Below, piece by piece: positions 1 to 64,000 of a DNA stretch of 64,000 nt (the stretch's first letter is position 1; every line of letters begins with the position of its first letter). The notes under the pieces are model-generated. The model searched no databases. It was not told the DNA's origin and saw only the letters and a list, made by a program, of their open reading frames with translations. The DNA comes from Aquisphaera insulae (lineage in GTDB: Bacteria; Planctomycetota; Planctomycetia; Isosphaerales; Isosphaeraceae). The stretch spans positions 1-64,000 of the forward strand of contig NZ_JAALJH010000028.1 in the NCBI RefSeq assembly GCF_011064615.1. Reading direction: 5' to 3'. The position numbers and the translations under genes were made by a program.

Positions 1-230
1 CGCTCGACCTCGGAATCGGGGCTTTGGTCTGGCCTTCAGTGACGGCGCGCATTATAGTCGGGTTCCTCCCGAAGCAGCCTGCTCCGCGTGCGTCCGTCTC
101 GTAAACGTGGGTCGCGAGTCTCGGGCGGCGCTTGATGCCCGTCCGTCGGGCGCGGGATCCTCCATCCATCTCCTGGCGAATCATTGCCGAAATCGCCAGA
201 ATCCCTCGTGCATGGGGAAGTCACGGCGGA

Positions 231-1316
231 ATGTCGGAACCGTTCGTCAACACAGCGGTCTCTCCTGCCACGCACGAAGATCGTCGCGTCCTGCCCATCA
301 GCAATGGCCAGGCGCACATCATACCCCGGACACGAACACTGACGGGCGTACAGGTGCTGGGCACGGGGAGCTATGTCCCCGAAAAGGTCGTCAGCAATCT
401 CGACCTTCAGGACTCCCTGGGGTTCGATCCGGAGTGGATCGTCAACCGGACGGGGATTCACGAGCGGCGATTCGCCCTGCCGCACCAGGCCACGAGCGAC
501 CTCTGCATCCAGGCCGCCAGCCGCTGCCTGAAGGCGGCGGACTGCCGCCCGGCGGACGTCGACATGCTGGTGCTGGCGACGTTCACGCCCGACATGGCCT
601 TCCCCTCCACGGCCAACCTGGTGCAGGATCGGCTCAAGCTGAACTGTCCGGGTTTCGACATCCAGGCGGCCTGCGCGGGGTTCGTCTTCGCCCTGGTCAT
701 CGGCTCCCAGTTCATCGGGACGGGGAACTGCAAGCGGGTCCTGGTGGTCGGCGGCGACTGCAACAGCCGGGTGATCAATCCGGGCGACCAGAAGAGCTTC
801 CCGCTCTTCGGGGACGGTGCCGGGGCGGTCCTCCTCGGCCCGGGCACGGCCGAGCAGGGGATGCTGGCCTACCAGCTCGGCTCCGACGGATCGGGCAGCG
901 ACCTGCTCACGCGCCCCGCCGGCGGCAGCCGGATCCCGCCCACCTGCGAGACCGTCGAGCAGGGCCTGCATTACCTGACGATGGACGGGCGGGCGATCTT
1001 CAAGTGGGCCGTCCGGATCCTCGCCGACTCGACGCTCGCGGTCCTGGGCCACGCCGGATCCACGGTCCAGGACGTCCGCTGGTTCATCCCCCACCAGGCG
1101 AACGTCCGGATCATCCATGCCGCCAGCGACGTCCTCGGATTCCCGCGGGACGCCGTGTTCAAGAACCTGGAGCGGTACGGCAACACCTCCGCCGGCTCGG
1201 TCCCGATCGCACTCGACGAGGTCCACGCCTCGGGTGCGATCAGTCGCGGCGATCAGGTCCTCTTCTCCGGCTTCGGCTCGGGACTGAACTGGGGCACCGT
1301 GCTCTGGAACTGGTGA
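231..1316 (+). CDS. 3-oxoacyl-ACP synthase III (FabH-like ketosynthase)
   Basis: Thiolase-fold condensing enzyme of the FabH family. The family joins an acyl-CoA or similar starter to malonyl-ACP in the cytoplasm. The triad is visible: Cys148 in AACAGF, His288 in FIPHQAN and Asn318 in YGNTSAGS. The 361-residue product is longer than a typical 320-residue FabH because of about 40 N-terminal residues before TGVQVLGTGSYVP. I took the ATG at 231 because the frame upstream (possible start 132) reads as arginine-rich non-family sequence. Whether it serves bulk fatty acid synthesis or a specialised acyl product cannot be told, since no fab neighbours are present. It ends converging on the next gene. 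Confidence 0.85.
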   Translation: MSEPFVNTAVSPATHEDRRVLPISNGQAHIIPRTRTLTGVQVLGTGSYVPEKVVSNLDLQDSLGFDPEWIVNRTGIHERRFALPHQATSDLCIQAASRCLKAADCRPADVDMLVLATFTPDMAFPSTANLVQDRLKLNCPGFDIQAACAGFVFALVIGSQFIGTGNCKRVLVVGGDCNSRVINPGDQKSFPLFGDGAGAVLLGPGTAEQGMLAYQLGSDGSGSDLLTRPAGGSRIPPTCETVEQGLHYLTMDGRAIFKWAVRILADSTLAVLGHAGSTVQDVRWFIPHQANVRIIHAASDVLGFPRDAVFKNLERYGNTSAGSVPIALDEVHASGAISRGDQVLFSGFGSGLNWGTVLWNW

Positions 1317-1350
1317 GGACGCGGCCCCAAACGGGCGGAGCCGACGACGA

Positions 1351-1365
1351 CCGAGGAGACCTCGG
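1351..1365. terminator. Hairpin between convergent genes
   Basis: CCGAGG and CCTCGG form a perfect 6-bp stem with a 3-nt AGA loop in the 127-bp gap between two convergent genes. Flanking CCGACGACG repeats could extend it imperfectly. There is no T tract, so a role as bidirectional terminator is only a guess. Confidence 0.3.
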
Positions 1366-1443
1366 CCGACGACGGCTCAACCCGGGGACGGCAGTGTTCC
1401 TTTCGCGGGCCCACCCGACGGCCGGTCGGGGGGATCGATCCGG

Positions 1444-3321
1444 TCAGGACTGCTTGTTCGCGATGTTGCCCCGGAGCCGGCGAGCGAAGTAGCCCGCACC
1501 GTAATTGCCCAGGGCGGTCCGGCCGCCCGTGGCATAGGCGGAGCCCGCGGCCAGGCGCTTCGCGTACGTCTTGGCGGCGATACCGTGGCCGACGGCGATC
1601 GTGGTGGTGCCGCTGATCGCCCCGTTGCCCTCCACGGCCGTCGAGGTCGTGTAGGTGTTGTTGCCCGAGGAATCGGCGGTCGCGCGGACGGTCGCGGAGT
1701 CGACGCTGTTGACGAGGTCCCCGCGCTGGCGGAGGCGAGCGATCCGGCTGGCCGCTCGCGTCCCTTGCAGGCCGGCAAGATAGGACGCGTAGTTGAAGCC
1801 GGTCTTGATCTCGGTATTGAGCTGGTTTCCGGTGACGTCCACCTGGTTGATGGACCCGTCCGTGGTGACCGCGACATTGGTCATCGCGGTGCCGGGATTC
1901 GCCAGGTAGATCCGGGCGGTGCCGGGCCTCCAGGTCTGGACGAAATTGGGATTCTGCGACGTCTGGATGACGGTGTTCGCCGCTCCGGCCTTGAGCGACT
2001 TGATGCGAGTGGCCCGGACCACGCCGCCGAGGAGCCCGTGAGCCGGATAGCCTTCGGTCCCGGCGGGGACGCCGTACTCGGAGGCCGGCAGGAGGACCGT
2101 GCTGGTCTGCCCGCTGAGCGAGTTCGTCACCGTCTTGGAGCCGGTGAAGACGCCCGTCGGGTTGCCCAGGCCCTTCTTGAACTTGAGCGAGCCGATCGAG
2201 CCGTTGACGTCGAGCGCCACGGCATCCGCATTGGCGCCGAAGCTCGCCTTGCGGAGATACTTCATGCCGCTCAGGCCGCTGGTGAAGGGCGTGGTGTCCT
2301 TCTGGGCGGTGAAGTTGGTGGCCTTGCCCCGGACCTTCAGGTTGTTGATCGCCTGGGTCTGGAGCGAGGTCCGGCCGGTCGTGCCCACGACGTTGTAGAA
2401 GAACTGGTAGGCATCGGTCAGCGGCCCGGACTGCGGCACCCCGGTCCAGTTCTGGACGGTCCCCCCCTGGGACGCCGCCACGATGTTCGGGCTGATCGGG
2501 GATTGGGTGATCGAGACGACGCTGAAGGTCTGGATCACGCCGTTGATGCTGAATTGGACGCTCGGCGTGGTCAAGGGGGTCGACGGGGTCGTCTCCGACG
2601 TGCTGTCGAAGACCGAGTTGTAGATCGAGTCGAGGTAGATCGACGGCTTGACCGTGAGCGGGACGGTCGGGCTGCCGATGACGATCTGGTAGACCGTGTC
2701 GTCCACCGAGGTGTCGACGAGGGCGAGGATGTCGTGGAAGCTGAGCGTCTTGACGCCGCCGTACAGGAAGACGCCGGGGCTGTCCGAGACCGTCGGGCTG
2801 ACGTTGTTGCTCAGGTCGAACCCGTTGAGCTCGATCGACTTCACGCCGTTCATCGCGATCAGCCGGTTGAACGCGACGGTCCCGGAGGAGAGGACGCGAT
2901 TGGATGTGGTGACGTAGCCCGTCACGTAGGTCGACTTCAGGCTCGAGCCCACGATCTGGATCGTGTCGATGTCGTCGTCGAGGCTGCCGTCATTGGGCGA
3001 GGTATCGGTGACGATCACCTTGCCGGGGCCGTGGACCGTGATCGTCCACTGATTCCCCTCGCGGTCGGTGCCGGTGACGATCTTGCCCTCGTTGCTCAGC
3101 AGGGGGCTGTTGGGATTGTTGTGCTGCATCAGGCTCCGATACGACGTCGGGATCTTCTGATGCGTGATCGGGTTCGTGACGGCGACATCCGTCGGCGTGT
3201 AGAGCGCCTGGAACATCCCCCCGTAGGAGAGGACCTGCCGATTCTCCAGCGCCTCGGGGGCGTGGAATTGCCTGCGCCGGGCCGAATAGGGCCGGTCCGA
3301 CCGATGCTGCATGAATCCCAT
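1444..3321 (-). CDS. Large secreted protein with variant LEPR-XLL N-terminal motif
   Basis: A 625-residue protein of unknown function. Its N-terminus has basic residues followed by PEALENRQVLS (residues 22-32), a variant of the LExR-xLL motif that precedes many exported planctomycete proteins. The body is rich in Thr, Ser, Val and Gly with short beta-prone stretches, which suggests a beta-helix or beta-sandwich surface protein. The last 60 residues are Ala/Gly-rich and end with an Arg-rich tail. The ATG at 3321 is preceded by a GGAGGGAG ribosome-binding site, so upstream in-frame codons are excluded. No enzyme motif is visible. Export is inferred from the motif. Confidence 0.7.
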   Translation of the reverse strand: MGFMQHRSDRPYSARRRQFHAPEALENRQVLSYGGMFQALYTPTDVAVTNPITHQKIPTSYRSLMQHNNPNSPLLSNEGKIVTGTDREGNQWTITVHGPGKVIVTDTSPNDGSLDDDIDTIQIVGSSLKSTYVTGYVTTSNRVLSSGTVAFNRLIAMNGVKSIELNGFDLSNNVSPTVSDSPGVFLYGGVKTLSFHDILALVDTSVDDTVYQIVIGSPTVPLTVKPSIYLDSIYNSVFDSTSETTPSTPLTTPSVQFSINGVIQTFSVVSITQSPISPNIVAASQGGTVQNWTGVPQSGPLTDAYQFFYNVVGTTGRTSLQTQAINNLKVRGKATNFTAQKDTTPFTSGLSGMKYLRKASFGANADAVALDVNGSIGSLKFKKGLGNPTGVFTGSKTVTNSLSGQTSTVLLPASEYGVPAGTEGYPAHGLLGGVVRATRIKSLKAGAANTVIQTSQNPNFVQTWRPGTARIYLANPGTAMTNVAVTTDGSINQVDVTGNQLNTEIKTGFNYASYLAGLQGTRAASRIARLRQRGDLVNSVDSATVRATADSSGNNTYTTSTAVEGNGAISGTTTIAVGHGIAAKTYAKRLAAGSAYATGGRTALGNYGAGYFARRLRGNIANKQS

Positions 3322-3620
3322 GGAAGACTCCCTCCCCCGGCGACGTATCAGGCCCACCCGCGCATCAAGCCGCGGAGCCCGCCTGCCTGGCCGCCCTCCC
3401 TGTTTACGAATGCCCAGCCGGCCCAGAATGGTGACGCGACCGCACACCCCGGGCGGACGCATGCGGCCCCGGAGGCATCCCGTGAAGGACCTCCCGCCAC
3501 TCCCCGACCCCGACGCGGCTGGTCATTGACAACTTTAGAATTCGGCCGACTTCCCGACAGGACTTCATGGGACAAGGAAGGATGGGGAAGGCCGGGTATC
3601 GAGGAAAGCGAAGGAGCCGA

Positions 3621-3986
3621 TTAGTTCGTGGGGACCGGACGGAGGGCGGCAATCGCGGAGGCCTCGTCCTCCGTGATCGGGAAATAGCGGTCGAGCTTCA
3701 TGACCTTGAGGAGGTCGCTGACGACTGGCTGGACATTGAAGAGGGCGAGCTTTCCGCCCCGGGTATCGATCCGGCGCTTCAGGCCGACCAGGATGGCGAC
3801 GCCGGAGCTCGAGAGGTAGTCGATCTGGTCGAGGTCGAGGACGATCAGGGGTGTCTCTCGTTGCTGGACGACCGCGTAGATCGAGTCGCGCAGGGAGCTG
3901 CTGCGGAAGTCGTTGAGGCCGGCGGAGCTATCGAAGTGGAGGACCAGGGCATCCCCCGCCTCTCGGGCCGTGAAGGTCGTCGACAT
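3621..3986 (-). CDS. STAS-domain protein (anti-sigma factor antagonist type)
   Basis: A 121-residue single STAS domain like SpoIIAA/RsbV. In that family a dephosphorylated antagonist binds an RsbW-type kinase and frees a sigma factor or other target. The diagnostic loop YLSSSGVAILV (from residue 57) carries serines at the position phosphorylated in the family, followed by the helix GLKRRIDTRGGKL. The length is typical of a stand-alone domain. No kinase partner is adjacent. The nearest RsbW-like ATPase domain in view is fused to the response regulator at 16293-17171. The partner is therefore unknown. Confidence 0.85.
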   Translation of the reverse strand: MSTTFTAREAGDALVLHFDSSAGLNDFRSSSLRDSIYAVVQQRETPLIVLDLDQIDYLSSSGVAILVGLKRRIDTRGGKLALFNVQPVVSDLLKVMKLDRYFPITEDEASAIAALRPVPTN

Positions 3987-4167
3987 GCCGTTGGCCTCGG
4001 TATCCTATCCGTCGAGAAGGCCCGATCGGGCCGAGATGATCGCGCCCTACCTGCCTTATCTTATCGTGCTCCCGTGGCCACGTGCAATTCTCGGCCGCCG
4101 CCGACCTGGATTCGAATCCCGGACCGCGGCGGCCTCTCGAACGGCCGGCGAGGGTCGTCGGCCCGGA

Positions 4168-5400
4168 TCAACCGGCCGGATTGACGATCCGGCCCACGAA
4201 GAGGAGCGCGCCGGTCCGATTGTCCCGGATGACGAAGAGGAAGGGGTGATCCGCCCGGAAGATCACGGGGGGGGTCGGCCGCGCCGCGGCCCGCAGGGCC
4301 ATCGCGACTCCCGTCGCGGCGGCGGCCTCGGTCCCTTCCTCGTTCAGGTCCACATACGCCTTGTGGATGACGGCCGAGATGTGCAGCTCACCCTCGGTGC
4401 TCATCCCGGAGAAGTCCGCATCCTTGGGGTTGAACGCCAGCGGCATGCCCATGGCCGCCAGGGTCTCCGCCAGGGAGAACTGGGATTCCACCTTGAACCG
4501 CGGCAGCGACAGCTCGACCTTCCGCCTCGCCCCCGAGGCCAGCCAGCCGTCCACCGCGGCGACCGAGAGCTTCGTCTCCAGGGCGGGGAGGCCGTCGATC
4601 GCATCCGGGAGGAGGACGACCGTGGAGAGATCCCCCTTCCCGTAGGGCAGCTCCACCAGCTTCAGCCCGTCGGCCGCGACGGCGGCGACGCGGAAGTCGT
4701 GGACCTTGTGCATCATCGGGACCTTGGTGGTCTTGTCCGAGGTCACGTGAAACTCCTCGTCCCTCGTCAGGTTGCGGTCGAAGGGCGAGGTCCAGTCCCC
4801 CTTGAAGTAGATCGCATTGGTGAGGACGAGCCGGGTCAGCGGGGTGATCACGCCGACCGGCAGCAGGTCCTTGATCTTCGCCCGGGTCTGCTCCTCGACC
4901 CAGGCGTTGATCTGCTTGCGGGAGGGCTCGGCGGCCCCCCCGAAGTCAACCTGGGCAAGTTCCGCCCCGTAGACATCGCGGGTCAGGGCCAGGTAGTCCG
5001 GGAGAAATCCAAAGCCCTGCTGGCCCCAGAGTCGATTGGCCACCGAGAGCCGGTAACCCGCGTCCTCGCGGGGGGGGCGGGTCGCCTCCAGGAGCGCCCG
5101 GTAGCCCTCGTTGAGCGCGGCTCGATCGGCGGGGAAGTGGAGGACGCGGGCCATCTGCGCCGCCGTTTCCCCCCGGGCGCCGCCGTAGGTCATCGCCAGC
5201 GCGGTCGAGATGCTGCTGGGAGAGAAGAACAGGTTCCCCGGCTTCTCCCGGAGCCGGGCGTAGAGGTCCAGGGCGAACCCGTTACTCCCCTCGACGACGG
5301 CTTTCATGGTCTCCTCCCGCGCGGATGCCGCAACCCCGGTCGAGCCGGCCAGGATCAGAAACAGCATCAAGTGTCGATTCCTCGACGACGCTCGGCTCAT
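4168..5400 (-). CDS. Secreted serpin, inhibitory type
   Basis: A 410-residue serine protease inhibitor. After a hydrophobic signal segment (about residues 11-27) the serpin fold runs to the end, with NLFFSPSSI, LTNAIYFKGDW, the VMMHK-like PMMHKVH strand and the closing FRADHPFLF. The reactive-loop hinge EEGTEAAAATG (residues 354-364) has small residues at P12-P9, the pattern of inhibitory serpins that insert the loop. Counting from the hinge places Arg370 at P1, which suggests trypsin-like targets. The loop is about two residues longer than antithrombin, so Arg374 is an alternative. The ATG at 5400 has a GGGGAGG site. It lies 91 bp downstream of the S9 peptidase on the same strand. Confidence 0.9.
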   Translation of the reverse strand: MSRASSRNRHLMLFLILAGSTGVAASAREETMKAVVEGSNGFALDLYARLREKPGNLFFSPSSISTALAMTYGGARGETAAQMARVLHFPADRAALNEGYRALLEATRPPREDAGYRLSVANRLWGQQGFGFLPDYLALTRDVYGAELAQVDFGGAAEPSRKQINAWVEEQTRAKIKDLLPVGVITPLTRLVLTNAIYFKGDWTSPFDRNLTRDEEFHVTSDKTTKVPMMHKVHDFRVAAVAADGLKLVELPYGKGDLSTVVLLPDAIDGLPALETKLSVAAVDGWLASGARRKVELSLPRFKVESQFSLAETLAAMGMPLAFNPKDADFSGMSTEGELHISAVIHKAYVDLNEEGTEAAAATGVAMALRAAARPTPPVIFRADHPFLFVIRDNRTGALLFVGRIVNPAG

Positions 5401-5491
5401 TCCGGACCTCCCCTCGGTCGACCCGGGCGGGCCAGGGCGGCCCGCCCCGTTCGAGCGTACCACGGCGGCTTCCTCGCGCGGAAGCGACGGC

Positions 5492-7780
5492 TCAACGGCT
5501 CCTCGGCTCCACGCCCATGAGATTCCTTACGAAGAAGTCCTGGAGGCGGCGACGTCCATATGGCGAACTCCCCGCGCCATGGTTGGCGCCGGGGAAGACG
5601 ATCAGCTCGAAATCCTTGTCGGCCTTGATCAGGGCGTTGACCACCTGCATCGTCGAGGCCGGGTCGACGTTGCGGTCGAGCTCGCCCACCGTGAGCAGGA
5701 GCTTGCCCTGGAGCTGGTGCGCCATCGTGACGTTGGATTGCTCCTCGTAATGCGGCCCGAGGGGCCAGCCCATCCAGAGCTCGTTCCACCAGACCTTGTC
5801 CATCCGGTTGTCGTGGCAGCCGCAATCCGCGGCCCCCGCCTTGTAGAAGTCTCCGTGCGTCAGGAGCCCGCCGAGCGCATTCTGCCCCCCCGCGGAGCCG
5901 CCGTAGAGGCCCACCCGGGTGAGGTCCATCGCCGGCTCCTTCGCGGCCGCCGCCTTGATCCAGGCGATTCGGTCCGGGAAACCCGCGTCGGCGAGGTTCT
6001 TCCAGCAGACGTCGTGGAACGCCTTGGACCGCCAGTTCGTCCCCATGCCGTCGATCTTGACGACGATGAACCCAAGCTCCGCCATCCCCTGCCCCGGCTG
6101 GCTGGGCGCGAACCGCTTGGGCACGAAGGCGTCCTGCGGCCCGGCGTAGATGTCCTCCAGCACCGGATACTTGCGATCGGCCCGGAACGTGGTGGGCCGG
6201 ATGATCACCCCGTAGATGTCCGTCTTGCCATCCCGCCCCTTCGCCACGAACCGCTCCGGAGCCTTCCAGCCGGCCGCGATCAGGGCCGAGGCGTCGGCCC
6301 GCTCGAGCTCCACGACGAGCTTGCCGTCGCTCGCCCTGCGGAGTTCGGTCACGGGAGGCATGTCGACCCGCGAGTAGCTGTCGATCAGGTACTTCCGGTC
6401 GGGCGAGTATTCGACGTCGTGGGTGCCGTCTCCCTCGGTCAGCACGACCAGGCCGTTGCCGTCGAGGCCCACCCGGGCGAAGTGCTCGAAATAGGGATCC
6501 TGCCCGGGATGGATGCCGCGGACCCGCAGCCAGACCTGGCGGGTGTCCTCGTCAACCCGCTCCACCTCGCGGACAAGCCAGTCGCCGCGGGTGATCGGGT
6601 TCTTGATCGCCCCGGTGGTCGCGTCCATCAGGTAGAGGTGATTCCACCCGCTCCGCTCCGACATCCAGATCAGCTCGTTCTTCGCGTCCAGGAAGTGGAG
6701 GAACTGCTTGTGGGCGTAGTCCACGAAGGTCTTGCTGGCCTCGTCTACGAGCACCGATGCGCGGCCGTCGGCGGCATCCACGGCGACGACCCGGAGTACC
6801 TGGTGCCCGCGCTGGTTGTAGACGAACGTGAACCGCTTCGAATCGGGCGACCAGCGGACGTCCTCGATGCCGAACGGGTTGGGGGCGTGGTCGTCCTCGA
6901 TCGGGATCTCCCGACGGCTGGCGACGTCGAACAGGTGAGGCCGGCTGATCGGGAGCTTGTCCCCGGGCTTGAGATAGTCGTGCGAGACGAGCTTGGGCTG
7001 GAGCTGGTCGGTGGGCGACGACGCCACCATGTTGACGATGTGGGTGTCCCCCTTCGCCGTCCGCAGGGCGACGAACTTCTTCGAGTCGGGCGACCAGAAG
7101 ACGCCCGACTCGTAGCCGTCGGTCTCCGCCCCCTCGAAGCTGACCGGCGACTTCTTGCCGGTCCCCTTCTCCTCGAGGTTCACGTCGAAGTCGCGGATGA
7201 AGGTGCGGAACTTGCCGTCCGGCGAATCCTCACCGCGCGGGCTGCCCGGCTGGCGGGCTCCTCCGCGGCGGCCGCGACGGCCCGGCCCGTCGTTCGCGGC
7301 CGATGCGGGTGCCGCGGGGATCGGGGCCTCGGTCAGCGTCCCCGTCTTGGGGTCGAACCGCCAGGTCTTGCCCGCGGCCTCGAAGTGGAGGAACCCCTCG
7401 GGGACGACGACCAGGCGATCCATCGCCAGCTTCGTCCCGTCCTGCGGCTTGCCGGACGCCTTCTTTAGGGCCTCGGCGAGCTTGGCCTGATCGAAGAGGG
7501 GCTTCCGCTCGGCCTTCTCCGCGTCCACGAACACGAACTCGCGACGGCCGTCGGCCAGGTCGTTGCGATACCAGAAGTGCCGCCCGCCGGGCAGCCAGTG
7601 GGGCTGGACCCGGGCCTTGAAGACCTTCCCGGTCGTCCTCTGTCCGAAGTTCGCGGCTCGCTCGTAATCGGCCTTCGTGCCCTGGGCGAAGCCTGGAGAA
7701 TCGGTCAGCGCGGCCTGGAGGATGGTGAGGAGGAAGACGAGTCCCGGTAGGACACGAACGCGCGAAGGCTGGACTTTCAT
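5492..7780 (-). CDS. S9 family peptidase (dipeptidyl peptidase IV type)
   Basis: A 762-residue exported peptidase. A signal peptide (residues 1-32) is followed by a beta-propeller with repeated [16 protein letters not shown] blades, then a C-terminal alpha/beta hydrolase. The triad is readable: Ser629 in YGGSAGGQN, Asp702 in GELDRNVDP and His734 in GANHGAG. A basic Gly/Arg/Pro-rich insert ([17 protein letters not shown]) lies between propeller blades. The family removes N-terminal dipeptides or cuts after proline in small peptides, here probably in the periplasm. The nucleophile elbow GGSAGG differs from the GWSYGG of classical DPP IV. It is followed by the serpin gene. Confidence 0.88.
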
Positions 7781-7881
7781 TCGGTGGGCCTGCGTCGGAG
7801 GGTGTGATTCGTCTGACCGAGCGATCCAGTCTAACGCAGAACTCAGCGAATCACGCCCCCCGAGAGTCGACAGCTCGGCGA

Positions 7882-9159
7882 TCAGCCCTTGGTCTTGAAG
7901 ACGAGCAGGTAGGGGACCGCCGGCCGACCGTCGCGGTCCTTGAAGTTCCTGAACTTGGCGGAATTGACCCAGATGCCATAGGCCCGGCCCGGCTCGAGCT
8001 TGACCGGGAGGACGCAGGTCTTGCCATCTTCCAGGTAGTGCGGCTTCCCGGTGGCTGCGGGGTATGAGTCCTTGGAAACGGTCGACCAGGACCAGCTCCC
8101 GTCCGCCATGGCCTTCGAGAAGGTGACGCGGATCTCCTTCAGGCTCGGATCGACGACCGACGACCCGGCCTCCGGCACCGTCCTGACGACGACGGGAGGC
8201 GATTCGACCAGCAGCGGGTCGTTCGACTCTGGCGACGGCCTGGGCTCTGTCTGTTTTGCCGCCGTCTGGGTGACTCTCCGGGCCGCCTTCGGCGCCTGCG
8301 ACTGGGCCAGGAGGACGCTCGTTCCGCCGATCGTCGCGAAGGCGACGAGGGCGACCGCGAGTCTCTTGCAACGATCCAGAAACATGGTTCTGAGCACTCC
8401 TCTCGTGAGTCGATGAACCGGGGTAGGTACGAGCGATGCCCCGCCAGAGGCCATCTCGACGCTCACCGAGACCAGGCCCGGCGGGACGACGAACCGCGAA
8501 CACGCCGGCAGGAGCAGTCCGGAAAGGTCCTGGGCGGACCGCCAGCCTTTCCGCTCCAACCGGGAACGGAGCATGGCGCGGGCTCGCGAGAGCCGGCCAC
8601 TGAGCGTGCCGATCGGGCATCGGAGGGCGCGTGCCGCCTCCTCATGGGTCTTGCCCTGGAGGTGGCAGAGCACGATGGGGTTGCGATAGCGGGCCGGCAG
8701 TCGTTCCAGCTCCGCATGCAGGAGGCGGAGCTCCTCGGGAGCGGGCAGCGGCACGCCCTCGGGCGATTCCAGATCCTCGAAGAGGGGCCCGCCCCTGGCC
8801 CGATCCCTCGACCGGTCCGATCTGGCCCGCCGCGCGACCCGGGAGGCGACCTGGAAGAGCCACGGCGCGAGCGACTCGCCCACATGGAGCGAGCTCGCCC
8901 GGCGGAGCAGCACCAGGAATGTCGCCTGGAACGCGTCCTCGGCATCCGGGACGTTGCCCAGGATCTGGCGGCAGGTGCCCCAGACGAGCGAGCCGTGACG
9001 ATCGATGAGCGCCCGGAACGCGAGGTCGGCATCGCCCCGATCGAGACCCTCTCGGACGAGACGATCCACGAGCTGACGATCGGACAACCCGGATACGGTG
9101 CCCACTCCCAAGAGCCGGCCGAGGTCCGCCGTCGCCGCTCCGTTCGCTGCCAGGTCCAT
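7882..9159 (-). CDS. ECF sigma factor fused to membrane segment and Ig-like (Big_5-type) domain
   Basis: A 425-residue sigma-70 family protein. Region 2 spans about residues 45-120 (DAEDAFQATFLVLLRRA, APWLFQVASRVARR). Region 4 spans about 140-205 (LPARYRNPIVLCHLQGKTHEEAA, GTLSGRLSRAR). One hydrophobic segment follows at 266-284. Residues 320-425 form an Ig-like module of the SbsA/Big_5 kind (VRTVPEAGSSVVDPSLKEI, VTFSKAM). No separate anti-sigma gene is adjacent, so the C-terminal half probably provides membrane attachment and sensing, as in known planctomycete ECF fusions. An alternative in-frame ATG at 9231 lacks a clear ribosome-binding site. Confidence 0.85.
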   Translation of the reverse strand: MDLAANGAATADLGRLLGVGTVSGLSDRQLVDRLVREGLDRGDADLAFRALIDRHGSLVWGTCRQILGNVPDAEDAFQATFLVLLRRASSLHVGESLAPWLFQVASRVARRARSDRSRDRARGGPLFEDLESPEGVPLPAPEELRLLHAELERLPARYRNPIVLCHLQGKTHEEAARALRCPIGTLSGRLSRARAMLRSRLERKGWRSAQDLSGLLLPACSRFVVPPGLVSVSVEMASGGASLVPTPVHRLTRGVLRTMFLDRCKRLAVALVAFATIGGTSVLLAQSQAPKAARRVTQTAAKQTEPRPSPESNDPLLVESPPVVVRTVPEAGSSVVDPSLKEIRVTFSKAMADGSWSWSTVSKDSYPAATGKPHYLEDGKTCVLPVKLEPGRAYGIWVNSAKFRNFKDRDGRPAVPYLLVFKTKG

Positions 9160-9370
9160 TGCGTGAGGATCTCCGGGGAGCCGCTCCGTCGCAAACCGTC
9201 GAGGATAATGCCCGCCGCCGGCCTCAATCATACAAGTTTCTCGCAACATGACCCACGGGCAGGCGTTGCGGATGGTCGCCACTACCTCGGTGCGATCCTT
9301 CCGCATAGAATCTCGGGCGAGCCGTGGCCGATCGTTTTGGGTCGAGACCTCCGGCCGGAGGATCACGCAA

Positions 9371-9757
9371 ATGGCTCCCGGGAGCATGGACCCGATCGAA
9401 GTCCTGACGCACCGCTGGCGGCTCCGTGAGATCGCCTGGGCGCGGAAGCTCGGCCGACTCCGCCTGGGAGTCGAGCCGCTGGCGGAGCAGCTCGCTCGCT
9501 ACCGGGGCGTGACCTGGGCGCTGACGCTCATCCCGTCGGTCCTTGCCGGGTTCTTCCTGGTGCTCTTCACGGCATTCGGCCGCCCGGACATCGGGCTGAT
9601 CGTGGTCGCCCTGCTCTTCCTCCCAATCGTCGCGGGAGCCTGGCTCGGCGACCTGCGGCTCAACCGACGAGCCCGGGCGTACCTGAAGGAACTGGCCGCA
9701 TTCCAGGAGGAGCGGCGACGACTCGGAGCGGATCGGGAAAACGCCACGACCCCGTGA
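9371..9757 (+). CDS. Small two-helix membrane protein
   Basis: A 128-residue protein I do not recognise. It has a basic N-terminal helix, two hydrophobic segments (about residues 54-74 and 77-96, separated by GRPD), and a charged C-terminal helix rich in Arg, Glu and Ala that may be coiled coil. The ATG at 9371 follows CCGGAGGATCACGCAA, a good ribosome-binding site. ATG 9386 is the alternative. It is divergent from the membrane-tethered sigma factor, with about 210 bp between starts, so a functional link is possible but unproven. Confidence 0.6.
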   Translation: MAPGSMDPIEVLTHRWRLREIAWARKLGRLRLGVEPLAEQLARYRGVTWALTLIPSVLAGFFLVLFTAFGRPDIGLIVVALLFLPIVAGAWLGDLRLNRRARAYLKELAAFQEERRRLGADRENATTP

Positions 9758-9817
9758 GCGGACGACGATGCACCCGCCACGAGGCCGTGGGCTTCAGTTC
9801 CCGGTTGTCCTGTCCTC

Positions 9818-10495
9818 TCACCACCGGGCGGAGTCGCTGAGGACGGTCAGGAGCTCGGGCTCGTCGTCGTCCTCGTCGTCATCCCGCCCGGGACCCTCGG
9901 TCCATTCGTCCGCGTCGGCCACGGAGGACTCCAGCTCCTCCCGCAGCCGCTTGCGGGCGGTGTGGAGCCGGCGCTTGATGGTCCCGATGGGGACGGACAG
10001 CTCGTCGGCCATCTCCACCAGGGAGAGGCCGCGGATGTAGAAGGCGATCAGGGTCTCGCGGTCGAGCTCCTTGAGCCGGCCCATGGCCTCCCAGAGCCGC
10101 TCGGCCCGCTCGCGGGTGATCAGCTCGTCGATCGGCTGGTCGGCGGCCTCGTGGGCCCCCTCCAGGACCGAGTCCTCCACGGTGGGGAGGGCCACCCGCC
10201 GGGTCGCACGGTTGATGGCCATCCGGACGGCCACCTGCCGGAGCCAGCCGGCGAACCGCTCGGGCTCGCGGAGCTGGTGGATCCTCCGGAGGACGTGGAG
10301 GAAGACCTCCTGGGTCAGCTCCAGGGCCTCGCTCACGTTCCCGAGCCGGCGGACGGCGATCGCCTGCACCGTCGGCTGGAACTGCTCGACGAGCCGCCCG
10401 AAGGCCTCCCGATCCCCATCCTGGGCCAGCCGGACCAGCTCCGCGACGGCCGACCAGCCCCGAGTCCGCACCTCATCCATCTCCAGGGTAACCAC
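9818..10495 (-). CDS. ECF-type RNA polymerase sigma factor
   Basis: A sigma-70 family factor of about 225 residues. Region 2 is readable as LVRLAQDGDREAFGRLVEQF, then ALELTQEVFLHVLRRI and FAGWLRQVAVRMAIN. Region 4 ends with GTIKRRLHTARKRLREEL. The C-terminal tail is strongly acidic (DDDEDDDEPE) and could be an interaction or regulatory segment. I chose the GTG at 10495 because GGAAGGTGGGG lies at good spacing. The ATG at 10480 has its GGAG directly abutting the codon and is the conservative alternative. No anti-sigma gene is adjacent. Confidence 0.85.
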   Translation of the reverse strand: MVTLEMDEVRTRGWSAVAELVRLAQDGDREAFGRLVEQFQPTVQAIAVRRLGNVSEALELTQEVFLHVLRRIHQLREPERFAGWLRQVAVRMAINRATRRVALPTVEDSVLEGAHEAADQPIDELITRERAERLWEAMGRLKELDRETLIAFYIRGLSLVEMADELSVPIGTIKRRLHTARKRLREELESSVADADEWTEGPGRDDDEDDDEPELLTVLSDSARW

Positions 10496-10908
10496 GTGCC
10501 CCACCTTCCCCGACCACGGGGATTCGCCCGATTGCCTCCCCTCGCACCGCTCCTGCGGCGTCTCAACCTGGGGGCCATCGGGATGGATCTCGATCGTCGA
10601 ACGTCCTGCGCGGCGGTCAGGGGAGGCCGCTCGGGCGATCACGGTTCCGCCGTGGATCGCGGCGAGCCTGGGCCATCACCCCGGCGCGGCGACGGTGTTG
10701 ATGCGCGTCTGCGGCGGCCCGTTTCCCGGATCACGCCCGGTCTTCGAGGCTTCCGCGTCGGGCCGAACTCGGTCTGGAGTCGATGCAAGCCGCGGCTGGC
10801 AGGTCCATCCCCGGGCGCGGTCCCCGACCCCGACTCCACGTCGGGCGGGTCTGCCCGGTCGAGCTAGCGAGCTGCGTCACGACGACTCCCGGCCTTCGCC
10901 GGCTCGGC
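10496..10908. other. 413-bp stretch with no supported gene
   Basis: Between the ECF sigma factor and the doubtful small gene downstream I see no frame with protein-like composition in either direction. The minus-strand part next to 10495 should hold the sigma factor promoter, but I cannot point to boxes. Confidence 0.4.
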
Positions 10909-11376
10909 TCAGGATCCGGCGAGCACCCGTAAGGTGCCGGCCGGTGACCCCTCCGCCCCTCGTCTCGCGACGGTCCGCCAGCTCCCGGTGCCGGCCGCCC
11001 GCGTAGCTCGACCGGGCCGGCGCTTTCGCGCCGTCGTGGCCGATTTCGCGGACGTCCCACACGTCGTGGAACTGGTATCGTGACCGTGGCAGGACCTGAG
11101 GGCAGACTGGCCCGGTCCCTGGAATCCGCCCCGAATGGGTTGCTGCGGGACGCCGGGGACGATCGGACCTGGCACGCTCGGGACGTCGTATTCCCCTACC
11201 TCAAAATAGGTAACGACGTCCTCGCGCATGACTTCGCGCATCCAAATCGAATCGAGATGGGAGGTGCGCAGGGTCAGACCGCCATGATTGACGCTCGCGT
11301 TGAGGACGAGCGACCGCGTCCCGAGAAGGTTCCCGAGAGAAAGAGCCGACAGAGTCAGGTTCTTGCGGTTCAACAT
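10909..11376 (-). CDS. Doubtful small protein, possibly frameshifted
   Basis: The first about 93 residues look like a real protein (starting MLNRKNLTLSALSLGN, then TSHLDSIWMREVMRED and VTYFEVGEYDVPSVPGP). The ATG at 11376 has a GAGGG site 7 nt upstream. After GGFQGPGQ the frame turns into a Thr/Ser/Arg-rich run typical of out-of-frame reading. Another minus-strand frame over the same bases reads more naturally (YQFHDVWDVREIGHDG, about 11085-11040). The gene may be frameshifted near 11100 or may end elsewhere. I recognise no family. Confidence 0.3.
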   Translation of the reverse strand: MLNRKNLTLSALSLGNLLGTRSLVLNASVNHGGLTLRTSHLDSIWMREVMREDVVTYFEVGEYDVPSVPGPIVPGVPQQPIRGGFQGPGQSALRSCHGHDTSSTTCGTSAKSATTARKRRPGRATRAAGTGSWRTVARRGAEGSPAGTLRVLAGS

Positions 11377-11777
11377 GGCGAGACCCTCGCATCCGCCGTA
11401 GAGGCGGGCACATGAGTGAGGCTGGTGATTCGCCCTTGACGCATCCTCTTGCGTCCGCGGTGGATGAGACGGCGGACCGGCGGGATGGCGGGGCGAGACC
11501 TCACGGGGGAAGGACGTCTCCTGGACGCCCTGGAGATCGATCAGGGATTCATGGGTTAGAGGCCAACTCCGAGAATAAGCGGCGGAACGGGAACTCCTCC
11601 CGGTTCTCACCGACACGTCATCGGGCAAACCGCATCCACACGTCCATCCGGCGGGCCGGGAAGCGCGGTGCGAACGCGAGTCTGCCCTAGAGACATTCTA
11701 TCGCCCCGAGATGTTCGCGCGAATTCGGAGAATATTCCGAATTTCGAACGCCCACGTGCTCGCGACGTCTGGATCGG
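11377..11777. other. 401-bp stretch without a supported gene
   Basis: No convincing reading frame. It contains the inverted repeat at 11722-11743 and an AT-richer patch around it, just past the 3' end of the minus-strand dehydrogenase gene. Confidence 0.4.
11722..11743. repeat. 8-bp inverted repeat with 6-nt spacer
   Basis: AATTCGGA (11722-11729) and TCCGAATT (11736-11743) are exact reverse complements around GAATAT. The site lies 35 bp past the stop of the minus-strand dehydrogenase. It could be a protein-binding palindrome or a weak terminator stem. No T tract follows on either strand. Confidence 0.5.
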
Positions 11778-12764
11778 CTACGCCGGCCCGCCCGGAGGAT
11801 GCCGGACCGGGTTCCGCGGCGGCTCGCCGAGGAGGACCCGGCGCACCTCCTCCGCGGCCTTGGTTCGAAGCTCCACGAACCCTTCCACGCTGTAGAAGGC
11901 CGAGTGCGGCGTGAACAGGATGCGCGGGTGTTCCCGGAGCCTGGCGTCGTCGAGCGGCTCGCGTTCGACGACGTCGAGGGCGGCGGCCGCGATCTTGCCG
12001 GAATCGAGGCCCTCCAGCAGGGCCTCGGCGTCGATGCACGGCCCCCTCGCCGTGTTGAGGACGTAGGTCCCCGGGCGCATCGCCGCGACGGCCTTGCGGT
12101 CGATGATGTGCCGGGTGGACTCGTCGAGGTAGCAATGCAGACTGACGAAGTGGCTCTGAGCGAGCAGGTCTTCGACCCGGAAGACGCGGCGGATCCCGAT
12201 CGCCTTGTCCATCCCCTGGCGGAGGTCCGGGTCGTAGAAGACGACGTCCAGCCCCAGGGCCTTCGCCCGGATCGCCACCGCGGTGCCGATCCGGCCGCAG
12301 CCGATCAGCCCCAGCGTCTTGCCCCGGAGCCGGGGCGTCCCCTCGGCCGATCGGTAATGCCAGGTGCCGGCCCGGATGTCCCCGTGGCACTCGACGAGCC
12401 GCCGCGCCAGCGCCAGCAGGAAGAGGATCGTGTGGTCGGCCACCTCCTCCGTCCCGTAGTCCGGGACGTTGCAGACGACGACCCCGTGCCTCGATGCGGC
12501 CTCGAGGTCGATGTTGTTGTAGCCGACCCCCGCGCGGATGACGCAGCGGCACCGGCTCGCGGCGGCGAAGCTCGATTCGCCCAGGAGCGGGACGTCGTGA
12601 TAGAGCACGATCGCATCGGCCTCGGGGAGGTGGGCCGCCAGGTCCTTCTCGTCGAAGGCGCCGACCAGGACCAGGTCGGCGATGTCCGACAGGACGGGCG
12701 ATTCCACGGAGTTCTCGTCGAGGAAGTCCGCGAAGAGGACCCTATAGCGGCCAGGATCCGCCAT
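11778..12764 (-). CDS. D-isomer-specific 2-hydroxyacid dehydrogenase (CtBP-like)
   Basis: A 328-residue NAD-dependent dehydrogenase. The family reduces 2-keto acids to D-2-hydroxy acids, or the reverse. Visible are the dinucleotide motif GCGRIG (residues 155-160) and catalytic Arg240 in NTARG, Glu269 in VEREP and His287 in FTPHSAF. The spacing and the VRAGVGYNNID-like start of the nucleotide domain favour the CtBP/phosphoglycerate dehydrogenase side of the family. The substrate cannot be read from sequence. It is divergently transcribed from an HpcH/HpaI aldolase across a 170-bp gap. That suggests linked 2-hydroxy/2-keto acid metabolism, but no pathway is established. Confidence 0.88.
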   Translation of the reverse strand: MADPGRYRVLFADFLDENSVESPVLSDIADLVLVGAFDEKDLAAHLPEADAIVLYHDVPLLGESSFAAASRCRCVIRAGVGYNNIDLEAASRHGVVVCNVPDYGTEEVADHTILFLLALARRLVECHGDIRAGTWHYRSAEGTPRLRGKTLGLIGCGRIGTAVAIRAKALGLDVVFYDPDLRQGMDKAIGIRRVFRVEDLLAQSHFVSLHCYLDESTRHIIDRKAVAAMRPGTYVLNTARGPCIDAEALLEGLDSGKIAAAALDVVEREPLDDARLREHPRILFTPHSAFYSVEGFVELRTKAAEEVRRVLLGEPPRNPVRHPPGGPA

Positions 12765-12934
12765 GCCATGCTCCTTGCCCCGACGTGGGGCCGCCCCGCG
12801 AATGACGCTACCCTGAGCGCGGCCCCGCGTGTAGTGTGGTGTAACGCACCCGGGCCGCCTCGCATCGCCTCGCCGCGTTCGACGGACCGGACCCCATGAT
12901 TCTGCCCGACCGGCCCGGCGTGAGGAAGACGCGG

Positions 12935-13714
12935 ATGCCCCAGATCAAGACCATTCTGGCCGAGGGCCGGGCCGTCCGGGTCTTCGCCGCCGGCCAGCTC
13001 ATCAGCCCCAAGCTGATCCAGGTCGTCGGCGAGCACGGCGGCTTCGACGCATTCTGGCTGGACGCGGAGCACGCCGGGATCACGATCCGCGACGTCGAGC
13101 TGGCGACGCTGGCCGCCCGGGCCTACGGCATGGACCACTTCGTACGCCTGCCCCCCACGGATTACGCCTCGGTGATGCGGCCCCTCGAGGCCGGCGCGGG
13201 GGGGCTGATGTTCAGCATGGTCCAGTCCGCGGCCCAGGCCGAGCAGGCCGTCCGCTGGGCCAAGTTCTTCCCCCGCGGCGAGCGCGGGCTGAACGGGGGG
13301 AACCGCGACGGCCGGTTCGGCCTCACGCCCATCCCGGAGTACATCGCCACGGCCAACGCCTCCACGTTCCTGGGCGTGCAGATCGAGACCGCCGGGGCGC
13401 TCGCGGAGGTGGCCGCGATCGCCGCGATCCCGGACGTGGACATGCTCTTCGTCGGCCCGTCGGACCTGAGCCAGGTCCTGGGGATCCCCGGGGACTTCGA
13501 GAACCCGCGGTGCATCGACGCCATCGCCGGGATCGCCCGCGCCTGCGAGGCCGCCGGCAAGGCCTGGGGCGTCTGGTCGCGCGGGCCCGAGTATGCCGAG
13601 CGGATGCGGGCCATGGGTTGCCGGCTCTTCGTCCTGGCGGCCGACATCCAGATGGTCCATCTCGGCATCCGCGCCGCCAAGGAGCGGCACCCGGGCTTCT
13701 TCCCCGCATCGTGA
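12935..13714 (+). CDS. HpcH/HpaI family aldolase
   Basis: A 259-residue class II aldolase of the 2-keto-3-deoxy acid type. The family cleaves or forms carbon-carbon bonds in 2-keto-4-hydroxy acids, giving pyruvate and an aldehyde. Visible are WLDAEHAGI, VRLPP with Arg71, metal ligands Glu151 (GVQIETAGA) and Asp177 (FVGPSDLSQ), and the following LGIPGDFENP. The ATG at 12935 has GAGGAAG at good spacing. The frame is also open from 12896, which lacks such a site. The divergent partner is a 2-hydroxyacid dehydrogenase. The natural substrate is not predictable. Confidence 0.87.
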   Translation: MPQIKTILAEGRAVRVFAAGQLISPKLIQVVGEHGGFDAFWLDAEHAGITIRDVELATLAARAYGMDHFVRLPPTDYASVMRPLEAGAGGLMFSMVQSAAQAEQAVRWAKFFPRGERGLNGGNRDGRFGLTPIPEYIATANASTFLGVQIETAGALAEVAAIAAIPDVDMLFVGPSDLSQVLGIPGDFENPRCIDAIAGIARACEAAGKAWGVWSRGPEYAERMRAMGCRLFVLAADIQMVHLGIRAAKERHPGFFPAS

Positions 13715-13738
13715 ACCGACCTGGCGGGAGGATGACCG

Positions 13739-16258
13739 ATGGTCCCCGACGAGGAGGTTTCGATCCGCGAGCGGCTCGTCGTGCTCGAGGCGGCCAACGA
13801 GAACCTGAGGAGGCAGGTCGACCAGCTTCGCAGGCAGGCCGCGGAGCTCCGCTTCGGCGAGCTCCGGTTCCGGTCGCTCGTCGAGGCCACCACCGCCATC
13901 GTCTGGAACACGCCGGCCTCCGGCGAATTCGAGGTCCCTCAGCCGCGCTGGAGCGAGTTCACGGGGCAGTCGTTCGAGCAGCTCCGGGGCTGGGGCTGGC
14001 TCAATGCGGTCCATCCCGACGACCGGGCGGACACCGCGAGCGTCTGGTGCACGGCCGTCGCCGGGCGGCTGCTCTACCACGTCGAGCACCGCCTCCGCCG
14101 CCGCGACGGCGTCTACCGCCACATGGTCGTCCGGGCCGTGCCGATCCTCGACGACGACCGCAAGATCCGCGAATGGGTCGGCGTCCACACCGACGTCACC
14201 GCCGACAAGGAGGCCGAGGCGGCCCTCCGCGAGGCCAAGGCGATGGCCGAGGCCGCCAGCCGGGCCAAGAGCGACTTCCTCGCCAACATGTCGCACGAGA
14301 TCCGGACCCCCATGAACGGCGTCCTCGGCATGACCGAGCTGGCCCTCGACACCGACCTCACGCCGCAGCAGAGGCGCTACCTGGAGCTGGCGAAGAACTC
14401 GGCGGATTCGCTCCTCTCCGTGGTCAACGACATCCTCGACTTCTCCAAGATCGAGGCCGGCAAGCTCGAGCTCGAGGAGATCCCCTTCTCCCTCCGAGAC
14501 CGCCTGGGGGACACGATGAAGGCCCTGGCGATGCGGGCCCACCGCAAGGGGCTGGAGGTGGCCTGCGACTTCTCCGCGGACGTCCCCGACGCCCTCCTCG
14601 GCGATCCCGGGCGGCTCGGCCAGGTGGTCATCAACCTCGTCGGCAACGCGATCAAGTTCACCGACCAGGGCGAGGTCGTCCTCTCCGTCCGCCGCGACGA
14701 TCGGCATCGGGGCGGCGCCCCGGCGGCACCGGCCGGGGGCCCCATCCGGCTCGCCTTCGAGATCCGGGACACCGGGCCCGGCATCCCGCGGGAGGCGCAG
14801 TCGCGGCTGTTCCAGCCGTTCACCCAGGCCGATTCGTCGACCACCCGCCAGTACGGCGGCACCGGCCTGGGCCTGACCATCGCCCGCAGGCTGGTGGAGA
14901 TGATGGACGGCCGGATCGAACTGGAGAGCGAGCCGGGCCTCGGCAGCACGTTCCGCTTCACCGCCGGATTGCTCCAGCAAGAGCCGGGGGCGGCCGGCGC
15001 CGTCGAGCCGCTCAGCCTCCGCGGCCTCCGCGTGCTGGCGGTCGACGACAACGAGACCAACCGTCTCATCCTCCGCGAGGTCCTCTCGCAGTGGGGCATG
15101 TCCCCGAGGCTGGCCCCCGACGCCTCCGCCGCGCTCCGCATGATGGAGATCACGGCCGCGGCGGGCTCCCCCTTCGCCATCGTCGTCTCGGACGTGATGA
15201 TGCCCGGCATGGACGGCTTCGAGCTGGCCGAGCGGATCGGCACCCGGCCCGATCTCGCGGAGGCGGCGGTCATCCTCCTGTCGTCCGCCGGCGCCCGGGG
15301 CGACGGCGATCGCGGCCGCGTCGACGGCCCCCACGTGGCTGCCTTCCTCACCAAGCCGGTCAAGCAATCCGAGCTGCTCGACGCCATCATGACGGCGATG
15401 AGCCGAAAGTCCCGGAAGCCGGGGCCGGCCCCTCCGCGGGCCGAGCGGACCATTCCCCGGCGCGAGGCCGGCGGCCCGGCCCCGCTGCGGATCCTCCTCG
15501 TCGAGGACAACGCCACCAATCAGGTGCTGGCCCTCTCCCTCCTCGAGAAGGACGGCCACGAGGTCGAGCTCGCGACCAACGGCCAGGAGGCCCTGGACGT
15601 CCTCGGGTCGCGGTCGTTCGACCTGGTGCTGATGGACGTGCAGATGCCCGTCATGGACGGCTTCGAGGCGACCGCCCGGATCCGGGACCGCGAGCGCCAG
15701 GGCGGCGGCCATCTGCCGATCATCGCCATGACCGCCCACGCGATGAAAGGGGACCGCGAACGCTGCCTGGAGGCCGGCATGGACGCCTACGTCGCCAAGC
15801 CGATCCGCTTCTCCGACCTTCGCCAGGCGATCGAGGGGGTCGCCGGCGGTGCTTCGACGGGCCATGCTCAACTCCCGGGCGACGGGGGACCATCGGGGGA
15901 CCGGCCCGAGAGGCCGGTCGAGATTCGGATCGACCGCCAGGCCCTCCTGGCCCGGGTGGGGGGCCGCGAGGACCGGCTGCGGACGATCGTGCGGACATTC
16001 CTCAAGGAGTCCTCGGTCCTGCTGGCGGAGATGCACGCGGCGATCACCGCGGCCGACGGTGCGGCCCTGAAGCGTGCGGCACACTCGCTCAAGGGGGCGT
16101 GCGGGCTCTTCGAGGTCCCCGGCCTCGCCGACATGGTCGTCTCGCTGGAATCGATGGGCCAGGCAGGGGAGCTCGCCGGGGCCGACGCGGCCTTCTCGCC
16201 GCTCGAGGCCGCGATGGGCCGCCTCGCCGCCGCCCTCGAGCCGCTGGCCGGGGGATGA
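13739..16258 (+). CDS. Hybrid sensor histidine kinase (PAS-HisKA-HATPase-REC-REC-HPt)
   Basis: An 839-residue multi-step phosphorelay kinase. A short coiled coil (residues 8-40) leads into a PAS domain (about 44-155). Next come HisKA with His186 in [10 protein letters not shown] and the HATPase with [16 protein letters not shown] and GGTGLGL. Receiver 1 carries Asp485 ([11 protein letters not shown], with TKPVK), receiver 2 carries Asp633 ([11 protein letters not shown]), and the HPt domain carries His782 (AAHSLKGAC). All phospho-acceptor residues are intact. There is no transmembrane segment, so the signal is probably cytoplasmic. GGGAGG lies before the ATG. A convergent response-regulator fusion ends 34 bp away and is a candidate partner. 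Confidence 0.92.
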
Positions 16259-16292
16259 GGAGCCTCCGACGGACATCCGCCGGATCCGGCCC

Positions 16293-17171
16293 CTACCTCC
16301 GCTTGATGAGGACGATCTCGTTGCCCGTCTCGTTGAATCGGACCTCATCCATGAGCGTGCGGATCAGCAGCAGCCCGCGGCCGCCGATCCGCCAGAGGTT
16401 GGCCGGGTCGGTCGGGTCGGGCAGCGTGGAGGGGTCGAAGCCCGGCCCTTCGTCGCGGATCGTGAACGACGCCTCGGCGCGGGTCACGCCCGCGTCGAGC
16501 CGGACCCGGCGGTCGCAATAAGGGGGCTGGGCCTTCCTCCGCTCGCCGAGCTCGTGATAGACCCGCTCATCGTCCTGGCGGAGTTCGGAGTCGAGCTCGA
16601 GGTTGCCGTGATCCATGGCGTTGACGATGGCCTCCTGGAGCGCCACCCCCAGGCGGATCAGGTCGGGCCGCTCGCAGACGCCCATCTCGTAGACGAGGCC
16701 CTCGAGGCGGCGGATCAGTGGGGCGACCAGGGACTCGTCGTTCGCCAGGCAGTACCGCAGCCGGACCTCCTCCAGGCTCTTGAGGACCCGCTCCTGCGCC
16801 GGGTCGGGGGCAGCCATGGCGATGATCGGCCGGAGGACCCGGGCGAGGTCATTGGCGAGGTTCTTCTTGGGGACGTAGCTCGCCGCGCCGGCGACCAGGG
16901 CGCGGGCCGCGATGTCCTCGCTCCCATGCGCCGTGACGAGCACCACGGGGACCGTCGGGTGATCGCGGCGGACGGCCTCCACCAGGGCCAGGCCGTCCAT
17001 CCTGGGCATCTGCAGGTCGGTCACGATGACGTCCGGCAACCGCTCCCGGAGCGACTCCAGGGCCGCCAGCCCGTCGCCGGCCACGTCCACTTCGAACCCG
17101 GCGTCCTCCAGCAGGAACTGGGCCTCCGAGGCCTGCGTCGGGCTGTCTTCGACGACGAGAATCCGTGCCAT
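16293..17171 (-). CDS. Response regulator fused to RsbW-type ATPase domain
   Basis: A 292-residue protein. The receiver (residues 1-120) carries Asp52 in VTDLQMPRMDG and Lys102 in YVPKKN. The C-terminal part (about 150-292) is a GHKL ATPase of the anti-sigma kinase kind, with ALQEAIVNAMDHGNL (N box), IRDEGPGFDP (G1) and GGRGLLLIRTLMDEV (G2). No DNA-binding domain is present. The fusion predicts that receiver phosphorylation switches a serine kinase or partner-switching output, possibly on a STAS protein such as the one at 3621-3986. That link is inference. The start at 17171 was chosen because the receiver fold begins immediately (MARILVVEDS). Confidence 0.88.
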   Translation of the reverse strand: MARILVVEDSPTQASEAQFLLEDAGFEVDVAGDGLAALESLRERLPDVIVTDLQMPRMDGLALVEAVRRDHPTVPVVLVTAHGSEDIAARALVAGAASYVPKKNLANDLARVLRPIIAMAAPDPAQERVLKSLEEVRLRYCLANDESLVAPLIRRLEGLVYEMGVCERPDLIRLGVALQEAIVNAMDHGNLELDSELRQDDERVYHELGERRKAQPPYCDRRVRLDAGVTRAEASFTIRDEGPGFDPSTLPDPTDPANLWRIGGRGLLLIRTLMDEVRFNETGNEIVLIKRR

Positions 17172-17300
17172 GATCGGGCCTCGCGTGGACATCCGGCGGG
17201 GCCCGACGGAGGGTGCCCCCCGGCCAGTATGCCCGCCGGCCGCGGCGATCGGAAGCGGATTTCGCCCGATACCGCGGAGCGCCACGCGATGCGACCGGCC

Positions 17301-18674
17301 TCAGCGCGAGGCCGGTCCGGTGTAGTAGAGGTTCTGCCGCTCGTTGCCGACCGAGGCGAGGACGCCGTCGTTCACCCGGCGATAGAGGGCCGACCGGTAG
17401 GCCGGCGGGGCCTCGCGGGCGATCCACTCGCGGGCCCTGTCCGCGCCGCCTCGACGGCCCTGGGACTCGGCGATGGCCCCGAGTGCCACGAACCGTTGGC
17501 CCTCGGTCGGGTAAAGGACCAGGCTGGCGCGGGCATCCGTGAATCGCCCGGAGGTGATCAGGCTGTCCACCAGGTAGCCCGCCAGGACGCCCCGCAGGCC
17601 CCCCTGCTCCACCCGGGCGATCGCCTCGGCCGCGTGAGAATACGACTCCGAGGCCTCCTCCGTCCGGTTGGCGCGGGTCTCCGATTCGGCCAGCAGCACG
17701 AACGCCTGGGCGCGGGCCTCGGCGTTGGTGATCCGCCCCGCGATGTTCATCCCGAGCGCGAACTGGCGCGACTCGCCGGCCGAGATGGCCACGCGTTCCA
17801 GCGCCGCGAACTTCCAGATCGGCCGCTCGATCGACGTCGCGATCTTCGCCGCCTCTTCCAGGAGGCTACCGGCCTGGTCCTCGTAGTATTTCACGCTGGC
17901 GGGGTCAATCTTGTCGGCCTCGCCGAGGGCCTCGGCGGACTGGGTCCGGCGGACGACTTCCCCGATGATCTTGGAGCTGTCGCGGCTCATCCCCTCGGCG
18001 ACCCTCGCCTCGTACTCGTTCCGATAGGTCGGATTGTCGAGCTTCCCGGCCAGGGCGCCGGCCCGCCGCCACTCGAGGCTGACGAGGCGGACCAACTGCT
18101 TGGGGGAGTGAGCGTTCGGCAGCGGGGCCGTCCGATCGCCGGTCTCGGCGGCGACCGATTGCAGCCGCCCCTCGCGGACCAGCGCGTCGGTGAGGAGCCC
18201 CGTCACCGTGATCGACTCGATGAGCAACTGATCGTGGTGCAGCCCCGACGACTCCGCAATCGCCGCCTGCGACGCCTCTTCCAGGGTCTTGTGGGCGAGC
18301 ACGAGCTGGTTGCTGAGGATCGCCTCCCGGGTGGTCTGGAGAAGCGCCCGGCAGCGGTCGTAGCTGGAATTGATCAGCTTGATCGACTCCAGGAAGGGCC
18401 GCGTCACCTGGGCCCGGGCGTTCGTGCCTTCCTCGCCGATCGACTGATTCAGGAACGGGGCCAGCGAGGGGTCGTCCGGGAAGCGGACGTCGATCCCCGG
18501 GCCCGGCAGCGGGATCCGCTCGATCGGATCCGGCTGAGGGATCCCCGCCGGTGGTCGCGGAACCTGGCCCCACGCCAGGCCCGGGACGGCCAGGGCGAGG
18601 CCCGCCGACAGGATGACGGGAAGGCGCCGGGGGCGGAGCGAACGCGGATGCCGTTGCCGATGTCGTGGGCGCAT
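17301..18674 (-). CDS. Secreted helical-repeat protein, unknown function
   Basis: A 457-residue protein with a basic N-terminus (MRPRHRQRHPRSLRPRR) and hydrophobic signal segment ending near AWGQ. A proline-rich linker follows, then a long run of Ala/Glu/Arg helices. Spacings in the C-terminal half, such as FAALERVAISAGESRQFALG, AQAFVLLAESETRANRTEEA and GQRFVALGAIAESQGRRGGA, resemble TPR-like repeats. No catalytic motif is visible. The ATG at 18674 is preceded by AAGGAT. It lies upstream of the response-regulator gene on the same strand with a 129-bp gap. Export is likely. The binding partner is unknown. Confidence 0.65.
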   Translation of the reverse strand: MRPRHRQRHPRSLRPRRLPVILSAGLALAVPGLAWGQVPRPPAGIPQPDPIERIPLPGPGIDVRFPDDPSLAPFLNQSIGEEGTNARAQVTRPFLESIKLINSSYDRCRALLQTTREAILSNQLVLAHKTLEEASQAAIAESSGLHHDQLLIESITVTGLLTDALVREGRLQSVAAETGDRTAPLPNAHSPKQLVRLVSLEWRRAGALAGKLDNPTYRNEYEARVAEGMSRDSSKIIGEVVRRTQSAEALGEADKIDPASVKYYEDQAGSLLEEAAKIATSIERPIWKFAALERVAISAGESRQFALGMNIAGRITNAEARAQAFVLLAESETRANRTEEASESYSHAAEAIARVEQGGLRGVLAGYLVDSLITSGRFTDARASLVLYPTEGQRFVALGAIAESQGRRGGADRAREWIAREAPPAYRSALYRRVNDGVLASVGNERQNLYYTGPASR

Positions 18675-18810
18675 GGCGTAGATCCTTGAACTCGTACGGT
18701 CAGAACCGTGGAGGCTCGACGGCGCGCCCGCTCGGGCGTCGGGGGCGAGGGGTCCCGGACGCACGGAGATCGCGTCTTACCCCAAAACATGCCCTTCGAT
18801 CCCACCGCCG

Positions 18811-20142
18811 TCAAATCGAGCCGGGCGATCCGAGGGGGTTTCGCCCGAAGACCCGCCGCGGATTGTCCAGCAGGATCGCGCGGGCAAGCTGGAGGGCCCG
18901 CCCCTCGCTCCACCCCTGCGCCTGCACGCACGCCTCGGCCAGCGTCTCCGCCAGGACCCTCCGATACGTGTTGAACTTGGGGAGGACGAATTCGAGCTTG
19001 TAGGCGTCCGAGTAATAGCCCAGCAGCTTCACCTTCGGCAGGGCCTGGATCCGCGCCGTCAGGTCGGCCCGGATGAAGGCCGGGACGTTCGAGTACCACC
19101 AGTGACCGTGCGGCAGGACGTTGGGGAAGATCCACGAATAGGCGACCAGCTCCGCGGCGGCGTCCGGGGAGAGCGTGGAGACCGGGAACGTCACCCCGGC
19201 GAAGTGGTTGAACAGCTCGCGATAGTCGTGCAGGCTGACCCGCCGATCGAAGAGGTCCCGCCCCCCCGCGACCCCCGCGGGGTAGACGTTCCGCACCGGG
19301 CCGATCATGAGGTCGAACGGCAGCCGGAACTCGGCCGCGAACTCCGCGAGCATCCAGAAGACCGTCGCGCGGATCTCCGCGTGCTCGTCCGGCCGCAGGT
19401 CCAGCCCCTGGATCGCCCGCCGGATCGGGGTGACGGCCCGCCTCGGGGCCCCCCGGCGGGGGACGAAATCCGGCGGCAGGCTGATCGCACAGGCGCAGGC
19501 CCCCTTGCTCGTGAACCGGCTGAAGAGCTTCCCGAGCGCCTCGCGCAGGCTCGCCAGGTCCTGGACGTCCTCACCGGTGCATCGCCGCAACCGCTCGATG
19601 ACGGCCGGCTCATGCAGCTTCAGCACCAGGTCGTCGGTGCGGAGGCAGGGGATGTACCTGGTGGTGTCCCAGCCTTCCAGCGGGTCGTCGAAGTCGTTCG
19701 TCAGGCAGACCGACTCCAGGTTCGTCGTCGTCCAGACCCGCCGGTCCCAATCCTCGCCATCGAGCTCGTGATTCGCGCGGTCGTAGAGGATGTCGAGGTT
19801 CCCGATGTCGATCCGCTCGTCCGGGAAGTCGTGGAAGGTGCGCGCGATCTCCATCAGCCATGAATGCTGGACCGTATTGTCGATCCGCTCCAGGTGTTCG
19901 GCCAGGTTGCCCGCGCGGGTCCGCGGGTCCAGCTCCGCCGCGACCTGGGAGGCGGGCATGCCCGCGGAGTGGGCGAGCTCGGTATAGTAGTGGTAGCCGA
20001 GCACCTCGTCGAGGTTCCGCGCCGCGGGCCGGTGCGGATCGATGTGCGAGTGGGGATCCACGATCGGCCAGGTCGCGATCTCCTCGAAGAGGGCACGCGC
20101 CTGCGGGTTGGTGGGGAGCATCGTCTTGCGAGCCAGCGTCAT
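18811..20142 (-). CDS. uxaC: Glucuronate (uronate) isomerase-like protein
   Basis: A 443-residue amidohydrolase-superfamily enzyme that best fits the UxaC family. That family converts D-glucuronate to D-fructuronate (or galacturonate to tagaturonate) in the cytoplasm. The metal-binding start DPHSHIDPH (residues 29-37), the downstream HDYRELFNHFAG, and the C-terminal LPKVKLLGYYSDAYKLEF and NPRRVFG segments support the superfamily. It is slightly shorter than the roughly 470-residue E. coli enzyme and distant from it. No uxu/uxa neighbours are present, so the exact sugar acid is uncertain. The ATG at 20142 starts MTLARKTMLPT. Confidence 0.7.
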   Translation of the reverse strand: MTLARKTMLPTNPQARALFEEIATWPIVDPHSHIDPHRPAARNLDEVLGYHYYTELAHSAGMPASQVAAELDPRTRAGNLAEHLERIDNTVQHSWLMEIARTFHDFPDERIDIGNLDILYDRANHELDGEDWDRRVWTTTNLESVCLTNDFDDPLEGWDTTRYIPCLRTDDLVLKLHEPAVIERLRRCTGEDVQDLASLREALGKLFSRFTSKGACACAISLPPDFVPRRGAPRRAVTPIRRAIQGLDLRPDEHAEIRATVFWMLAEFAAEFRLPFDLMIGPVRNVYPAGVAGGRDLFDRRVSLHDYRELFNHFAGVTFPVSTLSPDAAAELVAYSWIFPNVLPHGHWWYSNVPAFIRADLTARIQALPKVKLLGYYSDAYKLEFVLPKFNTYRRVLAETLAEACVQAQGWSEGRALQLARAILLDNPRRVFGRNPLGSPGSI

Positions 20143-20280
20143 CGTGTTGAACTCGGTCGTGGAGGGGATTCTCGGCCCGCGACCGGCCCCGATTCGGGCG
20201 GGTCTCCGCGGCATGCCTACCGCTCAACCTAGCCCGGCCCGGGCGCCGCGTGCAAGCCTCTTGATCGCGGCGGGCCAGCC

Positions 20281-21036
20281 ATGAAGGTGCTGGTGACCGG
20301 GGGCGGGACCGTGGCCCCCATCGACGACGTCCGGACCATCACCAACGTCTCCACCGGTCGCTTCGCCGCGTCCATCTCCGAGAGCGCCCTCGCGAGAGGC
20401 GCCGAGGTCTGGCACGTCCATGCCCCTTCCGCGGCCCTCCCCCTGCTCCGCCACGCCCGGTTCGATCCGGAGTCGCCGGAACCGGCCGCGGAGATGGGGC
20501 GTCTCGAGGCGCTGCGGCGGACCTGGAATGCCTCGAAGGATCGTCTCCACCTCCAGCCGCTCCAGGTTGGCACGGTCGCCGAGTACGCCTCGACCCTCGA
20601 GCACCTCCTCCGCACTCATCCCATCGACGTTGCATTCCTGGCCATGGCCGTCTCCGACTTCGAGCCCGACCCGCACGCCGGCAAGCTCTCGTCGAGCCCC
20701 GATGCGCTGACGATCCGCTGCCGTCGGACGACCAAGGTGATCCGGTCCGTCCGCGACTGGTCGCCGGGCGTCTACCTCGTCGGCTTCAAGCTCCTCTCGC
20801 GTGCCTCGACCGACGACCTCATCGCCGCCGCGAGGACCGCCGGCCGGACCAACCGCGCCGACCTGACCGTCGCCAACGACCTCCAGATCCTGACCGCCGG
20901 CCGCCACACCGTCCACCTCGTCCGCCAGGACCGGCCGGTTGAGACCCTCGGACCGGGACCGGACCTCGCCGATCGGCTGGTCTCCCGGGTCCTCTCCTGG
21001 GCGGGTGGTTCCAGGCCGGTCGCCGGCCCCCTCTAG
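20281..21036 (+). CDS. CoaB-like phosphopantothenoylcysteine synthetase domain protein
   Basis: A 251-residue protein matching the DNA/pantothenate-metabolism flavoprotein (CoaB) domain. In coenzyme A synthesis that domain joins 4'-phosphopantothenate to cysteine. Visible are the nucleotide-binding start VLVTGGGTVAPID, the RTITNVSTGRFA signature, LAMAVSDFEP and a C-terminal VGFKLLSR strand followed by NRADLTVANDL. It lacks a CoaC decarboxylase half, as in eukaryote-like or split arrangements. An alternative is a CoaB paralogue with another substrate. The start at 20281 is the first ATG before the Rossmann strand. It is divergent from the uronate isomerase gene. Confidence 0.75.
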   Translation: MKVLVTGGGTVAPIDDVRTITNVSTGRFAASISESALARGAEVWHVHAPSAALPLLRHARFDPESPEPAAEMGRLEALRRTWNASKDRLHLQPLQVGTVAEYASTLEHLLRTHPIDVAFLAMAVSDFEPDPHAGKLSSSPDALTIRCRRTTKVIRSVRDWSPGVYLVGFKLLSRASTDDLIAAARTAGRTNRADLTVANDLQILTAGRHTVHLVRQDRPVETLGPGPDLADRLVSRVLSWAGGSRPVAGPL

Positions 21037-21567
21037 CGCGGCTCGAAGTCTCGGAGCCGGATCGCGGAAAATTGGCTCCGTTCGTCGCGCGGCGTGTTTC
21101 GCACGTTCGCCGTAAGTCCTTAATACAGAATCCATTGGCGTCGTTTTTTCGATTGGCTTTGCACCCGCAAGGGTCCCGTCTCGGCTGCCGATCCTCGTCG
21201 TCCGTGCGGGCCGGTGCGTGGCTCGGCCTCGCCACTTCAGAACCGCCAAAGAGCATCCGTGTTACTGTCTCGCCGGTCGCCCGAGGGTCCCGCGTGAAGA
21301 ACCTCGTCGGCCGCGGCGAGCCGCATGCATGCGCCCGCCGGCGCGCACCTTCAACCTCCTGCATGGCTGCGCCTATAGAGAGAGTGCGCCATGATCGAGT
21401 TTTTTTGTTCCCTCCGAGCCATGTTTCCCAAAAGGAATTCAGACCGAAACCCACAGGATCGTCATAACCCGAAAACTCTCCATCCGCCTCGACCTCCCCG
21501 CTCGGATCGTCGAACCTGGTGCGATGACCGGTGTCCAATTCGCGGAGTCGCCCCCGGAGTCCGGTCC
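21037..21567. other. 531-bp gap before the RNA-repair-like operon
   Basis: No frame here has convincing coding character on either strand. It is locally less GC-rich than its surroundings, with homopolymer T tracts near 21144 and 21400 and a CTATAGAGAGAG patch near 21372. It should contain the promoter of the downstream kinase gene. I cannot assign boxes. Confidence 0.4.
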
Positions 21568-22032
21568 ATGGAAGTCATGGTGTTCGTCGGAATCCAGGGA
21601 TCGGGGAAGAGCACGTTCTATCGGGACCGTTTCGCGGGGACGCACGTCCACGTGAGCATGGACAACTTCCGGAACGCTCGTCGCCCGCGGCTGAAGCAGA
21701 TGACCCTGATCGAGGAATCGCTGTTGCAGGGCCTTTCGGTCGTCGTGGACAACACCGATCCGACGGTCGAGGATCGCGCCCCGATCATCGCCATGGCGAA
21801 AGCCCACGGCGCGACAGTGACCGCGTATCACTTCGATTCGCCGCTCGCGGATTGCCTCGAGAGGAACGGTCGGCGGACCGGCCGGGCGAACGTCCCGAAG
21901 GTGGCGATCCTGGCGACGATTGGGCGGCTGAAACCGCCGACCAGGGACGAGGGGTTCGATCGGATCACGGTCGTCCGGCTGGTGCGAACGGGAGAAGGCA
22001 TCTTCGAGTACCTTGAGGAGTCCGTGCCGTGA
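21568..22032 (+). CDS. Polynucleotide-kinase-like P-loop protein
   Basis: A 154-residue P-loop kinase. Walker A is GIQGSGKST (residues 8-16). The remainder matches the kinase domain of PNKP-type enzymes: VVVDNTDPTVEDRAPII (the DNT-P-R motif), then a helix with CLERNGRRTGRANVP (the lid arginines). That family phosphorylates 5'-OH ends of RNA or DNA. No phosphatase or ligase domain is attached. The ATG at 21568 has CGGAG upstream. Its stop overlaps the GTG start of the Thg1-like gene as GTGA, so the two are translationally coupled. Zeta-toxin-like or metabolite kinases are alternatives. The DNT motif argues for polynucleotide kinase. Confidence 0.75.
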   Translation: MEVMVFVGIQGSGKSTFYRDRFAGTHVHVSMDNFRNARRPRLKQMTLIEESLLQGLSVVVDNTDPTVEDRAPIIAMAKAHGATVTAYHFDSPLADCLERNGRRTGRANVPKVAILATIGRLKPPTRDEGFDRITVVRLVRTGEGIFEYLEESVP

Positions 22033-22808
22033 AACCCTCCGACTTCGAGGCCCGGATGAGGTCGGGCGAGTTCTTCCACGACCTGCGGATGCTGCCGGCC
22101 ACCTGGGCCGTCCTGCGGCTGGACGGACACGGCTTCACCCGATTCACCGCCCGGCGCTTTCAGAAGCCGTTCGACGCGAGCTTCCACGCCCAGATGATCG
22201 CGACCGCGGAGCGGCTCCTCGAACGCTTCCAGGGGCTCTATGCCTACACGGAGAGCGACGAGATCTCCATCCTCCTCCCCCGGGACTGGGACCTCTTCGA
22301 CCGCGAGCTCGAGAAGGCCGCGAGCCTGTCCGCATCACTCGCCGGCGCTGTCTTCTCGATCGCCTGCGGCGAACCCGTCCAGTTCGACAGCCGGGCCTGG
22401 CTCGGTGCCCGCGACGAGGACGTGGTCGACTACTTCCGCTGGCGGCAGGCCGATGCCACCCGCTGCGCCCTCAACGGATGGTCCTACTGGACGCTTCGGA
22501 AGGCCGGCCGGAGCGTGGCCGAGGCGACAGCCGCCCTCCATGGCAAGTCGGTCGCCTTCAAGAACGATCTGCTTCGCAACCACGGCATCAACTTCAACGA
22601 GCTCCCCTGCTGGCAGCGACGCGGGACCGGGATCTACTGGGAGCGGTTCGAGAAGGAAGGATTCGACCCCATGCGGGGCCTCGCCGTGAAAACCGTGCGG
22701 AGGCGAATGAAGGTCGATCGCGAGTTGCCGATGAAGGGAGAATACGGGAAGCTCGTCGAACGGCTCGTGAGGTCCGCAGATCGGGAAGGGTCCAGGAGGA
22801 CGGCCTGA
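22029..22808 (+). CDS. Thg1-like protein (3'-5' RNA polymerase family)
   Basis: A 259-residue member of the tRNA-His guanylyltransferase (Thg1) superfamily. These enzymes add nucleotides to RNA 5' ends, and bacterial Thg1-like proteins repair 5'-truncated tRNAs. Visible are the metal-binding LRLDGHGFTRFT (Asp32) and YAYTESDEISILL (Asp77-Glu78), plus conserved NGWSYWTLRKAGRS and NHGINFNELPCWQRRGTG. The length matches the family. The GTG start at 22029 has GAGGAG 8 nt upstream and overlaps the kinase stop by 4 bp. A tRNA-repair rather than His-tRNA-maturation role is inferred from bacterial origin and the kinase partner. Confidence 0.9.
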   Translation: MKPSDFEARMRSGEFFHDLRMLPATWAVLRLDGHGFTRFTARRFQKPFDASFHAQMIATAERLLERFQGLYAYTESDEISILLPRDWDLFDRELEKAASLSASLAGAVFSIACGEPVQFDSRAWLGARDEDVVDYFRWRQADATRCALNGWSYWTLRKAGRSVAEATAALHGKSVAFKNDLLRNHGINFNELPCWQRRGTGIYWERFEKEGFDPMRGLAVKTVRRRMKVDRELPMKGEYGKLVERLVRSADREGSRRTA

Positions 22809-22845
22809 CGCGAGATCGATCACCCAGGGCAGAGGCGGAACGACC

Positions 22846-23550
22846 ATGAGCGGAAAGCGCCGCTTTCACGAACGGCAAGCACGCCTGGCCGCTCGGGCGG
22901 AGCAGGAACGGCGACCGGCCGGGGCGGAAGGTCTCCCCGTCAACCGAGAGGCCCTCGCCCCGAGCAATAGCTACGACGAGCCCGGGTTCGTCAAGCGTGG
23001 CTTCTACGTCGATACGCCGTTTGTCTGCCGCTCGTGCGGCGAACCTCAGGTCTGGACCGCGGCCCAGCAGAAATGGTGGTACGAGGTCGCCCGGGGGGAC
23101 GTGTTCTCGACGGCCAGCCTGTGTCGCCCGTGCCGGCAGCGAGAGAGGGCGCGGCGACGTGAGGCGCAGGTCTCCGGCGGAGACCCGAACCCGTACAAGG
23201 ACGCGGGCCTGCTCCTCGCTCGAGTTCGCACCCAGATCGAGCCGGAACTCCTGACGGCCGGTTACCGCCTCGTGGGCCGCAATCGCAAGGATGCTCGCCC
23301 GATGCTGTTCCTCGATTACGCCGCGCCGGGTGCGATGCTCTCCATCTCCTGGGACCAGCGCGTCGCGAGACTATCCGCGGACCTCCTCACCGAGGGAGGA
23401 GCCCAGGTCCGGTCGATCGCCTCGGTCCCGTTCGGGAGCCTCCGTTCCACACCGCAGATCGAGGCCCGTCTCGCGGACTTCCTCGGGTCGCTGCGGAGTT
23501 TCCTGGAGGGCCCGGCGTCCCCTCATGGCACGCCGGGGCCGGGACGTTGA
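22846..23550 (+). CDS. Zinc-ribbon (zf-trcl type) protein of the kinase/Thg1-like operon
   Basis: A 234-residue protein with a central treble-clef or zinc-ribbon module: FVCRSCGEPQVWTAAQQKWWYE, then LCRPCRQRERARR (Cys pairs near residues 61/64 and 93/96). This fits the probable zinc-ribbon zf-trcl family. The N-terminus is basic and Arg-rich. The C-terminal half (about 115-220) is an unrecognised alpha/beta domain beginning YKDAGLLLARVRTQIEPELL. It lies 37 bp after the Thg1-like gene on the same strand, so it is probably co-transcribed. A nucleic-acid-binding role is likely but inferred. No catalytic motif is visible. Confidence 0.65.
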   Translation: MSGKRRFHERQARLAARAEQERRPAGAEGLPVNREALAPSNSYDEPGFVKRGFYVDTPFVCRSCGEPQVWTAAQQKWWYEVARGDVFSTASLCRPCRQRERARRREAQVSGGDPNPYKDAGLLLARVRTQIEPELLTAGYRLVGRNRKDARPMLFLDYAAPGAMLSISWDQRVARLSADLLTEGGAQVRSIASVPFGSLRSTPQIEARLADFLGSLRSFLEGPASPHGTPGPGR

Positions 23551-23626
23551 GAACGGATCGCGACATGGAAAGAACGGAGGATCGGAACGACCTCGGCGAT
23601 GCGGCCTCTTCCGTCCGGTTCTTGCG

Positions 23627-24550
23627 ATGCATGACTACGACAAGAGCAGCAAGTGGCTCATCCAGCACCACGGCCTCGCCATCCTCTGGCTCGCGGGCAT
23701 CACCGACGTCGTCAAGTGGAAGCCGCTCCAGGCCGAGGTCGTCCAGCCCCGCAGCCTCCCCGATGGCCTGATCATGGTCTGGCGAGCCGGTCGGTCTGAG
23801 CCCGAGCTCTTCATCCTCGAGATCGCCACCAACGCCGAGCCCCGGATCGCCGAGCAGGCCCTCCGCGATGCCGCCCTCGTCTACCTCGATCGCGGCGTCA
23901 TGCCCGAGGTCGTCGTCCTGGTCCTCCGCCCCCGCGGCGGCCGGAATCTCCCCCGTTCCATCGAACTGCGGGGGCCCCGTGGCACCACCATTTTGAATCT
24001 CCAGTGGCGGACCGTCGAGCTGGCCGAGATCCCGGCGCAGCTCCTCCTCGAAGCCGACGACGTCGGCGTCGTCCCCTGGGCCACCGTCGCCCACATCGAC
24101 GGCCCCCCCGAAGCCGTCTTCCGACGCTGCCGCGAACGGATCGACCGCGAGGCAGAGCCCGGCGAGAAGGAGAACCTGATCTCGGTCTCGATGGTCCTCG
24201 CCAGCCTCCGCTATAATGATCGTTGGCTTCTGAACCTGCTGGGAAGGAAAACCAACATGATCGAGTCGCCGCTGCTTCAGGAACTGAAGGAAGAGTGGAC
24301 TCGCGAGGCCGCTCGCGAGGCCAAGATCACAGCCACTCGCGAAGCCACGCACAAGGAGAAAGTCGAATCGATCCTGGACAACCTGGACGCGCGATTCGGT
24401 TCACGCTCCTCGGCCATGGAAAAGCGACTCGCCGCAATCGAGGACGAGGCTCGTCTCCGCGAATTGCGAAAATTCGCGGCCACGTGCGCCAGCCTGAAGG
24501 ATTTCCGCGACGAGCTCGGTCCCGCATCGACTCGCCGAAAGTCGAAATAG
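23627..24550 (+). CDS. Rpn/PD-(D/E)XK-like family protein
   Basis: A 307-residue protein that looks like the Rpn/putative-transposase group of PD-(D/E)XK-fold proteins common in planctomycetes. The core strands read QAEVVQPRSLPDGLIMVW, ELFILEIATNAEPRI and VVVLVLRPRGG. The C-terminus has a long charged helix (EEWTREAAREAKITATREA, then KVESILDNLDARF). The expected ExK/ExQ pair appears as EIA, so catalytic competence is doubtful. The start at 23627 has no strong ribosome-binding site and could be further upstream. It follows the zinc-ribbon gene by 76 bp. A functional link to that operon is not shown. Confidence 0.6.
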   Translation: MHDYDKSSKWLIQHHGLAILWLAGITDVVKWKPLQAEVVQPRSLPDGLIMVWRAGRSEPELFILEIATNAEPRIAEQALRDAALVYLDRGVMPEVVVLVLRPRGGRNLPRSIELRGPRGTTILNLQWRTVELAEIPAQLLLEADDVGVVPWATVAHIDGPPEAVFRRCRERIDREAEPGEKENLISVSMVLASLRYNDRWLLNLLGRKTNMIESPLLQELKEEWTREAAREAKITATREATHKEKVESILDNLDARFGSRSSAMEKRLAAIEDEARLRELRKFAATCASLKDFRDELGPASTRRKSK

Positions 24551-24557
24551 CCCACGT

Positions 24558-24585
24558 CGGACGCCTTAGGGCCAGAGGGCGTCCG
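24558..24585. terminator. Hairpin between convergent genes (bidirectional terminator candidate)
   Basis: CGGACGCC (24558-24565) and GGCGTCCG (24578-24585) form a perfect 8-bp stem with a 12-nt loop. They fill the 37-bp gap between the stop codons of two convergent genes. There is no long T tract. The position supports a shared terminator. Confidence 0.55.
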
Positions 24586-24587
24586 GG

Positions 24588-25847
24588 TTAGCCCGGAGGC
24601 CGTCCCCGGAGTGTCAGCCGGATCCAGTTGAGCGCGTTCTTCGCCGCCCGGCGCTGGATGATGTCGCGGGGCTGCTCCGGGCCGATATCCAGGCGTTTGG
24701 ACCAGGTCCCGTCCGCCGTGGAAAGTCCCAGGTAGACCAGGCCCACCGGCTTCTCGGGCGTGCCGCCGGCGGGCCCGGCGACGCCCGTCGTGCTGACCGC
24801 GATGTCGGCACCGAACCGCACTCGGGCCCCGGCGGCCATCGCCTCGGCGACCTCCGGACTGACGGCCCCGTGGGTCGCGAGCAGCTCCGCGGGCACGCCG
24901 AGGAGGCTCGTCTTGGCCGAGTTCGCATAGCTGATGACGCCGCCGAGGAAATAGGGGCTCACCCCGGCCATGGAGGTGATCATCTGGGCGACCAGGCCGC
25001 CGGTGCACGACTCCGCGGAGGCGAGCGTGGCGCCGGTGCGGCGCAGCTCGGCGAAGACGGCTTCCGGGAGGTCGTCGGAGCCTTCGCCCAGGATCAGGTC
25101 GCCGAATCGCTCGCGGATGATCGCGGCGGTCGGCTCGGTCTGGGCGAAGGCTTCTTCCGGCGTCTCCCCCTCGCCGCGGATCCGGAAGCTGATGGTGGCC
25201 TCGTGGGCGGTGATGCCGACCTCCGGGACTCGGTCCCGGGCGATCAGGTCCGGGGCCATGGCCTCGACGTCGGACTCGCCGCGACCGAACGTGTTGATCT
25301 TGCGATAGACGATGCTGCGGGTCCCCAGGCCCCTCGCCCTGAGACGCGGGAGGACCTGCTCGTGGAACATCACGCGCATCTCGGACGGAATTCCGGGGAG
25401 GCACGCGAACGTGGCGGTGCCGTGCTCCATCCATATTCCCGGAGCCGTTCCCACCCGGTTGGGGAGCGGCTCGGCTCCCTCCGGGAAGAGGGCCTGCACC
25501 CGGTTGCGATCGGCCATCGGCCGGTTCCGGCGCGCGAACATCGCCCGGATCGCCTCCAGGGACGCGGGGTCCTCGCGGAGCGGGACGCCTGCATACGCGG
25601 CCAGGGCGTCGCGCGTCAGGTCGTCCTGAGTGGGGCCGAGGCCGCCGGTCAGGACGACCAGCCCCGCCCGGCCGGCCGCGATCCGCAGCGCGGAGACGTT
25701 CTCCTCGAGCTGGTCGCAGACCGTCTGGTGGAACAGGACCGGGATGCCGATCGCGCCGAGCTCCCGGGCCAGCCACTGGCTGTTCGTGTCCAGGGACTGG
25801 CCGCTGACGAGCTCGGTGCCGATGGCGAGGGTTTCCGCTTTCAACAC
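24588..25847 (-). CDS. cinA: CinA family protein (NMN deamidase / competence-damage type)
   Basis: A 419-residue two-domain CinA. The N-terminal molybdopterin-binding-like (COG1058) domain is readable as AETLAIGTELVSGQ, LTGGLGPTQDDLTRDALA and FACLPGIPSEM. The C-terminal domain carries the SAESCTGGLV motif and TTGVAGPAGGT, the NMN deamidase domain that recycles nicotinamide mononucleotide. I chose the GTG at 25847 because the family starts just before this strand and GGAG lies 9 nt upstream. The ATG at 25907 would add 20 residues without a ribosome-binding site. It is divergent from the HNH gene across about 245 bp. Confidence 0.9.
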   Translation of the reverse strand: MLKAETLAIGTELVSGQSLDTNSQWLARELGAIGIPVLFHQTVCDQLEENVSALRIAAGRAGLVVLTGGLGPTQDDLTRDALAAYAGVPLREDPASLEAIRAMFARRNRPMADRNRVQALFPEGAEPLPNRVGTAPGIWMEHGTATFACLPGIPSEMRVMFHEQVLPRLRARGLGTRSIVYRKINTFGRGESDVEAMAPDLIARDRVPEVGITAHEATISFRIRGEGETPEEAFAQTEPTAAIIRERFGDLILGEGSDDLPEAVFAELRRTGATLASAESCTGGLVAQMITSMAGVSPYFLGGVISYANSAKTSLLGVPAELLATHGAVSPEVAEAMAAGARVRFGADIAVSTTGVAGPAGGTPEKPVGLVYLGLSTADGTWSKRLDIGPEQPRDIIQRRAAKNALNWIRLTLRGRPPG

Positions 25848-25996
25848 GGTTGCGTGCTCCGTTGAGGTCCGACTGGCCGGGCCGCCTGCGAAGGTATCCC
25901 GGTCCATCCAGGATAGCAAAGGCCGGCGGCCTGCCTTCCCGGCCGCCGCCGGGGATTTCACGGGGAAGGTCCTGTGCTGTGGTTGTGTATATAGGT

Positions 25997-26002
25997 TATG
26001 AT
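25997..26002 (+). promoter_or_regulatory. AT-rich -10-like element upstream of HNH gene
   Basis: TATGAT matches five of six bases of the bacterial -10 consensus. It sits in the unusually AT-rich patch TGTATATAGGTTATGAT, about 90 bp before the HNH start. No good -35 box was found at 17 bp spacing, so this is a weak candidate. Confidence 0.25.
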
Positions 26003-26093
26003 CTTGCGAGCAGGTCCGTCGTCAACTTGCCCGCGGGAGAGACGCCGAAGAAGCCAGGTATCATCGGTCACGACAAGTCGGAGAGCGTTCGCC

Positions 26094-26696
26094 ATGGGAG
26101 CTAGCGTCCTGCAACGGCCGACCCTCGTCCTGAATCGCCACTGGCAGCCCGTGCATGTGGCCACGGTGGCGCGTTCCCTGGTGCTGCTCTGGAACGAGGC
26201 CGCCTTCGTCGTCGATCCCGACAACTTCCAGCTCTATTCCTGGGCCGACTGGGCGAAGCTCACCCCCCGGGAGGACGAGTTGTTCATCCGGACCGTGCGG
26301 TTCCGGCTCCGGGTGCCGGAGGTGCTCACGCTCACCCGCCACGATCGGCCGCGGCACAATGCCGTCACCTTCAGCCGCCGCAACCTGTTCAAGCGGGACC
26401 ACACCACTTGCCAGTATTGCGGCTGCCGGCCGGGGACGGAGGAGCTGACCATCGACCACGTCATCCCCCGTTCCCAGGGCGGCCAGACGACCTGGGAGAA
26501 CTGCGCCCTGGCGTGCGTCTCCTGCAACGCCAGGAAGGCCAATCGCACCCCGGAGCAGGCCAACATGAAGCTCCGCAAGGTGCCGGTGCGGCCGGCCTGG
26601 AAGCCCCTCTATGACGCCTCCACGGTCCGGATCGCCAGTTGGTCGCGGTTCCTCAGCGACGCCTACTGGAACGTGCCGCTCGAGGATGGGGACTGA
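26094..26696 (+). CDS. HNH endonuclease family protein
   Basis: A 200-residue HNH protein. The C-terminal half has the ββα-metal module with Cys106/Cys109 (CQYCG), His122 (IDHVIPRSQGG), Asn136 (WENCALAC) and Cys141/Cys144 (CVSCN). The N-terminal 90 residues (VLNRHWQPVHV, then FRLRVPEVLTLTR) match the stand-alone bacterial HNH proteins typical of this domain order. All metal and catalytic residues are intact. A GGAGAG site precedes the ATG. No mobile-element ends or intein context are seen, so it is a free-standing chromosomal nuclease of unknown target. Confidence 0.87.
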   Translation: MGASVLQRPTLVLNRHWQPVHVATVARSLVLLWNEAAFVVDPDNFQLYSWADWAKLTPREDELFIRTVRFRLRVPEVLTLTRHDRPRHNAVTFSRRNLFKRDHTTCQYCGCRPGTEELTIDHVIPRSQGGQTTWENCALACVSCNARKANRTPEQANMKLRKVPVRPAWKPLYDASTVRIASWSRFLSDAYWNVPLEDGD

Positions 26697-27145
26697 GCCG
26701 GGGCGTCTCGCCGGGGCCCGGGCTCCGGACTGGCTGAGGGACAGGCGGGATGCCTGTCCCTCCTGGTCCTCACGAGGCCAGGCATCCCCGACGACCCCTC
26801 AAACGATGGTCTTCGTCCAGGAATCGCCCCCCTCGGGAATCTCCTGGATTTGGGAATCGACGTTCTCTCCCTTGACCCCCCCGGGCGAAACGGCTAACTT
26901 CCCGGGCGATTGTCCTGTCACTCGCATCTCTGTCAGAAACCCCGCGCGATCCGGGCCCGATTCCAGGGCTAGACGGGGCGGGGAGTCGAATGGGTCGGGC
27001 ATCGCTCGCGGGGGCTTTCGGGCCGTCTCGTATCGGCGTGTGCCGGGCTGATTCGGAAGCCTGATATTTCGAGCCAGGGACGGTCGCGGGACGGCCAGGG
27101 AAGGCTGTCCGCAGCGCAATGGCGGGTCGTACCGTGGGAGGAACC
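26697..27145. other. Intergenic region with palindromic repeat
   Basis: This 449-bp gap carries the palindromic repeat at 26738-26760 and the promoter region of the LptD-like gene. Beyond the repeat I see no gene. The short open frames have shadow-like composition. Confidence 0.4.
26721..26760 (+). repeat. Palindromic intergenic repeat, copy 1
   Basis: GGGACAGGC (26738-26746) and GCCTGTCCC (26752-26760) form a perfect 9-bp stem with a 5-nt loop. The preceding CCGGACTGGCTGA flank is also found, inverted, beside the copy at 50820-50843. The shared flank plus stem in opposite orientations indicates a dispersed REP-like family. Confidence 0.75.
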
Positions 27146-30100
27146 GTGCGAGAGCACGACCAACCCAGAGGCCACGCGCCCCTCGGGGCATGGCCAGGCC
27201 TTATCGTCTCCGTTTGCCTCTCCGTGTCCGTCGGATCCCTGGCGGCGCCCGCCGCGGCGTCGGCCCAGGAGCCGGATGCGGCGGTGGTGGACGCGAGGAC
27301 CGGCGCGGCCCGGGACGCGGCCGCCGGCCGGAGAGAATCCGCCGAGCCGATCGAGCTGGCCGCTCACCGCGTGCTCACCTGGCGGACGCCCGGCGAGCAG
27401 TGGGTCGTCCTCTCGGGCGAGACGTCCCTGCTCCAGGGGACCGAGGGGCTTCGTTGCAGCGATGCGGTCGTCCGCATCGTTGAGATCCAGATGGGACAGG
27501 GGAAGGGCTACCAGGCCGACGTCTACGCCGAGGGCGAGATCCGGTTCACGGGCCAGGGCGGAGATCCGAAGCCCAGGCTCCGGACCACGATCCGGACCGC
27601 TCGCGACGTCCGCCTGGGCGCCTATCGAGCGGAAGGGCTCCAGTCGCTCAGGGCCGCCCCGCGCAACCTGCCGATCCTGGCCCGGAGCGGGCTGGTGGCC
27701 GCCGCACCGGCCCGGCTCAGCGATCCGCAGGTGAGACGAGCCGGCGCGGAGGTGACGCAGCCCCCCGTGGCGGAGCCGCTGCCGGCTCCGCCAGAGGCCG
27801 TCGTGGAGACACAGGCCCGCGGCGAGCCGCTCGCGGACGACCTGAAGCCCGCCGCGGCGGAGCCCGCGCAGCCGCCTCCCCTCACCGAGCCGGACGTGGA
27901 CCTGCCGCCGATCGACGGCGCCGAGCAGTTCGAGGTCCCGGATCTGAAGCAGGCGCCCGCGAACGTGCCCCGGTCGCAACCCCTGCCCGGGGCGACCGAC
28001 GACGAGCCCGCGCCCCCCCTGCGAGGTGAACCCGCCGCCCGCCCGGGCGCTTCCGCCGCGCCGACGACCCCATTCCTTCCCGGGACGCAGCGGGTCGTCT
28101 CGATCAACCAGCGAAGCAGCGTGAACCCGATCTCGACCAAGCAGGTCCTGCCGGACGGGACCGAGGTCTATACCTGGCGAGGGGGCGTCAACATCGTCGG
28201 CAAGACGCCCCAGCACGGCACCATCGACGGCGAGGCCGACAGCCTGGTGATCTGGCGGCATCCCGATCCCCGCAAGAAGGGAGAGCAGGCGCTCGGCCCC
28301 AACGGCGAGATCATCGAGAACGCCAGCGATCCCATGGAGATCTACCTCGAGGGGAACGTGGTGATCCGCCAGGACGAGAACAAGATCGCCGGCAAGGGGG
28401 ACCAGCGAACCTACCTGGCCAAGCGAGCCTATTACAACTTCCTCACCAATCGCGTCGTCGTGCTCGACGGCGAGGCCAACCTCTTCGCGCCGGGCCTGAT
28501 CTCGCCGCTGAAGATCAAGTCGCCCCGCATCGACCAGTTCCACAAGATCATGCAGCGGCCCGACGGGACCTTCATCCAAGATCCCAACCCGGAGATCCGC
28601 GCCGAGCGGTCGATGATGACCGGCAGCCGGTTTCCGAACCCGGCCTACCAGTTCAACAACCGGACGGTGGACCTGTCCCGCACGACCGGGCCGCTGCGCG
28701 ACCCGAACTCCGGCCGGAAGGTCGGAGATCCGGACGACCCGAATCCCCCCGTGGACCTCCTCTGGCACTATGACGCGCGTCAGAACGTCTTCTGGATGGG
28801 CTGGGTCCCCATCTTCTACTGGCCGCGGCTGAAGGGGGACATCGACGACCTGGAGACGCCGTTGCGGCAGATCGCCTTCCGGTCCAACAACTACCTGGGC
28901 CAGCAGGTCCTGACGGACTGGAACGGGTTCAAGGTCTTCGGCCTGCGACGACCCCAGTGGATCGACAACTGGAACCTCGACCTGGACTACCTGAGCGCCC
29001 GGACGAAGGACTTCCCCGCGCTCGGCAGCGAGATGGGCTGGTTCGGCTCCGACCTGATCAAGGACCTGACCGACCCGTATCACCGGGATCGCTCGCCCGG
29101 TGAGAACATCACCAAGGACTATTTCGGCTACTTCGACATCTGGGGCCTGAAGGACTCGGGCAACGACGTGCTGGGCTCCGGCCCGGCGGTCGTCACCAAC
29201 GGCCCGCCCGGGGCCGGGACGAAGGGATACCAGCGAGACAACGTCCCGCCTTTCCAGGACTTCCGCGGGCGGTTCAACATCCGCCACATGCAGCACTTCC
29301 TCCCCGACGACGACGAGCACAAGTTCGAGGACCTGCGGCTCCAGTTGGAGCTCGCCTACGTCTCCGACCGGCACTTCATGGAAGAGTACTACAAGCGGCT
29401 CAACGAGGTCGGGATGGACCAGGAGACGGTCGGCTATCTCCAGTATCAGAAGAACAGCACGTCCTGGGACCTGTGGGCCGAGGCCAACCTCCAGGACTTC
29501 AACACCGATACGCAGTGGCTCCCCCGGCTCGACTACTACCGGCTGGGCGACTCGCTGCTGGGGAACTGGATCAACTACTCCCAGCACTCCGGGGCGGATT
29601 ACGCCAACACCCACACCGACATCATGGTGAACAACCCGAACCTGTTCGCCTTCATACCGTACGATCCGATCTCGAACACGAGCGGGGTCTTCGAGGCCTT
29701 CCGCGCGTACACGAATCACGAGATCGACATGCCCCTGAACATCTACGACGTGGTCCGGGTCAAGCCATACCTCCAGGGGCAGGCGGTCGGCTGGAGCAAC
29801 CAGATCGGCGGCGGCCCGTTCAACCAGCAGGATACCGGCGCGCTCGGCCGCATCTGGGGGGCCGCCGGCGTGCACACCGAGATGTCGGCCTGGAAGGTCT
29901 ACCCCGGCGCGGAGAACGAGATCCTCAACATCCACGGGCTGAACAACAAGATCAGCATCTCCGGCGACTTCCGGACCTCGTACGCCAACCGGAACCTGGA
30001 CCAGATCGCCGTCCAGGACGACCTGGACGACAACACGTATGAGTTCGTCCGCCGCTACTCCGCCATGACGAGCTGGACCGGCGGCATCCTCCCCGGCATG

Positions 30101-30832
30101 TACGACCCGCGTCACCTCATCCTCCGGAGGAACATCTCCCCGATCACCGGCACGACCGACGTGCAGGCGTCGATGACGACGCTCCAGCTCGGCTGGCATC
30201 AGCGGCTCCAGACCAAGCGGGGCCCCGAGGGGAAGCGGCGGATCGTCGACTGGATGACGCTGGACGTCAACGGAACGTACTTCCCGAACGCCCAGCGGGA
30301 CAACTTCAACACCCCCTGGGGCCAGACGACCTACAACTACCAGTGGTTCCTCGGCGATCGGACCAGCTTCATCTCCTCCGGATGGTTCGACTACTGGGAC
30401 ATCTCCGGGAGCAAGCCGCTGGACAACTACAACGTCAACACCTACAACCCGCAGGGGTTGAACGTGATCACCACGGGGATCTCGCTGAGCCGGCCGCCGC
30501 GGGCCAGCGTCTTCATCGGCTACACGGTGATCAACTCGGGCGTGATCAACACGTCGGCCCTGAACACGTCGATCTCCTACTGGCTGAGCCCGAAGTGGTA
30601 CGGGTCGTTCTCGACCTCGTACGACTTCGGCAACAAGATCCTGCTGGGATCGATGTTCTCGCTCACGAGGATCGGGGCAGACTACCTCACGTCGGTCGGC
30701 CTGAACGTCGACCCGCAGCGTCAGAGTTACATGTTCGCCATCCAGGTGTCGCCGCGGCTCTCGCCGAACATCAGGCTCGGCTCCGGCGTGGGCCTGAATC
30801 AGTTCGATTCGCGATACGCCGCGACCCAGTGA
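27146..30832 (+). CDS. LptD/OstA-like outer-membrane assembly protein
   Basis: A 1228-residue protein. A signal peptide (SLAAPAAASAQ near residue 40) is followed by an OstA-like beta-jellyroll segment (VLSGETSLLQGTEGLRCSDA). A Pro/Ala/Glu-rich linker of about 170 residues comes next, then a second OstA-like part (MEIYLEGNVVIRQDENKIAG, YYNFLTNRVVVLDGEANL). The rest, from about residue 530, is a long Tyr/Trp/Asp-rich region ending in alternating beta-barrel strands (VGLNVDPQRQSYMFAIQVS). LptD inserts lipopolysaccharide or related glycolipid at the outer membrane. The GTG at 27146 has GGGAGGA at ideal spacing. An ATG at 27119 lacks one. It is larger than E. coli LptD (about 780). Confidence 0.75.
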   Translation: MREHDQPRGHAPLGAWPGLIVSVCLSVSVGSLAAPAAASAQEPDAAVVDARTGAARDAAAGRRESAEPIELAAHRVLTWRTPGEQWVVLSGETSLLQGTEGLRCSDAVVRIVEIQMGQGKGYQADVYAEGEIRFTGQGGDPKPRLRTTIRTARDVRLGAYRAEGLQSLRAAPRNLPILARSGLVAAAPARLSDPQVRRAGAEVTQPPVAEPLPAPPEAVVETQARGEPLADDLKPAAAEPAQPPPLTEPDVDLPPIDGAEQFEVPDLKQAPANVPRSQPLPGATDDEPAPPLRGEPAARPGASAAPTTPFLPGTQRVVSINQRSSVNPISTKQVLPDGTEVYTWRGGVNIVGKTPQHGTIDGEADSLVIWRHPDPRKKGEQALGPNGEIIENASDPMEIYLEGNVVIRQDENKIAGKGDQRTYLAKRAYYNFLTNRVVVLDGEANLFAPGLISPLKIKSPRIDQFHKIMQRPDGTFIQDPNPEIRAERSMMTGSRFPNPAYQFNNRTVDLSRTTGPLRDPNSGRKVGDPDDPNPPVDLLWHYDARQNVFWMGWVPIFYWPRLKGDIDDLETPLRQIAFRSNNYLGQQVLTDWNGFKVFGLRRPQWIDNWNLDLDYLSARTKDFPALGSEMGWFGSDLIKDLTDPYHRDRSPGENITKDYFGYFDIWGLKDSGNDVLGSGPAVVTNGPPGAGTKGYQRDNVPPFQDFRGRFNIRHMQHFLPDDDEHKFEDLRLQLELAYVSDRHFMEEYYKRLNEVGMDQETVGYLQYQKNSTSWDLWAEANLQDFNTDTQWLPRLDYYRLGDSLLGNWINYSQHSGADYANTHTDIMVNNPNLFAFIPYDPISNTSGVFEAFRAYTNHEIDMPLNIYDVVRVKPYLQGQAVGWSNQIGGGPFNQQDTGALGRIWGAAGVHTEMSAWKVYPGAENEILNIHGLNNKISISGDFRTSYANRNLDQIAVQDDLDDNTYEFVRRYSAMTSWTGGILPGMYDPRHLILRRNISPITGTTDVQASMTTLQLGWHQRLQTKRGPEGKRRIVDWMTLDVNGTYFPNAQRDNFNTPWGQTTYNYQWFLGDRTSFISSGWFDYWDISGSKPLDNYNVNTYNPQGLNVITTGISLSRPPRASVFIGYTVINSGVINTSALNTSISYWLSPKWYGSFSTSYDFGNKILLGSMFSLTRIGADYLTSVGLNVDPQRQSYMFAIQVSPRLSPNIRLGSGVGLNQFDSRYAATQ

Positions 30833-30986
30833 TTCGACGCGGCCTCGCGACGACGGCACGGGCCGAGTGCAAACGGGGGAGCCTCCGGGGCGACCCGACT
30901 TGACGGGAAGGGGCGAGGCGGCAACGATGGCGACCACGTGGCGAGCGGATGACGGCCCGCCCGGAGGGAGCCGGCAGGGGGAGCCC

Positions 30987-31517
30987 ATGACGGAACGCCG
31001 CAAGCCCGATGACGCCTTCGCGGCCGGAGAGGCCGCCGGGGCGACCGCGGTCGAAAGCCCGCGCGGCCTGTTGCCGGTCCCCGAGTTCGACGAGGACCGG
31101 CTCCAGTTCGAGCTCGACCAGGCCGGCGAGCTGACCGCGCAGGCGGACCGGCGGAATACCCGCGGCAAGATGCTCGCCGGGATTCGCGGGCTCAAGCACG
31201 CCATCCGCGGCGATTCCAGCTTCTTCGCCCATGGCTACCGCGGGACGCTCATCGTCATCACCGCCTCGGTGCTCGGCGTGAACCAGTGGGGATGGTGCCT
31301 GCTCATCCTGGGCGCCTGCCTGGTCCTGATCGCGGAGCTCGTCCACAGCGCCGTGGACACCCTGGCGCGGGCCATCGGCGACCCCGAGGAGCCGAGGCTC
31401 TGCATGGCCCGCGAGATCGCCGCCGCCGCCGTCCTCGTCGCCGCCTTCGGCTCCGGCGCCGTGACCGCGATCGTCCTCTCCTGGAAGCTCGCCCAGAACA
31501 TGGGATGGATCGTCTGA
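30987..31517 (+). CDS. Diacylglycerol/undecaprenol kinase-like (DgkA) membrane protein
   Basis: A 176-residue protein. About 65 charged N-terminal residues precede a DgkA-type domain with RGLKHAIRGDSSFFAHGYRGT, three hydrophobic helices and AELVHSAVDTLARAI. DgkA enzymes phosphorylate diacylglycerol or undecaprenol in the inner membrane. Compared with the usual E-x-x-N-S-A-x-E, here Glu117 is kept but Asn becomes His120 and the second Glu becomes Asp124. The later K-D pair reads R-E. The fold is clear, and activity or substrate may be altered. The start is uncertain (30927 is possible). It lies 154 bp after the LptD-like gene. Confidence 0.7.
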   Translation: MTERRKPDDAFAAGEAAGATAVESPRGLLPVPEFDEDRLQFELDQAGELTAQADRRNTRGKMLAGIRGLKHAIRGDSSFFAHGYRGTLIVITASVLGVNQWGWCLLILGACLVLIAELVHSAVDTLARAIGDPEEPRLCMAREIAAAAVLVAAFGSGAVTAIVLSWKLAQNMGWIV

Positions 31518-31529
31518 AGCTCGCGCCGC

Positions 31530-32009
31530 TTACCGAGACTCCTCGTGAAGCTTCGCGTGCTCGTCATCCGTCCGCGGCCGAGTATCGCGGCCGCGGCGGT
31601 GACTCAGCTCGATCCGGCTGAGGTACTTCACGTTGGCGCAGTCGTCGAGCTCGCTGGTGTGGCAGGCCGCGGGATCTCGGATCAGGAAGCGGAACGGGCC
31701 GCACTGCTCGACGCCCAGGGGCCGATCCCCCAATCGGTAGACGACGATGCCCTCGGCCCGGACGGCCTGGAGCGGGATCGAGACGTGGAAGTCGTCGCGA
31801 TCGGCGTGGAGGGTCAGGTAATTCGCCTCCGGGAGCGGCCGGACCCGATCCAGGACGGCCTCCAGGGCCACGCCGTCCCCCTTCCGCTTCGAATGGAAGC
31901 GGGAGACGTCCTCGATCTGTGCGTCCGCCGGCAGTCCGGCGAGATCCGCGAGGGCGAATTCCCGGGGATTCTCCACCAGGCCATCGACGACCAGGGCGGG
32001 CTCGTTCAT
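31530..32009 (-). CDS. Molybdopterin-binding (sulfite-oxidase-fold) domain protein
   Basis: A 159-residue stand-alone domain of the oxidoreductase molybdopterin-binding family. It begins LVVDGLVENPREFALADLAGLP and contains GVALEAVLDRV, YLTLHADRDDFHVSIPL and CGPFRFLI, all typical of the sulfite oxidase/YedY fold. It is much shorter than full sulfite oxidase and lacks the dimerisation domain. The usual cofactor cysteine region is not clearly present, so redox activity is unproven. GGGAGA precedes the ATG. It lies 22 bp downstream of the Hsp70 gene on the same strand and may share its transcript. Confidence 0.75.
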   Translation of the reverse strand: MNEPALVVDGLVENPREFALADLAGLPADAQIEDVSRFHSKRKGDGVALEAVLDRVRPLPEANYLTLHADRDDFHVSIPLQAVRAEGIVVYRLGDRPLGVEQCGPFRFLIRDPAACHTSELDDCANVKYLSRIELSHRRGRDTRPRTDDEHAKLHEESR

Positions 32010-32031
32010 CGGTCGGGTCTCCCGGCTCCGA

Positions 32032-33873
<1,842 letters not shown>

Positions 33874-33911
33874 GCGGTGGGCTCTCTCGTGGTCGGACGT
33901 CTCGGGGAAGG

Positions 33912-34388
33912 TCAGTGGATCTCGACCTCGGCCGGGGAGAGGACCGAGGTCTCGTCGCGAGTGGCCGGTAGCGAGGGCAGGTGCACCGCGCTCACGCGCC
34001 AGCCGTGGTGCTTGAGGACACCGCGGAACGGCGGCTTGCCGTCCACGTTGCCGATCAGGCGGATCGCGGCGGGGTCGAAGTCCGCCGGCACGTTCACGGG
34101 CGATTCCTCGGGCCCATGCAGGATCGGCTCGATGGTCAGGTAATCGCGGAGCGACTTGCGGCAGCCCCGGTGGATGTCCCGCACCGCCGCGCCGATCTGC
34201 GCGTCTCCATAGGCATCGATGTCCTCCTGGAGGAAGTCCACGAGCCGCCCGTCGCGCTGGAGGACCGCCAGGATCCTCAGGTCCGGCCCCGTCGGCGCCG
34301 GGGAAAAGAGCGGCTCCACCCGCTCGGCAAAGGCCGCATCCGTCAACGTCCGCCAGAAGGTTTTCAGGGAGAGGAGGAATCGATTCAA
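33912..34388 (-). CDS. DUF2760 family protein
   Basis: A 158-residue protein matching DUF2760. An N-terminal helix begins MNRFLLSLKTFWRTL. The domain follows with ILAVLQRDGRLVDFLQEDI, AQIGAAVRDIHRGCRKSL and GVLKHHGWRV. In many bacteria this family is encoded beside an atypical Hsp70, as here, so it is probably a partner or client-specific factor of that chaperone. The biochemical function is unknown. The start at 34388 is the first ATG of the family sequence. Confidence 0.85.
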   Translation of the reverse strand: MNRFLLSLKTFWRTLTDAAFAERVEPLFSPAPTGPDLRILAVLQRDGRLVDFLQEDIDAYGDAQIGAAVRDIHRGCRKSLRDYLTIEPILHGPEESPVNVPADFDPAAIRLIGNVDGKPPFRGVLKHHGWRVSAVHLPSLPATRDETSVLSPAEVEIH

Positions 34389-34626
34389 GTGTCGGACCTC
34401 GTGCTCGCGCCCTTGCGGGGATTTTTTGGGTGAGCCCCGTGTCTTTGGGCTCGGGTCGCTCAGGAAGTTCCCATCTTAACATCCGACCACATGAAGGGAA
34501 ACGGCACCAACTAACGGCGGCTACCGGGCGCCGGCCTCGCCACCCGCTTGACCGAGGCGCCGAGAGCCCTTCCAATGCGGAAACCGTCTGCGTCCTCGCC
34601 GACACCGCCACAGGATGGTCCCTCCC

Positions 34627-35883
34627 ATGAGACAGCCCCTCCCGCTCCGCCTCGCGTCCCTGCTCGCGCTCGTCCCGTTTCTCCCGTCTGTCATCGCCGA
34701 CGACGGTTCGCTCCCCTCCGCGAAGGCGACTCGTGACTATCGCTTCGACCGGACGATCTCCCGCCCGGTCCTGGAGAACTACCTGTCGCGATCGATCACG
34801 ATGGAGGGGCTCCTGAACGGCCGCGGGGACCTCGATGACAACATACGGATGCTCCGGGAGACCGGCGCGAAGTTCATCGGCCGGGCGCTCTGCCTCTGGG
34901 GGAACGAGGCCAACCTGATGGGCAACCTCGAGCGCGCGAGGTCTCAGGTCCCGAAGGTCCTGGCGGCGGATCCGGAGATGGTCCTCCAGGGCTGCATCTT
35001 CGAGATCGTCACCACGCAGGTTGATCGCGTCCCCGTGCCCGACTGGGCGTTCGCCGCCTTCGGCCGGGCCGCGGAGGCCCGGAATTTCCGCTACGCCGAC
35101 ATGCTCTTTGCCGACGGACGGTTCGCGGACCACTGGCGACGCGGGGAGTCGGTGCCGGACGTCAGCCGCCCGGAGACGAAGCTCTATTTCTACTTCCTGG
35201 CCCGGTCCTTCCTCGACGCCGGCCTCGAGGCGCTCCACCTGGGACAGGTCGAGCTGATGGACCGGAACGACAGCAAACACGACCATTACGCGGAGCTGCT
35301 CGGCAAGATCAGGGCCTATGCGGCCGCCCATTCCAGGCGCCACCTGGTGCTCTGCGACGCCCACGTCCCGAGCGGCGGGCTCGTCCGCGACGGCCGCCTG
35401 CTCCTGGATTCGCACGCGTTCCCGCTCCGGATCAAGGAGGTCCCCGCCAAGCCCCGCGATGGCGTCCTCGAGGTCGGCTTCATCGACAGCCTGTACGGCC
35501 GGAGCAAGGGAGGGATCACGCCCAGCGGCTGGGAATGCGAGCACCTGCCGTACCTGGGCGAGATCGACAACTGGGGCGTCAGCAATCATCCCGGCGAGCC
35601 GGGCCAGGGGGGCGTCTGGGTCTGGGGCTACGACGAGATCACCTGGTTCGCCCTCCAGCCGGCCGAGTACCGCTCGCTCTGGCTGCAATACGCCTGGGAT
35701 TGGCTCAGACACGCCGATCCGGCCGCCCACCTGCAGATGCCCGGCAGCCGCACGCTGAGCCCCGGTCGCGGCCGGGCTCCGCACTGGTACTACGCCAACA
35801 GGCCGAGCGCCGCGGTCCCCGAGGGCTTCGGCGACGAGCGGGCCATCCGCGCCATCTGGGCGGCCGACGCTCAGCCTCGTTGA
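34627..35883 (+). CDS. Secreted protein of unknown function
   Basis: A 418-residue protein with a signal peptide (MRQPLPLRLASLLALVPFLP, cleavage near VIADD). The mature part has aromatic, acidic and His-rich segments such as RALCLWGNEANL, AFAAFGRAAEARNFRYADML, LGQVELMDRNDSKHDHY and EIDNWGVSNHPGEPGQ. They suggest a TIM-barrel glycoside-hydrolase-like fold (EVGFIDSL, WVWGYDEITWFA), but I cannot assign a family. The ATG at 34627 was preferred to 34615 because the signal starts there and AGGA lies upstream. Its last 13 bp overlap the convergent methyltransferase gene. Confidence 0.6.
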   Translation: MRQPLPLRLASLLALVPFLPSVIADDGSLPSAKATRDYRFDRTISRPVLENYLSRSITMEGLLNGRGDLDDNIRMLRETGAKFIGRALCLWGNEANLMGNLERARSQVPKVLAADPEMVLQGCIFEIVTTQVDRVPVPDWAFAAFGRAAEARNFRYADMLFADGRFADHWRRGESVPDVSRPETKLYFYFLARSFLDAGLEALHLGQVELMDRNDSKHDHYAELLGKIRAYAAAHSRRHLVLCDAHVPSGGLVRDGRLLLDSHAFPLRIKEVPAKPRDGVLEVGFIDSLYGRSKGGITPSGWECEHLPYLGEIDNWGVSNHPGEPGQGGVWVWGYDEITWFALQPAEYRSLWLQYAWDWLRHADPAAHLQMPGSRTLSPGRGRAPHWYYANRPSAAVPEGFGDERAIRAIWAADAQPR

Positions 35884-36533
35884 GAGACCTCGAGCCCGTC
35901 ATCGATCGGGATGTGCACGGTCGTGTAACCGTTGGCCGGGTCGCGGATGTAGTCGATGTAGGGCCGGAGCGCCTCGACCTGGAGGTCGATGTCGTCGGCC
36001 ACCACGAACGAGGAGGGCGGCAGCTTCGGCTCCAGCAGTTTCAGGACCGGAAGATACAGGTATTTCCAGCCGTCGAGCAGGAGGACGTCAATGTCCTCGT
36101 CGATCGGCGCGAGGGTCTGCCGTGCGTCCCCCTCGCGGATCTCGACGTGATCGAGGAGGCCGGCGATCCGGAGGTTCTCGGAGGCGCGGCGGATCTTGGA
36201 CGGGTCGAGCTCGGTCGTGATCACGCGGCCCACGCCCGAGTCCTTGACGGCGGCGGCCAGGTAGATCGTCGACAGCCCGAACGAGAGCCCGAATTCGACC
36301 ACGAGCCGCGCCGGCCTGGCCCGGATGAGCTGGTAGAGGAGCCGGCCCGAGGCGGGCGAGACCGGCATGTACGCCTCCGACAGCAACGCGGCGACCTTCG
36401 GATCCTCGCGCGACGCGCCACCTTTCTCGAGCTGGCCGACGACGGCGAAGATGCCCGGGTCGCGTTCGTCCGCCTCGCGGAAGAGCCGCTCCAGGAGCGA
36501 GCGGACCGGTTCGGTCTCGAGGGTCGTCGGCAT
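35871..36533 (-). CDS. SAM-dependent O-methyltransferase (class I)
   Basis: A 220-residue AdoMet methyltransferase of the O-methyltransferase (catechol type) family. The SAM-binding loop reads VVEFGLSFGLSTIYLA. It is followed by ITTELDPSKIRRA (acidic ribose-binding residue), VEIREGDARQTL and VLLLDGWKYLYLPVLKL, with metal-site-like DGW and DDIDL. The N-terminal helices carry PVSPASGRLLYQLI. The substrate is unknown. A strong AAGGAAAAAGGAC site precedes the ATG at 36533. The 3' end overlaps the convergent secreted-protein gene by 13 bp. Confidence 0.82.
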   Translation of the reverse strand: MPTTLETEPVRSLLERLFREADERDPGIFAVVGQLEKGGASREDPKVAALLSEAYMPVSPASGRLLYQLIRARPARLVVEFGLSFGLSTIYLAAAVKDSGVGRVITTELDPSKIRRASENLRIAGLLDHVEIREGDARQTLAPIDEDIDVLLLDGWKYLYLPVLKLLEPKLPPSSFVVADDIDLQVEALRPYIDYIRDPANGYTTVHIPIDDGLEVSQRG

Positions 36534-36584
36534 GTCCTTTTTCCTTCTGGCGAGGACTCGGCGGCGGTGGCAAGCGAAGTCGGC

Positions 36585-37352
36585 TCAGGCCCCCGGAGAG
36601 GCTAAGGCGATCTCGGTCGCCCATCTGGCGTCATTCGCGCAGAGCGGCGGTCCTGGCGGCGTGTCGTAGACGTACCGTGCGTAACGGCCGGCGTCGTGGA
36701 CGCGGTGGAACAAATCCTGGAGGCGAAGGATCGCGTCTCGGTCCGGGGCACGCAAGGGGATCGGGATGATTGGCAGCGAATCTCGGAGGCCGATCGGCCA
36801 GAAGTCGGCTTCCGGACGTTTCTCCGCCCGGCTGACGACGACCGAGTAGTCACAATCCGGCCGATCCGGTGAGGGCATCGGCTCGCCGCCCCGGAGCAGG
36901 TCGATCTCGACGAGACTCGCCGTGCTCACAAGAACCTGGTCTCGCTTGCGGACGTGCTGATCGCGGTGCCGGCCCTTGTTCGTCGGGCTCAGCAACTCCA
37001 GGACCGTGACCAGTCCTCGGGACGAGCGGTCGCGGATCTCGAGGTATGCCTGAGTTTCGACGTCCGGCCACGGGATCGTGATTCGCGTGGGTGCTTCGAG
37101 GACGGCAAGGCCGGCTGCCGGGCCTTCGCCCCTCTCGGCTCGTTCGACACCGATGTCGGCACGCGGGCCGGCACGATGGGGAAGCCCGGGCGAATCCTGC
37201 ACGTAGAGATGTTCCTCGATCTTCACGAGATACCGAGGATCGATCTGGTCGGCGATCGCCTCGGCAATCCGATCGAGGAACCGATGGTGGAAGTCGGGCC
37301 AGACATCGTCGCGCTCGAGATACGGATTCATGCCCGGGAACGGTGATGGCAT
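36585..37352 (-). CDS. DUF4058 family protein
   Basis: A 255-residue protein that starts with the family signature MPSPFPGMNPYLE, then WPDFHHRFLDRIAEAIADQ. It continues with VTVLELLSPTNKGRHR, YSVVVSRAEKRPEADFWPIGL and ILRLQDLFHRVHDAGRYA, all diagnostic of DUF4058. The family is abundant in planctomycetes and cyanobacteria. The ELLSPTNK strand resembles a nuclease-like core, but function is unknown. The ATG at 37352 was chosen over an upstream ATG because the family motif begins there. Confidence 0.85.
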   Translation of the reverse strand: MPSPFPGMNPYLERDDVWPDFHHRFLDRIAEAIADQIDPRYLVKIEEHLYVQDSPGLPHRAGPRADIGVERAERGEGPAAGLAVLEAPTRITIPWPDVETQAYLEIRDRSSRGLVTVLELLSPTNKGRHRDQHVRKRDQVLVSTASLVEIDLLRGGEPMPSPDRPDCDYSVVVSRAEKRPEADFWPIGLRDSLPIIPIPLRAPDRDAILRLQDLFHRVHDAGRYARYVYDTPPGPPLCANDARWATEIALASPGA

Positions 37353-37543
37353 CGTTGTGCACTCGTGGTCGAGGGCCATTGAGCCGAGGCCTTGTCATCT
37401 CCCTTCAGCCTACCACGATACCGCGACCGCGGGCAAAACCGGCCGCCGCCGTTGCCGAATTCCGCCGGCCTCGGCAACAATCGTCGCTGGGCGGCGAACA
37501 CGCTCCCATGGACCGAGGTTTCTCGACGAGGAGTGGAGCTGGC

Positions 37544-38494
37544 ATGCTGAGTATCCGCGACCTGGTGAAGGTCTATCCCGGGCCCGTCGCCGCGCTCCAG
37601 GGGATCGATCTGGATGTGGGCCAGGGCATGTTCGGGCTGCTCGGGCCCAATGGGGCGGGGAAGACGACCCTGATGCGGATCCTCGCCGGGCTGCTCGAGG
37701 CCACGTCCGGCTCGGCGACGCTCGACGGCACGTCGATCCTCGACGACCCGGCCGGCGTCTGGGGACAGCTCGGCTACCTGCCGCAGGATTTCGGCTTCTT
37801 CCCCCACCTCACGGGGACGAAGATGCTCAGGTACCTGCTGCGGCTCAAGGGGGTCACCGGTCCTCGCGGCCTGAATCCTCTCTGCGACGAGCTGCTCGAG
37901 AAGGTGAACCTCTCGTATGCCGCCGGGCGCAAGGTGAAGACCTACTCCGGCGGCATGAGGCAGCGGCTGGGCATCGCGCAGGCGATCGCCGGCAATCCGC
38001 GGCTGATCATCGTCGACGAGCCGACCGCCGGGCTCGACCCCGAGGAGCGGCTGCGGTTCTACCGGCTCCTCTCCGAGCTGGCGGAGGACCGGATCGTCCT
38101 CCTCTCCACCCACATCGTCGAGGACGTGGCCGTCCTCTGCCCGCGATTCGCCATCGTCCGCCGCGGCCGGCTCGTGGCGAACACGACGCCCGCCGAGGCC
38201 CGCCGCTGGCTCTCCGGCACGCTCTTCGAGGGGACCCTGCCCGCGGGGACGCTCCCCGAGATCCTCCGCGGACCTGGCCGCTGCGTCACCCAGTCGTATC
38301 TCGTTGAGGGCCAGGACCGCGTCCGCATCCATCAGCCGGAGGGAGACCCGCCCCCGGGCTTCTCGCCCGTCTCGCCGACGCTGGAAGACGCCTACATGCT
38401 CATGATTCAGGGGAATCAACGGCCGCCGGGGGGTACGCCGGAACCGGCCACCGCCACTGACGCCGCCGCCCCGGTCGCGGGAGGCCTCTCGTGA
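37544..38494 (+). CDS. ABC transporter ATP-binding protein
   Basis: A 316-residue ABC ATPase. Walker A is GPNGAGKTT (residues 34-42), the Q-loop sits in YLPQDFGF, the signature is YSGGMRQRLG, Walker B is LIIVDEPTAGLDP and the H-loop is LSTHIVED. The C-terminal about 90 residues form an extra domain ending in a Pro/Ala-rich tail. The subtype fits ABC-2 exporters that pair with membrane permeases. Its stop overlaps the GTG start of the permease-peptidase fusion (GTGA), so the two make one transporter. GAGGAGTGGAG precedes the ATG. Confidence 0.92.
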   Translation: MLSIRDLVKVYPGPVAALQGIDLDVGQGMFGLLGPNGAGKTTLMRILAGLLEATSGSATLDGTSILDDPAGVWGQLGYLPQDFGFFPHLTGTKMLRYLLRLKGVTGPRGLNPLCDELLEKVNLSYAAGRKVKTYSGGMRQRLGIAQAIAGNPRLIIVDEPTAGLDPEERLRFYRLLSELAEDRIVLLSTHIVEDVAVLCPRFAIVRRGRLVANTTPAEARRWLSGTLFEGTLPAGTLPEILRGPGRCVTQSYLVEGQDRVRIHQPEGDPPPGFSPVSPTLEDAYMLMIQGNQRPPGGTPEPATATDAAAPVAGGLS

Positions 38495-41400
38495 CCGATC
38501 TCACCCCCTCGCGGCCCGCGGCCGCCGCCACGCGCCTCAGCCTCCGCCGCTTCCTGACCGTGTTCGCCGGCGAATTCGGCCAGCAGGTGCGCAAGCCGAC
38601 GGTCCTGGTCTGGTGCGGACTCCTCGTCCTGCTCGCGTGGGGGATGTCCTCGGGATCCGTCCGGATCCAGAGCGGGGACTCCGGCGTGGGCGGGACCAAG
38701 GCCTGGCTGACGTCCGAGTTCGCCGTGGCGATGCAACTGGCCATGCTCACGCCGCTGGTCTCCAGCTTCTTCCTCGCCATCCTCTCGGGCATGACCATCC
38801 TCCACGACGAGGAATGGCGGCTCGGCGACGTCCTCCACGCCACGTCGTTGCGGCCGGGTGAGTACATCTGGGGGAAATACCTGGCCGTCCTCTCGATCGG
38901 CCTCCTCGTCCTGGCGCTCCAACTGGCGGCCATGGTCTTCTTCAACCACGTCGTCCCGAACGCCGCGGCCAAGGACCTCCGCGGGCCGCTCCACGCGATC
39001 AACTACATCCGGCCGGCGCTGTCGATCTCGGTCCCGCTCCTGGTCTTCCTGTCGGGCGTGTCGATGTTCGTCGGCGAGCGATCCCGGCGGCCTGTCCTGG
39101 TCTTCCTGCTGCCGCTGGCGATGTTCATGTTCGACATCTTCTTCCTCTGGAGCTGGTCCCCCGGCTGGCTCGATCCGCGGCTCAACCGCCTCCTGATGTG
39201 GCTCGACATCGGCGGCTTCCGCTGGCTCCAGGAGACGTGGCTGAAAGTGGACCGGGGCGCGGCCTTCTACAACAATTCGCCCATCCCGCCCGACCCGGGA
39301 TTCCTCATCAGCCGAATCGTGCTCGTGGTCGCCGGGCTGGCCGCCGTGGCCTGGACCCGTTCGCATTTCGCGGCCATGGTGCGCGGACTCGTCGGCCGGC
39401 GCAAGCGTGCGGCGCTCGCCGACGCCGTGATCCAGTCGGAGGGAGCCGTCGGGGATGAGCTCGGAGTCGGTGCGACGCAGGCCGCCTCGCCGCTCGCCGC
39501 CCTCGAGATGACGTGTCGCCGGCCGGGCTTCCTCGCCGGGGCGATCTCCGTCGCGCAGGTGGAGCTCGCCGCGCTGTTGACCAGCCCGGGGATCTACCTG
39601 TTCGCGGCGCTCATCCTGCTTCAGACCTACGAGGTGGCCGTCTCGCGGGTCGGGTTCCTGGACACGTCGTTCCTGGTGACCCCCGGCAACTTCGCCATGA
39701 GCTCGATGAACCCGCTGGTGACGTGCACGTGCCTGCTCCTGCTCTTCTACTCGGTGGATTCGTTCGAGCGCGAGCGGGCCACCCGGCTGGCGGCCATCGC
39801 CTTCGCCACGCCGGTCCGGACCGGCTCGATGATCCTGGGGAAGGCCGTGGCCCAGGCGGCCGTCGCGATGGTGATCGTCGCGGCCACCGCGCTGGCGGGA
39901 TACATCGCGATCCTCGTTCAGGGGAAGGTGCCATTCTCCGTCCGCCCCTTCGTCATCGTCTGGGGCCTCCTGGCGCTCCCCTCGCTGGCGGCCTGGGCGT
40001 GCTTCGTCATGGCCGTCCAGTCCCTGACGAAAAACCGCTACGCGACCTACGCGATCGGCCTGGCGACGATCACCTTCACCGCCTATCGACTGTTCACGGG
40101 CGAGATCAACTGGGTGGGCAACTGGCCGCTCTGGAGCGCGACGAGCTGGAGCGACATCAGCGTCCTCGAGCTCGACCGCCGGGCCCTGGTCCTCAGCCGG
40201 CTGCTGGCCGTCGGCCTGGCGGTCGGGCTCGTGGCGGCGACGGCCCGCTATTTCGGCCGGCGCGAGGCCGATCCGGTGCGGATCATCCAGCGATTGCGGC
40301 CCCGCTCCATCCTCGGCACGGGCCTTCGACTGGCAGGCTGGGGCTCGCTGGCGCTGGTCGCCGGCCTCTGGCTGGCCCTCGAGGTCTCGTGGGGCTACGG
40401 GGGCGAGGCCGCGAAGAAGCAGCAGAAGGATTACTGGCGGAAGAACCTGGCGACCTTCCACGACGCGAAGGTCCCGGACATCACCCACGTCGACCTCGAC
40501 CTGGAGCTCTTCCCGGAGACCGGCCGTTTCCGGGCCTCGGGGACCTACGACCTGACGAACCCGAATGAAGCCCCGCTGCGGCAGGTCACCCTCACCGGGG
40601 GGATGAACTGGGAAAAGCTCACCTGGACCCTCGACGGCCGGCCCTACGAGCCGGCCGACCGCTCGAAGCTCTATGTCTTCACCCCCGAAGCCCCCCTGCC
40701 CCGGCACGGGTCGGTCAAGATCGGCTTCCATCACGAGGGGGCCGTCCCCCGCGGGATCAGCAAGAAGGGGGGCTCGCTGATGGAGTTCATCCTCCCGTCG
40801 TCGGTCGTGCTCACGAGCTTCACGCCGACGTTCGTGCCGGTGGTCGGGTTCGTCGAGCAGCTCGGGGTGGACGACGACAACAAGTTCGACTCGAAGGAGT
40901 ATCCCGACGACTTCTTCGAGGGGCAGACCGATTCCGGCCTCGGCCCGAGGAGCCCGTTCACCACCCGGATCCGGATCACGGGCCCGGCGGACTTCACGCT
41001 CAATTCGGTCGGGACGCAGGTCGCCGACGAGGTCCGGGACGGCCGCCGCACGACGACCTGGGAGAGCGACCAGCCGGTCAGCTTCTTCAACGTCGTCGCC
41101 GGCCGCTGGGACGTCGATCGGGGCGAGGGGACCGCGGTCTTCCACCACCCGCCCCACGCCTACAACGTGGCCGAGATGCTCGCCTCGCTCGACGCCGCGC
41201 GGAAGTACTATTCCGAGTGGTTCTATCCGTTCCCCTGGAAGGAGCTGAAGCTCAGCGAGTTCCCCAACCTGGCGACCTACGCCCAGGGCTTCCCCACCAA
41301 CATCACGTTCTCCGAGGGGATCGGCTTCCTGACCGAGGACAGCGCGGAGATCCACGCCCCCTTCGAGATCACGGCGCACGAGGCCGCCCACCAGTGGTGG

Positions 41401-42138
41401 GGGAGCATCGTCAGCCCGGGCAAGGGGCCCGGCGGCAACGTCCTCTCCGAGGGGACGTCGCACTTCTCGACGATCCTCCTGGTCGAGCGGGCGAAGGGCC
41501 TGAACGCCCGGATTGACCTGTGCAAGCGCCTGGAATCGAGCTACGCGAAGAGCCGAAAGGCGGACTCGGAGCGTCCGCTCGTCAAGCTCGACGGCTCGCG
41601 CGACGGCGACACGACCGTCACGTACGACAAGGGGGGCTGGGCCTTCTGGATGCTGATGAACCGGATGGGCCGCGACCGGGCCATGCAGGGGCTGCACGCC
41701 TTCTTCAAGGCATACCACAACAACCCGGATCACCCCGTGATCCAGGACTTCCTGGCCGCGATGCGTCCGTTCGCCGCCGATCCGGCGGACTTCGACGCCT
41801 TCGCCCGCCAGTGGTTCCGCGAGGTGGTCCTCCCCGAGTACCGCCTCCACGACCCGAAGAAGGTGGCCGAGGGGGACCGCTGGAAGGTGACCGTCCGCCT
41901 GGAGAACGCCGGCACCGGGATCATGCCCGTCGAGGTCGCCGCCACCCGCGGCAAGCGTTTCGACACGAAGGGCCAGCCCTCTGCCGACTACCTCGAGGCT
42001 CGCGCCACGGCCTCGCCGGGGGCCGGCGAATCGAAGGAGGTGACGATCGATTGCCCCTTCGAGCCGGAGGAGATCGTCGTCGATCCCGACGCGATGGTCC
42101 TGCAGCTCCAGCGGAAGACGGCGACGACGCGGTTCTGA
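38491..42138 (+). CDS. ABC-2 permease fused to M1 family aminopeptidase
   Basis: A 1215-residue fusion. The N-terminal about 640 residues hold two ABC-2-like permease blocks with many hydrophobic helices. The C-terminal about 550 residues form an M1 metallopeptidase with zinc motif HEAAH (His963, Glu964, His967) and third ligand Glu987 in LSEGTSHF. The exopeptidase-type motif is not clearly visible. The GTG start has GGGAGG upstream and overlaps the ATPase gene by 4 bp. The architecture suggests that the peptidase faces the periplasm and is exported with, or acts on cargo of, the transporter. Cargo is unknown. Confidence 0.9.
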   Translation: MTDLTPSRPAAAATRLSLRRFLTVFAGEFGQQVRKPTVLVWCGLLVLLAWGMSSGSVRIQSGDSGVGGTKAWLTSEFAVAMQLAMLTPLVSSFFLAILSGMTILHDEEWRLGDVLHATSLRPGEYIWGKYLAVLSIGLLVLALQLAAMVFFNHVVPNAAAKDLRGPLHAINYIRPALSISVPLLVFLSGVSMFVGERSRRPVLVFLLPLAMFMFDIFFLWSWSPGWLDPRLNRLLMWLDIGGFRWLQETWLKVDRGAAFYNNSPIPPDPGFLISRIVLVVAGLAAVAWTRSHFAAMVRGLVGRRKRAALADAVIQSEGAVGDELGVGATQAASPLAALEMTCRRPGFLAGAISVAQVELAALLTSPGIYLFAALILLQTYEVAVSRVGFLDTSFLVTPGNFAMSSMNPLVTCTCLLLLFYSVDSFERERATRLAAIAFATPVRTGSMILGKAVAQAAVAMVIVAATALAGYIAILVQGKVPFSVRPFVIVWGLLALPSLAAWACFVMAVQSLTKNRYATYAIGLATITFTAYRLFTGEINWVGNWPLWSATSWSDISVLELDRRALVLSRLLAVGLAVGLVAATARYFGRREADPVRIIQRLRPRSILGTGLRLAGWGSLALVAGLWLALEVSWGYGGEAAKKQQKDYWRKNLATFHDAKVPDITHVDLDLELFPETGRFRASGTYDLTNPNEAPLRQVTLTGGMNWEKLTWTLDGRPYEPADRSKLYVFTPEAPLPRHGSVKIGFHHEGAVPRGISKKGGSLMEFILPSSVVLTSFTPTFVPVVGFVEQLGVDDDNKFDSKEYPDDFFEGQTDSGLGPRSPFTTRIRITGPADFTLNSVGTQVADEVRDGRRTTTWESDQPVSFFNVVAGRWDVDRGEGTAVFHHPPHAYNVAEMLASLDAARKYYSEWFYPFPWKELKLSEFPNLATYAQGFPTNITFSEGIGFLTEDSAEIHAPFEITAHEAAHQWWGSIVSPGKGPGGNVLSEGTSHFSTILLVERAKGLNARIDLCKRLESSYAKSRKADSERPLVKLDGSRDGDTTVTYDKGGWAFWMLMNRMGRDRAMQGLHAFFKAYHNNPDHPVIQDFLAAMRPFAADPADFDAFARQWFREVVLPEYRLHDPKKVAEGDRWKVTVRLENAGTGIMPVEVAATRGKRFDTKGQPSADYLEARATASPGAGESKEVTIDCPFEPEEIVVDPDAMVLQLQRKTATTRF

Positions 42139-42159
42139 GGATCGGCCCCGGCGATGTGA

Positions 42160-42765
42160 TCAGTCGGCCGTGCGCCGCGGTAGCAAGTCGGCGACGGCGA
42201 TCCGGGCGATGGCCGCGCCGTCGAGTATCAGCTCGACCGAGGCGCCCTCGGGAAGGATCTCGACGCCGGCTGGCGTGTAGACCTCAAGCCGGCGATCGGG
42301 GATGTTCACGACCCAATAAGCTGGATAACCCTCGGCCAGGAAGACGGCCGCCCGGCGGCGATCTTCGAACAACGAGCTATCGCCGATCTCGACGACAAGG
42401 GCGACGTCCGCCGGGCCGGGTGCCCGCTCCAGGTAGTCGTCCGCCTCGCCCCGCGTCACCGACAGATCCGGCTCCGGCATGCCCGCGGAAGACGGCATCC
42501 GGATCGGCAACTCGGTCCCGACGAACCAGCCGGGGGGCAACATCCGCTCGATCGCCTGCAGGCCCTTGACCGACGACGCGCAGTGCCTCCGCCCCTTGGT
42601 CATCTTCCGGACCAACCTCCCCTCGAAGAGCTCAATCGGCGCCCCCTCCTCGATCGCCCCCGAGTCGATCCACCCTTCGTACTCCGCCAGGCTGATGCGC
42701 CCAGGCGGGGCCGATCGCGCCGTCGCAGTCGCCTCGGCCTGGCCGGTCGTCGATACTGTGGACAT
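42160..42765 (-). CDS. Uma2 family endonuclease-fold protein (DUF820)
   Basis: A 201-residue protein of the Uma2/DUF820 family, which has a PD-(D/E)XK-type fold and is highly multiplied in planctomycetes and cyanobacteria. Visible are ISLAEYEGWIDSG, IELFEGRLVRKMTKG, MPEPDLSVTRG (acidic residue of the core), VALVVEIGDSS (the E-x strand) and EGYPAYWVVNIPDRRLEVY. Nuclease activity is predicted by fold only. The ATG at 42765 has AAGGTGG at good spacing. An upstream ATG would add about 50 residues unlike the family. Confidence 0.85.
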   Translation of the reverse strand: MSTVSTTGQAEATATARSAPPGRISLAEYEGWIDSGAIEEGAPIELFEGRLVRKMTKGRRHCASSVKGLQAIERMLPPGWFVGTELPIRMPSSAGMPEPDLSVTRGEADDYLERAPGPADVALVVEIGDSSLFEDRRRAAVFLAEGYPAYWVVNIPDRRLEVYTPAGVEILPEGASVELILDGAAIARIAVADLLPRRTAD

Positions 42766-42988
42766 CTGGCACCACCTTTGGAGTGGGCGTGAAGGAGAGA
42801 ATCCCTTCGACCGTGGCCGCCATACCGGGTGGGAACACGGCACGCAGAAACGCAAGCAGTCGGCACGTGAGGCCTGGCGGGAAGTGTTGTAGCAGGCGAG
42901 GAGAGCTGTCTGGATTCGGTTCAATCAATACGAAGAGCTACAGAGAGCCCGCGGGCCTGGACCATGCTTCGTGGCTGTTCAATCCAAG

Positions 42989-43062
<74 letters not shown>

Positions 43063-43433
43063 GTCGTGCTGCTCGACGTGAGATCATCGTAGCGATCCGA
43101 CCTCGTGCTGGCAAGGGGCCGATGCCCGTGCATTCGTTCGGACACGCGGCGCGGAGGCGGGGTTCGCCGCGGCTAGCATGGACTCCGACGCGGGCTCGGT
43201 AACGGTTGCATCGGGTTTGCCGGGCGCGCATAATGAACCCCTTCGGACGCCGCTCGTAGTAATCAACGGAGAGCGGCCGGCCGCCGCGTTCGATGTACCG
43301 GTGATGCAGCCGATCCGTGGGCGGGCTCCCCCTTGACCGCGCCCGAGGCAAGATCGGCTCGCCCGGCGAGAGATTGGGATCCGGCCCGCGACGGCCGGCG
43401 AGTGGATTCGTGGCCTGGGAGGAAGTTGTCGGC
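43063..43433. other. 371-bp gap upstream of the Gld-type operon
   Basis: No supported gene. It should contain the promoters of the minus-strand tRNA and the plus-strand ABC operon. I see no clear boxes or strong repeats. Confidence 0.4.
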
Positions 43434-44162
<729 letters not shown>

Positions 44163-44261
44163 CGCGACGCGCACGACCGGGCCACCCCCACCAGGCACAT
44201 TGTCAGTCAGGACAGGCCGGAGGCGACGTCCGACGGCCAACTTTCCCAGAGGATCCCCGCG

Positions 44262-47021
44262 GTGACCACCCTCGAGACCCAACCGACGAGCAAGCCTCCG
44301 GCGGCCAGGCGACCGTCCGCCGGCGCCGGGCCGTTCCGCCCGCATGTGATCTGGGCGATCTTCAAGCGGAACCTCCAGAGCTACTTCAGCAACCCGGCCG
44401 GCTACGTCTTCATCACCCTGTTCGTGATCATCTGCTCCTGCGTCGCCTTCTGGCAGCCGGAGTTCTTCGCGAGCAACCTGGCCAACCTGGATCAGCTCAA
44501 TCGGTACATGCCCTACGTCCTGCTCTTCTTCATCCCGGCCATCACGATGACCTCGTGGGCCGACGAGCGGAGGCAGGGGACCGACGAGCTCCTCCTGACG
44601 CTGCCGGCCCACGACCTGGACGTCGTCCTGGGCAAGTACCTGGCGGCCCTGGGGATCTACACGGTCGCGCTGGGCTTCTCGCTGAGCCACCTGGTGGTGC
44701 TCGCCTACCTGGGCTCACCGGACTACGGCGTGATGTTCGCGACCTTCCTGGGCTACTGGCTGATGGGCGCGATGCTGATCGCCGTCGGCATGGTGGCCTC
44801 GCTCCTGTCGTCGAACGTGACCGTGGCCTTCATCATGGGCGCCCTCTTCTGCGCCGTGCCGATCTTCCTGGAATGGCTGGGCTCGCCGACGGCGGGCTCG
44901 CTCCGCCGGAACATCGAGAGCTGGTCCGTGCCGACCCAGTTCCGCGACTTCGGGACCGGGGTGGTGTCGCTCTCGGGCGTCTTCTACTTCGCCTCGCTGG
45001 CCGCGGCGATGCTCTACCTGAACATGATGCTCCTGGGCCGCCGCCACTGGGCGGGGGGCGAGGCCAGCCAGGGACGCTGGGTGCACTCGGCGATCCGGTT
45101 CGTGGCGGTGCTCGTGAGCCTCTTCTCCCTCAGCCTGATGTTCGAGAAGTCCGGCATCCGGAAGGACCTGAGCGCGGAGCGGATGCACACCCTCTCGGCG
45201 GATTCGCTGGCGCTGGTGAGTCAGATCCCCGCCGACCGCCCGGTGCTCGTCCAGGCGTATTACAGCCCGGAGGTCCCCCGCGAGTTCATCCAGACGAAAT
45301 CCGACCTGCTGGGCCTGCTCCGCGAGTTCGAGGCGTCCAGCGGCGGCCGGATCAAGCTCAACCTGGTCCCGGCGGACCTCTACTCCGAGGCGGCCCACGA
45401 GGCGGAGAAGCGGTTCGGGATCGAGCCCAAGCAGGTCCTCTCGGAGGACCAGGCCAAGCGGTCGGTCTCCGAGGTGATCCTGGGCGTGGCGTTCACCTCC
45501 GGGCTCGAGGAGGTCGTCGTCCCCTTCTTCGACCGCGGGCTGCCGGTCGAGTACGAGCTGACGCGGTCGATCCGCGTCGTCTCGCGGACCGCCCGGAAGA
45601 AGGTGGGCATCCTCAACACCGACGCCAAGATGATGGGCGGCTTCGACATGCGGTCGATGAACCAGTCCCCCGAGTGGTCGGTCGTCGGCGAGCTCAAGAA
45701 GCAGTACGAGGTGAGCATGGTCTCGCCCGATTCGACCGTGCCGTCGGACCTGGACGCGCTCATCGTCGGCCTGCCGTCGTCGCTCACGCAGAAGCAGATC
45801 GACAACCTGACGACCTACGTGAAGGGGGGCGGCCCGACGATCCTGCTGCTCGACCCGCTGCCGATCTTCAACCCGCAGCTCTCGCCGTCGGTCCCGCGGA
45901 TGCCGCCCGGCGGGATGTTCGGCGGCGGCCAGCCGCCGGAGCCGAAGGGTGACCTGAAGCCGCTGCTGGACCTGCTGGGCCTGGACTGGCCGAGCACCGA
46001 GATCGTCTGGAACCGGTACAACCCGCACCCCCAGCTCGCCATGCTCGAGCCCGAGATCGTGTTCGTCGGCGACGGCAGCGGCAACGCCGAGGCGTTCAAT
46101 CCCAAGGAGCCGGCCACCTCAGGCCTCCAGGAAGTCGTGACCCTCTTCCCCGGCCTGCTGCGTCCCAAGGCCGGCGGTGCCGGCCCCGAGTTCACCCCCC
46201 TGCTCCGGACGGACGACTCCGGGGGCATCCTCAACTGGGATGACGCGGTGCAGCAGAGCTTCATGGGGATCGGCGGCATCAACCCGCGGCGGCGGCACGT
46301 CTCCACCGGCTCCAGCTACACGCTGGCCGCGCGGATCTCCGGCCCGGCCGCCCAGGCCACGCCCCCGGCGGCGGACTCCAAGAAGGACGAGCCGAAGAAG
46401 GACGAGAAGCCGGCGACGATCAAGGTCATCGCCATCGCCGACATGGACCTCATCGGCGAGCAGTTCTTCGAGCTCCGCCGCCAGAAGGTCGCCAATCTCG
46501 ACTTCGACAACGTCACCTTCATCCTCAACTGCGTGGACGTGCTGGCCGGCGACGACTCCTTCGTCGAGCTCCGCAAGAAGCGGCTCAAGCACCGCACGCT
46601 GGAGAGGATCGAGCGCGAGACCAAGACGTTCGTCGCCGAGTACGAGAAGCAGTCCAAGCTCGCCGAGGACGCCGCCAAGGAGAAGCTGGACGACGCCCAG
46701 AAGCGGTTCAACAAGCAGGTCGACGAGGTGAAGGCCCGCACCGACTACGACGAGCGCACCAAGGAGATCATGCTGGCCAACCTCCAGGACGTGGCCCAGC
46801 GGCGGCTCGACGTGGAGAAGACCAAGGTCGAGGACGAGCGGCTGGACAAGGTCCGCGACGCGAAGGCCGAGTCGGAGCAGAAGACCCGCGCGATCGAGAA
46901 CCGGGTCCGGTTCATGGCCGCGGCCCTGCCCCCCCTGCCCCCGCTCCTGCTGGGCCTGGTCGTCTTCTTCATCCGGCTCAACCGCGAGAACACGGGGGCC
47001 GTCCCCACCCGCCTCGCCTGA
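44262..47021 (+). CDS. GldF-GldG fusion: ABC-2 permease plus auxiliary periplasmic domain
   Basis: A 919-residue fusion. Residues about 25-260 are an ABC-2 permease with six hydrophobic helices (VFITLFVIICSCVAFW onward). Residues about 280-640 are the GldG/ABC-transporter auxiliary domain (FMEKSGIRKDLS-like FEKSGIRKDLSAERMHTLS, VLVQAYYSPEVPREF). Near residue 800 a long charged coiled coil (ERETKTFVAEYEKQSKLAED to VEDERLDKVRDAKAESEQ) leads to a final transmembrane helix. The GTG start has AGAGGA upstream. It pairs with the GldA-like ATPase. The transported substrate is unknown. Confidence 0.88.
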   Translation: MTTLETQPTSKPPAARRPSAGAGPFRPHVIWAIFKRNLQSYFSNPAGYVFITLFVIICSCVAFWQPEFFASNLANLDQLNRYMPYVLLFFIPAITMTSWADERRQGTDELLLTLPAHDLDVVLGKYLAALGIYTVALGFSLSHLVVLAYLGSPDYGVMFATFLGYWLMGAMLIAVGMVASLLSSNVTVAFIMGALFCAVPIFLEWLGSPTAGSLRRNIESWSVPTQFRDFGTGVVSLSGVFYFASLAAAMLYLNMMLLGRRHWAGGEASQGRWVHSAIRFVAVLVSLFSLSLMFEKSGIRKDLSAERMHTLSADSLALVSQIPADRPVLVQAYYSPEVPREFIQTKSDLLGLLREFEASSGGRIKLNLVPADLYSEAAHEAEKRFGIEPKQVLSEDQAKRSVSEVILGVAFTSGLEEVVVPFFDRGLPVEYELTRSIRVVSRTARKKVGILNTDAKMMGGFDMRSMNQSPEWSVVGELKKQYEVSMVSPDSTVPSDLDALIVGLPSSLTQKQIDNLTTYVKGGGPTILLLDPLPIFNPQLSPSVPRMPPGGMFGGGQPPEPKGDLKPLLDLLGLDWPSTEIVWNRYNPHPQLAMLEPEIVFVGDGSGNAEAFNPKEPATSGLQEVVTLFPGLLRPKAGGAGPEFTPLLRTDDSGGILNWDDAVQQSFMGIGGINPRRRHVSTGSSYTLAARISGPAAQATPPAADSKKDEPKKDEKPATIKVIAIADMDLIGEQFFELRRQKVANLDFDNVTFILNCVDVLAGDDSFVELRKKRLKHRTLERIERETKTFVAEYEKQSKLAEDAAKEKLDDAQKRFNKQVDEVKARTDYDERTKEIMLANLQDVAQRRLDVEKTKVEDERLDKVRDAKAESEQKTRAIENRVRFMAAALPPLPPLLLGLVVFFIRLNRENTGAVPTRLA

Positions 47022-47040
47022 CGAGGCGAGGCGAGGCGAG
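47022..47040 (+). repeat. Short CGAGG tandem repeat
   Basis: Directly after the GldFG stop the sequence repeats CGAGG three times and then CGAGA, a 5-bp microsatellite-like run in the 133-bp gap before the DUF4340 gene. No function is apparent. Confidence 0.5.
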
Positions 47041-47154
47041 ACCCGGCGAGACGACCTCTTCGCCGCACCGACACCGACACCGAGGTTCCAGGACCATCGC
47101 GCCGATGCAAGCCCGGCCGGCCCCCGTCGCCGCCGGGCTCCTCCCCGAGGATCC

Positions 47155-48729
47155 ATGATGACCGAGCTTTCCAAGACGCTGACCTTCGCCGCCGTGGCCC
47201 TGGTCCTCTCCGTGGTGGCGCTCCTCTCCACGCGCGACCGCGTGGTCCAGTCCGAGGCGTTCAACGACCAGGGCCAGGCGTTCTATCCCGACTTCAAGGA
47301 CCCGCTCGCCTGCACCGACCTGGAGGTCGTCGACTTCAACGCCGCGACGGCCGAGCCCTTGCGGTTCCGGGTGATGTTCAAGAACAACCGCTGGGTGATC
47401 CCGTCGCACTACGACTATCCGGCCGACGCCCGCGACCGCCTCTCGAAGACGGCCGCCGCGCTCATGGACCTGGCCAAGGACACGATCCGGACCGACAGCC
47501 CGGAGAACTACGAGGCGATGGGGGTGATCGACCCGCTCGACACCAAGAACACCACCCTCAAGGGCCGGGGCAAGCGGATCACCCTGCGGGACGCCTCGGA
47601 GAAGGTCCTGGCCGACTTCATCATCGGAGCCGAGATCAAGGGCGGGGATTCGAAGGGGGCCGAGCCCAAGGACCGGGCCGTCCAGCATTACGTCCGCCTG
47701 CCCGACCAGAAGCGGGTCTATGGCGTGAAGATCAAGGCCGAGCCCTCGGTCCGGTTCGCCGACTGGATCGAGACCAATCTCCTGAAGCTGGACGCCAGCC
47801 ACGTCCGCAAGGTCGTCTTCGACAACCACAAGGTGAGCCTGGACCAGGGGATCGAGCAGGGCCCGATCCTGACCATCGAGCGGAAGGACGCGAGCTCCCC
47901 CTGGACGATGGAGGGCGTCTCCGAGGACAAGGAGCTCGACCCGGACAAGCTCCGGGCCATGGCCGACGCCCTGGCCGATCTCAAGATCGTCGGCGTCCGG
48001 CCCAAGCCGGCCGGCGTCACCCGCGAGCTGAAGCGGAGCGGCGACAAGGACTTCAACTTCCCCAAGAACGTGCTGACCTCGCTCGCCTCCCGCGGCTTCT
48101 TCCCCACCCGGGACGGCCAGATGTTGTCCAACCAGGGTGACGTCCGCGTCTTCACGGACGAGGGGATCGTCTACGCCCTGCGGTTCGGCGAGCTCGCCCT
48201 CGGCTCGGGCGAGGACCTGTCCGCCGGCCAGTCCGACGACGCCGAGAAGGCCGCCGAGGCGAAGAAGGACGACCCGAAGAAGCCGGCGGGATCGGCGGAG
48301 AACCGCTACGTCATGGTCACCGCCTGGTATGACCCGTCGCTGATCAGCAAGCCCAAGGCCGAGGACGACGCGCCCAAGCCGGTGACGACCCCGGGCACGA
48401 TCCCCGCCCGCCCGTTCGCGGACAACCCGAACGACCCGGCCGTCGTGGCCAGGGAGAAGGCGAAGAAGGAGAAGGCGGAGCGCGATCAGAAGGACTACGA
48501 GAAGAAGCTGGCCGACGGCAAGAAGAAGGCCGAGGACCTGACCGACCGGTTCGGGCCCTGGTACTACGTGACCCCCGGCGACAGTTTCCGGTCGATCAAG
48601 GTGGACCCGGTCGCGCTCGTCCGCCCCAAGAAGGCGGAGACCCCCGGGGGCCCCGGCGCCGGCGGCCTCCCCCCCGGCTTCCCCTCGGGGGGCGGACTCC
48701 CCGGCGGCCTGCCGCCGATCCAGCCCTGA
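47155..48729 (+). CDS. DUF4340 domain protein of the Gld-type operon
   Basis: A 524-residue protein. An N-terminal transmembrane anchor (LTFAAVALVLSVVALLS) is followed by the DUF4340 repeat region (YDYPADARDRLSKTAAALMDL, WMEGVS-like WTMEGVSEDKELDPDKLRA, FPTRDGQMLSNQGDVRV). A Lys/Glu-rich coiled coil comes next, then a Gly/Pro-rich tail. DUF4340 proteins are encoded after GldA/GldFG-type transporters and are thought to be periplasmic components of that complex. The precise role is unknown. The ATG pair at 47155 follows a GAGGAT sequence. Confidence 0.85.
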   Translation: MMTELSKTLTFAAVALVLSVVALLSTRDRVVQSEAFNDQGQAFYPDFKDPLACTDLEVVDFNAATAEPLRFRVMFKNNRWVIPSHYDYPADARDRLSKTAAALMDLAKDTIRTDSPENYEAMGVIDPLDTKNTTLKGRGKRITLRDASEKVLADFIIGAEIKGGDSKGAEPKDRAVQHYVRLPDQKRVYGVKIKAEPSVRFADWIETNLLKLDASHVRKVVFDNHKVSLDQGIEQGPILTIERKDASSPWTMEGVSEDKELDPDKLRAMADALADLKIVGVRPKPAGVTRELKRSGDKDFNFPKNVLTSLASRGFFPTRDGQMLSNQGDVRVFTDEGIVYALRFGELALGSGEDLSAGQSDDAEKAAEAKKDDPKKPAGSAENRYVMVTAWYDPSLISKPKAEDDAPKPVTTPGTIPARPFADNPNDPAVVAREKAKKEKAERDQKDYEKKLADGKKKAEDLTDRFGPWYYVTPGDSFRSIKVDPVALVRPKKAETPGGPGAGGLPPGFPSGGGLPGGLPPIQP

Positions 48730-48948
48730 GCGTCGCGGCGAGCCCCGCGACGATGCCCCGAATTTCGGGCCGGCGTGACGGAGTTGAACCCGCCGCCGGC
48801 CCGCGGTGTCTAGCGGGCGCCGCGGCGGGCGGCGAGGCCCTTGCGTGAATTGGCAGGAAAGATGTAAATTCTTTGGCTGGTTGTGCTCGAACGTGAATGC
48901 CAGGCCGCGGCTCGCGCGACCCGGGCAGGCCGGCGTGGGGAATCGTCG

Positions 48949-49605
48949 ATGGCGTCAGCGTCAGCAGCGGGCTCGGGATCGAACGCGAATGCGGCCCCGG
49001 CCGCCTCTCAGGCCCGCCCTTCGGGGGCGGGGAGCCGGAGTCGCCACGTCCTCTCGGTCCTGGTCCAGAACCGGCCGGGGGTCCTGGCCCAGGTCTCCGG
49101 CATGTTCGCCTCGCGCGGGTTCAATATCGACAGCCTGGCCGTCGGCGAGACCGAGAACCAGGACCTCTCCCGGATCACCGTCGTGGTCAAGGGGGACGAG
49201 CGCCACCTCGAGCAGGTCCGCAAGCAGCTCGAGAAGATGATCCCGGTGGTCAAGGTCCAGGACATCTCGCGCGAGGACTACGTCGAGCGCGACCTGATGC
49301 TGATCAAGCTCAAGGCGACGGCCGGCGACCGGCCGGAGGTCCAGACGCTGGCCCAGATCTTCCGGGGCCGGATCGTCGACGTCAGCCCCGACCACCTGAT
49401 GATCGAGATCTCCGGCCAGGAGCGGAAGATCGAGGCGTTCATCGAGGCGGTCCGCGGCTACGGGATCCTCGAGCTGGCCCGCACCGGCGGCATCGCGCTG
49501 GTCCGGGGCCTGAAGCACCTCGAAGAGGCGGAGGAAGGCGCCGCCGTCGCGCCGGCCGAGGAGGAGGAGGACGAGGCCTCCGTGCAGGGGCATTCCGAGC
49601 TCTAG
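48949..49605 (+). CDS. ilvN: Acetolactate synthase small (regulatory) subunit
   Basis: A 218-residue regulatory subunit of acetolactate synthase, the first common enzyme of branched-chain amino-acid synthesis. The N-terminal ACT domain reads HVLSVLVQNRPGVLAQVSGMFASRGFNIDSL, with valine-feedback-type GVLAQ and FNIDSL. The C-terminal ALS_ss_C domain follows (LMLIKLKAT, IFRGRIVDVSPDHLMIEISG). An Ala/Ser-rich leader precedes the ACT domain and an acidic tail ends the protein. GGGGAA lies before the ATG. The catalytic large subunit is not in this window. ilvC follows after a terminator. Confidence 0.95.
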   Translation: MASASAAGSGSNANAAPAASQARPSGAGSRSRHVLSVLVQNRPGVLAQVSGMFASRGFNIDSLAVGETENQDLSRITVVVKGDERHLEQVRKQLEKMIPVVKVQDISREDYVERDLMLIKLKATAGDRPEVQTLAQIFRGRIVDVSPDHLMIEISGQERKIEAFIEAVRGYGILELARTGGIALVRGLKHLEEAEEGAAVAPAEEEEDEASVQGHSEL

Positions 49606-49657
49606 TCCGCCCCGCCGCGGGCGAGTCGGACCCGATATTCTCAACGCCGAATCCACG

Positions 49658-49692
49658 CCCGGGGCCACCGCATGCGGCCCCGGGTCTTTTTG
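49658..49692 (+). terminator. Intrinsic terminator or attenuator between ilvN and ilvC
   Basis: CCCGGGGCC (49658-49666) and GGCCCCGGG (49676-49684) form a perfect 9-bp GC stem with a 9-nt loop, followed by TCTTTTTG. This is a textbook rho-independent terminator. It stands 45 bp before the ilvC start, so it either ends ilvN transcripts or attenuates ilvC. Confidence 0.85.
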
Positions 49693-49737
49693 TCTTCGTC
49701 CACGGGGCCGAGAGCGGCCCGCACCAGGAGATCCACG

Positions 49738-50742
<1,005 letters not shown>

Positions 50743-50768
50743 TCGCGTCATTGAGGGTTCGGATAGAC

Positions 50769-50790
50769 GGGCAGGCAGGAATGCCTGCCC
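50769..50790 (+). repeat. Palindromic intergenic repeat, copy 2
   Basis: GGGCAGGCA (50769-50777) and TGCCTGCCC (50782-50790) form a perfect 9-bp stem with a GGAA loop. It shares the CAGGC/GCCTG core with copies 1 and 3. It lies 27 bp after ilvC and could stabilise or end its transcript. Confidence 0.7.
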
Positions 50791-50819
50791 TCGGGTCCGG
50801 AGGCAGAGGGTAGAATCCG

Positions 50820-50843
50820 GGGGCAGGCATTCCCGCCTGTCCC
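50820..50843 (-). repeat. Palindromic intergenic repeat, copy 3
   Basis: GGGGCAGGC and GCCTGTCCC form a stem with one G-T pair and a 6-nt loop. The next bases, read on the minus strand as GGGCTGGCTGA, match the flank of the copy at 26721-26760. That copy lies in the opposite orientation. Copies 2 and 3 face each other across 29 bp. Confidence 0.7.
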
Positions 50844-50895
50844 TCAGCCAGCCCGAAGTCCAAGCCCTGACAACGGCCTCCTCGAGTCGTCACCC

Positions 50896-51126
50896 ATGGC
50901 CGATCTCAGCCAGAAGGTCCCGGAGAACGTCCGCGGCGGGTTCTACGTCGATGCCACGTGCATCGACTGCGACCTCTGCCGCGAGACCGCGCCGGAGAAC
51001 TTCCGCCGCAACGACCGAGAGGGCCGCAGCTTCGTCCACCGCCAGCCCGAAGGTCCGGCCGAGGAGGCCGCTTGCCGAAGCGCCCTGGAGGAATGCCCCG
51101 TCGAGGCCATCGGCGACGACGGGTGA
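50896..51126 (+). CDS. Ferredoxin, single [4Fe-4S] or [3Fe-4S] cluster
   Basis: A 76-residue ferredoxin. Cluster ligands are Cys22, Cys25 and Cys28 in CIDCDLCRE and Cys67 in ECPVEAIG. Cys60 is extra. Only one cluster can be built, as in the monocluster ferredoxins that serve as cytoplasmic electron carriers. Between the ligands lies FRRNDREGRSFVHRQPEG, a typical insert. It starts 53 bp after the palindromic repeat. No redox partner gene is adjacent. Confidence 0.9.
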   Translation: MADLSQKVPENVRGGFYVDATCIDCDLCRETAPENFRRNDREGRSFVHRQPEGPAEEAACRSALEECPVEAIGDDG

Positions 51127-51203
51127 GCCGCGGTGGGATCCACGCGGCCCGGGATCGGTGGGGATCCAATGCATGGGACCGGCTGCTCGAGCCGCCGCTC
51201 CGA

Positions 51204-52325
51204 TCAGCGGAATTTGACCACCAGCCGAGCTTGACCCGAGGCGCGGGCGATGTCGCCGGCGGTGAACTGGCCGGTGCGATCCTTCGCGGCCAACTCGCTG
51301 ATCCGGCCGGGCGAAAGCTGCGCGAGCTGTGCCAGGGTGTCGACCCCGGCCTGACGCAGCACCTGGCGGGCGGCCGGCGCGAGGATGTCGAGCGTGTCGA
51401 CCGACACCTTGGACGCATCGCCCCCGACCGCGTCGGCGCCCAATGCCTCCGAGATCGCGTCGACGGCCCCCGAGGTGGTCCTCAGGGCGGCGGCCTCGCG
51501 GTCGGCGACGTCCTGGGCGAGGGCGTCGAGGTTCGCGTACTGGCCGTCGTCCGGCAGCGTCCCGAGCAGGTCGCGGACCAGCGTCCCGTCGCCCGTCCTC
51601 TCGCCGCCGAACTTCTTGACCACATCGGTCTTCGACACGGCGGCCGGGAATGCCTGGCGCACCGAAGGGTTCTCCATCAGATACTGGTAGAGCGCCCCGA
51701 CCCGCTGCGACCGCGGGTTGGTGGCGAGGCTGGGGTCGACCGTCACCAGGTCGGGCAGCAGCATGGCGCCCTGGTTGGTCTGCCAGATCTGCATGGCCTT
51801 GCCGTTGAACACGGTCTTGCCGACGAGCGTGCCCCCCTGGAAGATCGGGCCGCTCGGCCCCCCGAACGGGGCCTTCTGGCCGCCGCCGAGACGGCCGACG
51901 TCGGCGTTCAGCCGGTTCAGCTCGGCACGGACCTCGGCCAGGGCGTCGTGGACCTGCTTGCGGAGGGCGGCCAGGGAGACGAGGCCATTGGCGGTGTCGC
52001 GAGCCAGGGCGTCCAGGTCGGCCTCGATGAGGTGGAACCGGGCGTTGAACCCAAGCTCCCCGGGCGTCTCCGAGGCCTGAACCATGCTCACCCCGTCCTC
52101 CCAGTCCTTGTGCACGAACGACCGCTGGAACGTCGCGACGGCCGCGGGGTCGGTCTCGGAGAGGGCGACGATGAAGTCGAAGCGCCGCTCGGCGGTGCCG
52201 TAGGTCGCCACCAGCCACTCGCCCACGAAGCTCGCCGCCTGGCTGGCGTCGAGCCCCTGCTTGGTCAGGGTCTGGAACACCAGATCGGGCGATAGGTCGC
52301 CGACGTTCAGGGTCTTCACGGCCAT
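51204..52325 (-). CDS. Unknown protein at the 3' end of the injection-system-like cluster
   Basis: A 373-residue protein I do not recognise. The N-terminal half is helical with charged residues (DALAEVRAELNRLNADVGRL looks coiled coil). The middle has a Gly/Pro-rich stretch then NGKAMQIWQTNQGAMLLPDL. The last about 75 residues (LDILAPAARQVLRQAGVDTL, then LAQLSPGRISELA) resemble a helix-hairpin-helix module. It is the last gene of the minus-strand cluster, 37 bp after the preceding one, so it is probably co-transcribed. It may be a structural accessory or a cargo. I cannot tell which. Confidence 0.6.
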   Translation of the reverse strand: MAVKTLNVGDLSPDLVFQTLTKQGLDASQAASFVGEWLVATYGTAERRFDFIVALSETDPAAVATFQRSFVHKDWEDGVSMVQASETPGELGFNARFHLIEADLDALARDTANGLVSLAALRKQVHDALAEVRAELNRLNADVGRLGGGQKAPFGGPSGPIFQGGTLVGKTVFNGKAMQIWQTNQGAMLLPDLVTVDPSLATNPRSQRVGALYQYLMENPSVRQAFPAAVSKTDVVKKFGGERTGDGTLVRDLLGTLPDDGQYANLDALAQDVADREAAALRTTSGAVDAISEALGADAVGGDASKVSVDTLDILAPAARQVLRQAGVDTLAQLAQLSPGRISELAAKDRTGQFTAGDIARASGQARLVVKFR

Positions 52326-52362
52326 CGCGGGCCTCCTGTCGGGTCGAACTCGGTCGTGGGGC

Positions 52363-54765
52363 TCAGGATCCGGGCGACGCCACGGGCGCGGCCCCCGACT
52401 CGCCGCGCTGGCGGCGGCGCTGGAACTTGCGGAACGTCCGGAAAACCGATTCGGGCAGCGGCTCGGCCAGACCGTCGCCGTCGAGGTCGACGTGCGACCG
52501 CCGCAGGTCGAACGTGTTGACCATCACGCCGAGCGGATAGGTCCGGTCCAGGAGATTCATCAGGAACTCGTACTGGTCGAGGGTCAGGGCGACGCCGGCG
52601 GGCAGGCCGACGCCGTACTCGTACGGGTCGACCCCGCCGGTGCGGAGGTAACCCAGGGCGACGACGGCGGTCAGTCCCGGCTTGTCGGCGACGAACAACG
52701 AGCGGCTCCCGGTCGGCCGGATCGTCCCCCCCGGCCCCTGCACGGGCGCCGCGTACCAGCGGAAGCCGGATGAGAGCCGGTCGGACAGGTTGATCCCTGC
52801 CCCTGGGAGGCCCACCACCGCCAGGACCAGGGTGACCTCGTTCGGCCCGGTCACCAGCGGGAGCATGGCGCTGACGTGGGCGGCGCGGAACAGCCCCGTC
52901 AGCTCCCGGAGCAGATCGACCGCCGCGGGCGTGCCCGCGACGACCTCCTGCGCCAGGACGGGCCCAAGCTGGATCGCCTCGAAGAGCTCGTCGGGGATCG
53001 CGGCCAGGGCCTTACCGACCTCGGTCACGTTGCCGACGGCCGGCAGCCCGGCGGCGAGGAAGAGGTTGCGTGCGGCCGGCGGCTGCGGCATGTCGCGAGC
53101 CCAGAGCGCACGGGCGTCGGCGTCGGCCACCTCAACCCACGCCTCGCGTCCGGCGTCGGCCCACTTGGCCTTCACGTCGGACAGAGCGGCGATGAGCATG
53201 GCGTTCGAGCCCGGGTCGCCGGGCGCGTGGTATCGAGCCTCCAACGCGACCGCGGGCGAGCCAGCGATCGGCGGACCCTCCTGGATGACCAGGCCGGCGG
53301 TCGGGAGGTGGGAAACGTAGACGACGGCCGGGTCGAGCCGGTGAACGGTCCGCAGGCCGCAGGCCGCGAGCAGCCACTTCCCGTCCGGGTCCTCGGCCCC
53401 GGGCCGGGGGGCGGTCGCGGCGACCGGGTCGTCGGCCGGGGCGGCTGCCGCGGCGGCGAGCTTGCCGATCAGCCCGGCGATCTCCGGGTCATTGGACGTC
53501 GGCGGCGGGGCCGCGCGGAGCGCCGCGTTCATGGCATCGAGCTCCGCCGTTGCGGGCGGCTCGAGGTCGGCCCCCAGTCCCAGCTCATAACGGCTGCCGG
53601 CCGCGGGATCGTACGTCCGCTTGATCGTCAGCGGGCCTGCGGCGCCGAGCGCGGCGCGGAGGCGACCGACTCGGTCGAGCGCGTCGGCGAGGACCGGCGC
53701 CAGCGCCGAGGCCGCCGGCAGGGTGTACGCGGTCCGGAGCCGCGCCCGGAGCTCCTCCACGGCCGTCTTGCGGGCCGTCGGCAGGAACCGCTGGGCATGG
53801 GCCCCGTTGTCGGCCGGGGAGTCGATCGGCCGCACCAGGATGTTCTCCGCCAGGAATGCCAGGAAGTTCGCCCGCAGGGCCGGCGCCCCGGGCGACACCA
53901 GGTGGACGGCGACGGCGAACTCGTTGGCCGTCTCGTCGAGCCGGAACCGCGCGTCCAGTCCCATCGCGCCGAGCGCCCCGCGATTGGGGTCGTCCGGGGC
54001 GCCGGGGCCGTTGAGCGTCTCCAGCAGCGATCGGGGCGTGGAGGCGACCCAGGGGAAGTAGAGCCCCAGCCGTCGACGGTACTCGTCGTCGGGCTCGGCG
54101 ACGGGGTCCCCGCCCTGGGTCCGCACGCGGGTGACGATCTCCCGCTTCACCGGGTCGAACTCGATCCGGTCGGCGAACCGCGGCACCGAGAGGTCGGCGC
54201 CGAATCGGTCGAGCGCGTCCCAGCGGGCGTGCGAGAGGTTGCGGACGGCCGCGATCTCACGCGCCTGGCGTCGGACCCTCGCCGTTTCGGCGATGAGGAG
54301 ATAGAGCGTCTTGCCCATCACGCCCTCGAACACCCGCGCCTCCACCCAGGCCGAGACGTCGGGCACGGCGACGGCCACGGGGTCGCCGTCCCGGTCGAGG
54401 AAGCTCACGGCGAGACGCACCACGAACGGCGGCGTGAGCCGCGTCGCGGGGTCGACGGCCGGGACGAGCAGCGGCAAGAATGCACCGGGCTCGGTGTACG
54501 GGGCGTACTCCAGGGTGGGCAAGGCGGTGGCGGCACCGTCGGGATCGAGGGTCGCGCCCACCCTCATCACCAGGTCGTCGAGCGGCCTGGCGGGCGCCAC
54601 CAGCAGCAGCGGCTCGCGTGTCTCGACCCCGACGCGGGCGGTGCCGTCGGCCGCCACCTCGACCCCCGTGTCGACCGCCCCGGCGGCGAACGGGCCGCAG
54701 AGGTGCTCGGCCACGTTTCGGTGCGAGGCGGACAGCCACGGATCGGGGTGCAGGTCGAAGGCCAT
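52363..54765 (-). CDS. Large baseplate-associated protein (Afp12-like position)
   Basis: An 800-residue protein directly after the baseplate J gene, where contractile injection clusters encode a second large baseplate or tail protein. The N-terminal 200 residues are beta-rich. Further on are RRRLGLYFPWVASTPRSLLETL and many Ala/Leu helices. Near the C-terminus VDLDGDGLAEPLPES is a calcium-loop-like DxDxDG element. Assignment to Afp12/tail-protein families is by position only, as I do not see a family signature. The ATG at 54765 has CGGAG upstream. It is 28 bp after the J gene. Confidence 0.65.
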   Translation of the reverse strand: MAFDLHPDPWLSASHRNVAEHLCGPFAAGAVDTGVEVAADGTARVGVETREPLLLVAPARPLDDLVMRVGATLDPDGAATALPTLEYAPYTEPGAFLPLLVPAVDPATRLTPPFVVRLAVSFLDRDGDPVAVAVPDVSAWVEARVFEGVMGKTLYLLIAETARVRRQAREIAAVRNLSHARWDALDRFGADLSVPRFADRIEFDPVKREIVTRVRTQGGDPVAEPDDEYRRRLGLYFPWVASTPRSLLETLNGPGAPDDPNRGALGAMGLDARFRLDETANEFAVAVHLVSPGAPALRANFLAFLAENILVRPIDSPADNGAHAQRFLPTARKTAVEELRARLRTAYTLPAASALAPVLADALDRVGRLRAALGAAGPLTIKRTYDPAAGSRYELGLGADLEPPATAELDAMNAALRAAPPPTSNDPEIAGLIGKLAAAAAAPADDPVAATAPRPGAEDPDGKWLLAACGLRTVHRLDPAVVYVSHLPTAGLVIQEGPPIAGSPAVALEARYHAPGDPGSNAMLIAALSDVKAKWADAGREAWVEVADADARALWARDMPQPPAARNLFLAAGLPAVGNVTEVGKALAAIPDELFEAIQLGPVLAQEVVAGTPAAVDLLRELTGLFRAAHVSAMLPLVTGPNEVTLVLAVVGLPGAGINLSDRLSSGFRWYAAPVQGPGGTIRPTGSRSLFVADKPGLTAVVALGYLRTGGVDPYEYGVGLPAGVALTLDQYEFLMNLLDRTYPLGVMVNTFDLRRSHVDLDGDGLAEPLPESVFRTFRKFQRRRQRGESGAAPVASPGS

Positions 54766-54793
54766 GACGGCTCGGCTCCGGTCTGGGCGCGGC

Positions 54794-56221
54794 TCAGATG
54801 ATCTCAAGGCCGCTCGGGTCATCGACGAACACGGCGATCTGGGCCGCCTGGAGTGTGACGTTCTGGCCCACGCCCATGACCAGCACGCCATCGGGCGAGG
54901 CGGCGCCGAGTGCCAGTGATTCGAAGGTGGCGGGGAAACGTACCAGGTGGAGGTCGAGCACGTCGGCCACCCCCGGCTCGTTCATGATCGACCAGACGAC
55001 CTCGGCCGCGCGCACCGGCTCGCCGAACCGGAGGCCGTCGATGTAGCGGCCGACCCGGATCAGGAGCCGTTCCTTCAGGGCGACCGCGGCGGCCGAGGCG
55101 TTGACCGCCGCCTTACCGCCCGTCGGCAGGGGCAGCCCCTCGACCACCAGCCGGGCCCGGACGCCGACGGCCACCTGCTCGGCCTCCTGGATCTGAGGGA
55201 AGATCCCGATCGGCCGCAGGTCCTGGATGGCCTGATCGACCGAAGCGCGGAGGCCGCCGGGGCCGTCCCAGATGGCCGCCGGGGTCGGCGCCACGAGCAC
55301 GCCGAAGTAGTAAGGGCTCCCCAGGTCGCGCTCGGTGCCGAAGACTCGCTCGAGGAAGCTGAAATTCCCGAAGATCGACTGGTTGATGTCGAGGCCGCCC
55401 ATCGGGTCGCGGACGACGCACTGGCGGACCCCCGGCACCAGCGAGACGGCCGTCTGGATCGACCCGGTCGTCCAGACGGAGCGGGGTGCTCGCAGCAGGA
55501 GATCGCGGTAGCGGGCGTCGGGCCACTGGAGGTCGCCGCCGGTCAACGGCAGGGTGTGCTCGATCGCGACGAGCGGGGCGCCGGCGAGCCGCTCGGCCGC
55601 GTTCAGCTCCTCGAGCGCCGGGTCGAGCCGATTGAAACGATCGAGCGCCTGCCCGGGGACCGCCGGGTTGAGGTTGTGCGAGGCCCCCGGGAAGAACGCC
55701 GTGACGCCCACGTCCCGCTGCTTGGCCGTGGCCGAGAGCACCACCGTCTCGTCGAGCGAGACGTGATGCCCGCCGGCCGACGACAGCCTCGCGCCCCGGG
55801 GGATGCGGACCTGGAGCAGCCCGGCCGGCAGCGCGCCGGTGAGTTTCAGCGTGATTGCCCCGCGAGCCTCCAGGAAGGGCCGCTCCAGCCCCAATTCGCG
55901 GCCGAGCTGAGAGAGGGCCGCGCCGGTGGCCGAGCTGAGGAAGCAGTTGTCGTACGTGGCCGCCAGGGCCGACCACGTCCGGGCGTCCTCCAGCGCGGTG
56001 ACCTCCATCAGCTTGCGGACCGCCGAGCCGCTCGTCAGGTCGACCCCGTCGCCGAACAGCAGCCGGGCCAGCGCGAGCTTCTCGGCGAGCAGTCGAGCGA
56101 ACGGCTTGGGCACGAACCCGGTGGGAGTCAGGCCGTAGCCGGCCGCACCGGTGGCCGTCTGGACCGAGGCGTCGACCGCCAGGACGTCGGCGACCGCCTG
56201 GTCCTGGGTCGCGTCAGCCAC
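54794..56221 (-). CDS. Baseplate assembly protein J (Afp11/Pvc11 type)
   Basis: A 475-residue protein with the baseplate J family pattern. The N-terminus has KLALARLLFGDGVDLTSGSAVRKL and an Ala-rich helix. Then come LPAGLLQVRIPRGARLSSAGG, FFPGASHNLNPAVPG and ERLAGAPLV, typical of gpJ. The C-terminal half alternates strands and helices (QAIQDLRPIGIF, VVWSIMNEPGVADVLDLHLV). gpJ-type proteins form the wedge ring of contractile baseplates. The GTG start at 56221 overlaps the gp25 stop and has GGAAAGG upstream, so it is translationally coupled. Confidence 0.85.
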   Translation of the reverse strand: MADATQDQAVADVLAVDASVQTATGAAGYGLTPTGFVPKPFARLLAEKLALARLLFGDGVDLTSGSAVRKLMEVTALEDARTWSALAATYDNCFLSSATGAALSQLGRELGLERPFLEARGAITLKLTGALPAGLLQVRIPRGARLSSAGGHHVSLDETVVLSATAKQRDVGVTAFFPGASHNLNPAVPGQALDRFNRLDPALEELNAAERLAGAPLVAIEHTLPLTGGDLQWPDARYRDLLLRAPRSVWTTGSIQTAVSLVPGVRQCVVRDPMGGLDINQSIFGNFSFLERVFGTERDLGSPYYFGVLVAPTPAAIWDGPGGLRASVDQAIQDLRPIGIFPQIQEAEQVAVGVRARLVVEGLPLPTGGKAAVNASAAAVALKERLLIRVGRYIDGLRFGEPVRAAEVVWSIMNEPGVADVLDLHLVRFPATFESLALGAASPDGVLVMGVGQNVTLQAAQIAVFVDDPSGLEII

Positions 56222-56732
56222 TGAACACCACCTTTCCCAGGTCCACCGCGGCCGTGTCGCCGCCGACGGCCTCGAACACCACGCGGACGTCCAGCGCCCG
56301 GAAGCCGGCCGACGCCGCGTCGGCCCCGCCCGCGTCAACCACCACCGGCGGCGATAGCCGGTCGTCGCCCGCGAATCCCACGTCCACGATCCGACGGACC
56401 CGGTTCTCCTTCCTGAGCACCTTGATGACCCCGATCCGCACTCGCTCTCGCATCAGGGCCGGGTTGGGCTCCTCGGCCAGCGCATTCAGCCCGTCGAAGC
56501 CGAAGGCCGTGTTGAAGACGTCGTCGCCCAGCCGGGTCGTCAGGGCCACGGCGAGAGACTGGGAAAGGGCGTCGATCCCCTCAACCGTGGCCAGGTCGAG
56601 CCCGTTCGGGCCGGGTGCCAGCACCAGGTCGCGACCGACGTCCAGGCCCGGCACGACCTCGGGCATCGCGAACGTCCACCCCAGGGCCTGCAAGCGGACC
56701 AGGTCCCGGTCCTTGCCGTCGCCGTTGTTCAT
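56214..56732 (-). CDS. gp25/GPW-like baseplate wedge protein (Afp9 type)
   Basis: A 172-residue protein of the gp25/GPW family. After a short lead the domain reads VEGIDALSQSLAVALTTRLGDDVFNTAFGFDGL, then RERVRIGVIKVLRKENRVRRIVDVGFAG. These are the classic gp25 EPR-like core helices and strand. gp25 links the sheath to the baseplate wedges. AAGGGGGGCGG precedes the ATG at 56732. The stop overlaps the J gene start by 8 bp. Confidence 0.85.
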   Translation of the reverse strand: MNNGDGKDRDLVRLQALGWTFAMPEVVPGLDVGRDLVLAPGPNGLDLATVEGIDALSQSLAVALTTRLGDDVFNTAFGFDGLNALAEEPNPALMRERVRIGVIKVLRKENRVRRIVDVGFAGDDRLSPPVVVDAGGADAASAGFRALDVRVVFEAVGGDTAAVDLGKVVFSG

Positions 56733-56750
56733 CACCGCCCCCCTTCGGTC

Positions 56751-57080
56751 TCAGACCGACTTGAGCTTCGTCTGCCCGGGTTCGCCGATCGAGATCGTGT
56801 TCTTGGGTTTCCCCTCGCTCGTGCCCGAGAAGCTGCCGAGGATGACGGGCGATCCGCCCACCTTCAACTTCGTCGAGGCCCCGCCGTGGGTCTGGATCGA
56901 GACGCAGGGAGTCTGGTTCGAGCCGGTCTGTTTGCAGCCGGCGATCTTCCAGGACGACACGTCGCCATCGAGCAGCACGAGGCCGCCGCCCGCCTTGAGC
57001 TTCGTGTTCTTGGTCGTGAGCGTGACGGTCCCCTTGTCGGGGCAGGAGGCTGAGCCGTCGGTGGTCATCACGGGGTCCAC
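56751..57080 (-). CDS. PAAR-like spike tip candidate
   Basis: A 109-residue beta-rich protein between the spike and gp25 genes, the position of the tip protein in contractile systems. It has Gly/Thr/Lys-rich strands (TVTLTTKNTKLKAGGGLVLL, then STKLKVGGSPVILGS) and three Cys (SCPDKG, AGCKQ, PCVS) but no clear PAAR repeat. A PAAR-like zinc tip is therefore inference from position and composition. The GTG at 57080 lies 3 bp after the spike stop, with GGAGG upstream. ATG 57068 is possible. Confidence 0.55.
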   Translation of the reverse strand: MDPVMTTDGSASCPDKGTVTLTTKNTKLKAGGGLVLLDGDVSSWKIAGCKQTGSNQTPCVSIQTHGGASTKLKVGGSPVILGSFSGTSEGKPKNTISIGEPGQTKLKSV

Positions 57081-57082
57081 GG

Positions 57083-59173
57083 TTACTTGACCTCCATCGA
57101 ATCGCAGTTGACCTCGACCGTCGGGGCCGTGATCGTGAGCTTCGTCCTGGCCGTGATCTCGATGTTCGGGCCCTCGATGGCGATGCTGCCGTCGTCCCTG
57201 ATCAGGATGCGAGTGCTGGTGCGGGTGTTCTCGATCACGAACACGGTCGGGCTCTTGCCCGCCGCGTCATTCGCGTCCGCGAGGGCGGGGCGCACCTGGC
57301 CGCCTCCGAGCGACTTGAGCGAATCGACTCCGACCCGGACCGCCATCGTGCCCGCTTCCACCAGGCGGTTGCCGCTGGCGTCGGTCAGGTCCTGGGTGAC
57401 GGCCCCCGAATAGTCCTGGGGTGCACCCGACTGCTTGTCTCCCGGGGCGTTGCCCGTGGAGGGGTTGTCGGCCGGCAGGATGAGCCACCAGTCGCCGGGC
57501 TTGGCCTCGGCCGGCGCGTGGCCGGTCTGCCAGAGCGCGCCGACCTCGATCGGGTCGTTGAGGTCGAAGTGGCGGTGCGCCAGGGCGACCCGCATGCCCG
57601 GGTAACGGGGCAGGATCAGGCCACACTTGCCCCAGGCGAACGGGGTGAGATACGGGACGCCGTCGGCCTTCGCCTCGGTCGGCCTCTTGATGTCGACGAC
57701 GCGGCTTGGGTTGGCCGTCGCGGTCCCCTCCAGGCCGCGCCAGACGGTCTCGGTCTGCCCCGGCTTGGTCCCGTCGTCCCGGGGGAGGAAGGCGCGAACC
57801 TCGCCGACCTCGGTGCTCCCCAGGGCGCGGACGGCGCGGTCGAGGAACGAGGTGATCGCCTTGGCCGTCTGCACCTCGGCCGACGCCTCCTGGGGCGCCC
57901 GCTCCGGTGTGGTCCCCGGGACATCGGCGGCCACCCGCTTGTCCCAGAAGCTGAACTGGAGCCCCTGCGGGTCGCCCTGAACTTCCACCCCGACCAGGGT
58001 CGTCTGGAACCCGGCCGTGCGGGCGAGCCGGTGCTCGACCGACCGCACGTAGAGCTGCAGTGGGGACTTCATGTCGGACGAGCCGAACGCCGCCCCGATC
58101 GCGGCCCCCAGGTCGCCCAGCGCGCCGAGCGCGCCGCCGAGCGGCGGCTTGGTGTTGACGTCGTCCTCCGGCGGGGGGTCGAACACCACGAGGTCGCCCG
58201 GCTTGAGGTCGGGGCGGCCGCGGAGGGTCAGCCGGAAGACCCGGCGCATCTCCTGGCGGGGCTTGGCCCCCTTGGCGCAGGGGTCCCAGTTCGGGTCGAC
58301 CGGCTCCGGGGGCAGGGCCACCGGCTCGATCAGGCCGCTGGAGATGGTCAGCGGCTTCGCCTTCCGTTCGCCTTCCAGCGGGATCAGGCGTGGGCCGAAA
58401 TGCAGCGTCCCGTCGCGGATCAGGAGCATGCCGCGGCCGTAGAGGCCCGTCTCGCGCTCCATCCGCGCCGCCAGGTCGATGAGAGCGGTCAGGATCGGCT
58501 GGCGCGCCGGGACCGGCCGCGTCGCACTGTCGTCCTGGAAGGTGGGAGAGGACGGGCGGTGGAACACGTGGGGGATGACCCCGTCGTTCGGGAACCGCCA
58601 GGCCCGGCGCATCAGCTCCTTGATCGCCGGCTCGAGCCGCGTCGCGTCAACCGGCTGGTCGCCGCACGGGCGCCGGCCGGACACCGCTTCGAACACCCGC
58701 TCCCGAGCCGTCACGACCGCCTCATAATTCCGCGCGCCGACGCGGCGGGTCACCGACACGATGCTCAGCTCGGCGACCAGGTCCTTGGGGAAGTGCTTCT
58801 CCCACTTCGAGGAGCCGCTCGAGAGGAAGTCGGCCCCCAGCACGTTGGTGAGGATCCCGAGGTCCGGGGCCTCCAGGTCGCGGTAATAGAGGAACAGGCG
58901 GACGACGCTCGGGGACGTGTCCGAGTTCTGGGCGATGATCCCGTAGTGCTTGTCGGTCACACCTTCGAGCACGAAGGTGTAGAGGCCCCCTTCGAGGCCC
59001 GACGGCAGCGTGGCCTGGATGTCGGCGTAGTAATCGTCTCGCGACAACTCGAGCAAGGGGTCGTGCGCGACCCCGCCCCGATCCTCCTGATGGAAGGTCA
59101 GGATCCAGCCGGCGTCGCGGCCGATCTTGACGTCGGATTCGCTCGAACTCGGCAGGCTCGGCACGACGTTCAT
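57083..59173 (-). CDS. VgrG-like central spike protein (gp27/gp5 type, Afp8)
   Basis: A 696-residue spike. The N-terminal about 400 residues resemble the gp27-like hub (LELSRDDYYADIQATLPSG, YRDLEAPDLG, FRLTLRGRPDLKPGDLVVF). Next is an OB-fold-like gpV part (VGEVRAFLPRDDG, YLTPFAWGKCGLILPRYPGM, VGALWQTGHAP). The C-terminus is a beta-helix needle (IRDDGSIAIEGPNIEITAR, then KLTITAPTVEVNC). No extra enzymatic extension is fused. It pairs with the PAAR-like protein that follows 3 bp later. The ATG at 59173 overlaps the upstream stop (ATGA). Confidence 0.85.
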   Translation of the reverse strand: MNVVPSLPSSSESDVKIGRDAGWILTFHQEDRGGVAHDPLLELSRDDYYADIQATLPSGLEGGLYTFVLEGVTDKHYGIIAQNSDTSPSVVRLFLYYRDLEAPDLGILTNVLGADFLSSGSSKWEKHFPKDLVAELSIVSVTRRVGARNYEAVVTARERVFEAVSGRRPCGDQPVDATRLEPAIKELMRRAWRFPNDGVIPHVFHRPSSPTFQDDSATRPVPARQPILTALIDLAARMERETGLYGRGMLLIRDGTLHFGPRLIPLEGERKAKPLTISSGLIEPVALPPEPVDPNWDPCAKGAKPRQEMRRVFRLTLRGRPDLKPGDLVVFDPPPEDDVNTKPPLGGALGALGDLGAAIGAAFGSSDMKSPLQLYVRSVEHRLARTAGFQTTLVGVEVQGDPQGLQFSFWDKRVAADVPGTTPERAPQEASAEVQTAKAITSFLDRAVRALGSTEVGEVRAFLPRDDGTKPGQTETVWRGLEGTATANPSRVVDIKRPTEAKADGVPYLTPFAWGKCGLILPRYPGMRVALAHRHFDLNDPIEVGALWQTGHAPAEAKPGDWWLILPADNPSTGNAPGDKQSGAPQDYSGAVTQDLTDASGNRLVEAGTMAVRVGVDSLKSLGGGQVRPALADANDAAGKSPTVFVIENTRTSTRILIRDDGSIAIEGPNIEITARTKLTITAPTVEVNCDSMEVK

Positions 59174-59799
59174 CGGGCGGTGAACCTCCTCGTCTGGAAC
59201 CGGCGGTTGACGATGGACCGGTCGACGCCGACGACCGAGGCCAGCCGGTCCGCCGGCCTCAGCCGGGCCAGCACGATCTCGCTGAGCGGCGGCTCGGAGA
59301 ACGCCGAGACGGCGGTGTCGGCGGTGCGCCAGGCCAGCGACAGCCGCGACCCGAAGTCGCCGGGCCCGACGAGCGTGCCCGCGTGGAGCAGCCAGTCGAG
59401 CACCACGACCTCGACGGCCACCCCCTGCGCGTCGTCTCCGTCGGGCATGCGGCGGACCGCGCCGGCGACGAGCGGCACGACGGCGACCGTCGTGCCGGAC
59501 CGCTGGAGCAAGAGCCGGGCGGGCGGGCGGGCGAGGTCGCCGAAGACCGGGGCCGCCGGGTCGTCCGGCAAGGCCGGCGCCCGGTCGGGCGACGACGAGG
59601 AGACGACCAGCGTCGGGTCGGCCTCGCGCCAGGTGCGGGCCACGCCGCTGGGCACGATCAGCAGGAGCCGCAGCCCGGGCGTCAACTGGACCGGGTGCGG
59701 CAGCCCCCGCCGCAGCGGCGCGTCGAGGCGGTCGAACCCCTCGGGCGGCGAGGCCGGCGGGTCGGGGACGAGATACCGGGCGGCGATGGTCACGAGCAC
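59170..59799 (-). CDS. Unknown protein of the injection-system-like cluster
   Basis: A 209-residue protein without a recognised domain. It starts LVTIAARYLVPDPPASPPEGF, has hydrophobic strands (LTPGLRLLLIVPSG, TVAVVPLVAGAV, VAVEVVVLDWLLHAG) and ends with a basic tail (VNRRFQTRRFTAR). Its position between a small structural candidate and the spike would fit an Afp6/7-like baseplate piece, but I see no LysM motif. The GTG at 59799 follows AAGGAGCCCCCGCAC. Its stop overlaps the spike start by 4 bp. Confidence 0.6.
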   Translation of the reverse strand: MLVTIAARYLVPDPPASPPEGFDRLDAPLRRGLPHPVQLTPGLRLLLIVPSGVARTWREADPTLVVSSSSPDRAPALPDDPAAPVFGDLARPPARLLLQRSGTTVAVVPLVAGAVRRMPDGDDAQGVAVEVVVLDWLLHAGTLVGPGDFGSRLSLAWRTADTAVSAFSEPPLSEIVLARLRPADRLASVVGVDRSIVNRRFQTRRFTAR

Positions 59800-59831
59800 G
59801 TGCGGGGGCTCCTTCGGTCTTTCGCCGGGGG

Positions 59832-60338
59832 CTACCATCCGGCCAGGGTCGACACGGCGACGCTCGCCATGTCGAGCAGATTGGAGCGAGCGCCGGGCGG
59901 CGGCATGTGGGCGAGCTGGATGGCCACGTCCAGCGCGTCGCGCTTGGCGGCCGTCGCGGTGAACGACAGGCTCTGCACCTGGAGATCGGTGCGGATCGTC
60001 ATGGCGGTGATCAGGATCACCCCGGAGATGTCGACCCCCAGGGCAGAGAGCCCCGCCGTAAGCCCGGCCCCGCCCCGCTTGCTCGACTCCGCGATCGTCT
60101 CCAGGGCGAGCTTCCAGGCGAACCGCTCCTTGCCCAGCAGCAGGCCGGTGAGCGTAATGGTGTCGTTGTGCGTGTCCACCAGCGACCGGGCGGCGGTCGA
60201 GCCGATCGGGGGGAGCATGTAGGTTTCGTTCAGGGTCATCGCGGTGACGGCGTACATCGGCACCGGGATCAGGCCGTCGGTCAGGATGGCCGAGGGCATG
60301 CCTTCGTAGAAGTGGAAGCTCTGCTCGCGGTCGGCCAT
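59832..60338 (-). CDS. Small structural protein of the cluster, possible gpU-like baseplate part
   Basis: A 168-residue protein. The pattern VDTHNDTITLTGLLLGKERF, LALETIAES and VQSLSFTATAAKRDAL is reminiscent of gpU/Dit-like tail terminator or distal-tail proteins, but the match is weak. It is not a gp19-type tube sequence. It lies 3 bp after the nuclease-like gene and 32 bp before the next, so it is co-transcribed. Structural role is inferred from context. Confidence 0.55.
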   Translation of the reverse strand: MADREQSFHFYEGMPSAILTDGLIPVPMYAVTAMTLNETYMLPPIGSTAARSLVDTHNDTITLTGLLLGKERFAWKLALETIAESSKRGGAGLTAGLSALGVDISGVILITAMTIRTDLQVQSLSFTATAAKRDALDVAIQLAHMPPPGARSNLLDMASVAVSTLAGW

Positions 60339-60341
60339 CGG

Positions 60342-61739
60342 CTAGTCCCCCACGGGCGCGTTGAGATCCTCGAAATCCAGCCCCAGCTTGTCGAGGGCCG
60401 CGGCGACGTCCACGGACTGGCCCCCGGCTGGGGTGACCATGCGGCGGATGTGGTTGTCCTCGAGGATGTTGGCGATCTCTTGCCTGGTCTGCTCGCCGTC
60501 GGGGTCGCGGCCGGGCTCGGAGAGCAGCCGCTCGATCTTCTCGTTGGCGCGGGCCAGGTTGTTGAGCACCTCCTGGACCCGCGGCGGGACCTCCCGGCCG
60601 ACCAGCCGCTGGCGGAAATCGGCGAGGTCGTCGCCCATGTTGCGGGCGATGTTCTTGATCAGGGCCGAGACCTTGTCGACGATCCGGGCGCGGAGCGCCT
60701 TGTTGTCGATCAGGAGCAGCTCGCCGGTGAATCGGTCGATGCCGACGAGGTCCGTGCCGCGCTGGGTGACCCTCCCCTCGGGCCCCTTGAGGAAGATCAC
60801 GACGTTGCCGAGGTCGAAGGCGGCGCCATACTCGCCGATCTGGCCCTTGACGTGGAACATGTTGAACCACACGTACAGGCCGAACCCGTAGCGGCGCGGC
60901 TTCTCGGAGTACTTCGACCAGTATTCCAGGAGCTGCTCTCGGTTGGTGTGGAACAGGTCGCGGAGGGCGCGGCTGCGCTGGACGGCCCCGCGAAGCCGAT
61001 CGGGAAGTTTCTTGATCTCGGCGGCGAGCTCGGCCGTGAGGTCGGCGGCCACCTTGGGGTCGTTCAGACGCCTCCATTCCTTGTTCAGGTCCTTGAGCGC
61101 CTCGAGCAACTCGTCAGCCTCGGACGGGTTCCAGCCCTGGGTGGTGCGGAGTCGCTTGGCGAGGGCGTTTAGGGTCTCCTCGGCCTCCGCGGTGATGGCC
61201 CTGGACAGGGCCTCGGGGTCGAGCTGGCGGACGCGCTCGACCAGGGCGGCGGCCCGCGCGGGGAGGCGAGACACGGCCGCGCGGACCCGCCCCATGACCT
61301 TGTCGGGCGCGGGCGGCGGCTTCCGCGTGCCGATCAGGGCCTCTACCGGCAGCTTGGGGGCTTCCTTCGCGGCCTCCTCCGGGCTGAGCACCTCGGGGAA
61401 CGCCAGGTCCATCTCGTCGAACGCGTTCTTCACCTTGGTCAGATCCGGCAGGGTGCCGCGAAGGGTCGCCTCGATCTCGTCGGCGAGGACGCCACGTGCC
61501 CGGCTGATCCGTTCCAGGGCCGAGGTCACCCGCTCGAGGTAGTGTTCGCCGTACAGCCGCGTCACCCTCGCGATGAAGCCCGCGACCGCCTGCCGCGCGG
61601 TGGCCTTGCGGCCGTCGCCGGCGACCTGCTCGCAGTGGGCCAGCAATCGCCCGATGTCGGGGTGCTTGGCCGCCAGCGCGTCGACGTCGATGTGGACCGT
61701 CTCGCCGTGGAACACATACTTGAAAATTGATCCGCTCAC
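60342..61739 (-). CDS. Candidate PD-(D/E)XK nuclease effector of the cluster
   Basis: A 465-residue protein. The first about 290 residues are mainly helices (lysine/glutamate/alanine-rich). From residue 298 the PD-(D/E)XK-like core appears: Glu303 in KGQIGEYGAAFDL, Asp330 in RGTDLVGID, then strand GELLLIDNKAL with Asp345 and Lys347, followed by a long helix. The E...D...DxK order matches the catalytic set of restriction-endonuclease-fold toxins. No immunity gene is evident next door. The start overlaps the upstream stop by 4 bp, so the cluster co-expresses it. Nuclease activity and effector status are inference. A structural protein is the alternative. Confidence 0.65.
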   Translation of the reverse strand: MSGSIFKYVFHGETVHIDVDALAAKHPDIGRLLAHCEQVAGDGRKATARQAVAGFIARVTRLYGEHYLERVTSALERISRARGVLADEIEATLRGTLPDLTKVKNAFDEMDLAFPEVLSPEEAAKEAPKLPVEALIGTRKPPPAPDKVMGRVRAAVSRLPARAAALVERVRQLDPEALSRAITAEAEETLNALAKRLRTTQGWNPSEADELLEALKDLNKEWRRLNDPKVAADLTAELAAEIKKLPDRLRGAVQRSRALRDLFHTNREQLLEYWSKYSEKPRRYGFGLYVWFNMFHVKGQIGEYGAAFDLGNVVIFLKGPEGRVTQRGTDLVGIDRFTGELLLIDNKALRARIVDKVSALIKNIARNMGDDLADFRQRLVGREVPPRVQEVLNNLARANEKIERLLSEPGRDPDGEQTRQEIANILEDNHIRRMVTPAGGQSVDVAAALDKLGLDFEDLNAPVGD

Positions 61740-64000
61740 GGGGTCACCTCGCGGGCCATCTCATCGAGCTGCTCGAATGTCGCCAGGTCGTGCTGGATCT
61801 GCATCATCAGGGGCTGGACCATCCGGCCCATCAGGTACTGGAAGACTTCCATGACCAGGAGGTCGCGGGCGAGGACCAGGATGAGATCCTGCCTCAGGGC
61901 CTTGACCGTCTCGACCGTGATCACCCGGACGACCCGGGTGGCCAGGGCCCGCCCGGCCTGGCGGATCTCGCCCTGGGCGACCTTGCCCGCGATGCCGCCG
62001 GCGGCGAACTTCCCGAGCAGCTTCCCGGCCGGGATGAACGCGAGCGCCGCGCCGAGGTCGGCCGCGAACAGCTCGGCCTCGACCTCGGCGCGGCTGAGGA
62101 CGAGCTCGGGGTCGAGCAGGCTCTGGTAGACCTTGAGCTTCTCCTGGGCCTCATACTCGTGATAGGCCGCGAAACCGGCCCCGACGAGCGTGCCGAGCGG
62201 CGGGCAGAGGATCGACAGGCCGACCACCGTGCCCACCTCCAGCACCGTCATGGCGGTCCGGTAGCCCTCGAGCATGTCGAGCGCCTCGGACAGGCCGCGA
62301 TAGTATGTCGGGTCGCCCGCGAAGAACTCCTGGATCGCATCGTTCGCCATGCGGTGGATCCCGTTCAGCGCGTAGCCGGTCCCGGAGACGCCGTGCGCGG
62401 GGTCCCACGGCGAGGAGCAGAGCTTGAATGCGAAGTCGACGCGGTTCCGCGTCTTCCCCATGACGTCCTTGTTCTTCTCCTGCATCTCCTCCAGGAGCAG
62501 GGCGAGCTCCTCCCGGATCCGAAGCGTGCCGCGGCTGAACCGGGCCCGCAGCCGCTCGTCGATGACGACCTGGTGCGCGATCGGGTCGAGCTGGCTGACG
62601 GTGTCGCGGCGGAGGGCGATGGCGTGGTCGAGCTGCTCGCCAGTCCAGGCGCGGCCGTTGCTGTCGCGGATCCCGCGCCGCCCGTTCTCGGTGAAGGGGA
62701 CGCCCGGCTCGTACGACGAATTGGCGAACGGGTCGCGGAGCGAGAAGGCGTCGAACAGCGAGCCACGGGCCCGCCGCCAGTTATGAATGACGACTCCTGG
62801 AGCCTCCTTCACGTCGCCGTGCTCCAGGGCATACAGGCGGAGCTGCTCGCGCAACTCGATCAGCTCGTCCACCTTGGTCATTTGCGCCTTCACCAGGAAC
62901 TCGAAGACTCGAGCGTATTCCTCGTTGCCGATTCGCTGTTCGATGCCCTTCTTCGAGGACAGGAGCAGTTGGGCGAGAAGGATGCGGTTGGTGGCGATGA
63001 ACATGTGGGCCACGGACCGGGAGATCCGGGTGTTCAGCTTGTAGAAGAAGCTGACCGCCCAGCCGATCGGGTCACCCTTGCGGTAGCCGGAGATCTTCGC
63101 GGAATTCGCGGGCCGCTTCAGCACCTCGAAGACGAGCTGGCCGAGCAAGGCGATCCGGGGGACGACCGTCGCCAGGTGCCGGATGAGCTGGAGCGACGGC
63201 GACGCCGTCGGCCGGAAGTCATACCTCCCCGGCCCGACCGGATCGTACTTCGGGTTCGAGATCATGATCTCGAACCCCTCCTTGACGCCGTACTCGGACA
63301 CCCTGATGGAGCGGCCGCTGATCAGCCCGGCCGCATCGAGGCAGAAGTTGGCCGGGTACTCGCAGAACGGCATCTCGAGCTTGTAGGCGATCTCGTCGAT
63401 GAGCGCCCGCAGGACCTTGCCGTCCTCACCGAGCTCGTCGAGCGATGGCTCGCCGATGAACGCCTCGCAGACGGGCGCCTCGCCACCTCCCTCGTCGAGG
63501 AATTTCCGGCCGCCGGACTCGCCCTTCTCCTGGTCATCGCCGAAGGAGGCGAAGCCGCCATCCTTGCCCCCGTCCCCCTTGCCCTCGCCCTTCCGACCGC
63601 CGGCCGCGGCACCCGATTCGCCCCCGACCTTCTTGCCGGCACCGGGGCCCCCAGGTCCCGCGCCCTGCCCGGAACCTTCGCCGGCCTCATCGTCTTGATC
63701 CTCGGTGAGGACCGCACTCCCTTTCTTCTCCTTCTCGTCCTCCGGCTTGACCTTCTCCTCGACCTCGACGATCACGGCCAGGGGCGCGAGCGGGATCCGG
63801 CCGGCAAACTTGACGAAGTTCGGGGAATGGAAATAGGTGCCGTACCCGCTGACCGAAACCCAGAGCAGCTCCGCGACGCCGTTCTGTTTCGCCTCCGCCT
63901 CCTTGGCGGCGACCTCGTCATTCACCATCGTCTTCAGCATTTGTTCGTAGGTGGCCGCCTCCATCGATTCCGGCTTCTTGATCGTCCGGACGGCCTCCAT
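61736..64000 (-). CDS. Large cluster protein, possibly cut by the window edge
   Basis: At least 754 residues, with an ATG exactly at the window end, so the true start may lie outside. After a helical N-terminus there is a Gly/Glu/Lys-rich low-complexity region (roughly residues 95-170). A helical body follows with FEIMISNPKYDPVGPGRYDF, MFIATNRILLAQLLLSSKKGIEQ and SSWDP-like CSSPWDPAHGV. Near the C-terminus there are two or three hydrophobic, glycine-rich segments (VGTVVGLSILCPPLGTLVGAG, AALAFIPAGKLLGKFAAGGI). The layout resembles large effector or tape-measure-like proteins, but no family is recognised. It is coupled to the nuclease-like gene by a 4-bp overlap. Confidence 0.6.
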   Translation of the reverse strand: MEAVRTIKKPESMEAATYEQMLKTMVNDEVAAKEAEAKQNGVAELLWVSVSGYGTYFHSPNFVKFAGRIPLAPLAVIVEVEEKVKPEDEKEKKGSAVLTEDQDDEAGEGSGQGAGPGGPGAGKKVGGESGAAAGGRKGEGKGDGGKDGGFASFGDDQEKGESGGRKFLDEGGGEAPVCEAFIGEPSLDELGEDGKVLRALIDEIAYKLEMPFCEYPANFCLDAAGLISGRSIRVSEYGVKEGFEIMISNPKYDPVGPGRYDFRPTASPSLQLIRHLATVVPRIALLGQLVFEVLKRPANSAKISGYRKGDPIGWAVSFFYKLNTRISRSVAHMFIATNRILLAQLLLSSKKGIEQRIGNEEYARVFEFLVKAQMTKVDELIELREQLRLYALEHGDVKEAPGVVIHNWRRARGSLFDAFSLRDPFANSSYEPGVPFTENGRRGIRDSNGRAWTGEQLDHAIALRRDTVSQLDPIAHQVVIDERLRARFSRGTLRIREELALLLEEMQEKNKDVMGKTRNRVDFAFKLCSSPWDPAHGVSGTGYALNGIHRMANDAIQEFFAGDPTYYRGLSEALDMLEGYRTAMTVLEVGTVVGLSILCPPLGTLVGAGFAAYHEYEAQEKLKVYQSLLDPELVLSRAEVEAELFAADLGAALAFIPAGKLLGKFAAGGIAGKVAQGEIRQAGRALATRVVRVITVETVKALRQDLILVLARDLLVMEVFQYLMGRMVQPLMMQIQHDLATFEQLDEMAREVTP

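What the first reader, a model, noticed from the sequence alone, without database searches (positions are those of the whole stretch)
21568..23550. Kinase + Thg1-like polymerase + zinc-ribbon operon: candidate 5'-end RNA repair module
A stand-alone PNKP-like kinase domain overlaps by 4 bp (GTGA) a Thg1-like gene with intact metal residues (Asp32, Asp77, Glu78). A zf-trcl zinc-ribbon gene follows 37 bp later. Thg1-like proteins need a 5'-phosphate that they activate before 3'-5' addition, and many ribotoxins leave 5'-OH ends. A coupled kinase would convert 5'-OH to 5'-P and feed the polymerase. RNA repair clusters are known, but this three-gene set with an unassigned C-terminal domain in the third protein looks little described.
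Basis: partly seen in the sequence, partly recalled or inferred. Interest (0 to 1): 0.85.

Follow-up and report, generated by a model that had tools for sequence, protein, structure and literature searches.

The report
Kinase–Thg1 gene pair for RNA repair
Two overlapping bacterial genes, a kinase and a reverse-direction RNA polymerase, form a widely conserved pair that probably repairs broken RNA ends, as was proposed in print in 2010, while the third gene beside them looks like a local neighbour and not part of the unit.

Summary
The first two form a real, conserved unit. A PNKP-like kinase lies just upstream of Thg1 in 21 of 31 Thg1 loci from unnamed related genomes (the window is one of the 31) and in 55 of 80 named loci, the 80 being the best matches kept. 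Kinase and Thg1 tree distances correlate (r = 0.84; best of 1000 permutations 0.28).

The coupling and its mechanism (the kinase makes the 5'-phosphate that Thg1 needs; RNA repair) were published in 2010 (PMC2904730; abstract and passages seen).

The third gene does not belong to the conserved unit. Its profile matches in 0 of the 80 named loci and 0 of the other 30 related loci. In a same-genus genome with the same gene order, its slot holds an unrelated reading frame.

tRNA-His maturation is an unlikely main role, because this genome encodes G-1. Most likely the pair repairs 5'-hydroxyl or shortened RNA ends; no activity was tested. New member of a known kind, of modest interest.

The parts
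21568..22032 (+). [quoted passage not shown]
   Evidence: Pfam AAA_33 3.8e-15; polynucleotide kinase/phosphatase chains are the nearest solved structures; G8, G13, K14, D32, D61-N62-T63, R99, N100 and R103 conserved in 73-75 of 76 Thg1-linked kinases
22029..22808 (+). Thg1-like 3'-5' RNA polymerase, 259 aa, GTG start
   Evidence: Pfam Thg1 + Thg1C; solved Thg1-like proteins; D32, S76, D77, E78 conserved in 108-111 of 111
22029..22032 (+). GTGA stop/start overlap of kinase and Thg1
   Evidence: sequence; in the same-genus genome the kinase and Thg1 matches meet at the same base
22846..23550 (+). zf_Tbcl (treble clef) protein, 234 aa, with an unassigned C-terminal domain; a neighbour, not part of the conserved pair
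   Evidence: Pfam PF13451; no Thg1 linkage in other loci examined; unrelated reading frame in the same slot of a same-genus genome

Best explanation
A two-gene RNA 5'-end repair unit. The kinase transfers phosphate to a 5'-hydroxyl RNA end, as left by metal-independent ribonucleases. The Thg1-like protein then activates that 5'-phosphate with a nucleotide and adds nucleotides backwards (3'-5'), copying the opposite strand, for example to restore a shortened 5' side of a tRNA acceptor stem. Shown here: intact sequence motifs, overlapping genes, conserved adjacency and matching trees. Inferred: both activities, their order, the RNA substrate, and that damage (not maturation) supplies it. The zf_Tbcl gene downstream is not part of the unit.
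For: Adjacency: 21 of 31 Thg1 loci from unnamed related genomes (window included) and 55 of 80 named loci have the kinase just upstream on the same strand. By record titles (phylum of each genus recalled) the 55 include Cyanobacteria, Myxococcota, Planctomycetota, Acidobacteria, Actinomycetota, Chloroflexota, Armatimonadetes, Bacteroidota and Clostridia. In 110 loci the kinase family is found by gene calling in 57; the only larger group is Thg1 itself, the next (12 loci) lies over Thg1 on the opposite strand, and no further family exceeds 9 loci. Tree distances correlate, r = 0.84 for 76 pairs, against at most 0.28 in 1000 permutations. The kinase profile matches polynucleotide kinase/phosphatase chains (1.6e-22) better than L-seryl-tRNA(Sec) kinase (5.8e-9). 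tRNA-His encodes G-1 and C73, and 0 of 47 main-set tRNA calls have a mismatch at acceptor positions 1-3. In two related genomes a full bacterial Pnkp (TIGR04075, 1418 and 1426 bits) is the second gene downstream of Thg1. Bacterial and archaeal Thg1-like proteins studied prefer 5'-shortened tRNAs in vitro (PMC6471195, passages).
Against: I saw no assay of such a pair. 25 of the 80 named loci have no adjacent kinase, though one of them (L161) is cut at the contig end; only 3 of those 25 genomes show a close kinase elsewhere, 19 show weaker matches only and 3 none. Ten of the 31 related loci also lack it, at least one (L019) cut at a contig end. So Thg1 can persist without the kinase. Bacterial Pnkp does not clearly stand in: a Pnkp-sized ORF (850 aa or more) with a kinase-profile match occurs in 16 of the other 22 genomes and in 34 of 50 kinase-bearing genomes searched of 55 (my counts), no real difference. 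The Arg three residues after Asp32, which I recall as an acceptor contact in phage T4 and bacterial enzymes, is present in only 3 of 13 aligned kinases. Tree correlation also follows from shared species history, and the 80 named loci are those nearest the window protein, not a random sample.
Confidence: 0.7

Rival explanations
1. Thg1 here adds G-1 to tRNA-His, as the eukaryotic enzyme does, and the kinase is incidental.
For: Bacterial and archaeal Thg1-like proteins can add G-1 in vitro (PMC6471195, passages).
Against: The main-set tRNA-His gene has G at -1 and C73. Thg1 is patchy: 14 of 79 relatives, 21 of 294 in the phylum sample. The HINN stretch of the 3wbz protein, which I recall as the eukaryotic tRNA-His recognition motif, aligns with TRCA here.
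Confidence: 0.08
2. Thg1 activates the kinase-made 5'-phosphate to a 5'-App end that an RNA ligase then uses, so the pair feeds ligation instead of polymerisation.
For: Proposed as an option in PMC2904730, which also reports an RNA ligase in some bacterial Thg1 neighbourhoods (passages). A full Pnkp is the second gene downstream in two related genomes, and one is encoded elsewhere in this genome.
Against: No further family exceeds 9 of 110 loci beside the pair; the three window neighbours scanned are not ligases.
Confidence: 0.12
3. The kinase acts on a small molecule or on aminoacyl-tRNA (PSTK-like) and its link to Thg1 has another reason.
For: AAA_33 is a broad family (recalled); the window kinase alone also matches the PSTK model weakly (5.9e-6, below cut-off).
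Against: Polynucleotide kinase/phosphatase chains match far better (1.6e-22 against 5.8e-9), and the partner needs a 5'-phosphate end.
Confidence: 0.07
4. The reader's three-gene repair module with the zf_Tbcl protein as an RNA-binding third component.
For: Same strand, 37-bp gap in the window.
Against: zf_Tbcl beside Thg1 in 0 of 80 named loci and 0 of 30 other related loci; an unrelated reading frame sits in its slot in a same-genus genome.
Confidence: 0.03

Closest known systems
Thg1–polynucleotide kinase gene neighbourhoods (Anantharaman, Iyer, Aravind 2010, PMC2904730; abstract and passages seen)
   Same: Same two families, same adjacency, same proposed mechanism
   Different: No MACRO-domain or RNA-ligase gene among the three window neighbours scanned; the zf_Tbcl neighbour is local
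Bacterial Thg1-like proteins (such as BtTLP; PMC3701042, passages)
   Same: Same family; metal-site residues and the activation-site Ser are present
   Different: This one overlaps a kinase gene; no activity measured
Kinase domains of mammalian PNKP and bacterial Pnkp (4gp7 is listed only as 'Metallophosphoesterase'; that it is the Pnkp kinase domain is recalled)
   Same: P-loop, the Asp at position 32 and the DNT motif align with PNKP
   Different: Stand-alone 154-aa protein without phosphatase or ligase domains
Bacterial Pnkp/Hen1 RNA repair (PMC4411300, search listing only)
   Same: Kinase step on RNA ends; a Pnkp lies near Thg1 in two related genomes
   Different: Here extension of the 5' end is proposed, not ligation with Hen1

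Membership tests
Thg1-like protein (TLP) | Thg1 and Thg1C domains | tested here: met
   both over cut-off
Thg1-like protein (TLP) | Three metal-binding acidic residues | tested here: met
   D32, D77, E78
Thg1-like protein (TLP) | Lacks the HINN stretch of eukaryotic Thg1 (motif recalled) | tested here: met
   TRCA aligns with HINN of 3wbz
Thg1-like protein (TLP) | Templated 3'-5' nucleotide addition | not testable with these tools
   needs assay
Polynucleotide 5'-kinase (PNK group) | Walker A and catalytic Asp (role of the Asp recalled) | tested here: met
   G8, G13, K14, D32 each in 74 of 76
Polynucleotide 5'-kinase (PNK group) | Acceptor-contacting Arg three residues after the Asp (recalled from T4 and bacterial Pnkp) | tested here: inconclusive
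   R35 in the window but in only 3 of 13 aligned kinases; the PNKP chains also lack it at that place
Polynucleotide 5'-kinase (PNK group) | Phosphorylates 5'-OH RNA | not testable with these tools
   needs assay
Published Thg1–PNK gene pair (PMC2904730) | PNK-group kinase gene next to bacterial Thg1 | tested here: met
Published Thg1–PNK gene pair (PMC2904730) | Optional: MACRO-domain or RNA-ligase gene in a subset of the clusters | tested here: inconclusive
   not among three window neighbours scanned; others not scanned
Three-gene kinase–Thg1–zf_Tbcl module | Conserved adjacency of the third gene | tested here: not met

The most novel reading that the evidence does not exclude
The pair is a self-contained, ligase-free RNA repair pathway: it rebuilds the 5' side of cut tRNA acceptor stems by kinase priming and reverse polymerisation, and it spreads between phyla as a two-gene cassette. 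That would give bacterial Thg1-like proteins the natural role and substrate that remain open.
Probability: 0.35. Interest if true: 0.6.

Novelty: new member of a known kind. Interest (0 to 1): 0.25.

Why it matters
The natural substrates of bacterial Thg1-like proteins have not been settled (PMC6471195, passages). A kinase gene tied to Thg1 in many phyla predicts that the natural substrate starts as a 5'-OH end. That can be tested at the bench, although the prediction itself dates from 2010.

Tried and rejected
Third gene as module member: rejected. In the same-genus genome 950 bp lie between Thg1 and the next shared gene, with an open frame that looks like a membrane protein (my reading of the translation) and no acceptable zf_Tbcl match (best tblastn E 0.011 over 21 residues).

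Structure of the third protein: AlphaFold2 on the single window sequence gave mean pLDDT 55.2 and pTM 0.41, too poor for a fold search, so none was run. The model suggests helix, five strands, helix for the C-terminal part, which is weak evidence. A Pfam scan of 8 C-terminal domains gave one match at E 0.22. The domain also occurs alone (L054, L060).

Pnkp replacing the missing kinase: 16 of 22 against 34 of 50, so no support (my counts). ORF length and a weak profile match are not proof of Pnkp; only three Pnkp proteins were confirmed by NCBIfam.

Other conserved partners: clustering of called genes in 110 loci gave no further family in more than 9 loci. The group of 9 lies about 5.9 kb away on the opposite strand; one of 7 actinobacterial loci lies about 1.7 kb away, same strand in 6 of 7; neither was followed up. 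Ten neighbours scanned by Pfam and ten proteins by NCBIfam (three of them Pnkp) showed unrelated or no functions otherwise. My gene caller is crude: on the whole window it missed the zf_Tbcl gene, and on short regions it misplaced genes, the window pair and that of L071 included, so small conserved genes could be missed.

Promoter and terminator scans found nothing. PADLOC matched none of the three proteins at E 1. A search for the zf_Tbcl family by four names listed 0 papers.

One of 68 Rfam tRNA matches was not fetched.

Full report
What is there. Three same-strand genes lie at 21568-23550: a 154-aa P-loop kinase, a 259-aa Thg1-like protein starting at GTG inside the kinase stop (GTGA, 22029-22032), and after 37 bp a 234-aa protein with a PF13451 domain. 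Asp32, Asp77 and Glu78 of Thg1 are intact and nearly invariant.

The pair is real. The Thg1 family search hit 21 of 294 genomes in a phylum sample and 14 of 79 relatives, with overlap; together these gave 31 Thg1 loci, the window included, of which 21 have the kinase just upstream. Of the ten without it, at least one (L019) is cut at a contig end. The 80 are those closest to the window protein, so they are not a random sample and may favour the kinase-linked clade. One plasmid record, of Deinococcus taeanensis, shows a Thg1 and an AAA-family ATPase annotated under the match. Thg1 matches also occur in 98 phage and 18 plasmid records.

The two genes share a history. Tree distances of 76 kinase–Thg1 pairs correlate at r = 0.84; the best of 1000 random relabellings is 0.28. 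Part of this is species history. The window's clade (with the same-genus genome G295 and the same-family genome G308) lies apart on the Thg1 tree from four other same-family genomes that also carry the kinase (G325, G330, G334, G337); two further same-family Thg1 loci (G298, G302) lie elsewhere without it. This suggests that the pair entered the family more than once as a unit (inference).

What the kinase resembles. The profile of 13 Thg1-linked kinases matches polynucleotide phosphatase/kinase chains (mammalian, recalled) at 1.6e-22, 4gp7 (bacterial Pnkp kinase domain, recalled) at 2.3e-14, L-seryl-tRNA(Sec) kinase at 5.8e-9 and 1ly1 polynucleotide kinase (phage T4, recalled) at 1.5e-6. In NCBIfam the window kinase matches bacter_Pnkp at 1.6e-11 and PNK-3'Pase at 3.2e-10, both far below those full-length cut-offs. 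Conserved positions include the P-loop, Asp32, Asp61-Asn62-Thr63 and Arg99, Asn100, Arg103.

What it probably does. The tRNA-His gene of this genome carries G at -1 and C73, so Thg1 is not needed to make G-1. Of 68 Rfam tRNA matches 67 were fetched; of 47 distinct main-set calls none has a mismatch at acceptor positions 1-3, and one doubtful tRNA-Val has mismatches at 4 and 5. Outside the main set, an odd tRNA-His(ATG) call on contig C113 has mismatches at 1 and 3, and one array tRNA at 7. So constitutive editing of encoded 5' mismatches is unlikely. Bacterial and archaeal Thg1-like proteins studied prefer 5'-shortened tRNAs (PMC6471195, passages). A 5'-phosphate end is the substrate of the enzymes characterised, and the kinase can supply it (PMC2904730, passages). 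In G330 and G334 a full bacterial Pnkp is the second gene downstream of Thg1. Facultative RNA 5'-end repair fits best.

Results against. 25 of 80 named loci lack an adjacent kinase; one (L161) is cut at the contig end. In the 25 genomes three show a close kinase elsewhere (E 2e-49 or better; one of these is the genome of L161), 19 show only weaker matches, and three show none. Pnkp-sized ORFs are no commoner in these genomes than in kinase-bearing ones (16 of 22 against 34 of 50). Two distant Thg1 proteins (L099, L100) have altered metal-site motifs. So Thg1 and the kinase are separable.

The third gene is not part of it. The zf_Tbcl profile finds nothing in 80 named Thg1 loci and nothing in the other 30 related loci with regions of 7.4-13 kb. 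Four genomes with both genes keep them apart (G048, G121, G308, G325; in G308 and G325 on different contigs). The same-genus genome G295 has the same order of CoaB-like gene, kinase, Thg1 and a downstream gene (identities 79, 66, 84 and 72%), but between Thg1 and that downstream gene lies an unrelated open frame. The C-terminal domain of the third protein recurs in related zf_Tbcl proteins and alone, and remains unassigned.

What is known. [quoted passage not shown] The lists returned by my searches (at most 25 or 30 rows each) showed no title or abstract start describing an experimental test of the pair. A key review (PMC5062991) and the 2011 biochemistry paper (PMC3061083) are not held, so I cannot say that no test exists.

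Verdict. A confirmed observation, an already published interpretation for two of the three genes, and a third member that comparative evidence refutes. New member of a known kind.

Noticed in passing
own genome G000:C266:158203-161225 (L221:6204-9226): A tight array of 21 divergent tRNA genes covering most amino acids, separate from the main tRNA set, many with lower Rfam scores. Neighbouring called genes were not identified.
   Followed up: partly
own genome G000:C90:54339-57149 (L236:2340-5150, - strand): A full bacterial Pnkp (TIGR04075, 1414 bits), so the genome holds a second kinase for RNA end-healing.
   Followed up: partly
L099:5247-5999 and L100:5907-6680: Distant Thg1 relatives with altered metal-site motifs, possibly inactive as polymerases.
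   Followed up: no
L054:1501-1845 and L060:1507-1833: The C-terminal domain of the zf_Tbcl protein occurs as a stand-alone frame in related genomes.
   Followed up: partly
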